Source: Rhodospirillaceae bacterium (GTDB taxonomy: Bacteria > Pseudomonadota > Alphaproteobacteria > Rhodospirillales > Rhodospirillaceae). From it: a DNA stretch of 35,967 nt. Below the pieces are notes generated by a model. The model was given only the letters and a program-made list of their open reading frames with translations. It was not told the DNA's origin and searched no databases. The translations under genes were made by a program, and so were the position numbers. The stretch is taken from positions 1-35,967 of the forward strand of contig JADZAK010000221.1 of NCBI GenBank assembly GCA_020852595.1, in the 5' to 3' direction. Every line of letters begins with the position of its first letter. Within the stretch, counting starts at the first letter, position 1. Shown in pieces: positions 1 through 35,967 of this stretch.

Positions 1-2
1 CG

Positions 3-116
3 ATGTGGAAGATCGTCGCCTGCGGTCTCATCATCGCGGGGCTGGGTTTCAATACCCTCTGGCCGCGATTAGCAAAAGTGGGCACCGGTTTTGCGGCCAG
101 TCGCGGCCAAACCTAA
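3..116 (+). CDS. Short hydrophobic ORF (37 aa), or the 3' end of a gene truncated by the window edge
   Basis: An ATG two bases into the window opens 37 codons. Residues 1-20 form one hydrophobic segment (begins MWKIVACGLIIAGLGF). The second half (from about residue 20) is encoded inside a palindromic repeat at 61-108, so this C-terminus is probably repeat-derived rather than conserved. The window edge hides any upstream sequence, so this may be the tail of a longer membrane protein. I do not recognise it. No function is assigned. Confidence 0.3.
   Translation: MWKIVACGLIIAGLGFNTLWPRLAKVGTGFAASRGQT
61..108. repeat. Palindromic intergenic repeat, copy 1
   Basis: Outer arms GGCCGCGA (61-68) and TCGCGGCC (101-108) pair perfectly. 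An inner stem GCAAAA (72-77)/TTTTGC (89-94) encloses the loop GTGGGCACCGG. The core AAAAGTG-N6-CGGTTTT is shared with copies at 12828-12876 and 14161-14207, while the outer arms differ between copies but stay self-complementary. This indicates a mobile or formerly mobile structured repeat family. Confidence 0.75.
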
Positions 117-123
117 AGAATCA

Positions 124-152
124 GGATTGATCCGATGATATCGGATCAATCC
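124..152. promoter_or_regulatory. Perfect 13-bp inverted repeat upstream of chrA
   Basis: GGATTGATCCGAT (124-136) and its exact reverse complement (140-152) are separated by GAT. The dyad lies 52 bp before the chrA start and has no T-run, so it looks more like an operator or mRNA leader hairpin than a terminator. The 10-mer GGCCGCGATT occurs at 61-70 and right after the dyad at 153-162. Its first nine bases recur at 198-206, overlapping the chrA ATG. The function is inferred. Confidence 0.5.
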
Positions 153-204
153 GGCCGCGATTCTTCACGCCGAAAGTCCTCGCGACCTCGTAAGATCGGC
201 CGCG

Positions 205-1407
205 ATGGCTGATCACGTCTCCTCCGCGACCTCCGAGAAACCCGCTTCCGCGCTTGAAGTGTTCCTCGTCTTTTTGAAACTCGGGCTCACATCCTTCGGC
301 GGTCCGGTCGCGCACCTCGGGTATTTCAACGACGAGTTCGTCGCGCGCCGCAAATGGCTCACCGCAGCGGCCTACGCCGAGATCGTCGCCCTCTGCCAAT
401 TCCTGCCCGGCCCCGCCAGCAGTCAGACCGGCATGATGATCGGCCTCAGCCGAGCGCGGCTTCCGGGCGCGCTCGCCGCCTGGCTCGGCTTCACCCTGCC
501 GTCGGCGCTCCTGCTCGCCGGTTTTGCCTACGGCGCGGCCACCCTCGGCGATCTCACCAACGCCCCCTGGCTGCATGGCTTGAAGATCGCCGCCGTCGCC
601 GTGGTCGCTCAGGCCATCATCGGCATGTCCCGCAGCCTGTGTCCCGATGTCCCGCGCATCCTGTTCGCCGTCCTCGCGGCCGCCATCGCGATTTTCATGC
701 CGACGGCTCTCGGACAAATCGGCGTCCTTATCCTTGGCGGCCTGCTTGGACTCTTGATCCTGAAGTCCGCGCCCGGCGCCGCGTTGCCTGACCTTCCCGC
801 CGCCCTCTCGAAACCGGCGTCCATCGCCGCGCTCATGCTGTTCGTCGCGCTGCTCGTGGCGCTGCCGCTCGCGGGGGCGTCCGATGGCTTGCTGCTGCGC
901 CTCTTCGACAGCTTCTATCGCTCCGGGGCCCTGGTGTTCGGCGGCGGCCATGTGGTGCTGCCGCTGCTCCAGCGCGAAGTCATCCCGCCCGGCCTCATCG
1001 ATCCCGAGATGTTCCTCGCGGGTTACGGCGCGGCCCAGGCCGTGCCCGGCCCGCTGTTCACCTTCGCCGCGTTCCTTGGGACCGCGATCGCGGGCGGATG
1101 GGGCGCGCTCGTCTGCACCCTCGCGATCTTCCTGCCGTCGTTCCTGCTCGTCATCGGCGTGCTTCCGTTCTGGAATAGCCTGCGCCGTCGCTCCGGCGCC
1201 CGCGCCGCGCTCCAGGGCATCAATGCCGTGGTGGTGGGTCTGCTCGCGGCCGCCTTCGCGACCCTCATCGTGCCCACGGGGATCACGAGTGGCATCGATG
1301 CGGGGATCGCGGCGGTCTTGCTCGTGCTGCTGGTCGTGGTCCGCGCGCCGTCATGGCTCATCGTCGCGCTCGGCGCGGCGGCCTCCGCGGCGGCGGCGCT
1401 CGTCTAA
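205..1407 (+). CDS. chrA: Chromate efflux transporter ChrA (long-chain CHR family)
   Basis: This 400-aa polytopic inner-membrane protein has two tandem CHR domains. The first carries LGLTSFGGP (about 26-34) and CQFLPGP. The second carries VFGGGH (about 243) and QAVPGP (about 275-281). These are the signature motifs of the chromate ion transporter family, which exports chromate or sulfate-like oxyanions. The length fits the usual bidomain form of about 400 residues. No chrB regulator is adjacent; the only visible candidate for control is the perfect dyad at 124-152. The gene is monocistronic, with a hairpin 6 nt after the stop. Family assignment is firm; chromate as the physiological substrate follows from the family. 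Confidence 0.95.
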   Translation: MADHVSSATSEKPASALEVFLVFLKLGLTSFGGPVAHLGYFNDEFVARRKWLTAAAYAEIVALCQFLPGPASSQTGMMIGLSRARLPGALAAWLGFTLPSALLLAGFAYGAATLGDLTNAPWLHGLKIAAVAVVAQAIIGMSRSLCPDVPRILFAVLAAAIAIFMPTALGQIGVLILGGLLGLLILKSAPGAALPDLPAALSKPASIAALMLFVALLVALPLAGASDGLLLRLFDSFYRSGALVFGGGHVVLPLLQREVIPPGLIDPEMFLAGYGAAQAVPGPLFTFAAFLGTAIAGGWGALVCTLAIFLPSFLLVIGVLPFWNSLRRRSGARAALQGINAVVVGLLAAAFATLIVPTGITSGIDAGIAAVLLVLLVVVRAPSWLIVALGAAASAAAALV

Positions 1408-1413
1408 CGAATC

Positions 1414-1444
1414 GCACCAAAAATCGCAGTGCGATTTTTGGTGC
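1414..1444. terminator. Long perfect hairpin behind chrA, possible terminator
   Basis: GCACCAAAAATCGCA (1414-1428) and its exact reverse complement (1430-1444) are separated by one base. The structure begins 6 nt after the chrA stop and has a T-run within the 3' arm. No T-run follows it, so it is either an atypical (possibly bidirectional) terminator or a transcript-stabilising hairpin. Beyond it, 1445-1737 holds no convincing gene, only a 15-bp tandem duplication at 1588-1617. Confidence 0.45.
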
Positions 1445-1587
1445 CGCCGACTGACGAGGAGGCCCCGGAGGGGTGGCTCAGCAAGCGACTCGCCCGAAAA
1501 TTTCCGCGAACCGCTTGGTCCAACACAGAAATACCGGTCAGGTGTCGCCAGTCGCCGGTGTCGCCGGATTTTTTTAGGGGGCGCCGT

Positions 1588-1617
1588 CCACACCGCTCAA
1601 GCCCACACCGCTCAAGC
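1588..1617. repeat. 15-bp tandem duplication
   Basis: The unit CCACACCGCTCAAGC occurs twice back to back (1588-1602 and 1603-1617) in the non-coding stretch between chrA and the convergent lipoprotein gene. No gene is apparent around it. Confidence 0.7.
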
Positions 1618-1737
1618 GATGTGATGAAGGCGCTGTTGAAGCTGATCGCCGCACGCAGGACTCACGCCCTACCCATCCAAAAAAGCTGGACGTCGCATGA
1701 TGTCGCACGCGAGAAATGCACGCCGCATCGCTCGTCT

Positions 1738-2583
1738 CTACTGGCTCGGCGGTGTCACCGGTTCAGATGTCGCTTCCGCGACCGGTTCAGACGTTGCTTC
1801 CGCGACCGGCTCGGACGCCGCGGCGTCCGCCACCGGTTCCGACGCGGCTTCGACGGCCGCCGCCGCCGGCTTATCCAGCAGCACCCCCGACAGCGGGATC
1901 TGCATCGTCACGGCGTTCAGCAGTTTTTCCTCGAAGGGCTCGGGACGCAGCGCCGGCGCCGGCTCTTCCGTCGCCGCCACCACCTTCACGTCCTTCGCGT
2001 CCTCGGTCTTCGGCTGCACCGTCACGCCGGGCGGCAGCGACAGCACCACTTCCACCTTCACCGGCTCGGCCTTGGCTTCTTTCTTTTCCGGCACGTCCAC
2101 CGGCGCGGCGGCCAGCTTCGGCTCCTGCGGCACCGAGTAGTCGGGCACCACGCGGGCCTGCGGGCCCATGATCACCAGCACGCGCTGGGCCAGGGCGAGC
2201 GGCGCGGCTTCGCGCTGCGTCACCGACAGCATGTCGCCGTTCTCCTTGCGGATGATGTATTCCCAGCCCGTGGTATCGCGCGCGGCATGTTCCAGCGCAT
2301 TGCCGAGCATGCCGCCGACGGTGGTGCCGCCCACGGCCACGAGGGCCGAGTTCGCGTATTCGGCGCCGAGCACGCCGCCGACCGCGCCGCCGGCCACCGC
2401 GCCGATGCTGCCGTTGGCGCTGATATTCACTTCGCGGTAGCCGATGACGGTGCCTTGCTCGACCTTATTGGCGAGCTGAACGGCGTTGCTGGAGTAAGTG
2501 TTCGGCGAGAAGGCGTTGCTCGCGCACCCGCCGAGCGCGAGCAGAGCCGTCGCCACAAGCGGGAAAGATTTCAAAACATACAT
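1738..2583 (-). CDS. SlyB-like glycine-zipper outer-membrane lipoprotein with acidic repeat tail
   Basis: The 281-aa precursor has an N-terminal signal with lipobox LGGC (Cys20). It is followed by a VxxGxVIGYREV-type segment and a glycine-zipper region (about 60-96, alternating G/A with GAVAGGAVGGVLGA). This is the Pcp/SlyB '2TM glycine zipper' lipoprotein pattern, linked to envelope integrity. After the SlyB-like core (to about residue 150) there is an unusual Ala/Glu/Pro/Lys-rich extension. It ends in imperfect repeats of EPVA(D/E)A, encoded by a degenerate 24-27-bp tandem repeat. The start is supported by a purine-rich GAGGGGG before the ATG. The family is likely; the role of the tail is unknown. 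Confidence 0.8.
   Translation of the reverse strand: MYVLKSFPLVATALLALGGCASNAFSPNTYSSNAVQLANKVEQGTVIGYREVNISANGSIGAVAGGAVGGVLGAEYANSALVAVGGTTVGGMLGNALEHAARDTTGWEYIIRKENGDMLSVTQREAAPLALAQRVLVIMGPQARVVPDYSVPQEPKLAAAPVDVPEKKEAKAEPVKVEVVLSLPPGVTVQPKTEDAKDVKVVAATEEPAPALRPEPFEEKLLNAVTMQIPLSGVLLDKPAAAAVEAASEPVADAAASEPVAEATSEPVAEATSEPVTPPSQ
1757..1855. repeat. Degenerate 24-27-bp coding tandem repeat
   Basis: Four consecutive units (1757-1780, 1781-1804, 1805-1831, 1832-1855) each begin ACCGG(T/C)TC. Read on the minus strand they encode the Ser-Glu-Pro-Val-Ala-type repeats at the C-terminus of the lipoprotein. Copy number may vary between strains. Confidence 0.7.
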
Positions 2584-2832
2584 CGGAGTTTCCCCCTCTC
2601 GTCATCGACATCATCGAAGTCGTATTAAGCGGCACTTCGTACAATCGGTGACGTTAAAAAGTGTCAACATTCCGGTCGCGCGGAAAAAGTGATGACCGCT
2701 GCGCGCGTCGTCGTGGCTTCGCGCACTTTGCACACGAAGTGTCACGGTATTTCGCCGATGTGGCGATAATGAGACGAATGACAACCGAGTGTGGCGAAAC
2801 TATGCCGGCGCCGGCTGCGCTCTACCGCGGCG

Positions 2833-3384
2833 CTAGTTGCCGGCGGTCGTGGCCTGATCCGAGAAGACGAGCGTGTAGGTGGACAGCATGCGAATCACGC
2901 CTTCGGTGATGTGCTTGGACGAAAGGGTCACGCCGGTGATGTTCTCGATGTCGCCCTTGAGGCGCAGCTCGCCGTCCTTCTTGCCTTTGAACTGGGCGCG
3001 CCATTCCGGCAGGCGCACCTTCGAATAAAGCTCCCAGCACTCCATGACCTCGATGCCCTTCACTTCGCCCTTCGGGCTGAGCGCGAGGCCGTAATAGACG
3101 GTGTCGTCCTTTCCGAGCACATGGTCGACGAAGAACCAGTCGCCGTTCGAGGCCTTCCACGCACGCACCTTGCGATCCCGCAGTTCGATGCCGCTGAACT
3201 CGCGGATGTCGCGCATCTGCTTGTCGGTCAAGAGGCGGAAGTCCTCGGTGAAAGTCGTGCCCTTGGGGAACAGCAGCCCCTGGGCCTGTTCGGCCGTCAA
3301 ATATTGCGCGCCCGCCAGGGCCGGCTCGGCGGCGCCCGCGGCGGCGATGATCGCGGCCGGGAAAAGGAGGAACTTGCTACGCAT
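2833..3384 (-). CDS. Exported FMN-binding domain protein (covalent flavinylation candidate)
   Basis: This 183-aa protein has a Sec signal peptide at about 1-24 (ends PALA). The C-terminal FMN_bind-type domain carries T-G-V-T-L-S-S at 150-156, matching the core S/T-G-A-T motif in which the last Thr (here T153) receives FMN from ApbE. The usual Ala is Val here. The protein is predicted to be a periplasmic one-electron carrier. It is the last gene of a minus-strand unit with a cytochrome-b-like membrane protein (gap 58 nt) and apbE, which supports its being the flavinylated substrate. Redox partner and electron donor are not identifiable. Downstream, 2584-2832 holds no gene, only the self-complementary 12-mer GCCGGCGCCGGC near 2804. 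Confidence 0.8.
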   Translation of the reverse strand: MRSKFLLFPAAIIAAAGAAEPALAGAQYLTAEQAQGLLFPKGTTFTEDFRLLTDKQMRDIREFSGIELRDRKVRAWKASNGDWFFVDHVLGKDDTVYYGLALSPKGEVKGIEVMECWELYSKVRLPEWRAQFKGKKDGELRLKGDIENITGVTLSSKHITEGVIRMLSTYTLVFSDQATTAGN

Positions 3385-3442
3385 GGTTTAAACCTATCAC
3401 AGCTCGGTTTGCCGGCTCATCACTAACCTGTCAGCGGACGCG

Positions 3443-3904
3443 CTAACCGCCCTTGGCTTTTGACTTGGACAGCCAATGAATGAAGAAGACCGCGATCGAG
3501 GCCAGGCCCAGACCCCAGTGGATGATCGAGGTATAGGCCTTCCAGTCCTCGTTGATCATGTAGATGTAATAGAGGGCATAACCCGAGATCGTGAGGACGA
3601 AGAAGAAGCCCGCGAGGGTGCCGCCCGACCAGCGCCGCCAGTCGGCGTTCCAGCCGCGCAGGATATGCACGCCCCATAAGAGCCCGAGAATGCCCACGGC
3701 GAAGAACGAAGCGCCCGCGTGAATGACCTTCCACCAGGGTTCCAGCGGATGAGTTTCAGGGCCGAAGCGGCCTTCGCTGGCCATGAAATAGTGATAGATC
3801 AGCCAGAGGACGCCCGTGATCCAGGTCACGAAGGAAACGCCATAAACCGTCCAGCGGCGGGTCCGTGGCAACTTCAACGGGCCGCGTTCAACTCTCTCGC
3901 TCAT
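3443..3904 (-). CDS. Four-helix membrane protein, cytochrome-b-like, of the flavin electron-transfer unit
   Basis: The 153-aa protein has four predicted transmembrane helices (about 20-40, 60-82, 96-117, 125-146). Helix 2 carries His62 and His80; helix 4 carries His129 and His143. Spacings of 18 and 14 residues suit bis-His b-heme ligation. It resembles the small cytochrome-b/DUF4405-like or PepSY-like proteins that accompany ApbE and FMN-binding proteins. By context it would pass electrons through the inner membrane to the exported flavoprotein. It lies between apbE (16-nt gap) and the FMN-binding gene on the same strand. Heme binding is inferred from His placement; the exact family is uncertain. 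Confidence 0.7.
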   Translation of the reverse strand: MSERVERGPLKLPRTRRWTVYGVSFVTWITGVLWLIYHYFMASEGRFGPETHPLEPWWKVIHAGASFFAVGILGLLWGVHILRGWNADWRRWSGGTLAGFFFVLTISGYALYYIYMINEDWKAYTSIIHWGLGLASIAVFFIHWLSKSKAKGG

Positions 3905-3920
3905 GCAGCTAAAAATCCCC

Positions 3921-4793
3921 CTAGGCCCCCAACGTCACCCACCCGGCGCCAGGGGCATAGAAATAGGCGATTGCGCCGAAATGGCCAAGGACTGGTTCGG
4001 CGTCCGGTCCCGCGCCCAGCACAACCTTGGTGAGGGCGTCGGCGGTCAGGCAATCGGGGGCCGCCACCGAGACAAAACTGTCGGCGCCGACGCTGATTCC
4101 CCGGCGTCCCACATGCGGGCCGACAAGCCCATCCTGGAATGATTTTAAGTGCTCGCGGCCGCTGCTGCTGGCCAGCGCGCCGTCCTCGATCTCGATCACC
4201 GGCACGGTGTCCATTTCAATCGCCGTGCGCAGCCGTACTGATTCGGCATGCGGGCCCGCCACACGCAGATCGCCCCCGGCATTCACATAGACTTGAACGT
4301 CGTCTGTTAAGCCCATCGCCGCCACGGCCTGGTCCACCGCAAAGCCCTTGGCGATCCCGCCGAGGTCGATCCACAGCGGTTTGCGGAAACGCACGCGGTT
4401 TTGGTCCTCCAGCACGATGTCTTTCCACGACCCGTCGGAGGGAGACGGCGCGCCCTCGGGCGCGGGCAAAAAGCCCCAGGTGACCAGCCGCGCGCCGGCG
4501 GTGATGTCGAACAGACCGTCGCTGCGCGCCGAGAATTCCAAGGCGCGGCGCAGGACTTCAAACGTGCGCGGATCGACCGTCACCGTTTGCGCGGCGGCGT
4601 CGCGGTTCAGGCGGCTCACATCGCTCGCATGTTCATGAAAGCTCATCAGCCGATGGATCTCGGCCACCGCCGCGAACCCTCTGTCGATGGCCGCGTTCGC
4701 CGCATCGCTCTCGCCAAGCTCGGCGCGGATTTCCACCAGCGTTCCAAGCAGCGGTTTCGCGCGCGTGATTTTGTGCGGGATGTGCGGCGGCAT
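3921..4793 (-). CDS. apbE: FAD:protein FMN transferase ApbE
   Basis: This 290-aa protein shows the ApbE landmarks in order: MSFHEHASDVSRLN (about 50-63), DITAGARLVTWGF (96-108), DLGGIAKGFAVD (143-154), VNAGGDLRVAG (170-180), ASSSGREH (208-215) and the Mg-site region APDCLTADALTKV (245-257). The enzyme cleaves FAD and attaches FMN to Thr or Ser of target proteins; the probable target is the FMN-binding protein two genes downstream. No signal peptide or lipobox is visible after the first possible start, although ApbE normally acts outside the cytoplasm. The reading frame is open and hydrophobic just upstream (encoding about SLFFLANL) but lacks ATG, GTG or TTG. Confidence 0.95.
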   Translation of the reverse strand: MPPHIPHKITRAKPLLGTLVEIRAELGESDAANAAIDRGFAAVAEIHRLMSFHEHASDVSRLNRDAAAQTVTVDPRTFEVLRRALEFSARSDGLFDITAGARLVTWGFLPAPEGAPSPSDGSWKDIVLEDQNRVRFRKPLWIDLGGIAKGFAVDQAVAAMGLTDDVQVYVNAGGDLRVAGPHAESVRLRTAIEMDTVPVIEIEDGALASSSGREHLKSFQDGLVGPHVGRRGISVGADSFVSVAAPDCLTADALTKVVLGAGPDAEPVLGHFGAIAYFYAPGAGWVTLGA

Positions 4794-4849
4794 GGCGCTA
4801 GAATATGGGCCTCGACCCGCCTTTGGAAGATTGGCCAGGAAAAATAGAG

Positions 4850-5488
4850 ATGTACCAGCCCGCTCATTTCGTCGAGCCGCGTCTCACCGTGAAACACGAT
4901 CTCATCCGGGCTTATCCGTTCGGGCTCACGATCTCCGTCGAAGCCGGCTTGCCCGTCGCGAACGCCATTCCGTTCGTGCTCGATGCCGGCGCGGGTTCTC
5001 TTGGCGTGCTGCGGGGTCATGTGGCCCGCTCCAATCCGCAGTGGCAGGGCTTTCAGGCATCGCCCGATGCTTTGGCCGTGTTTCAAGGCCCGCATACCTA
5101 CATCACGCCGTCCTGGTATCAGACCAAGCGTGAAACCGGCAAAGCCGTGCCGACGTGGAACTACATCATGGTCCAGGCGCGGGGCAGAATGCGGGTGATC
5201 GAGGATCGGGACTGGCTGCTCGCCCAAGTCACGGCGCTCACCGATACGCATGAAGGCCCGCGTGCAGAGCCGTGGCGTGTGACCGATGCGCCGGCGTCCT
5301 ATCTCGATGCCATGTTGAAGGGGATCGTCGGCCTGGAGCTTGAGATCACGTCGCTCGACGGCAAATGGAAGGTCAGCCAGAACCGCTCGCGCGAGGATGT
5401 GAGCGGGGTGATCGACGGCCTCGGAGCGCAGGATCATCCGCACGCGCAAGAGCTCGCGAAGCTCGCCCGCGAACGCCTACCGGATTAA
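4850..5488 (+). CDS. PaiB-like FMN-binding negative regulator family protein
   Basis: The 212-aa protein starts MYQPAHF, the diagnostic beginning of the PaiB family, and continues with FGLTISV, NAIPFVLD, GPHTYITPSWY and PTWNY, all hallmarks of the family. I chose the ATG at 4850 over the upstream in-frame ATG at 4805 because the family begins with MY-x-P-x-H-F and AGGAAAA precedes it. PaiB proteins have an FMN-binding split-barrel fold and are annotated as negative transcriptional regulators, though direct DNA binding is poorly established. The gene is divergent from apbE (56-nt gap), so it may share control with the flavin unit. It overlaps the convergent DUF4169 gene by 4 nt. Confidence 0.9.
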   Translation: MYQPAHFVEPRLTVKHDLIRAYPFGLTISVEAGLPVANAIPFVLDAGAGSLGVLRGHVARSNPQWQGFQASPDALAVFQGPHTYITPSWYQTKRETGKAVPTWNYIMVQARGRMRVIEDRDWLLAQVTALTDTHEGPRAEPWRVTDAPASYLDAMLKGIVGLELEITSLDGKWKVSQNRSREDVSGVIDGLGAQDHPHAQELAKLARERLPD

Positions 5489-5661
5489 TCCTCGAGCTTG
5501 GTTTGATCGAGATGGCGCGCGGAGATGTCCTTGACCTTTGTGTCTCTTTCTTTCTCGCCTTTGGTGCGTCCGAACTTGGCGCGGTTCTCGGCGGCTTTGT
5601 TTTCTGCGTCTTTGCGCGCTTTCTGTTTGCGCGCGGTCCGCAGGTTGACGATGTCGGCCAT
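5485..5661 (-). CDS. DUF4169 family small protein
   Basis: A 58-aa highly charged protein begins MADIVNLRTARKQKARKD and contains AAENRAKFGRTKGEK, the typical DUF4169 pattern of alphaproteobacteria. It has no membrane segment and is probably helical and cytosolic. Its ATG shares one base with the chvG stop (TGATG), so it is probably translationally coupled to the histidine kinase. At its 3' end it overlaps paiB by 4 nt. The family's function is unknown. The position is notable because in rhizobia the chvI-chvG pair is commonly followed by hprK and PTS genes, which are absent here. Confidence 0.9.
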   Translation of the reverse strand: MADIVNLRTARKQKARKDAENKAAENRAKFGRTKGEKERDTKVKDISARHLDQTKLED

Positions 5662-7376
5662 CAGTTCGCGGCGGGTAGAAGGACCACGAAGCGGGCGCCT
5701 TTGACGCGGCCGTCGTCGCCCACGATGTTCTCGGCGTAGATCTGGCCGCGGTGGCCTTCCACGATGGTCTTGGAGATCGAGAGTCCCAAACCCGAATGCG
5801 TGCCGAACTTCTCGCCTTCGGGGCGTTCGGAATAGAAACGCCCGAAGATCGCCGCTTCCTTGCCTTCCGGAAGACCCGGGCCCTGGTCCTCCACGGTCAC
5901 GATCACGTAGCGGCCTTGGCGTCCGGCCCGAATCGAAATGATGCCTTGGGGCGGGCTGAAGGAACTCGCGTTGCCGATGAGATTGCGGAACACCTGGCCG
6001 ATCCGGCTTTCGAGGCCGAAGACCGTGAGATCGCCTTTCTGCGCGGGGTCCTCGATCACCTGGGCGCGCGGCGCATCCGGATTGTCGTTGGCGTTCTGGA
6101 CTTCCGAGAGCGCCTGCACCAGCGGCTTGATCTTCACCGGGGACATCTCGGCGCGGGACATTTCCGCATCCAGGCGCGAAGCGTCCGAGATTTCCGAGAT
6201 CAGGCGGTCGAGGCGGGCCACGTCGTCCATGATGATGGACATCAGCCGCTTCTGTTGCTCGGGGTCCTTCACCCGGCCCACGGTCTCCACGGCGCTGCGC
6301 AGGCTCGTCAGCGGGTTCTTGATCTCATGGGCAACATCCGCGGCGAAATGTTCCGTGGCGTCCATGCGCCGCCACAGGGATTCGGTCATGTCGCGCAAGG
6401 CTTCGGACAGCTCGCCGATCTCGTCGTTGCGCTTGGAAAGGTCCGGGATGGTGTGCTGGCGGTTCTTGGAATCGCGCACCCGCTTGGCCGAGGTCGCAAG
6501 ACGCCTCACGGGACGCGCGATGGTGCCGGCGAGGAACAACGACGTGAGCACGGTGAGGGCCAGCACCCAGGCGAACATGCCGAGGATCGAGCCGCGCACC
6601 GCGAACATGCGCTTGTCCACGTTGCTGCCGTCGCGGGACACCAGCAGCGCGCCCACGATCTGTTTGTAGAACTGCACCGGCACGGCCACGGACAGGATTT
6701 TCTGGCCGTCGTTTCTGAGGCGCACCGAGCTGCCCGCTTCGCCCGCCTGCAGCGCGTTCATCACTTCCTTGATGTCCGGGCCGTTGGCGCGCATCTGGTC
6801 GTTGTAGGGCTCCAGCGTTCTATCGGCGGTCATACGGCCGATGGTCTTGTCGTAGACCATGTGCACGAAGCGCAGGACCTGGCTGCTCTCCATCGGCGGC
6901 AGGTCTTGCACTTGCACCTCGCCGCCGGGGCCTTGAAGCAAGCGCGAGTCCGCGAGGAGCTTGCCGTCGCGGTCGAACAATTGGGCGCGCAGGCGTGCAA
7001 TGGTGCCTTGGCGCCGAAGGAGCTGGCGCGCGGGATCCGGATCGATCACGCGCATCGCGCCTTCGGGCGTGAACAAGGGAATGGCGTCGGTGTCGGAAAT
7101 GATCACCGCGCCTTCGCCGATGGACGCGGCCATCAGCTCGCCTTGGGTGCGAAGCGCATCGAGCTCGGCGGCGATCAGCGTGTCCTCGTACTGATCGAGG
7201 AACAGAAGGCCGAGCACCAGGAGCACCGGAGCCGTCAGATTGACCGCAAGGATGCGCAACGTCAGCGGCGAGAAGATCCGGCGCAAGCGCCCCCGTTTGC
7301 CGGCCGCACCGTTCGCGTTGGCATCCATTCTCAAGCGTAGATCGTCAAGGCGAATGTCGCCGCCGTCGGCATTCAC
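5661..7376 (-). CDS. chvG: Sensor histidine kinase ChvG (ExoS)
   Basis: This 571-aa inner-membrane kinase has TM1 at about 39-60, a periplasmic sensing domain at about 61-260 and TM2 at about 262-285. A HAMP follows (285-335), then a HisKA with FAADVAHEIKNPLTSLRS (phospho-His350). The HATPase has N-box NLIGNASSFS, G1 EDQGPGLP and G2 HSGLGLSISK. Architecture and motifs match ChvG, which responds to acid or envelope stress and is held off by periplasmic ExoR in rhizobia; no exoR is in this window. It lies 42 nt downstream of chvI on the same strand and is coupled to the DUF4169 gene. There is a long N-terminal cytoplasmic leader of about 35 residues; a later start at Met17 is possible. Confidence 0.93.
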   Translation of the reverse strand: MNADGGDIRLDDLRLRMDANANGAAGKRGRLRRIFSPLTLRILAVNLTAPVLLVLGLLFLDQYEDTLIAAELDALRTQGELMAASIGEGAVIISDTDAIPLFTPEGAMRVIDPDPARQLLRRQGTIARLRAQLFDRDGKLLADSRLLQGPGGEVQVQDLPPMESSQVLRFVHMVYDKTIGRMTADRTLEPYNDQMRANGPDIKEVMNALQAGEAGSSVRLRNDGQKILSVAVPVQFYKQIVGALLVSRDGSNVDKRMFAVRGSILGMFAWVLALTVLTSLFLAGTIARPVRRLATSAKRVRDSKNRQHTIPDLSKRNDEIGELSEALRDMTESLWRRMDATEHFAADVAHEIKNPLTSLRSAVETVGRVKDPEQQKRLMSIIMDDVARLDRLISEISDASRLDAEMSRAEMSPVKIKPLVQALSEVQNANDNPDAPRAQVIEDPAQKGDLTVFGLESRIGQVFRNLIGNASSFSPPQGIISIRAGRQGRYVIVTVEDQGPGLPEGKEAAIFGRFYSERPEGEKFGTHSGLGLSISKTIVEGHRGQIYAENIVGDDGRVKGARFVVLLPAAN

Positions 7377-7418
7377 GGCCGAAAACTCCCGTTCATTTCC
7401 GGCCGTGTTTCGCGTGGT

Positions 7419-8153
7419 CTACTCGGTTTCCTGCGAAGCCGCGCCCGGGCTGCTCGTCTCGTTATATTTGTAGCCCACGCCGTACAAGGTTTCGATATGT
7501 CCGAATTCCTTGTCCACTTCGCGGAATTTCTTGCGCAGGCGCTTGATGTGGCTGTCGATGGTGCGGTCGTCCACATAGATATGCTCGCCGTAAGCCGCAT
7601 CGATCAGCTGATCGCGGCTCTTCACATGACCGGGACGCTGGGCCAGCGCCTGAATGATCAGGAACTCGGTCACCGTCAAATTGACCGCTGCGCCCTTCCA
7701 CAGGCACAGGTGCTGCGCGGGGTCGAGCACCAGCTCGCCGCGTTTCAGCGACGTGGCAGACACGCCGGGCTGGTCCATCTGCTTCTGGGCTTCGAGGCGG
7801 CGGAACACCGCGCGCACGCGTTCGATCAGAAGGCGCTGCGAGAACGGCTTCTTGATGTAGTCGTCCGCGCCCATGCGCAGGCCGAGCAGCTCGTCCACTT
7901 CATCGTCCTTCGAGGTGAGGAAGATGACCGGCAGCTGGCTCTTCTCGCGCAGCTTCTGCAGAAGCTCGATGCCGTCCATGCGGGGCATCTTGATGTCGAG
8001 GATGGCAAGGTCGGGCGGTTCGGCCGAAATGCCTCTGAGGGCCTCGGCGCCGTCACGGTACTGGGTCACGCCGAAGCCTTCGGCTTCCAGCACCATGGAA
8101 ACGGACGTCAGGATATTGCGGTCGTCATCGACCAGGGCGATACGGTAAGCCAC
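7419..8153 (-). CDS. chvI: Response regulator ChvI (OmpR/PhoB family)
   Basis: The 244-aa protein has a receiver domain with acidic pair D10/D11, phospho-acceptor D53 in ILDIKMP, the conserved T80 and K102 in YIKKPF. A C-terminal winged-helix DNA-binding domain follows (about 135-230), with [31 protein letters not shown]. It closely matches ChvI of rhizobia and Brucella, which controls envelope, exopolysaccharide and acid-response genes. It is the first gene of the chvI-chvG-DUF4169 unit; its promoter should lie in the 144-nt gap 8154-8297, where I see no clear box. Identification is firm. Confidence 0.95.
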
Positions 8154-8297
8154 GAAACCTCACTGTTCACTGGGATCACGCGTCCTAACGCTTGTGATGG
8201 CCCCCAGGTTCTCCACCGTCTCAATATCACGCGGGTATTATGGCGGAAATATCGCGCAGATATGTCCAGGGTGTGGGTGTTTGCCTTGTTAAGGGGG

Positions 8298-9869
8298 CTA
8301 TGAGCGCTGCCCGAGGCGGGCCAATTCGGCCTTCGCGGCCACGAATTCGGTGTGGCGGGTCATTCCAGTGGCCAGCGCGGCCTGGAACAGCTTCTGGGCC
8401 TGACGGGCGTCCTTGGACAATAAAGCGGCCTGGCCCAGGAAATAATAGGCCTCGCAGGCCCGGCCTTTGGCCTCGGCGGGGTCTTTCGCGGCGGCGGACA
8501 AAAGCTGGTCCCCGGAGATCCGGCCCAGGAAATAGTGAAGCAGGGGCGCCGGCCAGCTGTCGGCGGTCAAGGTGTCGGCGGTGGCTTTGAGGATATCGGT
8601 CGGCTTGTGCCCGGCGCGCGCTCCGGCCACGAACCGCCACACCGTCATTTCGGCGGGCGCGTCCGGCAAATCCATGGCCACGGCGAAGTCCCGGGCCGCC
8701 GCCTCGAAGTCGCCCTTCATCATCCGCACATAACCGCGGTTGGCGAGGGGCTGCGCCGCGTCGGACACGCGGTCGAGGATCACGGAAAGATCGTCCTCGG
8801 CGCCGGCGAAGTCGGCGGCGAACTGGCGGGCGATCGCGCGCGCCATCAACGCATCATGATCGCCGGGCCGGCGGCGCAGGACCGCGGTGAAGTCCTGGAT
8901 CGCGCCGTCCGCGTTGCCGCTTTGCAGCCGCGCGTTCCCGCGCAGGAAGGTCGCGGACAGATCGCCCGGCCGCGCGTCGAGCAGCAGCGTGAAGTCCGCC
9001 ACCGCCGCCGCATAGGCTCCGGCTTGCAGTTCCGCCACGCCCCGGCTTTCCAGCGCCGCGATGTCCTTCGGGTCGAGGCGCAGGGCGCGCGTGAAATCGG
9101 CGATGGCGCCGTCGTAGTTCTGGAGCTGGCCATAGGCGGTGCCGCGCCCGCGCAAGGCCATGCTGTTGGACGTGTCGACGCTAAGGGCCGCGCTGAAGGA
9201 CGCAATGGCCTCGGTTCCCTTGCCGGCGCGCAGCAGCGCGTAGCCGAGCACGGTGTGGGCTTCGGCGTCCTTGGGATCGAGCGCGGTGGCTTGTTCGAGT
9301 TCGGCGATGGCCTTTTGCGCATCGCCGCGTTCCAGGAAGTAGTTGCCGCGGACTTTGAAAGGACCAGGGTCCTTGGGATTGAAGCGCCGGGCTTCGCCGA
9401 GATCGGCCACGCCGGCCTCCATGCGTCCGCTGCGCATGCGCACGGCGCCGCGCCGGGTATAGGCCTCGAAGGTCACGGTGCTCTTGCCAAGCGGATCGGC
9501 GGCGATGGCGGCGCTGTAGTCGGCTTCGGCCTGCGTGAGATCGCCGGCCTCTTCCTTCAGCTTGCCGCGGGCCAGCCGGGCCACGGCGTCCTGCGGCGTG
9601 ATGGCGAGGGCGGCGTCGAAATCCGCCAGGGCTTTCTTGGAATCGCCGGCGGTGACGTAAGCCTGGCCGCGGGTGATGAAGGCGAGGGAACGGGTGTCGG
9701 CGCCAAGGCCCGGGCGGCCCAGGGCGGCGGTGCAGTTGGCGATACGTTCGACGGTGTCGGCCTTGGCGGCGAAGCAGGAGAGAGTCGTATCCTGAGCGCC
9801 GGCGGCGGGCACGGCCGCCCCCAGCACAACACTAGCCGCGAGTGCGAATTTCACCCTGCGTGCGTTCAT
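8298..9869 (-). CDS. Exported tetratricopeptide-repeat protein
   Basis: A 523-aa protein: Met at 9869 begins a Sec signal peptide (MNARRVKFALAASVVLGAA) and is preceded by AAAGGGTGG. The longer in-frame start 24 codons upstream adds non-signal sequence across a hairpin region and was rejected. After a short Cys-containing segment there are about ten TPR units (repeats of the form A-x-x-x-R-G-x-x-Y-x-x-x-G-x-x-x-x-A-x-x-D-F-x-x-A-x-x-x-x-P). They form a periplasmic protein-interaction scaffold. There is no catalytic domain. It lies downstream of polA on the same strand, 104 nt away, with two hairpins between, so it is probably transcribed separately. The partner is unknown. Confidence 0.85.
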   Translation of the reverse strand: MNARRVKFALAASVVLGAAVPAAGAQDTTLSCFAAKADTVERIANCTAALGRPGLGADTRSLAFITRGQAYVTAGDSKKALADFDAALAITPQDAVARLARGKLKEEAGDLTQAEADYSAAIAADPLGKSTVTFEAYTRRGAVRMRSGRMEAGVADLGEARRFNPKDPGPFKVRGNYFLERGDAQKAIAELEQATALDPKDAEAHTVLGYALLRAGKGTEAIASFSAALSVDTSNSMALRGRGTAYGQLQNYDGAIADFTRALRLDPKDIAALESRGVAELQAGAYAAAVADFTLLLDARPGDLSATFLRGNARLQSGNADGAIQDFTAVLRRRPGDHDALMARAIARQFAADFAGAEDDLSVILDRVSDAAQPLANRGYVRMMKGDFEAAARDFAVAMDLPDAPAEMTVWRFVAGARAGHKPTDILKATADTLTADSWPAPLLHYFLGRISGDQLLSAAAKDPAEAKGRACEAYYFLGQAALLSKDARQAQKLFQAALATGMTRHTEFVAAKAELARLGQRS

Positions 9870-9882
9870 ACCACCCTTTACC

Positions 9883-9932
9883 AACTCCGATGCCCGCTTC
9901 TGCGGGCACCTCTTCCTGCCCCACGGGTGGGG
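9883..9932 (-). terminator. Two tandem GC hairpins behind polA
   Basis: Between polA and the TPR gene two stems occur: TGCCCGC/GCGGGCA around a TTCT loop, and GCCCCA/TGGGGC around a CGGG loop. Neither has a long T-run on the minus strand. They could attenuate read-through from polA or protect the transcript end. Confidence 0.4.
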
Positions 9933-9973
9933 CGGAATCATGGCCGTCTTCAGGAGCCCTATTTTTTAAGCGG

Positions 9974-12826
9974 TTAGTGGGCTTCCGCCCAGTTATGGCC
10001 GGAGCCGACGTCCACGGTCAACGGGACGGAGAGGTGCGCGGCCGCCTCCATCACCCTTTTGATCACCGATTTGGCCTCGTCCAGCTCCCCGCCCGGGACC
10101 TCGAACACCAGTTCGTCATGCACCTGAAGCAGCATGTCCGTTTCCAGGCCGGCGGCGGTCAGGGCGCCCGGCAGGCGGATCATCGCGCGTTTGATGATGT
10201 CCGCCGCGCCGCCTTGAATCGGGGCGTTGATGGCCGCGCGTTCCGAGAAGCCGCGCATGTTCGGGTTCTTGTCGTTGATCCCGGGGGTGAAGATCTTCCG
10301 GCCGAAGAGGGTGGTGACGAAACCCTGGCGGCGCGCCTGCGCCTTCGTCTCTTCCATATAGGCGCGGATTTCGGGGAACTTGCCGAAGTAGGCGTCGATG
10401 TAGCTCTGGGCTTCGCCGCGCGGGATGCCCAGCTGACGCGCGAGGCCGAAACCCGAGATGCCGTAGATGATCCCGAAGTTGATGGCCTTGGCGCTGCGGC
10501 GGACCATCGGATCCATGCCTTCGATCGGCACGTTGAACATTTCGGACGCCGTGGCGGCGTGAATGTCCTCGCCGTTCTTAAATGCTTCCTTGAGCCGCTT
10601 CACGTCGGCCACATGGGCCACGAGACGCAGTTCGATCTGGCTGTAGTCCGCGGACACGAGGATACGGCCTTTCGGCGCCACGAAGGCCTGGCGGATCTTG
10701 CGGCCGTCTTCGGTGCGGATCGGGATGTTCTGCAGGTTCGGGTCCACCGACGACAGACGCCCCGTGGACGCAATCGTCTGCGCGAAGGACGTGTGAACGC
10801 GCTTGGTCCCCGGGTTGATCGCCTTCGCCAGCGCATCGGTGTAGGTGCTTTTGAGCTTGGAGAGCTGACGCCAGTCGAGCACGCGCGCGGGCAGGTCGTG
10901 GCCTTGCGCGGCCAGCTCTTCGAGCACTTCGGCGTCGGTCCCGTAAGCGCCCGTCTTGGCGCTTTTTTTGCCGCCGGGCAGGCTCATGCGGTCGAACAGG
11001 ATCTCGCCGAGCTGCTTGGGCGAGGCGATGTTGAAGGTCTCGCCCGCCAGCTTGTGGATCTCGGTCTCATAGTCCGCCATGCGCCTGGCGAAATCCTTCG
11101 AGAGATCGCCGAGCACGCCCGGGTCCACCAGGACGCCCTTGCGTTCCATCTCGCGCAGCACCGGGATCAACGGACGGTCCATCGTTTCGTAGACCGCCAC
11201 CAGACGATCGCTCACGAGGCGCGGTTTCAGTTTGGCGTAGAGGCGGCGGGTGACGTCGGCATCTTCGGCCGCATAGGCCGTGGCCTTGTCCAGCGCCACC
11301 TTGTCGAAGGTGATCTGGTTTTTGCCGGTGCCGCAAACCTCGGCAAAGGTGATGGTCTTATGGCCGAGGTGGCGCTCCACGGCGTCATCCATGCCGTGCC
11401 GCACCTGCGGGCTGGCTTCGAGCACGTAGCACATCACCATCGTATCATCGACGGGGGCCACGTTGATGCCCTCGCGCGCGAGGATGTGCATGTCGAATTT
11501 GATGTTGTGGCCGATCTTCAGGATGCTCGGGTCTTCGAGGATCGGCTTCAGGATGCGCACCGCCTCGGCAATTGGAATCTGCGGCGGCGCATCCGTGGCG
11601 TTCGCGTCGAGATCGAGCGTGCCCTCGGCTTTGCTGCCCACATGGCGCAGCGGAATATAGGCGCCGCTGCCCACCTCGATCGAAAGCGAAACGCCGACGA
11701 GGTTGGCCTGCATCGGATCGAGGCCGTCGGTCTCGGTATCCACGGCGATCCATCCGCCGGCCTGCGCGCGCCGCGCCCAGGCTTCGAGAGCCTCGGCGGT
11801 CTGGATCGTCTCATACGCGCCGCGGTCGATGGCGCCGGTCTGGTCCGGCAGGTGCAAGGCGAACGACGCGGTTTTGGCCGCCGGCTCCGCCGGCCCTTCA
11901 CCCGCGCGCTTTTGGGAATCGGCGGCCGCCTGTTCCTTGACGCCGTCCGCGGCGAGCTTCGCGGCCACGCGCGGGATCAGGCTCTTGAAGCCCTGTTCCA
12001 TCACGAACTTCAGCAGCACCTCGGCGTCGGGCTGCTTCCAGTGCAGCTCGTCGAGGCCGACGTCCACCGGTACCTGGTCCTGCAGCGTGACGAGCCGCTT
12101 GGACAGCAGCGCGAGTTCGGCGTGGGTCTCGAGGTTTTCGCGGCGCTTGGGCTGTTTGATCTCGGCGGTGTTTTTCAGCAGCGTTTCAACGTCGCCGTAT
12201 TTCAGGATCAGTTCGGCGGCGGTTTTGACGCCGATGCCGGGCACGCCCGGAATGTTGTCGCTGGAATCGCCGGCGAGCGCCTGCACCTCGACCACCTTGT
12301 CCGGCGTCACGCCGAACTTTTCCTGCACCTGCTCGGGGCCGATGTCGCGGTTCTTGATCGGATCGCGCATCGAGACGCCCGGCTTGATCAGCTGCATCAG
12401 GTCCTTGTCGGCCGAGATGATGCGCACGTCGATGTTCTTGGCGCGGGCAAGGCGCGCGTAGGTGGCAATGAGGTCGTCGGCCTCGAAGCCTTCCATCTCT
12501 ACGCAGGGGATGTTGAAGGCGCGGGTCGCCTCGCGGATGATCGCGAACTGCGGTTTCAGCTCTTCCGGCGCTTCGGGGCGGTGGGCTTTGTAGAGTTCGT
12601 AGATCTTGTTGCGGAAGGTGGCGCGCTTGGCGTCGAACACAACCGCGATCAGTTCATCGGAGCCGTGCTCGCGCAGGTCGTCGAGCAGCTTCATGAGCAT
12701 GCTGGAGTAGCCGTACACGGCGTTGACGGGGGTCCCGTCGGCGCGGGTCATCGGCGGCAGCGCGTGGAACGCGCGGAAGATGTAGCCGGACCCGTCGATA
12801 AGGTAGATGCGCTTGGCGGCGGTCAT
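9974..12826 (-). CDS. polA: DNA polymerase I
   Basis: This 950-aa enzyme has all three Pol I domains. The 5'-3' exonuclease (1 to about 290) starts RIYLIDGSGYIFRAFHALPP and has GFEADDLIATYA and GDSSDNIPGVPGIG. The 3'-5' proofreading domain keeps its acidic residues (VDTETDGLD, NIKFDMHIL, YAAEDADVTRRLY). The polymerase domain has motif A DYSQIELRL, motif B RRSAKAINFGIIYG and motif C QVHDELVFE. It serves in Okazaki-fragment processing and repair. Oddity: only 68 nt separate the start from the upstream zinc-finger gene, and most of that is palindromic repeat copy 2, so no ordinary Shine-Dalgarno precedes the ATG. Confidence 0.98.
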   Translation of the reverse strand: MTAAKRIYLIDGSGYIFRAFHALPPMTRADGTPVNAVYGYSSMLMKLLDDLREHGSDELIAVVFDAKRATFRNKIYELYKAHRPEAPEELKPQFAIIREATRAFNIPCVEMEGFEADDLIATYARLARAKNIDVRIISADKDLMQLIKPGVSMRDPIKNRDIGPEQVQEKFGVTPDKVVEVQALAGDSSDNIPGVPGIGVKTAAELILKYGDVETLLKNTAEIKQPKRRENLETHAELALLSKRLVTLQDQVPVDVGLDELHWKQPDAEVLLKFVMEQGFKSLIPRVAAKLAADGVKEQAAADSQKRAGEGPAEPAAKTASFALHLPDQTGAIDRGAYETIQTAEALEAWARRAQAGGWIAVDTETDGLDPMQANLVGVSLSIEVGSGAYIPLRHVGSKAEGTLDLDANATDAPPQIPIAEAVRILKPILEDPSILKIGHNIKFDMHILAREGINVAPVDDTMVMCYVLEASPQVRHGMDDAVERHLGHKTITFAEVCGTGKNQITFDKVALDKATAYAAEDADVTRRLYAKLKPRLVSDRLVAVYETMDRPLIPVLREMERKGVLVDPGVLGDLSKDFARRMADYETEIHKLAGETFNIASPKQLGEILFDRMSLPGGKKSAKTGAYGTDAEVLEELAAQGHDLPARVLDWRQLSKLKSTYTDALAKAINPGTKRVHTSFAQTIASTGRLSSVDPNLQNIPIRTEDGRKIRQAFVAPKGRILVSADYSQIELRLVAHVADVKRLKEAFKNGEDIHAATASEMFNVPIEGMDPMVRRSAKAINFGIIYGISGFGLARQLGIPRGEAQSYIDAYFGKFPEIRAYMEETKAQARRQGFVTTLFGRKIFTPGINDKNPNMRGFSERAAINAPIQGGAADIIKRAMIRLPGALTAAGLETDMLLQVHDELVFEVPGGELDEAKSVIKRVMEAAAHLSVPLTVDVGSGHNWAEAH

Positions 12827-12827
12827 A

Positions 12828-12876
12828 AGGCGTGGCCCGGAAAAGTGTGAAACGGTTTTCCGATGAGGCCACGCCT
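12828..12876. repeat. Palindromic intergenic repeat, copy 2 (polA leader)
   Basis: Outer arms AGGCGTGGCC (12828-12837) and GGCCACGCCT (12867-12876) pair perfectly. The inner stem CGGAAAA (12838-12844)/TTTTCCG (12856-12862) surrounds the loop GTGTGAAACGG. It belongs to the same family as 61-108 and 14161-14207. It fills most of the space between the zinc-finger gene and polA, ending 1 nt from the polA start codon. Confidence 0.8.
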
Positions 12877-12894
12877 AATCGAATAAACCCCGGT

Positions 12895-13080
12895 TTAGTG
12901 CCCGTGATGGGCGTCGGCGCCTTCCTTGAGGACATAGCGGCGTCCGCAATAGGGGCAATCGATCTCGCCTTCTTGCGGGTTGATGCGCAGGAAAACCCGC
13001 GGATGGCCCAGCGCGCCGCCGCCGCCGTCGCAGGCGACCGCGGGCGATTCAACGTGGATGGTGTCGGTGGGTTCGGCCAT
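12895..13080 (-). CDS. Small zinc-finger protein (zf-CHCC, NDUFS6-like)
   Basis: The 61-aa protein has a Cys17...His26...Cys42-x2-Cys45 arrangement (DCPYCGRRYVL), the pattern of the CHCC zinc-finger family related to the complex I subunit NDUFS6. Bacterial members are short, cytosolic and mostly alphaproteobacterial, with poorly defined function. It lies upstream of polA on the same strand and is divergent from the ABC ATPase gene; 13081-13191 should carry both promoters. The His-rich end (ADAHHGH) may add metal affinity. The family is confident, the role unknown. Confidence 0.9.
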   Translation of the reverse strand: MAEPTDTIHVESPAVACDGGGGALGHPRVFLRINPQEGEIDCPYCGRRYVLKEGADAHHGH

Positions 13081-13191
13081 GGCGTAGGTCCCAGCTTCGT
13101 GAGCGGTTTCGGCGGTGAATAGGAGCTATGTGTTTAGGCGGTCCCGGCGGGCCTTTCAAGGCTCCCAAAAACGCACTATTTATCGAAGCGC

Positions 13192-14160
13192 ATGACATAT
13201 TCAGCCGCTGTCCTCCCGGATCTTGCCGTCGAAATCGCGGGACTCAACAAGACCTACACGTCGCGCAAAGGCGCCAAGACCGCGCTCACCGACTTTTCGC
13301 TGCAAATTCCGCGCGGTTCGTTCTTCGGCCTTTTGGGTCCGAACGGCGCCGGCAAGTCCACCATGATCAACATCATGGCCGGGCTCGTGGCCAAGTCGTC
13401 CGGCGCGGTGAAGATCTGGAATTACGACATCGACGCGGACGAGCGCCATGCGCGCCTCGCCATCGGGGTCGTGCCGCAGGAACTGAACCTCGACCCGTTC
13501 TTCACCCCGCGCGAACTCCTGGAAGTGCAGGCGGGTCTTTACGGCGTGCCCAAGAATGAACGCCGCACGGACGAGATCCTGGAGGTCATCGGCCTCGCCG
13601 ACAAAGCCAACGCCTATGCCCGCGCGCTGTCGGGCGGGATGCGACGGCGCCTCCTGATCGGCAAGGCCCTCGTGCATACGCCGCCGATCATCGTGCTCGA
13701 CGAGCCCACCGCCGGCGTGGACGTGGGCCTTCGTCAGCACTTGTGGAAGCACATGCGTCAACTGAACGCCATCGGCACCACGATCCTGCTGACCACGCAC
13801 TATCTCGAGGAAGCCGAGGAACTGTGCGATCGCATCGCCATCATCGATCACGGACGTTTGGTGGCCTGCGATACCAAGCGCAATCTGCTCCGCCAGCTCG
13901 ACAATAAGTCGGTGACCTTCATTCTCTCCGACGCCGTCGCGGAGGTGCCCGAGCCGCTCAAGAAGCTCGGCGCCACGCAGCCGTCGCCCACGGAAATTCA
14001 CATCGCCTATCGCCCCAGCTCCAACGCCATGCGCGAGATTCTCGATGTCGCGCGGGCGTGCAGCCTGCCGATCGCCGATATGCGCACCGAGGAAGTGGAG
14101 CTCGAGGACATCTTCCTGCAGCTCACGGCCCGCGCGCCGGGCGAGCGCGTCGAGGTCTAG
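13192..14160 (+). CDS. ABC transporter ATP-binding protein (ABC-2 exporter type, YadG-like)
   Basis: This 322-aa nucleotide-binding protein has Walker A GPNGAGKS (49-56), Q-loop VVPQE (93-97), signature LSGGM (146-150), Walker B IIVLDEPT (166-173) and H-loop His203. The C-terminal 80-90 residues form the extra domain typical of ABC-2 type drug or polysaccharide export ATPases. No permease gene is next to it, which is unusual because this class is normally paired; the only ABC-2-like permease seen is at 33384-34130. A divergent zinc-finger gene lies upstream. The family is firm; substrate and partner are unknown. Confidence 0.92.
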   Translation: MTYSAAVLPDLAVEIAGLNKTYTSRKGAKTALTDFSLQIPRGSFFGLLGPNGAGKSTMINIMAGLVAKSSGAVKIWNYDIDADERHARLAIGVVPQELNLDPFFTPRELLEVQAGLYGVPKNERRTDEILEVIGLADKANAYARALSGGMRRRLLIGKALVHTPPIIVLDEPTAGVDVGLRQHLWKHMRQLNAIGTTILLTTHYLEEAEELCDRIAIIDHGRLVACDTKRNLLRQLDNKSVTFILSDAVAEVPEPLKKLGATQPSPTEIHIAYRPSSNAMREILDVARACSLPIADMRTEEVELEDIFLQLTARAPGERVEV

Positions 14161-14207
14161 CGCGTGATCCCGAAAAGTGGACGCCGGTTTTCGGATAAGA
14201 TCACGCG
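14161..14207. repeat. Palindromic intergenic repeat, copy 3
   Basis: Outer arms CGCGTGATC (14161-14169) and GATCACGCG (14199-14207), inner stem CCGAAAA (14170-14176)/TTTTCGG (14188-14194), loop GTGGACGCCGG. It starts immediately after the ABC ATPase stop codon and ends 13 nt before the hydrolase start. It may act as a transcript-processing or stabilising hairpin in addition to being a dispersed repeat. Confidence 0.8.
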
Positions 14208-14220
14208 TATAAAAAATTTC

Positions 14221-15237
14221 ATGTTGTTGCGGCGTCTCGTTTTCTTGGTGACCGCGATCGTGTTGCTCGCCGCCTGCGCGCCGAAAGTCGCGCCCGCCGG
14301 CACGGCCTCCGTGCCGGTCGCGCTGTCGGAAAGCCTGTTCAACACCTCCGACGGCTTGCAGCTTCCGGTGCGCCGCTGGCTTCCGGCGGACAATATGCCC
14401 AAAGCCGTCGTGCTCGCGCTGCATGGCTTCAACGACTACAGCAAAGCCTTCGATAAAGTGCCCGATGCGCCCGGTGTCGGCCCGACCCTGGCGGCGGCTG
14501 GTATCGCGGTCTACGCCTATGACCAGCGTGGTTTCGGCAAGTCGCCGAACGCAGGCTTATGGGCCGGACGCGATGCCATGGTTGGGGACTTCAAGGATTT
14601 CGTCGCGCTCCTGCGCAAAACCTATCCCGGCGTGCCGGTCTATGCCCTCGGGGAAAGCATGGGCGGCGCGGTGGTGATCGCGGGGCTCGCGGAGTCGGTA
14701 CCGGGCTTCGTCGACGGCGCCATTCTCGCCGCACCCGCGGTGTGGGCGCGCTCCACGATGCCCATCACCTACCGCATGGCGTTGTGGGTGGGCGTGCGGA
14801 TCATGCCCGGGTTCAGGCCCTCGGGGCGGGGCCTCGGTTATCAGGCGAGCGATAACATCGAGATGCTGCGGGACAACGGCCGCGATCCCTTGTTCATCAA
14901 GGAAACGCGCATCGATTCCATCTACGGCCTTTCCAACCTGATGGACGAAGCGCTTGCACGCGTGGGTGAAGTGCAGGCGCGCACGCTTTACCTTTACGGC
15001 GCGAAGGACGAGATCATTCCGAAGGCCCCGACCCAGGAAGCGCTCATGGCTATGGCCGGCGCCAACCGGCGTCCCCAAGTCGCCTTTTATCCGAACGGCT
15101 GGCACATCCTCCTGCGCGATAAAGAAGCGCCGCTTGTCCTCAATGACGTGATCTCGTTCATCACCCAGCCCAACACCCCGCTGCCCTCGCACGCGGACGA
15201 CGAGGCCATCCTGCGCCTGCAAAAAACGGCGCGTTGA
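14221..15237 (+). CDS. Lipoprotein alpha/beta hydrolase (monoacylglycerol lipase / lysophospholipase-like)
   Basis: The 338-aa precursor starts at 14221, giving a classic lipoprotein signal with lipobox LAAC (Cys19). The longer frame from 14164 would translate the palindromic repeat and was rejected. The hydrolase core has oxyanion segment ALHGFND (66-72), nucleophile elbow GESMG (Ser146), acid in YGAKDEIIP and catalytic His in NGWHILLRD. This matches serine hydrolases of the lysophospholipase (Hydrolase_4) family, here anchored on the envelope. No clear Shine-Dalgarno precedes the ATG; the sequence there is A/T-rich (TATAAAAAATTTC). The substrate is not predictable. Confidence 0.9.
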   Translation: MLLRRLVFLVTAIVLLAACAPKVAPAGTASVPVALSESLFNTSDGLQLPVRRWLPADNMPKAVVLALHGFNDYSKAFDKVPDAPGVGPTLAAAGIAVYAYDQRGFGKSPNAGLWAGRDAMVGDFKDFVALLRKTYPGVPVYALGESMGGAVVIAGLAESVPGFVDGAILAAPAVWARSTMPITYRMALWVGVRIMPGFRPSGRGLGYQASDNIEMLRDNGRDPLFIKETRIDSIYGLSNLMDEALARVGEVQARTLYLYGAKDEIIPKAPTQEALMAMAGANRRPQVAFYPNGWHILLRDKEAPLVLNDVISFITQPNTPLPSHADDEAILRLQKTAR

Positions 15238-15266
15238 GGCGTCCTCAACAGCTGATTTTCGGTCAT

Positions 15267-15295
15267 TTGCACCGGCCCGCCCGATGCCTTATGGT
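15267..15295 (+). promoter_or_regulatory. Sigma-70-type promoter of tRNA-Arg
   Basis: TTGCAC (15267-15272) and TATGGT (15290-15295) are separated by exactly 17 bp and lie 11 nt before the mature tRNA 5' end. The position and spacing fit a housekeeping promoter. Confidence 0.6.
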
Positions 15296-15306
15296 CCGCC
15301 CCATGC

Positions 15307-15383
15307 GTGCCCGTAGCTCAGCTGGATAGAGCGTCGCCCTCCGAAGGCGAAGGTCGGGGGTTCGAATCCCTTCGGGCACGCCA
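15307..15383 (+). tRNA. tRNA-Arg (anticodon CCG)
   Basis: A full 77-nt cloverleaf: acceptor GTGCCCG/CGGGCAC, D-arm GCTC...GAGC, anticodon stem TCGCC/GGCGA with loop CTCCGAA (anticodon CCG, reads CGG), a 5-nt variable loop and a T-arm with TTCGAAT loop. Two G-U pairs close the T-stem. The CCA end is encoded. It is followed directly by a toxin-antitoxin pair, and part of its 3' end (15375-15385) recurs at 16188-16198. Confidence 0.97.
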
Positions 15384-15465
15384 TCTTGAATTTCCCCTTT
15401 ATATTCATATACTTATGACTCCGTTCCTGGAATGAAACCGGGAACTCCAGGGCGGTGTTATTTTT

Positions 15466-15480
15466 GATAAACTGTTTATC
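15466..15480. promoter_or_regulatory. Candidate operator of the HEPN/MNT pair
   Basis: The perfect dyad GATAAAC-T-GTTTATC lies 27 nt before the mntA start in an A/T-rich leader. Its size and place suit an autoregulatory operator over or next to the promoter. MntA/HepT autoregulation is not proven here. Confidence 0.45.
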
Positions 15481-15507
15481 GTTAAGTTCTGTACGTTGAG
15501 AGCGCCA

Positions 15508-15804
15508 ATGAATCGCGACCAGATCATTCAGACGTTCAAAACACACGAAACCGCGTTGCGTCGCCGGGGCGTCCGACGTGCGTCTCTGTTTGGCTCCGTG
15601 GCGCGCGGGGAAGCCCGTCCAGGCAGCGACATCGACATTTTTGTCGAGTTGGACCCTGCGGCAAAAATGACCGCTTTCGACTACGCCGACGTCGTAAACT
15701 ACATACAATCGCTTTTCTCCGAACCGGTGGACGTATCGAACCGCGAGATGCTCAAGCCTCATGTACGTCCCTCGGCGGAACGCGATGCGGTCTCCATCTT
15801 CTAA
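15508..15804 (+). CDS. mntA: MNT-type nucleotidyltransferase antitoxin (MntA)
   Basis: This 98-aa minimal nucleotidyltransferase has the motif G29-S30-x10-D41-x-D43 ([18 protein letters not shown]) and a third acidic residue at D75 in EPVDVS, all needed for metal and ATP binding. MntA proteins neutralise HepT by adding AMP to its active-site tyrosine. I used the ATG at 15508 because GAGAG precedes it; an in-frame TTG at 15496 is less likely. The downstream toxin frame overlaps its end by 20-44 nt. It sits 124 nt after tRNA-Arg, in DNA less GC-rich than the surroundings. Confidence 0.9.
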
Positions 15805-16150
15805 GAAGATCCACCGCAGTCTTATCGGCATTGCCGAAAACATCGACTTGGCAAAACAGTTTGTCGCGGGCTGCGATGCTGCCGCCTTTGCTGCGGATGT
15901 TCGGACCGTCTATGCGGTAACGCGTTGCCTGGAAATCATATCGGAAGCGGTGCGCCGGCTGCCGGCCGCATTGACCGCACGCCATCCGGACGTTCCATGG
16001 AGCAAGATCAAGGCGGCTGGAAACATTTATCGGCACGAATACGACAATGTTTCACCGGCGATGCTGTGGAACACTGTGGAGACGGCCCTTGGTGAACTTG
16101 AGAAGGCCGTTCAATCCGAGCTTCGGGCATTCGCCCCGGTCTGGAAGTAA
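15785..16150 (+). CDS. hepT: HEPN (DUF86) toxin HepT, variant active site
   Basis: A 121-aa all-helical protein of the DUF86/HepT family, paired with mntA and overlapping it by 20 nt (an upstream ATG at 15761 would add 8 residues). HepT toxins are RNases or tRNA-targeting proteins with an RX4HXY motif. Here the conserved block reads GNIYRHEY (79-86): H84 and Y86 are kept, but the Arg expected at 79 is Gly, and an Arg sits at 83 instead. The Tyr that MntA would AMPylate is present. The family call is strong; toxic activity is uncertain because of this substitution, which may define a subfamily. Confidence 0.88.
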
Positions 16151-16187
16151 GAATAATCGACCGCTGGTGCCCAGTTTCATCACCTAC

Positions 16188-16198
16188 GGCACGCCATC
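16188..16198 (+). repeat. Partial copy of the tRNA-Arg 3' end (possible att-like site)
   Basis: GGCACGCCATC matches 15375-15385 exactly, spanning the tRNA 3' end, CCA and two bases beyond. The two copies bracket the HEPN/MNT pair (about 800 bp). No integrase is present, so an integration origin is inference. The match is short and chance cannot be excluded. Confidence 0.4.
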
Positions 16199-16200
16199 CT

Positions 16201-16256
16201 GCTTCGCGGGCTATCGTCCGCTACGCAGGACTTGCTCCAGCGCCTTCCCGCGAAGC
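16201..16256. repeat. Extended inverted repeat between hepT and ppk2
   Basis: GCTTCGCGGG (16201-16210) and CCCGCGAAGC (16247-16256) are perfect 10-bp arms around a 36-nt interior that contains GTCC...GGAC. It starts 3 nt after the tRNA-end copy. No gene is visible in 16151-16376, and no T-run follows either arm, so a simple terminator is unlikely. Confidence 0.55.
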
Positions 16257-16376
16257 GTCATTTTTAGTGGGAATCATTTGCGCCCTTTTTGTTCCTGTTC
16301 GAGGAAAAGGAGGCCGCCTTCCGCCGGGCGCTCTCGATCGGCGTCGTGGGTGTGTCCGGGGCGTCAGGAAACCGAG

Positions 16377-17504
16377 TTATACATAACGCCCGGTGGCAAG
16401 ATCATGTTCTCCCCGTTCGTGGATGATGTTGGCCCGCCCGACCAGCAAGTCATCCACGGGGCCGATCCGCTCGACGTCCTTTCCCGTGTAAGGCATCGAG
16501 TGCAGGACATAACGCATGGCGTTCAGGCGCGCGCGCTTCTTGTCATCCGACTTCACGACCGTCCAAGGAGAGTCGGCCGTATCGGTATGGAAAAACATCG
16601 CCTCCTTCGCCCGCGTGTAATCGTCCCATTTGTCGAGCGACGCCATATCGATGGGCGAGAGCTTCCATTGTTTCAGCGGATGGACCTGGCGTTCCTTGAA
16701 GCGCCGCCGCTGCTCGTCGCGGCTCACCGAAAACCAGAACTTGATCAGGTGGATTCCGCTGCGCACCAGGTTGCGCTCGAACTCGGGCACCTGGCGCAGG
16801 AACTCGTCATATTCCGCCGGCGTGCAAAAACCCATGACGCGCTCCACGCCGGAGCGGTTGTACCAACTGCGGTCGCACAAAACGATTTCGCCGGCCGTCG
16901 GCAGGTGTTGAACGTAGCGTTGGAAATACCATTGGCCGCGCTCGACCTCGCTCGGTTTCTCCAGCGCGATCACGCGCGCGCCGCGGGGATTGAGATGCTC
17001 CATGAAGCGTTTGATGGCGCCGCCCTTGCCGGCGGCGTCGCGTCCCTCGAACAGGATGACGACGCGCTGGCGGGTTGCCTTGACCCAGGCTTGCAGCTTG
17101 AGCAATTCGGTCTGGAGGATGAATTTCTGCTTTTCGTAATCGCGGCGCAGCATCTTGAATTTGTAGGGATAGCCACCGCGCCGCCAATCTTCGGCCAGAT
17201 CGTCGCGCGTGCGGCGCGAGGTCGGGTCCTTGGCCGGCGCCGTCAGCGCTTCGCGCAGGCGATCGGCGTCATCGGGCGCATCGCCCGCGAGGATGACCTC
17301 CAGGCCATCGCTCGCCGCGCCGCCGATGTCCTGTACGGCCGCGAGTTCGGCCTCCTGCGCGGCCCGGACCGCCTTGTCCACCGTGAAGCGCTCGACGCCT
17401 TCGGCGGTGAGGGTCGGGGCCGTATCGCCCGCCTTCACCCGCGTTGCCGGCGGGGAACGGCCGCCTGAACGTGCGCCTGTCGGAACTTTCTTTGGATGAG
17501 TCAT
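16377..17504 (-). CDS. ppk2: Polyphosphate kinase 2 (PPK2)
   Basis: This 375-aa protein has the PPK2 P-loop core: Walker A EGRDAAGKGG (153-162), lid and substrate segment FMEHLNPRGARVIALEKPSEVERGQW, and Walker B DRSWYNRSGVERVMGF (211-226). KFWFSVSRDEQRRRF and WDDYTRAKEAMFF follow. PPK2 enzymes use polyphosphate to phosphorylate GDP or ADP, or the reverse. Relative to the core of about 250 residues there is a weakly conserved N-terminal extension of about 100 residues. The gene is monocistronic or first in line; the next same-strand gene lies 76 nt upstream. Nucleotide preference cannot be read from sequence here. Confidence 0.95.
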   Translation of the reverse strand: MTHPKKVPTGARSGGRSPPATRVKAGDTAPTLTAEGVERFTVDKAVRAAQEAELAAVQDIGGAASDGLEVILAGDAPDDADRLREALTAPAKDPTSRRTRDDLAEDWRRGGYPYKFKMLRRDYEKQKFILQTELLKLQAWVKATRQRVVILFEGRDAAGKGGAIKRFMEHLNPRGARVIALEKPSEVERGQWYFQRYVQHLPTAGEIVLCDRSWYNRSGVERVMGFCTPAEYDEFLRQVPEFERNLVRSGIHLIKFWFSVSRDEQRRRFKERQVHPLKQWKLSPIDMASLDKWDDYTRAKEAMFFHTDTADSPWTVVKSDDKKRARLNAMRYVLHSMPYTGKDVERIGPVDDLLVGRANIIHERGEHDLATGRYV

Positions 17505-17580
17505 GCGATTTTATTGTCTCGTAGGGGCCACGTCATAGAATCTGCGGGTGTTCGGGTTGGACGCATTGATTTGGGTCAAC

Positions 17581-18486
17581 TTACTCGCCGCCGTAGCGAT
17601 ACGCCGCATCGCGCACCCGTTGTTCGGGATCGCTGCGCAGCTTGTCGCGCTGCGTCTTTGAGAGGCGCGGCTGAAGCGCCGCGGTGGCGCGAACCTTGGC
17701 GCTGGGATCGTTGACCAGCCGGTCAAAGCTTTCATCGGACAAGCCGCCCGTCCAGACCACGACATCGCGCACGCTGTCGCTGGAATCCGCGGCGAGTTGG
17801 GTCAGGATGTCCGCGGGCAGTTTTCGGTTGAACGCCAGGTAAAAGCGGACCTGTTCGTCCGCGTCGCGCGCCAACCTGGCCGCGACCGCCGGATCAATCG
17901 CATCGTTGCGCGCGACCGCGGTACGCCAGTAGGGATCCGTGGAGGCCGCATATTCGGCCAGCAGGTCCGCGGGGCATTTTGGATTGCCGAGAAACGCGGC
18001 GGCTTCGCCGCGGGGGGCGCCGCCGCGGCGGATCTTTTGTGCAAGGTCCCGGGCCTGGTCTTGCGTGAGCGCGGGGTTGGCGGCGTGCCTTTCCAGCCGG
18101 CTTGTATGCAAAGCGGCGACGTCAGACCCTACCGCATAGATCAGTACCGCCGCGAGAGCGCCCGGCAGCATCCAGTTTCTGAAAGATCGTTCACCGGTCA
18201 TGCGCGCCGACCGGAACGTGCGTCCTGCGGCGTAAGCGAGAAGGGACAGCACGATCGCTTTCGCCGGAACGAAGGCGATGGCGATGGTCGCGCCCGTCCA
18301 GGCGCCGTCGGCCATCATCTGCCGGTAGGCCATGAAGCCGCTGCCGATCACCCACGCGGCCACCAGCGTTGCCGGGATGAGCGCGCGCGGATCGCGCGCC
18401 GCGGGCGATTTCCACGGACGGGTGATTCCCACGCCGACGCCGGCGACCGCCGCGATCCAGCCGCCTAAGATGACCAGTGCTTCCAT
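17581..18486 (-). CDS. Membrane-anchored HEAT/LRV-like repeat protein
   Basis: A 301-aa protein with about four transmembrane segments in residues 3-127 and a soluble C-terminal half (about 130-301). That half is built of short helical repeats with motifs such as NPKCPADLLAEYAAS-DPYWRTAVARN, ADEQVRFYLAFN, SDSVRDVVVWTGG and SAKVRATAA. The pattern resembles leucine-rich-repeat variant (LRV) or HEAT-like repeats used for protein binding. No catalytic motif is visible. It is divergent from the GT39-like gene (113 nt apart). The function is unknown. Confidence 0.75.
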   Translation of the reverse strand: MEALVILGGWIAAVAGVGVGITRPWKSPAARDPRALIPATLVAAWVIGSGFMAYRQMMADGAWTGATIAIAFVPAKAIVLSLLAYAAGRTFRSARMTGERSFRNWMLPGALAAVLIYAVGSDVAALHTSRLERHAANPALTQDQARDLAQKIRRGGAPRGEAAAFLGNPKCPADLLAEYAASTDPYWRTAVARNDAIDPAVAARLARDADEQVRFYLAFNRKLPADILTQLAADSSDSVRDVVVWTGGLSDESFDRLVNDPSAKVRATAALQPRLSKTQRDKLRSDPEQRVRDAAYRYGGE

Positions 18487-18599
18487 GACGACATACCTGT
18501 TAATGATCAGGTCTGTGAGGCGCGCGCATGAGATGCTAATGGATCGGCGTCGCCGGAGCCACGGCGAATAGGGTCTGTGGTTTGCGCGGGAGAGACGTT

Positions 18600-20231
18600 T
18601 TGACCGGGAGTATCAGTCGTCCGGTAGATCGGCGCTCCCCGGTGAATGTGGGGGTGAACGCGGCAACGGCCGGCATCTTTATTGTCCTCGCCGCCGTCAT
18701 CGCCCTGACGTTTCAGGACTACGGCATCTCCTGGGACGAAGAACTTCACGTCCCCTATGGCCACAAACTTCTGGCCTACTATATGAGCGGTTTCGCGGAC
18801 CGCTCGGCTTTTTCGTTTATCAATTTGTACCAATATGGCGGCTTCTTCGATCTCTTGAGCGCCGCTGCGTCGAACATCTCGCCTTTCGGCGAATACGAGA
18901 CCCGGCACCTCATCGGCGGGCTGTTCTTTCTCGCGGGCCTTTATGGCGCCTGGAAACTCGCGAACCTGCTGGCCGGGGCGCGGGCGGGCCTGATGGCGGT
19001 CGCCGGCCTCGCCACCACGCCGCTGCTTTACGGACATAGTTTCATCAATCCGAAAGACGCGCCGCTGGCGTGGCTCGGCGTGTGGGTGGCCTATTTTACC
19101 TGCCGGATGCTGGGCGAGGAGCGCGCCTCATGGCGGTCTATCGCGGGGCTGGGCGTCAGTCTTGGGCTTGCGTTGGGGATGCGGATCATCGCCTTCGCTT
19201 TCATCGGCCAGATCGGAACGGTGATCGCGATCAGGGCGCTGGCCTTCGTTCCGGCCTTAGGCGTGCGCGGCGCCGCGGCGAAGACTCTGCGGGACATCCG
19301 TCCCTTCGCGCCGGTGTTTCTGCTTGCCTTCGCCGGCATGGCGCTGGTGTGGCCCTGGTCCGTGCAGGCGCCGCTCAACATCGTTTCCGTATTCACGGAC
19401 TCGGCCAATCTGTACTGGCACCCGGATATGTTGTGGGCCGGCGAGATCATCAATTCGGCCGACCTTCCGCCGGGCTACCTTGTGACGCTGTTCGCCGTTC
19501 AGTTGCCCGACTATGTGTTGCTGGGCGCGGTCTTGATCGCCGTCCAGGCTTTCGCGCAGGCGCGGCATTTGCGGGCGGCGAAGTTCACCCAAGCGCGCAC
19601 GCTGCAATATTTATATGTCGCGCTTACCGTTGTCGTTCCTTTGGCGGCCTTCGCCGCGCTGCGGCCGAGCACCTACAACGGCGTGCGCCATTTCCTTTTT
19701 GTGGCGCCGCAGTTGACCCTGCTTGCGGCGATCGGCCTCGATCGGGCGCTGACGTTTCTCGAGCGGCGCGGGCGTGCCCTCGCGCTCGGATGTGCCGCGC
19801 TGTTAGTGATTGCCGTTGTCCGCGAAATCATCCTGATGGCGCGCATCCATCCTTATCAGTACCTCGCCTTCAATAGCCTGGCGGGCGGCCTGCACGGCGC
19901 CTCCGGCCGCTATGAACTCGACTACTGGGGTGTGTCCTACAAGGAGGCAACGCTGCGTCTGGCGCAATTCCGTGCCGATGAGCGCGCGGCCGGGCGCGCC
20001 GTTCCGGAAAAGGCGCTGCTGTTCGTGTGCGGCGCCAATACCTCCGCCGGTTATTATCTCCCGCCCGCGATCGGCATTACAGACGATCGCACGAAGGCCG
20101 ACTTCTTCATGGGCGGCGATCTCACCAACCCGCGCTGCCGCGTCCGGCCCGAAGGGCCGGCGGTTGTCGAGGTCGAACGCATGGATGCGGTCCTGAGTTA
20201 TGTGCTCGATCTGAGGAGCGGGCGCCCATGA
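18600..20231 (+). CDS. GT39/PMT-like integral membrane glycosyltransferase
   Basis: A 543-aa protein with about ten or more hydrophobic helices. The first periplasmic loop carries GISWDEELH (about 42-50), the acidic site expected in GT-C/GT39 (ArnT, PMT) lipid-phosphate-sugar transferases. Later segments include FINPKDAPLAW, YNGVRHFLFVAPQ and a conserved block QYLAFN...GRYELDYWGVSYKEA. The start is uncertain: TTG at 18600 has GGGAG at 7 nt, TTG at 18582 would add six residues, and GTG at 18645 would shorten it. The stop overlaps the next ATG (ATGA), so it is coupled to the methyltransferase. It may glycosylate an envelope lipid, polymer or protein. Confidence 0.8.
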   Translation: MTGSISRPVDRRSPVNVGVNAATAGIFIVLAAVIALTFQDYGISWDEELHVPYGHKLLAYYMSGFADRSAFSFINLYQYGGFFDLLSAAASNISPFGEYETRHLIGGLFFLAGLYGAWKLANLLAGARAGLMAVAGLATTPLLYGHSFINPKDAPLAWLGVWVAYFTCRMLGEERASWRSIAGLGVSLGLALGMRIIAFAFIGQIGTVIAIRALAFVPALGVRGAAAKTLRDIRPFAPVFLLAFAGMALVWPWSVQAPLNIVSVFTDSANLYWHPDMLWAGEIINSADLPPGYLVTLFAVQLPDYVLLGAVLIAVQAFAQARHLRAAKFTQARTLQYLYVALTVVVPLAAFAALRPSTYNGVRHFLFVAPQLTLLAAIGLDRALTFLERRGRALALGCAALLVIAVVREIILMARIHPYQYLAFNSLAGGLHGASGRYELDYWGVSYKEATLRLAQFRADERAAGRAVPEKALLFVCGANTSAGYYLPPAIGITDDRTKADFFMGGDLTNPRCRVRPEGPAVVEVERMDAVLSYVLDLRSGRP

Positions 20232-20878
20232 GCGCGGCCGACTTTACCGCCGCGCGCAGACTTTACCGCGATGAAACTCGCGGCACGCGCGCGTTCGTAT
20301 TGGCGCGCCATATGCTCGCGCCTCTGCGCAGCGTCGCCGCGCGGGTGCCGGCGGCCGGCCCGGTTCTCGATGTCGGATGCGGGCACGGACTCTTCAGTCT
20401 TGCGCTGGCGAGCGCCGACCCCCGGCGCCGCATCGTCGGCATCGATCCGTCGCCGGCAAAAATTTCAGTCGCCCTGCGCGCCGGGCGCGGGTTGCCCGCC
20501 GTTGAGTTCCGCGAAGGGCTTGTTCAATCGATCGCGGGCGAACAATTTGAGACCATCGCCGTGCTGGACGTTCTTTATCTGCTGCCTGACCCGTTGAAAC
20601 GAAGTCTGCTCGACGCTTGCCGAAAATTGCTGGCTCCGGGCGGCGTCCTCTTGCTGAAAACCAACGATACGCATCCCGCCTGGAAGTACGCCGTCGCGCG
20701 GGCGCAGGAGAAGGTCATGACCGGGATCGGGCTCACCCTCGGAACCGGTGAACTGCATTTCAGGTCCTGCACGGAGAATGCCGCTCTGCTGCGCGGCGCC
20801 GGCTTCGCGCCCGAGATCCACCATCTCGCGCACTGGACGCCCTATCCTCATACGCTTTTTGTCGCGCGTCCGGTTTAG
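20228..20878 (+). CDS. Class I SAM-dependent methyltransferase
   Basis: This 216-aa protein has motif I VLDVGCGHG (46-54), an acidic motif II end (IVGIDPSPAKI), a motif-III-like VLDVLYLLPD and LAPGGVLLLKT. It is a typical Rossmann methyltransferase of the Methyltransf_11/25 type. The start at 20228 overlaps the stop of the GT39-like gene by 4 nt, arguing for a joint pathway, perhaps methylation of a lipid or sugar product. A longer in-frame ORF from 20027 lies inside the upstream gene and is not used. It overlaps the convergent TVP38 gene by 4 nt. The substrate is unknown. Confidence 0.87.
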   Translation: MSAADFTAARRLYRDETRGTRAFVLARHMLAPLRSVAARVPAAGPVLDVGCGHGLFSLALASADPRRRIVGIDPSPAKISVALRAGRGLPAVEFREGLVQSIAGEQFETIAVLDVLYLLPDPLKRSLLDACRKLLAPGGVLLLKTNDTHPAWKYAVARAQEKVMTGIGLTLGTGELHFRSCTENAALLRGAGFAPEIHHLAHWTPYPHTLFVARPV

Positions 20879-21600
20879 GACTGCCGCAGGCGTTTCACCA
20901 GGACCGGCAGCAGCGCGAGCGCGGCAAGCCCCAGCAGGCCGCCGATGACCGTCGGCTCGCGCGCCGCCGCGAGCGGATCGTGCGCGCCGACTTCCAGCGC
21001 ATGGCCGATGCCGGCGCCGAGAGTCGCGTACACCGACGCCACCGGGATGAGGCCGATGACCGTCGCGGCGATGAAGGTGCGCATTCTCACGCCCAGGAAC
21101 GCAACGCCGAGGGTGACGAGAAAAAACGGCAACACCGGGGTCAGGCGTAACGCGAGCAAATAACTGAAGGCGTTTTCATGGAAGCCGGCCTCCAGCCTGC
21201 CGATCGCGGGCGCGGCTTTGGCGCGCAGCGCATCGGTGAGGATGTAACGCGCCGCGAGCACCACCACGACCCCGCCGAACGTCGCGGCCACGATCACGAT
21301 GATCGCGCCCGGTACCGGCCCGAAGAGAAAGCCGGCGGGGACCGTGAGCAGTCCCCAGCCAGGAATACTCAAGGCCACGCCGACGAAATAGACAAATGTG
21401 AAGGCGATGACGGCCAGCGCGCGGTGCGCCGCCACGAAGTCCAGAAGCTCCGCGCGGTGCGCGGCGAGTGTGTCGAGATCGATATAGTCCGTGACGCCGG
21501 CCGCCACGGACAGCGCCGCGATGGCGGGCATGGCGATCAGCAGCGCAAGCCGTGCGCGGGAAAGCTTAAGGACGGTTGCCGATTGCTCGGGCTCGGTCAT
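20875..21600 (-). CDS. TVP38/TMEM64 (DedA-superfamily, VTT domain) membrane protein
   Basis: A 241-aa inner-membrane protein with a leading helix (about 15-35) and a VTT-type core. The core contains SIPGWGLLTVPAGFLFGPVPGA, the re-entrant GG-rich segment VAATFGGVVVVLAARY, and LALRLTPVLPFFLVTLGVAFLGVRMRTF. The family is linked to lipid or undecaprenyl-phosphate scrambling and membrane homeostasis. I chose the Met at 21600 (MTEPEQSATV); the longer ORF to 21705 has a Cys/Arg-rich leader overlapping the divergent gene. It converges with the methyltransferase. Confidence 0.88.
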   Translation of the reverse strand: MTEPEQSATVLKLSRARLALLIAMPAIAALSVAAGVTDYIDLDTLAAHRAELLDFVAAHRALAVIAFTFVYFVGVALSIPGWGLLTVPAGFLFGPVPGAIIVIVAATFGGVVVVLAARYILTDALRAKAAPAIGRLEAGFHENAFSYLLALRLTPVLPFFLVTLGVAFLGVRMRTFIAATVIGLIPVASVYATLGAGIGHALEVGAHDPLAAAREPTVIGGLLGLAALALLPVLVKRLRQS

Positions 21601-21697
21601 GGATCTGATGCGCTGACGGAAAGGTGCGCGGAGTATACACAGGCCATCCGCGCCGCTATAGACTTGAAGCCGCTTCCCTCCCGCGCGCCGGTTCCCC

Positions 21698-22660
21698 ATG
21701 GACAATATCGCTCATACGCTCGCCGGCGCCGCGCTTGGCCAAGCCGGCCTCAAGAAAAAGACCGGCCTCGGCATGGCGACCCTGATGATCGCCGCCAACC
21801 TGCCGGACATCGACGGCGTCACCATGTTCATGGAGCGCGGCAGCCTCTATTTCCGGCGCGGCTGGACCCACGGACCCATCGCGCTTGTCGTTCTGCCGCT
21901 GCTTCTCGCCGCCGCGATGTTCGCCTTCGACCGGTGGCAGGCACGCCGCGGAAAACGGCCGGCCGCGCGCGCGCCGGTGCATTTCGGATGGCTGGTGGGC
22001 TTGGCTTATATCGGCACGCTTTCGCATCCCCTGATGGATTTCCTGAACACGTATGGGATCCGTTGCCTGATGCCGTTCTCGGAGCGCTGGTTCTATGGCG
22101 ATGCGCTGTTCATCATCGATCTGTGGCTGTGGGGCGCACTGGCCGTCGGCGTTTGGTTGTCGCGCCGCAAGGAACGCTGGAGCGGGAGCGCTCATCCAAA
22201 ACCGGCGGTGATCGCGCTCGTGCTTGTCATCACGTATGTGAGCGCCATGGGCATCGCCGGCCTGTGGGTCGAAGGGTATGCGGCGCGCGAAGTCGCGCGG
22301 CAGGGGCTCGGAACACCGATCACCGTGGTCGCGAGCCCTGTTCCCGTAAATCCATTCCGCCGCGATGTGATCTTCGATCTCGGCGGGCGCTACGGTTTTG
22401 GCGCTTTTGCCTGGGCGCCCGCACCCGGCCTTCAACTCGACCCCGAACTGGTACCCACCCACATGGACGATCCGGCCGTCGCGCGCGCCGCCGCGCATGA
22501 CGTGCACATCGCCGATTTCCTTTATTGGTCGCGGCTGCCCTTCGCCGACGTCGTTCACCGCGATGGGCGCATTGACGTAACGGTCGGTGACGCGCGTTAC
22601 AATCGCAGGCCCGGCGAGGGGCGTTTCATCGTGCGGACGACGTTGCCAGAAACCCCGTGA
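21698..22660 (+). CDS. YdjM-like (DUF457) membrane-bound metal-dependent hydrolase family protein
   Basis: A 320-aa protein starting MDNIAHTLAGAALGQAG, followed by NLPDIDG, RGWTHGPIA, GTLSHPLMDFLNTYGIR and WFYGDALFIIDLW. The His and Asp residues in these blocks are the family's putative metal ligands. Four or five helices cover residues 1-200; the last 120 residues form a soluble domain. Family members are annotated as membrane-bound metal-dependent hydrolases without a proven substrate. It is divergent from the TVP38 gene (97 nt) and is followed after 41 nt by the DUF4399 gene, probably co-transcribed. Confidence 0.88.
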   Translation: MDNIAHTLAGAALGQAGLKKKTGLGMATLMIAANLPDIDGVTMFMERGSLYFRRGWTHGPIALVVLPLLLAAAMFAFDRWQARRGKRPAARAPVHFGWLVGLAYIGTLSHPLMDFLNTYGIRCLMPFSERWFYGDALFIIDLWLWGALAVGVWLSRRKERWSGSAHPKPAVIALVLVITYVSAMGIAGLWVEGYAAREVARQGLGTPITVVASPVPVNPFRRDVIFDLGGRYGFGAFAWAPAPGLQLDPELVPTHMDDPAVARAAAHDVHIADFLYWSRLPFADVVHRDGRIDVTVGDARYNRRPGEGRFIVRTTLPETP

Positions 22661-22701
22661 GTTTCTACGATCGGCCCACATCATTTGCAGGGAGTTTTTC
22701 G

Positions 22702-23124
22702 ATGATCCGTTCCACGCTGGCCACCGCCGCGATCGCAGGCGCAATTATGTCCACGGCCTTCGCCGCCGATACGCCCTCGGCGCCCGGCACGCAGGTCTAC
22801 ATCATCGCGCCGAAGAACGGCGACACGCTGTCCGGGCCGGTGCGCGTGCAGTTCGGCCTGAAGGGCATGGGCGTCGCCCCGGCCGGACCCGAGACCGAAG
22901 GCACGGGCCATCATCACCTCGTCATCGACAAGAACGCCCCGCCGCTCGACACCTACCTGCCGATCGACGATCCCCAGGTCATGCACTTCGGCAAGGGCCA
23001 GACCGAAGTCGAACTCAAGCTGGCGCCGGGCAAACACACCCTTCAGCTGGTTTTCGCCGACAAGGACCACAAGCCGCATGCGCCGCCGGTGGTGTCGGAG
23101 AAGATCGCGATTACGGTGAAGTAG
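22702..23124 (+). CDS. Periplasmic DUF4399 protein
   Basis: A 140-aa precursor with a signal peptide (about 1-22, ends TAFA). The DUF4399 pattern follows: VYIIAPKNGDTLSGPVRVQFGLKGMGV, GHHHLVID, PIDDPQVMHFGKGQTE, LAPGKHTLQLVFAD and a His/Pro-rich stretch DHKPHAPPV. Clustered His residues suggest metal binding. I chose the ATG at 22702, preceded by AGGGAG, rather than the in-frame ATG at 22657, which lacks a signal peptide at its N-terminus. The role is unknown. Confidence 0.88.
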   Translation: MIRSTLATAAIAGAIMSTAFAADTPSAPGTQVYIIAPKNGDTLSGPVRVQFGLKGMGVAPAGPETEGTGHHHLVIDKNAPPLDTYLPIDDPQVMHFGKGQTEVELKLAPGKHTLQLVFADKDHKPHAPPVVSEKIAITVK

Positions 23125-23187
23125 CCTTACAGGCGAATAGCCGGCGTTTCTCCTTCAGAGGGCGGCCTCGCAAATCCTGGCGGATTT

Positions 23188-23234
23188 TACCCTATTTAAG
23201 GGTATAAACCTCACCCTAAACCCAGGTGGTTTAG
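23188..23234. promoter_or_regulatory. Two adjacent short perfect dyads
   Basis: TACCCT-ATTTA-AGGGTA (23188-23204) and CTAAACC-CAGGT-GGTTTAG (23216-23234) sit 12 nt apart in the 177-nt gap before the small ORF at 23302. Neither has a terminal T-run. They may be paired operators or a leader structure for the downstream unit. Confidence 0.4.
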
Positions 23235-23301
23235 AGGAGGCGAAGACGGTACATTTGCGCCTCTTGCGAGAGCTACCCAAGCCTTAACGACGAGATTCGC
23301 T

Positions 23302-23589
23302 ATGAACAGACGGGACCGCCGCGCCGCCGCGGCGCAGGAACGCACCAAGGACGACCAGGCGCCGTATGATCCGAGTTCGTCGGTCAGGCCCTTCGCGCCC
23401 GTCGTCGCCGCACCGGCCTCGAGCGGTTTTCTGCTGCGTATGTTCGCGCGGATCATACTGTCGCGGTGGGTCATCAAACGCGTGAAGCATCCGCACGTCC
23501 TGACCATCATGGCCGATCTCGCCGGCCAGGCGGGCCGCATGGACGCCATGATGCACATTCAGGAGAAGCTGCGGCGGCACGCGGGATAA
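23302..23589 (+). CDS. Small unknown basic protein
   Basis: A 95-aa protein starting MNRRDRRAAAAQERTK. It has a charged N-terminus, a mildly hydrophobic middle (SSGFLLRMFARIILSRWVIKRV) and an amphipathic helix-rich C-terminus (MADLAGQAGRMDAMMHIQEKLRRH). There are no Cys residues, metal motifs or clear membrane span. It lies 70 nt before the first GT41 gene on the same strand and may be co-transcribed. The codon pattern looks like its neighbours and the frame is clean, so I take it as real. I do not recognise it. Confidence 0.55.
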   Translation: MNRRDRRAAAAQERTKDDQAPYDPSSSVRPFAPVVAAPASSGFLLRMFARIILSRWVIKRVKHPHVLTIMADLAGQAGRMDAMMHIQEKLRRHAG

Positions 23590-23659
23590 AGGCGCGGATC
23601 GCTTCGAGCCCGGCTCCAAATCACATGGCCCCACTCTCTGACATCGCTGAGACCGCTAT

Positions 23660-25765
23660 ATGAAGCGCCCTCCGAACGCGGCCTCGCCGGACTTCATCAT
23701 CGAAGACAATCCGGAATATAACGACGAGCTGCGCACGGCTCTTCTCATCGGATTCCACCTTCGACGGGGAGTTCATCTCGCCGCAATCAAGATGTTAGAG
23801 CCTGCGCTGATTGAGTTTGACGCGGCGCTCAAGGCTTGCCCAACTTTTGGCGAGGCGTGGCTTTATCGTGGTCTGACGCTTCGCCTTCTGAAGCGTTTCG
23901 ATGAAGCGTGTGTATCATATGAAAATGCGGCGGTGCTCACGCCGATGTTTGCCGAAGCGCAGGATAATCTCGCGACGCTTGCGGCGGCATTGGGCCGCAT
24001 TTCTTCGATTTACATTCCCTGGCTCACGGCTCGGCGCCCCAATCTATTGCGCCGCTTGTATCACAAGCTTAGGAAGCGCTTTACGCAGTCGGTTGTGGAT
24101 GAAACGCAGTATTTGGAGACAGAAAAGGACCTGCGAGAAGCCTTTTCTCGCGCCTATGACTCACCGGAAATAGCGACAAAACTCGCCTTCTGCCTGCAAC
24201 GTCAACGGCGCGAAAAAGAGGCGGAGAGTTTCTTCCGCTATGCCCTTTTTCTGGAGCCATGGACTGGAAGTGCGGCTGCCGGCCTCTGCAACATTTTAAA
24301 CTCCGCTTCTCGCACCGATGAGGCGCTGGCGGTGGCCGGCGATGCCGCCCGTGCTGGAAGTTTGGACTCTCGTGTTCCGGCGTTGGCATACGCCTCCGCG
24401 GTGCGCGAGGTGGAATGGGGACAAATAAAATTGTGGCGCGAACAGGCAATTGCCGCTTTCCGGCGCGATGCGCGTTCAGCAGCCGGCAATGCCTATTTTC
24501 TTCTCGATGATCCCGCGCTTCATCGGCAGGCGGCGGAAGCCTTGTTTCGGCTCTTCAAGGCGGCCAGCCCAGAGATGCCAGCAAACTTTCGTAGATCGGC
24601 GCAACGCCGAATTACAATCGGCTATATTTCACCTGATTTTCGCGACCATCCTGTCGCACGCTTGATCGCTGAAGTTTTCGAACTTCATGACCGCCGCCGG
24701 TTCAAGGTTATCGGTTATGGCCTCATTCCGGACACCGGCTCCGAGATCGGCGATCGCATCCGCAAGTCGTTTGACAAATTTTTCGATGTCTCCGCGCGGT
24801 CGCCCCGCGCATGCGTCGAAGCGATCCGCGCCGACGGCGTCGACATCCTCATCGACCTCGCAGGAAATACAGCCAATGGGCCAAATTCAATCATGATCCG
24901 GCGTGCGGCGCCGGTTCAGGTGAATTACCTCGGCGATCCGGGCACATCTGGAAGCCCGAATGTCGACTACATCGTTGTTGATGAAACGGTCGCGCCGGCC
25001 GAACACAAGGCTTGGTATTCGGAGGCGCTGGTGCATCTCCCGGACTGCTACCAGGCCAATGATCGCAAGCGCGCCGTTAGCGAGAAATTCCGCGCGCGCA
25101 CCGATTACGGCTTTCCGGCCGAGAGCGTCGTTTTTTGTGCGTTCAACGAACCAAGAAAGGTTACACCGGAAATCTTCGGCGCCTGGATGCGCATCCTTTC
25201 GCGCGTGCCCGGCAGCTTCCTCTGGCTCTACACCCCGACCGATAAAGTCGCGGAGAATTTCAAAGCGGAGGCCGCAAAACGTGGTTGCGATATCGCGCGG
25301 CTAAAGTTCGCATCGCGGTTGCCGAACGCAGAGCATTTGGCCCGTTACTATGCCGCCGATCTTCTGCTCGATACGCCGATTTATAACGGGCACACGACTG
25401 CGAGCGACGCGTTGTGGTGCGGCTGTCCAGTGCTCACGATCATGGGACAAGCTTTTCCCGCACGCGTTGGCGCCAGTATCCTTCGCGCAGCGGGCCTGCC
25501 CGAACTGGTGGCGACAACACTGCCGGAATACGAAGACCTCGCCGTGCGCATTGGATTGAACGGTGAGTTTCGCCGCGATCTTCGTCGCCGGGTGGAAGGG
25601 GCGAAAACATCCTGCGCCCTGTTTGATACCCCGCGCTTTGTTCGCCAGCTGGAGTGGGCGTTTGAGCATATGTGGAGCGCATACCTCAACGGCAGCGCTC
25701 CGGCGCCCTTCGCGGTTCCGCCGCTGAAGACCGATTTGAAAGCCGAGAACGGGCATGGCGATTGA
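23660..25765 (+). CDS. TPR / O-GlcNAc-transferase-like glycosyltransferase (GT41), copy 1
   Basis: A 701-aa cytosolic protein with TPR-like helices (about 45-125 and 180-240) and a C-terminal GT41 (OGT/SPINDLY) domain from about 315. The catalytic-domain landmarks are YISPDFRDHPVARL (His330), FCAFNEPRKVTPEIF with the conserved Lys, and the nucleotide-sugar site YNGHTTASDALW. The usual GYPGT of the family reads GDPGTSG here (Asp426), unlike its paralogue. GT41 enzymes attach GlcNAc or another sugar to Ser/Thr of proteins. It overlaps the next gene by 11 nt. A/T at third codon positions looks more common than in neighbouring genes. The target is unknown; the adjacent pilus proteins are candidates. 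Confidence 0.88.
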   Translation: MKRPPNAASPDFIIEDNPEYNDELRTALLIGFHLRRGVHLAAIKMLEPALIEFDAALKACPTFGEAWLYRGLTLRLLKRFDEACVSYENAAVLTPMFAEAQDNLATLAAALGRISSIYIPWLTARRPNLLRRLYHKLRKRFTQSVVDETQYLETEKDLREAFSRAYDSPEIATKLAFCLQRQRREKEAESFFRYALFLEPWTGSAAAGLCNILNSASRTDEALAVAGDAARAGSLDSRVPALAYASAVREVEWGQIKLWREQAIAAFRRDARSAAGNAYFLLDDPALHRQAAEALFRLFKAASPEMPANFRRSAQRRITIGYISPDFRDHPVARLIAEVFELHDRRRFKVIGYGLIPDTGSEIGDRIRKSFDKFFDVSARSPRACVEAIRADGVDILIDLAGNTANGPNSIMIRRAAPVQVNYLGDPGTSGSPNVDYIVVDETVAPAEHKAWYSEALVHLPDCYQANDRKRAVSEKFRARTDYGFPAESVVFCAFNEPRKVTPEIFGAWMRILSRVPGSFLWLYTPTDKVAENFKAEAAKRGCDIARLKFASRLPNAEHLARYYAADLLLDTPIYNGHTTASDALWCGCPVLTIMGQAFPARVGASILRAAGLPELVATTLPEYEDLAVRIGLNGEFRRDLRRRVEGAKTSCALFDTPRFVRQLEWAFEHMWSAYLNGSAPAPFAVPPLKTDLKAENGHGD

Positions 25766-27860
25766 TTTCAAACGTCTAAAAGAAACTGCCGTCACCGAGG
25801 GACTGCTCCTTTCGGACGCAGAGATCGATCAGGCGCGCGTCGCGGTCCAGATGCGTACGCGCCTGAACGACGGGATTAGGTTTGGCGCAGACAATAAGTT
25901 TCACGAGGCTCTCAAGGCGATCGACGAGGCGCTAAGACTTTCGCCGATGTCGTCGGAAGCATGGATGTGTCGCGGCCTCGCCCTTGAGCAAATCAAACAG
26001 TTCGATCTGGCCTGTGATGCGTATGCTCAAGCCGTTATCTTCACCCCCTTGTATGCCGAGGCGCAAGAAAGGCTGGATGAACTGGCGCCGCCTCTCGGAC
26101 GCCCATCTGCCATTCTCACGCCGTGGGTTGGGAAGCCGTCGCCTCCCTTGGGCGCACGCGAATTTCATAAGCTAAAAAAGAAGCTCGGTTTTCGTGAAAA
26201 ATGGCGGTTTGAAATTATAGAGGGGTCCGAGGAGGGTCTGCGGCGCGAATTACTGGAAGCGCCGACCTCGGTTACGCGGATTTTTAAATTGGCCCAACGC
26301 ATTCGCAAATTGGGTCGATATCTCGAGGCGGCTCATTTCCTGCGCTATGCTTTGCAGATGGCGCCCTGGCACGGCGAATCTGCTGCGTTGCTTTGCGCTA
26401 CTCTGGAAAACGGTTCAGACGGAGATCAAGTCGAAGGAGTCGCGCTCGCGGCCCTTGAGGCGGGAGCAACCAATGAGCAGCTCGCGCCTTTTGCTTTTTG
26501 GAACAATCACAAGCTTTGCGATTGGCGCAATGAAGCTAAGTGGCGCCGTGAAGCATATTTGGCCGTCCTAAGAAGGCCGGACGCTGCCGCCGCTTTTAAC
26601 GCGCTGCATTTCGCCGACGACCCGGTGATGCATCAGAAATGCGCGGCCAGTTCCGCCGACACTGGATCGCTCATGCTGCCGCGCGGATGGCGCCCTTTGG
26701 AGCGGGCGTTTCGACGAACGCCGGACCGTCCTATTACGTTGGGCTATCTGTCGGCCGATCTCCGCGATCATGCTGTCGCGCGCCTGATTGCCGAAGTTAT
26801 TGAACTCCATGACCGCAGCCGCTTCAATGTGCGCGGATATAGTGTCTTCGATGGAGTTGAATCCCCGTTTCGCCGCCGTATCCGTGGCGCTTTTGACTGC
26901 TTCGTCGACCTCTCGGGCCGGCAAGTCGGCAAGGCCGCGACGCGAATCGCCGACGATGGGGTCGATATCCTGATCGACCTCACGGGGCATACAAAAAGCT
27001 CGCCAACCTCGATTCTCCTGCTGAAGCCGGCACCGATCCAAGTCAACTATCTAGGGTATCCCGGCACATTAGGTACGTCTGCTGTGGACTATATCATCGT
27101 AGATAAGGCCGTTGTGCCAAGCGAGCGGCAATCATGGTTCAACGAGCGGCTTGTGCATATGCCCGATTGTTATCAGGCGAACGATCGTAAACGCGAAGTC
27201 AGCGAAAAGATGCGCGACCGCACGGACCATGGTTTTCCTGCCGACGCCGTTGTGTTTTGCGCCTTTAACGATCCGCGAAAATTAATGCCGGATATCTTCG
27301 ACGTATGGATGCGTATTCTCGTGCGCGTCCCAAACAGCTTCCTATGGCTGTATTCTCCTGACGAGCGAATAACCGAGAACTTGAAACGTGAAACAACAGC
27401 GCGAGGCGTTGATGTAGAACGCCTCAAATTTGCGCCGTTCGCGCCTCAGGCCGAGCATCTTGCGCGCTATCATGCTTGTGATCTCTTCCTCGATACGCCG
27501 ATTTATACCGGCCACACGACGGCGAGCGACGCGCTTTGGAACGGTTGCCCGCTTGTCACGATCGCTGGTAATTCCTTTGCAGCCCGCGTCGGCGCGAGCA
27601 TTCTGCGCGCGGCCGGTTTTCCAGAACTCGTGACCACGTCATATGCGGAGTACGAGGAGCTTGCGGTTAGCATCGGCCTTGACGCTGGATTGCGCCGCGA
27701 CCTGCGCAAGCGGATCGAGGCGGCGCGGGACACCTGCGCTTTGTTCGACACGCCCCGGTTCACCCGCCACCTGGAATGGGCTTACGAGCATATGTGGGAC
27801 GAATATGTCGCCGGTCGCGAGCCTCAATCTTTTGAGGTACCTTCACTGCCGCGCCCGTAA
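25755..27860 (+). CDS. TPR / O-GlcNAc-transferase-like glycosyltransferase (GT41), copy 2
   Basis: Also exactly 701 aa and clearly a tandem paralogue of the preceding gene. The C-terminal 250 residues align almost without gaps, while the TPR half is much more divergent. It has a TPR-like region at about 50-115 and GT41 motifs YLSADLRDHAVARL (His339; HP changed to HA), a normal GYPGT (Tyr435), FCAFNDPRKLMPDIF and YTGHTTASDALW. The start overlaps copy 1 by 11 nt, implying translational coupling and possibly a working pair with different targets. The product should be cytosolic. Substrate and sugar donor are not deducible. Confidence 0.88.
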   Translation: MAIDFKRLKETAVTEGLLLSDAEIDQARVAVQMRTRLNDGIRFGADNKFHEALKAIDEALRLSPMSSEAWMCRGLALEQIKQFDLACDAYAQAVIFTPLYAEAQERLDELAPPLGRPSAILTPWVGKPSPPLGAREFHKLKKKLGFREKWRFEIIEGSEEGLRRELLEAPTSVTRIFKLAQRIRKLGRYLEAAHFLRYALQMAPWHGESAALLCATLENGSDGDQVEGVALAALEAGATNEQLAPFAFWNNHKLCDWRNEAKWRREAYLAVLRRPDAAAAFNALHFADDPVMHQKCAASSADTGSLMLPRGWRPLERAFRRTPDRPITLGYLSADLRDHAVARLIAEVIELHDRSRFNVRGYSVFDGVESPFRRRIRGAFDCFVDLSGRQVGKAATRIADDGVDILIDLTGHTKSSPTSILLLKPAPIQVNYLGYPGTLGTSAVDYIIVDKAVVPSERQSWFNERLVHMPDCYQANDRKREVSEKMRDRTDHGFPADAVVFCAFNDPRKLMPDIFDVWMRILVRVPNSFLWLYSPDERITENLKRETTARGVDVERLKFAPFAPQAEHLARYHACDLFLDTPIYTGHTTASDALWNGCPLVTIAGNSFAARVGASILRAAGFPELVTTSYAEYEELAVSIGLDAGLRRDLRKRIEAARDTCALFDTPRFTRHLEWAYEHMWDEYVAGREPQSFEVPSLPRP

Positions 27861-27871
27861 GCGGGCGGGAG

Positions 27872-27895
27872 AAAAAAGCCGGGACGCCGCCCGGC
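27872..27895 (-). terminator. Minus-strand-oriented intrinsic terminator behind the GT41 pair
   Basis: Stem GCCGGG (27878-27883)/CCCGGC (27890-27895). Read on the minus strand, the stem is followed by TTTTTT (27877-27872). Just upstream, CGCCCG-TAAG-CGGGCG (27852-27867) forms a second hairpin over the GT41 stop codon. As no minus-strand gene exists downstream of here, it would stop antisense transcription entering the GT41 genes. The rest of 27896-28100 holds no gene and presumably the promoter of the pilus locus. Confidence 0.5.
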
Positions 27896-28100
27896 GTTGA
27901 AGTGAAGAATATGTGGCGATTTCAGTCATATCTTATGGGTTTTTGATACGGCGCCGATGCTTGCCAGTAATGGCGTATCCGTATAGGTTTGAGAGCGATG
28001 GCTGGGCGGGATCGGGTCATCATACAGCGGAATAATCTGCGACGAGCTTGGGGTGTCGCACACGCGGCGAACGGCGTGTTGCGATTTGGGGCGATAATCA

Positions 28101-29351
28101 ATGAGCGTGCTCTACAAGGCCTTGCAGAAGGCCGAGAAAGAAAACGAGCTGCGCCAATCAGCATCCGAATCCGGTTTCGATCCGAGCCGCCTGGCGGCGT
28201 CTGGGGCTCTGAAGGCCACAGGCGGACGCGGCCTGATGCTGAACCGTGTCGCCATGGCGGCGATTTTTATCGTCGCCGTCGGCGGCGGTGTCGCGTTCGT
28301 GATGTTCCAGGACAGCCTGATACCCCCTGCCGGTCCGCAGGTTGCAAGCGCGCCTCCGCCGGCCCCTTCCGTCATGCAGCCGCCTGCCGCGGCCGAGCTT
28401 GCGGGGGCGGCGCCAACAGCGCCTGCGCCCGCAGCGGCGCCCGTAACCGATGCGTCTCAACCGGCGCAGCCTTCCGCGCCCGTGCCGGCGGAGCCGAACG
28501 CGGCGGAAACACAAGTTGCCTCGGCCCCGTCTGAGGCGTCCAAGGCGGACGCGCCCAAAACGGATGCGCCCAAAACGGATGCGCCCAAGACGGATGAGCC
28601 CAAGGCCGACCCGTCCAAGCCGGCCGCTTCGCGTACGCCTCAAAAACCTGAAGCCATGCCCACGCTCGCGGCGAATTCGCCCGCGCGTATGCTCAGCCCT
28701 CCCATTTCCATCAGCCGCTCGGAATTCGCGCTGGCGGGTGTCGGCAATCAAGTGACCGTGCGTGAAGTGTCGAAAACCGCGCGCTCCAACGCCGCCGCGG
28801 GCTATGACGCGCTGATCCGCGGCTCTTACGACATGGCGCTCGGTTTTTATGACGACGCCTTGAAGGAAGAGCCCAGCAGCATTCTCGCGTTGCTCGGCCG
28901 GGGCGCAGCGCTTCAGAAACTCGGTCGCGGCCAGGATGCGCAAGGCGCCTACGAAAGTGTGCTGAAGCTCGACCCGGAAAATCGTGAAGCGCTCACAAAT
29001 CTAACAACCGTCGCCGCCGAACGCGCGCCGCAGGAGGCGCTCGCACGTTTGCTGGATCTCGAACGGCAATACGCGACCTTCAGTCCCATCAAGGCCCAGA
29101 TCGGCCTGGCTTACGCCAAACTCGGCTCGCTGCCGCAGGCGCTCGATTACTTCCGCCGCGCGCTCGCGCTCGCGCCAGATACCGTCATGTATCAGTACAA
29201 CATGGCGCTCGTGCTCGATCACCTGGGCCGCCGCGACCAGGCGGTCGCGAGCTACGAACGCGTGCTCGCGTCGATCTCCGGCGGCCGTGGTCCCATCGAA
29301 CTGTCCGCGACCGAGATCGAACGCCGGGTGCGGTTCCTGCGGGCCCGTTAG
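28101..29351 (+). CDS. Membrane-anchored TPR protein of the pilus locus (MshN-like)
   Basis: This 416-aa protein has a short cytosolic N-terminus (MSVLYKALQKAEKENE) and one transmembrane helix (about 49-68). A Pro/Ala/Lys-rich linker follows (about 75-220), including three exact APKTD repeats, then C-terminal TPR units (about 230-410, e.g. LALLGRGAALQKLGRGQDAQ). Architecture and position before an ExeA/MshM-type ATPase match MshN, a bitopic protein of MSHA-type pilus systems (similar in layout to GspB partners of ExeA). The linker would span the periplasm or peptidoglycan. It is separated from the next gene by 14 nt. Orthology to MshN is inferred from context. Confidence 0.75.
   Translation: MSVLYKALQKAEKENELRQSASESGFDPSRLAASGALKATGGRGLMLNRVAMAAIFIVAVGGGVAFVMFQDSLIPPAGPQVASAPPPAPSVMQPPAAAELAGAAPTAPAPAAAPVTDASQPAQPSAPVPAEPNAAETQVASAPSEASKADAPKTDAPKTDAPKTDEPKADPSKPAASRTPQKPEAMPTLAANSPARMLSPPISISRSEFALAGVGNQVTVREVSKTARSNAAAGYDALIRGSYDMALGFYDDALKEEPSSILALLGRGAALQKLGRGQDAQGAYESVLKLDPENREALTNLTTVAAERAPQEALARLLDLERQYATFSPIKAQIGLAYAKLGSLPQALDYFRRALALAPDTVMYQYNMALVLDHLGRRDQAVASYERVLASISGGRGPIELSATEIERRVRFLRAR
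28551..28610 (+). repeat. 15-bp coding tandem repeat (APKTD)
   Basis: Four consecutive 15-bp units (GCGCCCAAAACGGAT-type at 28551, 28566 and 28581, and a degenerate one at 28596) encode APKTD three times and EPKAD once in the linker of the TPR protein. Such repeats can change linker length by slippage. Confidence 0.8.
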
Positions 29352-29365
29352 GCCGGGGGCGGGGC

Positions 29366-30382
29366 ATGCCATACCTCGGTCATTTTGGGCTGAAAGAACA
29401 TCCGTTCACGCTCACGCCCAATACCAATCAATATTATCCGACCGAGAAGCACACCGAGATCATCCAGTCGATCCTGTTTGGAATCGCGCGAAATACCGGC
29501 ATCCTGAAGGTCGTGGGCGAGGTCGGCACAGGCAAGACGATGTTGTGCCGGCTGCTGCTGCGCAAACTCGTCGGGTCCAACGATGCGGTCGCTTATCTCA
29601 ACGCGCCGCAAGTCGATCCCGAAAGCATCGTCACGCTGGTCTGCGCCGAATTCGGCATCGAGACGGGCTCGCGTTCGCAGATGCTCCAAGGCCTGAACAC
29701 ATTCCTGCTCGAGCAGCACGCATTGGGCCGCAACGCCGTGCTGATCGTGGATGAAGCGCAGGCGCTGGGCGCCGCGGGTCTCGAAGCCGTGCGCCTTCTT
29801 TCGAACCTTGAAACCGAGCGCAGCAAACTCCTGCAAATCGTGATGTTCGGGCAATCGGAACTCGACGATCTTCTGCGGCAGCCCAATCTGCGCCAGATCA
29901 ATCAGCGCATCGGTTTCGCTTTCAACACCGGTCCGCTGAACGTCGCCGAGGCGGTGCACTATATGGCGCATCGCGTGCAGACCAGCCGCATCGCCGGCAT
30001 CGAATTTCCGATCTTCTCCGAGGCCGCGATGGCCCGCATCGCGAACGCGGCGAATTTTGTGCCGCGCGTCATCAACATTCTCGCCGACAAGGCGCTTCTG
30101 GTGGCCTACGGTGCGGGCGCGATTCAGGTCACCGAAAAGCACGCCGAAGGCGCCATCGCGGACAGTCCGCAACTCGTTCCCAAGCGAAAGAGGCGCAGCA
30201 CAGGGCCAATCTGGTACGCGGGCCTCGCCGCCGCGGTTGTCCTCGCCGCGGTGATATTTGCCGCCAGCCCGCCGCTGCGGGACTTGACAAAAACCGCCTA
30301 TACGCGCGCTCAGAACGCCTTCGGGATTGCCGCTCCCCCGGCGTCGGCCGCGAACCCGCCGGTTACGGCCAAGCCGCAATAG
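29366..30382 (+). CDS. ExeA/MshM-type AAA ATPase
   Basis: This 338-aa protein starts MPYLGHFGLKEHPFTLTPNTNQYYP, the signature opening of ExeA/GspA/MshM ATPases. It continues with Walker A GEVGTGKT (51-58) and Walker B VLIVDEAQ (125-132), plus a sensor region ending in RVINILADKALL. A basic stretch KRKRR is followed by a transmembrane helix (about 275-297) and a short periplasmic tail. In ExeA-like proteins the longer periplasmic part binds peptidoglycan; here it is only about 40 residues, as in MshM-type forms. It is thought to help insert the secretin. Its stop abuts the next ATG directly (TAG-ATG). Confidence 0.88.
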   Translation: MPYLGHFGLKEHPFTLTPNTNQYYPTEKHTEIIQSILFGIARNTGILKVVGEVGTGKTMLCRLLLRKLVGSNDAVAYLNAPQVDPESIVTLVCAEFGIETGSRSQMLQGLNTFLLEQHALGRNAVLIVDEAQALGAAGLEAVRLLSNLETERSKLLQIVMFGQSELDDLLRQPNLRQINQRIGFAFNTGPLNVAEAVHYMAHRVQTSRIAGIEFPIFSEAAMARIANAANFVPRVINILADKALLVAYGAGAIQVTEKHAEGAIADSPQLVPKRKRRSTGPIWYAGLAAAVVLAAVIFAASPPLRDLTKTAYTRAQNAFGIAAPPASAANPPVTAKPQ

Positions 30383-31129
30383 ATGATCCCGATTCAAGCG
30401 CCACTGCCCCTTAGCGTGCTTCCCATCGTGATCGTGCTGGGTCTGATTTTCGGAAGCTTCATTACAGCGCTCACCTACCGGCTGCCGCGCGGCATCGGCA
30501 TCGCGAAAGGCAGGTCGGCCTGCCCCTCGTGCGGCGCCACGCTCACACCGAAGGATTTGGTGCCGGTGTTCTCCTGGGTGATGCACGGGGGAAAATGCGG
30601 TCACTGCGGCGCGCGCGTGTCGTGGCGCTATCCCGCAACCGAATTGCTGATGGTGCTGTTTTTCAGCGTTGCGGCGCTTACCGTCGAAGATCCGATCCGT
30701 CTCGTTACTATTTTGGCGGCGACGCCGGTGATGATGGCGCTCGCGATCATCGATCTCGAACATCGGCGCTTGCCCAACAGCCTGCTGGCGGTCCTCGCGG
30801 CCCTCTTTATCGCGCTGCGCGCCGCCGGCGATGGCGATTACATCACGGCGGCGACCGCGTGCATCCTGGTCTTCGTCTCGGCGCTCGCGTTGGATGCCGC
30901 CGGCCGGCGGCTTATCCGTCAGGGGCTCAGCATGGGCGATGCGAAACTGATGGCGGCTGCGGCCCTGGCGCTACCGCCGGTTCCGCTGCTGACGGCTCTT
31001 GGCCTCGCCGGGGCCGTGGGGGCGGGGGTGGCGCTTCTGCCCTGGATGCAAAACCACAGGCGGGGGAGCCATTTTGCCTTCGGCCCGGTGCTTTTGCTGG
31101 CCTTCTGGTGCGCCATTATCACGCTGTAA
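30383..31129 (+). CDS. Prepilin peptidase / N-methyltransferase (A24, PilD-like)
   Basis: A 248-aa polytopic membrane protease. The N-terminal domain carries the zinc motif Cys47-x2-Cys50...Cys72-x2-Cys75 within the methyltransferase-type region (PRGIGIAKGRSACPSCG). The catalytic aspartates are Asp124 in AIIDLEHRRLP and Asp186 in LSMGDAKLM (usual GxGD; here SMGD). It cleaves class III prepilin leaders at Gly and should process the prepilin at 35026 and any others. It is directly adjacent to the ATPase gene. Between it and the secretin lies a 199-nt gap with one stem (31147-31166) but no gene. Confidence 0.93.
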   Translation: MIPIQAPLPLSVLPIVIVLGLIFGSFITALTYRLPRGIGIAKGRSACPSCGATLTPKDLVPVFSWVMHGGKCGHCGARVSWRYPATELLMVLFFSVAALTVEDPIRLVTILAATPVMMALAIIDLEHRRLPNSLLAVLAALFIALRAAGDGDYITAATACILVFVSALALDAAGRRLIRQGLSMGDAKLMAAAALALPPVPLLTALGLAGAVGAGVALLPWMQNHRRGSHFAFGPVLLLAFWCAIITL

Positions 31130-31146
31130 TGTGGCGTTGGCCTACG

Positions 31147-31166
31147 GGCCGGCCAGGGTTCCGGCC
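31147..31166. other. GC-rich stem in the gap before the secretin gene
   Basis: GGCCGG-N8-CCGGCC begins 18 nt after the peptidase stop. No T-run follows. It may reduce read-through or process the transcript so that the secretin has its own expression level. No other signal is clear in 31130-31328. Confidence 0.3.
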
Positions 31167-31328
31167 TTGGTTTGCAACGGCCCGCATGCTACCTGTTAGA
31201 TGGATTGGGGTGTGCTTAAAAGGCCGCGTGATTTCGCGCGCCGGTATGCATCAACTCCGCGGGGGAAATAGAGGCCGGCGGCGTCAATCCGCATCGGGCC
31301 TTGGCGAGTTTGGTACGGGGGATATTTC

Positions 31329-33350
31329 ATGATGGGCGCTGGAATTCTTTCGGCCGTCGCGGCCGCGAAGCGGCTGCGTTCAGGTGTCGCGCTGGCGGCG
31401 GTCACCGCGATGCTTAGCTCGTGCTCCGGCGCTCATTTCAACGATTACGATACCGCCGGGGGGATCGACAAATCTGAGTACGCGAATCTCCTGGGCCGCC
31501 GTGGTCCGGAGAATAAGCCCGCCGAGGCCGCGGGCGCCGAGCCTCCCATTCCGGGCTTCCAATCTGTCGTCGCGGCGCCGTCGGCGCCCGAACTCGCCGA
31601 CACGCGGCGCGTCTCGATCTCGGTGACGGAAACCACGCCCGTGCGGGACATCCTGATCGAACTCACGCGCCGTGCCGGTGTCGATCTCGAAATGGATCCA
31701 CGCATCGGTGGCGGCATCATCATGACCGCGACGGATCGTCCGTTCATCGAGGTGATCGAGCGTATCGCTGAGTTGGCGGAGCTTCGCTACAAGATGGAAC
31801 GCAATACGTTGCGTGTGGAAATCGACGATCCGTACCTCGAACAGTACCGGATGGACGTGCTCGACGTAACGCGGTCGTCGTCCTCTACCGCGAGTTCTTC
31901 CTCCGATGCCGCTTCGGTTGCGGCCGCATTGGGCGCGGCCGGCGGCGGTGGCGGCGGCGGATCGAACCGCTCTGCGACCAGCGTCAATCAGACGTCCGAC
32001 TCCAATTTCTGGAGTACCATTGGCCAGAACATCACCGAAATTCTCGGTAGCATCCAGACGCGGCGCAGCCGCCAGCAGGCGGCGATTGACGCCAGCTTTG
32101 TTCCGCAAACTGCGGCGGCGACGACTGTCCCTGCGGCTGGTGCTACGCCGGCTGCGGCGCCCGCGCGGGGAGCCGCGGGAGGCGGGGGGGGAGGCGGCGC
32201 ATTGCCGGCGCAAGCCGCGGCGCTGACTCAGGGGCGCCAGCAACAGCTCGACGCCATGTTGAAGGAAGATCAGGGCAATTTGACGCCGCCGACTGAGCCC
32301 GCTGCTGCACAACAATCGACGCCGAGCGGGGCGGGCCCGGTGGCAAATAGCCGCTTCAGTCTCAATCCGCAGGCCGGCATCATCACTGTCTTCGCCACCC
32401 GGCGCCAGCAGATGGCAATTGAGCGTTACCTGCGCGACGTACGCGCCGCAGTCAACCAGCAGGTGCTCATCGAAGCAAAGATCGTGGAAGTCACTCTCAA
32501 CGACCAATATCGCGCGGGCATCGACTGGAATGCCGTGTTCGGTCCGGGCGGCGACCTGCGGTTCCCGGCCACCAATGACAATTTGAAGATCGGCACCAAT
32601 TTCACCCGCGAAGTTGTCCCCGCGACTCTGGCCGATCCGACGTTCACCGCGGCGTGGATGAACGACGGCGATTTTAGTCTCGCCCTGCAACTCGTGCGTC
32701 AGTTCGGCACTCTGCGTACGCTGTCGAGCCCGCGCCTGACGGCGCTCAACAACCAGGTCGCGATCCTTAAAGTCGCGCAAAATCAAGTCTTCTTTGATCT
32801 GGACGTGACATTCACGGAAGCCACACAGCCCAATCAGCGCGACCGCTTGACGGTCGACAGCCAGATCAAGACGGTTCCGATCGGGATGATCATGAGCGTC
32901 CAGCCCGCCATCGATCCGATTTCGCGGCGTATTTCGCTCAGCATGCGTCCCTCCATTACGCGCGTGACCGGCTACGTCAACGATCCCGGCGTCGCGGTGA
33001 GTATTGCCTTGGCGCAGCAGATCAACAGCTCGACCCCGATCGTGTCGTCGCCAATTCCGATCGTCGAAGTCCGTGAAATGGACTCCCTGGTGACCATGGA
33101 ATCCGGTCAGACCGTCGTGATGGGCGGGTTGATGCAGGAAGACGTGCAGAACACGCGCGAGGGACTCCCGGGCATCATGGACGTTCCGCTTGTCGGCAAG
33201 GCGCTGTCGCAGGACATCAAGCAGAACAAGGTGACCGAACTCGTCGTGTTCATCCGGGCGACCTTGGCTAATGCGCCGGAAACGATTTCCGACGAGGACA
33301 TTCGTCTCTACAAGACTTTCACCCCGGATCCGCGGCCGATCGTTTTCTAA
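31329..33350 (+). CDS. mshL: Secretin lipoprotein, MSHA-type (MshL-like)
   Basis: A 673-aa precursor with lipobox MLSSC (Cys32). Residues about 90-170 form an N0/STN-like domain (VSISVTETTPVRDILIELTRRAGVDLEMDP). YRMDVLDVTR precedes Ser-rich and Gly-run low-complexity segments (about 178-215 and 275-300). A second short N-domain is followed by the secretin core from about 360 (QVLIEAKIVEVTLNDQYRAGIDW), ending with VVMGGLMQEDV...PLVGKALSQ...ELVVFIRATL. It forms the outer-membrane channel for the pilus or secreted substrate. The order differs from the classic mshL-M-N. A GGGGGAT precedes the start. An ATG 3 nt downstream is an equal alternative. Confidence 0.93.
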   Translation: MMGAGILSAVAAAKRLRSGVALAAVTAMLSSCSGAHFNDYDTAGGIDKSEYANLLGRRGPENKPAEAAGAEPPIPGFQSVVAAPSAPELADTRRVSISVTETTPVRDILIELTRRAGVDLEMDPRIGGGIIMTATDRPFIEVIERIAELAELRYKMERNTLRVEIDDPYLEQYRMDVLDVTRSSSSTASSSSDAASVAAALGAAGGGGGGGSNRSATSVNQTSDSNFWSTIGQNITEILGSIQTRRSRQQAAIDASFVPQTAAATTVPAAGATPAAAPARGAAGGGGGGGALPAQAAALTQGRQQQLDAMLKEDQGNLTPPTEPAAAQQSTPSGAGPVANSRFSLNPQAGIITVFATRRQQMAIERYLRDVRAAVNQQVLIEAKIVEVTLNDQYRAGIDWNAVFGPGGDLRFPATNDNLKIGTNFTREVVPATLADPTFTAAWMNDGDFSLALQLVRQFGTLRTLSSPRLTALNNQVAILKVAQNQVFFDLDVTFTEATQPNQRDRLTVDSQIKTVPIGMIMSVQPAIDPISRRISLSMRPSITRVTGYVNDPGVAVSIALAQQINSSTPIVSSPIPIVEVREMDSLVTMESGQTVVMGGLMQEDVQNTREGLPGIMDVPLVGKALSQDIKQNKVTELVVFIRATLANAPETISDEDIRLYKTFTPDPRPIVF

Positions 33351-33383
33351 AGGTTTCTTGCGGTTCCCAAGGACTGTTGGGTC

Positions 33384-34130
33384 ATGTTGGCAACGGTTCG
33401 TCTTGTAGTCCTCACGGCCCTGCGCAACCGGCTTTTTGCCGGATTGCTCTTCGCATTGGTCGGCGCTACCTCACTTTCCGTTTTTCTCGGCGGCACCGCG
33501 CTCCTCGAACAAGAGCAGGCGGTTGTCGTCTTCGCCGCGGGCGCTGGGCGCGTCGTCCTGGTCGTTGGGCTCGTTGTGTTCGTCGCTTTCCACGTTCAAA
33601 GCATGATCGAAACGCGCGAGGTCGAAGGCATTTTGGCGCGCGCTCTCGCGCGGAGCGCTTTCGTCGTCGGCTATTGGTCGGGCTTCGCGCTGGTGACGTG
33701 CGCTTTTGTCGGCGGCCTCGCGGCCGCGCTTTGGACTGTGGCGCCGAGCGCCAATGGAATAGTGATTTGGAGTTTCTCGCTCCTGCTTGAATGTTGGATC
33801 GTTGTGGCGGTCGCGATCTTCTCGGGGTTGATGCTCGAACGCGCGACGTCCTGCGTGATCTTTACCCTCGGCTTTTATGCGCTCGCGCGCCTCATGGGGC
33901 TTTTTCTCGGTATCCGCGATTTCATGGCCGATGCGCGCGACATCAAAGCTTCGGACTACGTGGTGGACGCGCTGGCGCTCATCATGCCGCGGCTCGATCT
34001 TTTCGCTCAAACGGGATGGCTGGTGTACGGGCAGAACGGCGAGTTGTTGTTTCCCTTTGTCCAAGGAATCGTGTTTTTGGCGCTGGTGTTGGCGGCGTCG
34101 GTCTTTGATCTTTCCCGTAGGCAGTTCTGA
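33384..34130 (+). CDS. ABC-2-like membrane permease subunit within the pilus locus
   Basis: A 248-aa protein with about six transmembrane helices (about 5-35, 48-72, 95-120, 128-150, 155-175, 222-242). It begins LATVRLVVLTALRNRLF and has the cytoplasmic coupling-like segment SMIETREVEGILARALARSAFVVGYW, the layout of ABC-2/NosY-type permeases. No ATPase gene is adjacent. It is 33 nt behind the secretin and shares one base with the next gene (TGATG), so it is cotranscribed with the pilus genes. AAGGA lies upstream of the ATG. An ABC permease is not part of the canonical MSHA set, so its role here is open. Confidence 0.72.
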   Translation: MLATVRLVVLTALRNRLFAGLLFALVGATSLSVFLGGTALLEQEQAVVVFAAGAGRVVLVVGLVVFVAFHVQSMIETREVEGILARALARSAFVVGYWSGFALVTCAFVGGLAAALWTVAPSANGIVIWSFSLLLECWIVVAVAIFSGLMLERATSCVIFTLGFYALARLMGLFLGIRDFMADARDIKASDYVVDALALIMPRLDLFAQTGWLVYGQNGELLFPFVQGIVFLALVLAASVFDLSRRQF

Positions 34131-34837
34131 TGTTCGGTAAGTCGGACGTCGGCAAAGTCCCGCTCCCGCTCGCGGCTCTTTGCTTTGTTCTGGCGTGCGC
34201 GCACGCAAGCCTCGCGAGCCTTAATCGAAACATTCACGCCAGTCCGCCCGTCTTATCGCCGCCGCCGGGCGACCTCTCGCGCAAAGCCTTGGCATTCGGG
34301 GACGATCAATTTTTGTATCGCCGGCTCGCGATCGATTTACAGAACGCCGGTGACGGCGCCGGAGCGGTAACGCCGATCAGTAATTACAATTACGATTATG
34401 TGATGGGTTGGCTGCGCGCGTTGTCCGAACTCGATCCGAAAGCCAATCACCACTTCATGCTCGCCGGTAGATATTTCTCATTTACAAAAAACAACATCGA
34501 TCTCCGCCGCGTCATCGATTTTATGGTTGAGAAAGCGTCTGCCGATCCGCGGCGCCATTGGTTCTGGCTGACACGCTGCATCGAGCTTGCCGATCATCAT
34601 CTTGGCGACACCGAATATGCGCTCCGTATTGCGCGCCTCGCGGCCGGCTATGATTTTCCAGATATGCCCTCGTGGATTTGGATGTTCCCGGCCTTGCTTT
34701 TCGAAAAGCTCGGCCGATTCGAAGAGGGGTATGACGCCATAGAAAAAGTCCGCGCGGAAAAGTTGAGCCGCCTAACCCATGAAGAAATCAATTGGCTCAA
34801 CGAAGTTTCCCAGAGATTGAAAACGAAATCACGGTAA
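34130..34837 (+). CDS. Unknown TPR-like exported or anchored protein
   Basis: A 235-aa protein with an N-terminal hydrophobic segment (about 11-30, LPLAALCFVLACAHASLASL), possibly a signal peptide or anchor. A helical C-terminal part shows helix-turn-helix repeats reminiscent of TPR/SEL1 (FLYRRLAIDLQNAGD, YVMGWLRALSELDPKANHHFMLAGRYF, EYALRIARLAAGYDFPDMPSWIWMFPALLFEKLGRFEEGYDAI). The start is coupled to the permease stop (TGATG). I do not recognise a named family. Coupling suggests it works with the permease. The following 188 nt (34838-35025) are A/T-rich and without a gene, and should hold the prepilin promoter. Confidence 0.7.
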   Translation: MFGKSDVGKVPLPLAALCFVLACAHASLASLNRNIHASPPVLSPPPGDLSRKALAFGDDQFLYRRLAIDLQNAGDGAGAVTPISNYNYDYVMGWLRALSELDPKANHHFMLAGRYFSFTKNNIDLRRVIDFMVEKASADPRRHWFWLTRCIELADHHLGDTEYALRIARLAAGYDFPDMPSWIWMFPALLFEKLGRFEEGYDAIEKVRAEKLSRLTHEEINWLNEVSQRLKTKSR

Positions 34838-35025
34838 AACGCGGTACGGTTGCAATGCTTTCGCCCCCCTAACTAATCTTTATCCATTTGAATTATATCA
34901 ATAAATCGACATCAAAAGAGGCTAGTGCAAAACATTGAACCTGTGTTAAAAAGGACCGAGATTGGGATATAGGGCGATCCGTTCGGACTGCGCTAGAAAA
35001 GCATTCAGATTTCGGGGGTTTCAAA

Positions 35026-35808
35026 ATGCCAAGTTACATGTCGCGTGATCAGCGGGGCTTTACGCTGATCGAAATGTCGATTGTGCTGGTGATCATCGGA
35101 TTGATCGTCGGCGGGATCTTGAAGGGTCAGGAAGTGATCGAAAGCGCGCGCCAGAAAAACGTGGCCGCCATGTACGATCAGATCCGCGCCGCGCAGAACA
35201 CCTTCGTCGATCGGTATCGCGCGCTCCCGGGTGACTTCAATGAAGGCAGCACCAAGATTTCCGCGCAGGTTCCCAATGGTGACCGCAACGGCTTCATCGC
35301 CGCGGCCGCTGGCGTCGCTGCGTCGAATGCGGCCGCGATCGCGGCCATCGACGGTGGCGCGGGCGAGTTCTTCGGCTACTTCCAGGGCCTCGTTGCCGCC
35401 GGCCTGTACGGCGGTGGCCAGGTCGCGTCGACCAGCAGCGGTATGTCGGTGTTCTCCGGAACCGCGACGCCGTCGCCGTTGCCGCAGGCGCCGTGGAACA
35501 ACACCGGCTTCACCGCCGCGTCCGGCACGCACGAAGGTCAAACGGCCGCTCCGGCGTCCGCTTTGACCGCTGTGTGGCTGCGTTTGGCGGGGGTCACCGA
35601 CGGGATCTCCGCTGCTGCCGATGCCGCTCTGACGGGCGCGAGTGCTTACCAGATCGATCAGAAGTTTGACGACGGTGTTCCCGGCCTCGGCCGCATCCGC
35701 AACACCGGTAAGCTCGCGACAGGGGTGTGTGGTGACGCTGAAACCGCTTACACTGTCACCGCTTCGACCGAAACGCGCGAGTGCGATCTTCTCTTCGCTG
35801 TCGACTAA
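35026..35808 (+). CDS. Major type IV prepilin (MSHA/type II pseudopilin-like)
   Basis: A 260-aa prepilin with leader MPSYMSRDQRG, cleaved before Phe(+1). The mature N-terminus FTLIEMSIVLVIIGLIVGGILKG has the conserved Glu(+5) and hydrophobic helix, followed by QEVIESARQKNVAAMYDQI. The body contains GDFNEG and a Ser/Thr/Gly/Ala-rich middle (TSSGMSVFSGTATPSP). Two C-terminal Cys, 20 residues apart, could close a D-region loop. CGGGGGT precedes the start; a second ATG at codon 5 would leave a 7-residue leader. A strong terminator follows, consistent with a separately expressed, abundant subunit. It is probably processed by the peptidase at 30383. Confidence 0.92.
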   Translation: MPSYMSRDQRGFTLIEMSIVLVIIGLIVGGILKGQEVIESARQKNVAAMYDQIRAAQNTFVDRYRALPGDFNEGSTKISAQVPNGDRNGFIAAAAGVAASNAAAIAAIDGGAGEFFGYFQGLVAAGLYGGGQVASTSSGMSVFSGTATPSPLPQAPWNNTGFTAASGTHEGQTAAPASALTAVWLRLAGVTDGISAAADAALTGASAYQIDQKFDDGVPGLGRIRNTGKLATGVCGDAETAYTVTASTETRECDLLFAVD

Positions 35809-35835
35809 GCGTTTCCTTGACGTAGTGGTTTAAAA

Positions 35836-35871
35836 GAGTGCGGAAGGTATCCTTCCGCACTCTTTTTCTTT
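35836..35871 (+). terminator. Strong rho-independent terminator after the prepilin
   Basis: A 12-bp perfect stem GAGTGCGGAAGG (35836-35847)/CCTTCCGCACTC (35851-35862) with a TAT loop, followed by TTTTTCTTT. It ends the prepilin transcript 27 nt after the stop. Confidence 0.95.
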
Positions 35872-35916
35872 AGCCTCGGCGATGCCGTGCAAAGTGGCGG
35901 TGCTGAGAAGTTCACG

Positions 35917-35967
35917 ATGGCAGCGGCCAGGCGATATAAAGCGGGATTCAGCGCCCTCCAGATGGTC
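35917..35967 (+). CDS. Start of a further prepilin-like gene (cut by window end)
   Basis: Seventeen codons are visible, reading MAAARRYKAG then FSALQMV. A short basic leader ending in Gly followed by Phe-Ser-x-Leu is the layout of a class III prepilin signal. Position +5 is Gln where Glu is usual. A weak GAGAAG lies upstream. It sits directly after the prepilin terminator in a pilus locus, where minor pilin genes would be expected. With so few residues this is an inference. Confidence 0.4.
   Translation, partial: MAAARRYKAGFSALQMV

Follow-up and report, generated by a model that had tools for sequence, protein, structure and literature searches.

Described pilus systems comparable to the locus

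Two described pilus systems bear on the locus reported here. In the passages of Denise et al. (2019; PMC6668835) on the MSH pilus, the model treats mshE, mshG, mshL, mshM, and an mshA-type major pilin as mandatory, all MSH loci are described as being without a prepilin peptidase, and the taxa named are Gamma- and Epsilonproteobacteria and Chrysiogenetes. In Myxococcus xanthus, pilA, pilG, pilH, and pilI form one operon, and PilGHI is described, in the relevant passages of three papers, as an ABC exporter required to assemble pili and to export PilA (PMC3546991, PMC3724824, PMC3924187); on this role all three cite one 1998 study. PMC3924187 lists the three proteins under UniProt O30384-6. Passages of a further paper give pilI a length of at least 250 codons and report a motility phenotype upon deletion of the cluster (PMC5544727). 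A literature search joining MshL and MSHA with type IV pili and Alphaproteobacteria gave no papers.

A probable pilus locus on two contigs

The window, by which we mean the whole stretch of 35,967 nucleotides that was analyzed, is an entire contig (C223) of a fragmented MAG. Seven real genes lie between 28101 and 35808 (Table 1), as listed in a preliminary description of this DNA; the further prepilin-like start that it placed after them was not recovered, as a whole-genome search gave no N_methyl match past 35808, where 159 bases remain. Our preferred reading, which we consider probable, is that a single chromosomal locus encodes a complete type IV pilus able to retract, with a built-in three-part ABC transporter that would handle pilins, and that its left half lies in the window.

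Table 1 Features of the pilus region in the window
Feature	Position	Strand	Evidence
MshN-like protein, one membrane helix and C-terminal TPRs	28101..29351	+	TPR_1 68.1 bits; hydrophobic segment at residues 50-68
ExeA/MshM-type AAA ATPase, C-terminal hydrophobic helix	29366..30382	+	AAA_22 90.1 bits; Walker A GEVGTGKT
Prepilin peptidase (PilD type)	30383..31129	+	A24_N_bact 95.7 and Peptidase_A24 43.9 bits, both above cut-off
MshL-like outer-membrane secretin	31329..33350	+	Pfam Secretin 94.4 bits, above cut-off
Predicted ABC-2-type permease subunit, 248 aa, six hydrophobic segments	33384..34130	+	Family profile match to PmtD
Putative accessory protein of the ABC module, N-terminal hydrophobic helix	34130..34837	+	Directly after the permease
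Prepilin, likely major pilin	35026..35808 (alternative start ATG 35038)	+	N_methyl 34.2 bits; N-methylation motif GFTLIEMSIVLVIIGLI
Possible terminator 3' of the pilin, hairpin then T run	35832..35868	+	By eye; opens the last 159 bases

Homologs of the MshN-like protein were present in eight of the ten relatives compared, the exceptions being G007, whose contig begins later, and G036, which has other genes at this place. The top NCBIfam model for the AAA ATPase was TIGR03015 (209.6 bits, below the cut-off of 324.5). The prepilin peptidase, one of two Peptidase_A24 matches genome-wide, carries a DLEHRRLP stretch and two CxxC pairs, and a peptidase gene also lies within the loci of relatives. 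Pilin models in the Pfam and NCBIfam scans matched N-terminal stretches alone of the window prepilin, and the MshA model was not among the hits. A consensus terminator scan did not list the possible terminator, such sites showing no excess in the region, and an Rfam scan of the window returned one tRNA and nothing else.

The preliminary description predicted an MshE/GspE-type ATPase and an MshG/GspF-type platform gene, and both were found elsewhere in the genome, on contig C144, together with pilins, three alignment-type proteins, an ABC ATPase, and convergent pilT and pilU genes. The extension motor (T2SSE 406.6 bits; MshEN domain 58.8 bits) matched the c-di-GMP motif model NF053729 at 65.7 bits (cut-off 38) and fell under the cut-offs of the curated PilB (507.5 vs 675.65 bits) and GspE (483.7 vs 630.25 bits) models, while the platform protein (T2SSF 190.5 bits) scored best against GspF (329.8 bits, below the cut-off of 424). 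PilT (458.9 bits) and PilU (425.5 bits) both exceeded the TIGR01420 cut-off of 319.1, giving the locus the retraction ATPases of a type IVa pilus. When the TPR protein of C144 was searched against the PDB for a lysozyme-like fold, two structures came up, each named Tet4 Variant (E = 0.0028 and 0.0079).

Both halves lie on a single contig in five relatives (G019, G026, G001, G008, and G039), which points to one retractable type IV pilus locus in which C223 and C144 would be adjacent in the genome. The end of the window adjoins its pilin gene; on C144 a second pilin is missing its start, and its opening 43 bases match a part of the window pilin exactly, which suggests an assembly break in a tandem pilin repeat.

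Relation to MSHA pili and type II secretion

The locus was initially described as an MSHA-type locus with a rearranged gene order, and under such a reading the permease would be a chance neighbor of a true MSHA pilus. The best NCBIfam model for the secretin is indeed MshL (TIGR02519, 205.4 bits, compared with 100.2 for GspD and 71.2 for PilQ), MshM-, MshN-, MshE-, and MshG-type genes are present, and the nearest motor group in our careful tree was that of MSHA (96/85). The secretin remains below the curated MshL cut-off of 250.2 bits, however, and a peptidase, PilT, and PilU are built into the locus. Furthermore, the alphaproteobacterial motors formed their own clade (100/100), separate from the MSHA motors (100/100, four MSHA rows), in a tree from which nine of the 12 named-locus motor rows had been omitted as copies of included rows and three long rows, including one long MSHA row, were then dropped; in a quick tree, the alphaproteobacterial secretins likewise grouped apart from MshL-family secretins with a support of 93. 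The same motor also occurs in ten of the 11 permease-bearing genomes (own genome included) among the 61 searched, which argues against a chance association. Given the cut-off, the peptidase, and the separate clades, we rejected a reordered MSHA locus as the explanation, and we regard a true MSHA pilus here as improbable. The wider proposal, that this alphaproteobacterium encodes a pilus machine of the secretin/ExeA type along with a prepilin peptidase and one additional membrane protein, was borne out.

Of five loci picked by an MshL match above the cut-off, four keep the classic L-M-N-E-G order, of which the fifth (G447) shows a variant; profile searches of the 18-20 kb read at each found no peptidase, permease, or PilT gene. 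Homologs of mshE, mshG, mshL, and mshM are present in the locus studied here, and the profiles also match their counterparts in these five loci.

One may postulate instead that the locus encodes a type II-like secretion system and not a pilus, given that GspF is the top-scoring model for the platform protein, although the score lies below its cut-off, and that the motor scores nearly as well against GspE as against PilB. Retraction ATPases are encoded in the locus, however; the GspD score of the secretin (cut-off 351.35 bits), like those for GspE and GspF, lies below its cut-off; and the genome has a separate T2SS-like set, with a secretin, a platform protein, and four prepilin-type genes on C17 and a further T2SSE gene on C105. 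On these grounds this reading was rejected, and we hold it to be highly improbable. The motor tree also places the alphaproteobacterial motors apart from ten GspE rows, yet an AU test does not reject grouping them with GspE (p = 0.154); PilB rows form a separate clade as well, and grouping with PilB is not rejected (p = 0.125).

The proposed ABC module and its described counterparts

The permease had no hit in Pfam or NCBIfam. In a 47-row profile of its family, positions 3-167 matched PmtD, an ABC permease of solved structure (E = 1.2e-4), and a conserved PRLDL...QT.W motif is present. The name "permease" in the preliminary description is incomplete, as on the evidence the protein looks like a component of a three-part ABC transporter, together with the accessory protein and the ABC ATPase of C144. 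The accessory protein had no hit in Pfam or NCBIfam, and its best match in a PDB profile search had an E-value of 0.85. The ATPase (ABC_tran 75.7 bits; Walker A, signature, and Walker B intact) is nearest to ABCA-, Rv1218c-, and NosF-type ATPases. Its gene stands at the end of the extension-motor operon and the permease gene in another operon, so that the two are paired on the basis of being conserved together and absent together. Compared with a relative whose permease is 93% identical, dN/dS was 0.056 for the permease, 0.051 for the accessory gene, and 0.054 for the secretin. A lone permease of unrelated function was rejected, the gene being both linked and constrained.

The permease is present in 11 of the 61 genomes searched and in 13 of 385 genomes of the class (own genome included in both), as well as in 46 of 398 genomes of the phylum, a count that includes the own genome and two class genomes and in which the weakest hits may be generic ABC-2 proteins; a plasmid search with the permease gave no match. 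Conservation of the gene set across taxa, a point raised by the preliminary description, was evident in the loci of relatives and in 65 named loci, all of them chosen by the permease. In all 65 of these permease-selected loci the accessory gene comes next after the permease. Where there was room, the secretin is directly upstream in 61 of 63 loci (two are without it) and a pilin lies downstream in 49 of 54, the other five being without a recognised pilin; none was found in the stretch read for L091, L093, L095, and L098. An MshK-like gene followed by the ABC ATPase was seen in all 35 loci with the preceding gene in view. These linkages were counted on stop positions; an ORF-level count with over-long starts gave 53/65 for permease and accessory gene and 34/35 for MshK-like gene and ATPase, and the gene caller overlooked four permeases and two accessory genes among the 65 loci. 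The motor operon and the secretin-permease-accessory-pilin block are each kept despite differing Rhodospirillaceae-like and Micavibrio-like gene orders. The contigs of G020, G021, and G031 stop short of the place of the permease, and the motor region of G059 was miscalled by the gene caller.

One genome, G030, has the same pilus and lacks the permease, the accessory gene, and the linked ATPase together, the permease being absent genome-wide; this shows that a pilus of such kind can exist without the ABC module. In G363, a further permease copy (L094) stands without an adjacent accessory gene.

In the machine that we propose, the left half would contribute the secretin with its MshM/MshN-type partners, a dedicated prepilin peptidase, and a pilin, and the right half the MshEN (c-di-GMP-type) extension ATPase, the platform, three alignment-type proteins, and PilT/PilU. 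The ATPase and permease would pair as an ABC-2-type inner-membrane transporter, with the accessory protein at its periplasmic face, and ATP use may move or release pilins to an assembly-competent state; this part of the proposal is drawn from likeness to what is reported for M. xanthus PilG/PilH/PilI. Extension would be driven by the MshE-type motor and retraction by PilT/PilU, and the pilus could serve in surface attachment or twitching.

An alternative scenario is that the module exports something else that the pilus requires, for instance a lipid, polysaccharide, or small peptide, or else a factor that modifies pilins; indeed, among solved structures its nearest relatives carry annotations as exporters of phospholipids (ABCA) and peptides (PmtD), and GT41 glycosyltransferase genes adjoin the pilus locus of the window and lie inside that of strain LM-1. 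The permease and accessory genes nevertheless sit between secretin and pilin in most named loci with room, passages of PMC3924187 link the M. xanthus analogue to the export of PilA, and we view a different substrate as rather unlikely. Beyond the pilin-handling transporter that we prefer, we raise more tentatively the possibility of a distinct type IV pilus lineage, neither MSHA, classic T4aP, nor T2SS, in which the ABC transporter would be an integral motor inserting or releasing pilins in the inner membrane at the expense of ATP, and the module would be common to pilus loci of other proteobacterial classes and to myxobacterial PilGHI. If so, there would be two kinds of type IV pili, with and without an ABC pilin handler.

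Outside pili, PmtABCD, the phenol-soluble modulin exporter, is a Gram-positive peptide exporter without pilus context; the permease profile matches its PmtD as given above, and the ATPase scores 97.5 bits against the PmtA model, below the cut-off of 350. The ATPase is also similar to NosF (E = 5.6e-30) of the NosDFY maturation complex, which likewise combines an ATPase, a six-helix permease, and a periplasmic partner, although the partner protein and the context differ. With the MSH pilus, as characterized in passages of PMC6668835, the locus shares MshE-, MshG-, MshL-, MshM-, and MshN-type genes, a single locus, and the MshEN domain on the motor; it differs in its own peptidase, PilT/PilU, the ABC module, and the gene order.

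The nearest described analogue of the ABC module is Myxococcus PilGHI, the two being likened by gene set and description. As in PilGHI, an ABC ATPase, an ABC-2 permease, and an accessory factor occur in one pilus locus with a pilin, here spread over two contigs in the own genome. The type IVa pilus of M. xanthus, according to passages in five papers (PMC3546991, PMC3724824, PMC5544727, PMC6060248, PMC3924187), is likewise retractable and has these three components encoded with its pilus genes; unlike in M. xanthus, the locus here combines an MshL-like secretin and an ExeA-type partner, and the gene for the ATPase ends the motor operon, whereas those passages place it between the accessory and permease genes. 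The role of PilGHI in pilus biogenesis is thinly documented in the passages cited here, and the present loci add another broad collection in which pilus genes come with a similar ABC module, in new organisms that include Micavibrio-titled genomes and strain LM-1, with the G030 pilus as a natural comparison.

Pilus genes on two contigs

The final 7.9 kb of C223, which is complete in the window and is one of 259 contigs in this genome assembly, is filled by seven genes that are closely packed apart from 199 bases 5′ of the secretin and 188 bases 5′ of the pilin. The preliminary description had placed a further prepilin start after the pilin, and none occurs within the window. It had also predicted an extension ATPase and a platform protein elsewhere in the genome; a whole-genome search for these and for prepilin families recovered both on contig C144. 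Reading inwards from the edge of C144, the minus strand encodes a pilin without a start, a third pilin-like gene, the extension ATPase (T2SSE and MshEN domains), the platform protein, three further proteins and an ABC ATPase, while PilT, PilU, a TPR protein and another prepilin lie convergent to the motor genes. The three proteins had no match in Pfam and none of weight in NCBIfam; their size and layout, together with gene order and helices, would assign them to MshI/J/K or PilM-P. The initial 43 bases of the C144 pilin are identical to part of the window's pilin, and both halves share one contig, in the same order, in five compared genomes (G019, G026, G001, G008 and G039). We infer that C223 and C144 are neighbouring contigs of one pilus locus. 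The parts, among them a motor domain of c-di-GMP type, are those of a retractable pilus.

The third pilin-like protein of this genome has no GFxxxE-type start, which its orthologues in G026, G008 and G020 keep. The N-terminal half of the TPR protein adjoining PilT has, by eye, a likeness to a lytic transglycosylase, which a PDB search did not support.

Pilus genes and neighbouring features on C223 and on stretches recovered by searches (L numbers)
Feature	Location	Strand
Two tandem TPR-GT41 genes, 701 aa each	C223:23660-27860	
Gene 1, TPR protein, single membrane helix		+
Gene 2, ExeA/MshM-type AAA ATPase		+
Gene 3, prepilin peptidase		+
Gene 4, MshL-like secretin		+
Gene 5, membrane protein with six hydrophobic segments (permease)	C223:33384-34130	+
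Gene 6, unknown protein with N-terminal helix (accessory)	C223:34130-34837	+
Gene 7, prepilin		+
TPR protein adjoining PilT, window's genome	L018:7012-8160	
Third pilin-like protein, window's genome	L018:17053-17682	
TPR-GT41 gene, strain LM-1	L043:13331-15871	
AraC-family protein, strain LM-1	L043:11146-12300	
AraC-family protein	L092:2026-3183	
AraC-family protein	L100:11485-12564	

Distribution and linkage of the ABC module

With the window's permease as query, 11 of 61 genomes gave a match, its own included. A profile of the permease family matched 13 genomes among 385 of the class and 46 among 398 of the phylum; the first figure includes the window's own genome, and the second includes it together with two from the class. 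The weakest phylum-wide matches, at E near 1e-4, are possibly generic. A permease scan of contigs yielded 65 named loci. Most come from MAGs titled Alphaproteobacteria, Rhodospirillaceae, Micavibrio, Rickettsiales or simply Proteobacteria, and the strain Rhodospirillaceae bacterium LM-1 is also represented; the closest is RHODO3, whose permease is 93% identical. The title of L113, Candidatus Marinimicrobia, is out of keeping with the others; this locus belongs to the window's genus, and the record is probably a mislabelled MAG.

The ABC module is co-conserved with the pilus genes. Having been selected by the permease, the 65 named loci show its companions rather than the frequency of the module among pilus loci: the accessory gene is directly 3′ in all 65, the secretin immediately 5′ in 61 of 63 whose sequence reaches far enough (not L119 or L173), and a pilin downstream in 49 of the 54 that extend far enough on that side (not L118, L119, L121, L140 or L160). 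Wherever an MshK-like gene was in view, the ABC ATPase followed it (35/35). The motor was present in 10 of the 11 permease-positive genomes from the set of 61, and in the remaining one, G006, the contig continues after the pilin into unmatched genes. Five genomes had a motor of at least 54% identity and no permease match (G020, G021, G030, G031 and G059). G020 and G021 encode the ABC ATPase, their contigs stopping short of the permease's place, and the G031 contig is 3.4 kb long. In G030 the pilus locus is present and the permease, accessory gene and linked ATPase are all absent, an ABC ATPase of only 76 bits lying ~4 kb beyond the locus; this genome shows that not all pili of this type need the module, and the joint absence, a single case, suggests that the three genes form one unit.

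Outside the named loci, a permease was called in 12 of 13 stretches from genomes of the class (L091-L103; none in L096), and the accessory gene adjoins it in 11 of these 12, the exception being L094, a second copy in G363. No pilin was recognised within stretches L091, L093, L094, L095 and L098. Among seven regions from other classes (L104-L110), all except L104 have the permease and accessory gene adjacent and a pilin gene within the stretch, and all except L105 and L110 have a strong ABC ATPase match. The two G363 permease copies (L093, L094) differ in their surroundings: one has a secretin and accessory gene alongside, and L094, without the accessory gene, has PilT and PilU nearby instead.

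In a search with a 47-row permease profile, the best match (E 1.2e-4) was PmtD, which is the permease subunit of the exporter for phenol-soluble modulins; the alignment spans roughly two thirds of the length, and subsequent matches were at E 0.35 or worse. The ABC ATPase carries Walker A, signature and Walker B motifs; among solved structures it is closest to ABCA-type, Rv1218c and NosF ATPases, and its top NCBIfam models, DrrA and NodI, fell far under their cut-offs. A PDB search with the accessory family gave no convincing match. Between the window's genome and RHODO3, dN/dS was 0.056 for the permease and 0.051 for the accessory gene; the secretin gave 0.054, the platform and motor 0.018-0.026, the TPR protein 0.131 and the peptidase 0.198.

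Two kinds of neighbouring gene were also observed. Genes combining TPRs with glycosyltransferase family 41 lie immediately 5′ of the window's pilus genes, and occur in RHODO3 (two) and G001 (one); in LM-1 one such gene is found inside the locus itself, flanked by the pilin and motor genes. They are possible pilin glycosyltransferases. Between accessory gene and pilin, 40 of the 65 named loci encode a conserved protein of the AraC family whose N-terminal half is hydrophobic; it is missing from that interval in the window. Pfam matched the AraC-family HTH domain in all three proteins checked; might this be a membrane-bound pilin regulator?

Relationship to known pilus systems

Reference genomes for MSHA, PilB and GspE were chosen by curated NCBIfam cut-offs, MSHA via its secretin. 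In a careful motor tree of 52 rows, from which three long rows (G447 MSHA, the genome's own GspE and L109) were dropped and whose taxa included no Myxococcota or Desulfobacterota motor, 22 alphaproteobacterial and two other-class motors formed one clade (100/100), and PilB (14), GspE (10) and MSHA (4) motors each formed a separate clade. MSHA was the closest group (96/85), but the AU test did not reject topologies in which the set joins PilB (p 0.125) or in which it joins GspE (p 0.154). A quick tree of all 55 rows recovered the same clade at 98; the G447 MSHA row, whose branch was very long, was placed next to it. In a quick secretin tree, 17 alphaproteobacterial sequences grouped together (93) apart from 15 MSHA rows (10 distinct), whose own grouping was unsupported (23).

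Denise et al. (PMC6668835) report MSH loci from Gamma- and Epsilonproteobacteria and Chrysiogenetes and state that a prepilin peptidase is absent from all of them. Among the matches listed from open-licence PubMed Central, titles and abstract openings do not describe the combination of pilus and ABC module in Alphaproteobacteria. T4P are reported in basal Rickettsiales (PMC9352585) and T4P genes in Micavibrio (PMC3189940), the extracts of both mentioning no ABC module. Extracts on M. xanthus place PilG, PilH and PilI in a common operon with pilA and describe them as ABC exporter parts (PMC3546991), call them essential for pilin passage across the inner membrane (PMC3724824), and state that the assembly of pili and the export of PilA depend on them (PMC3924187) and that pilGHI deletion causes a defect in pilus-driven (S) motility (PMC5544727). 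Another extract gives PilGHI matches in almost all bacteria studied and states that supporting experimental data are lacking (PMC6060248). In the present locus the ATPase and permease would pair although encoded in different operons, the accessory protein would lie outside the inner membrane and, by analogy with M. xanthus, the transporter would move or release pilins.
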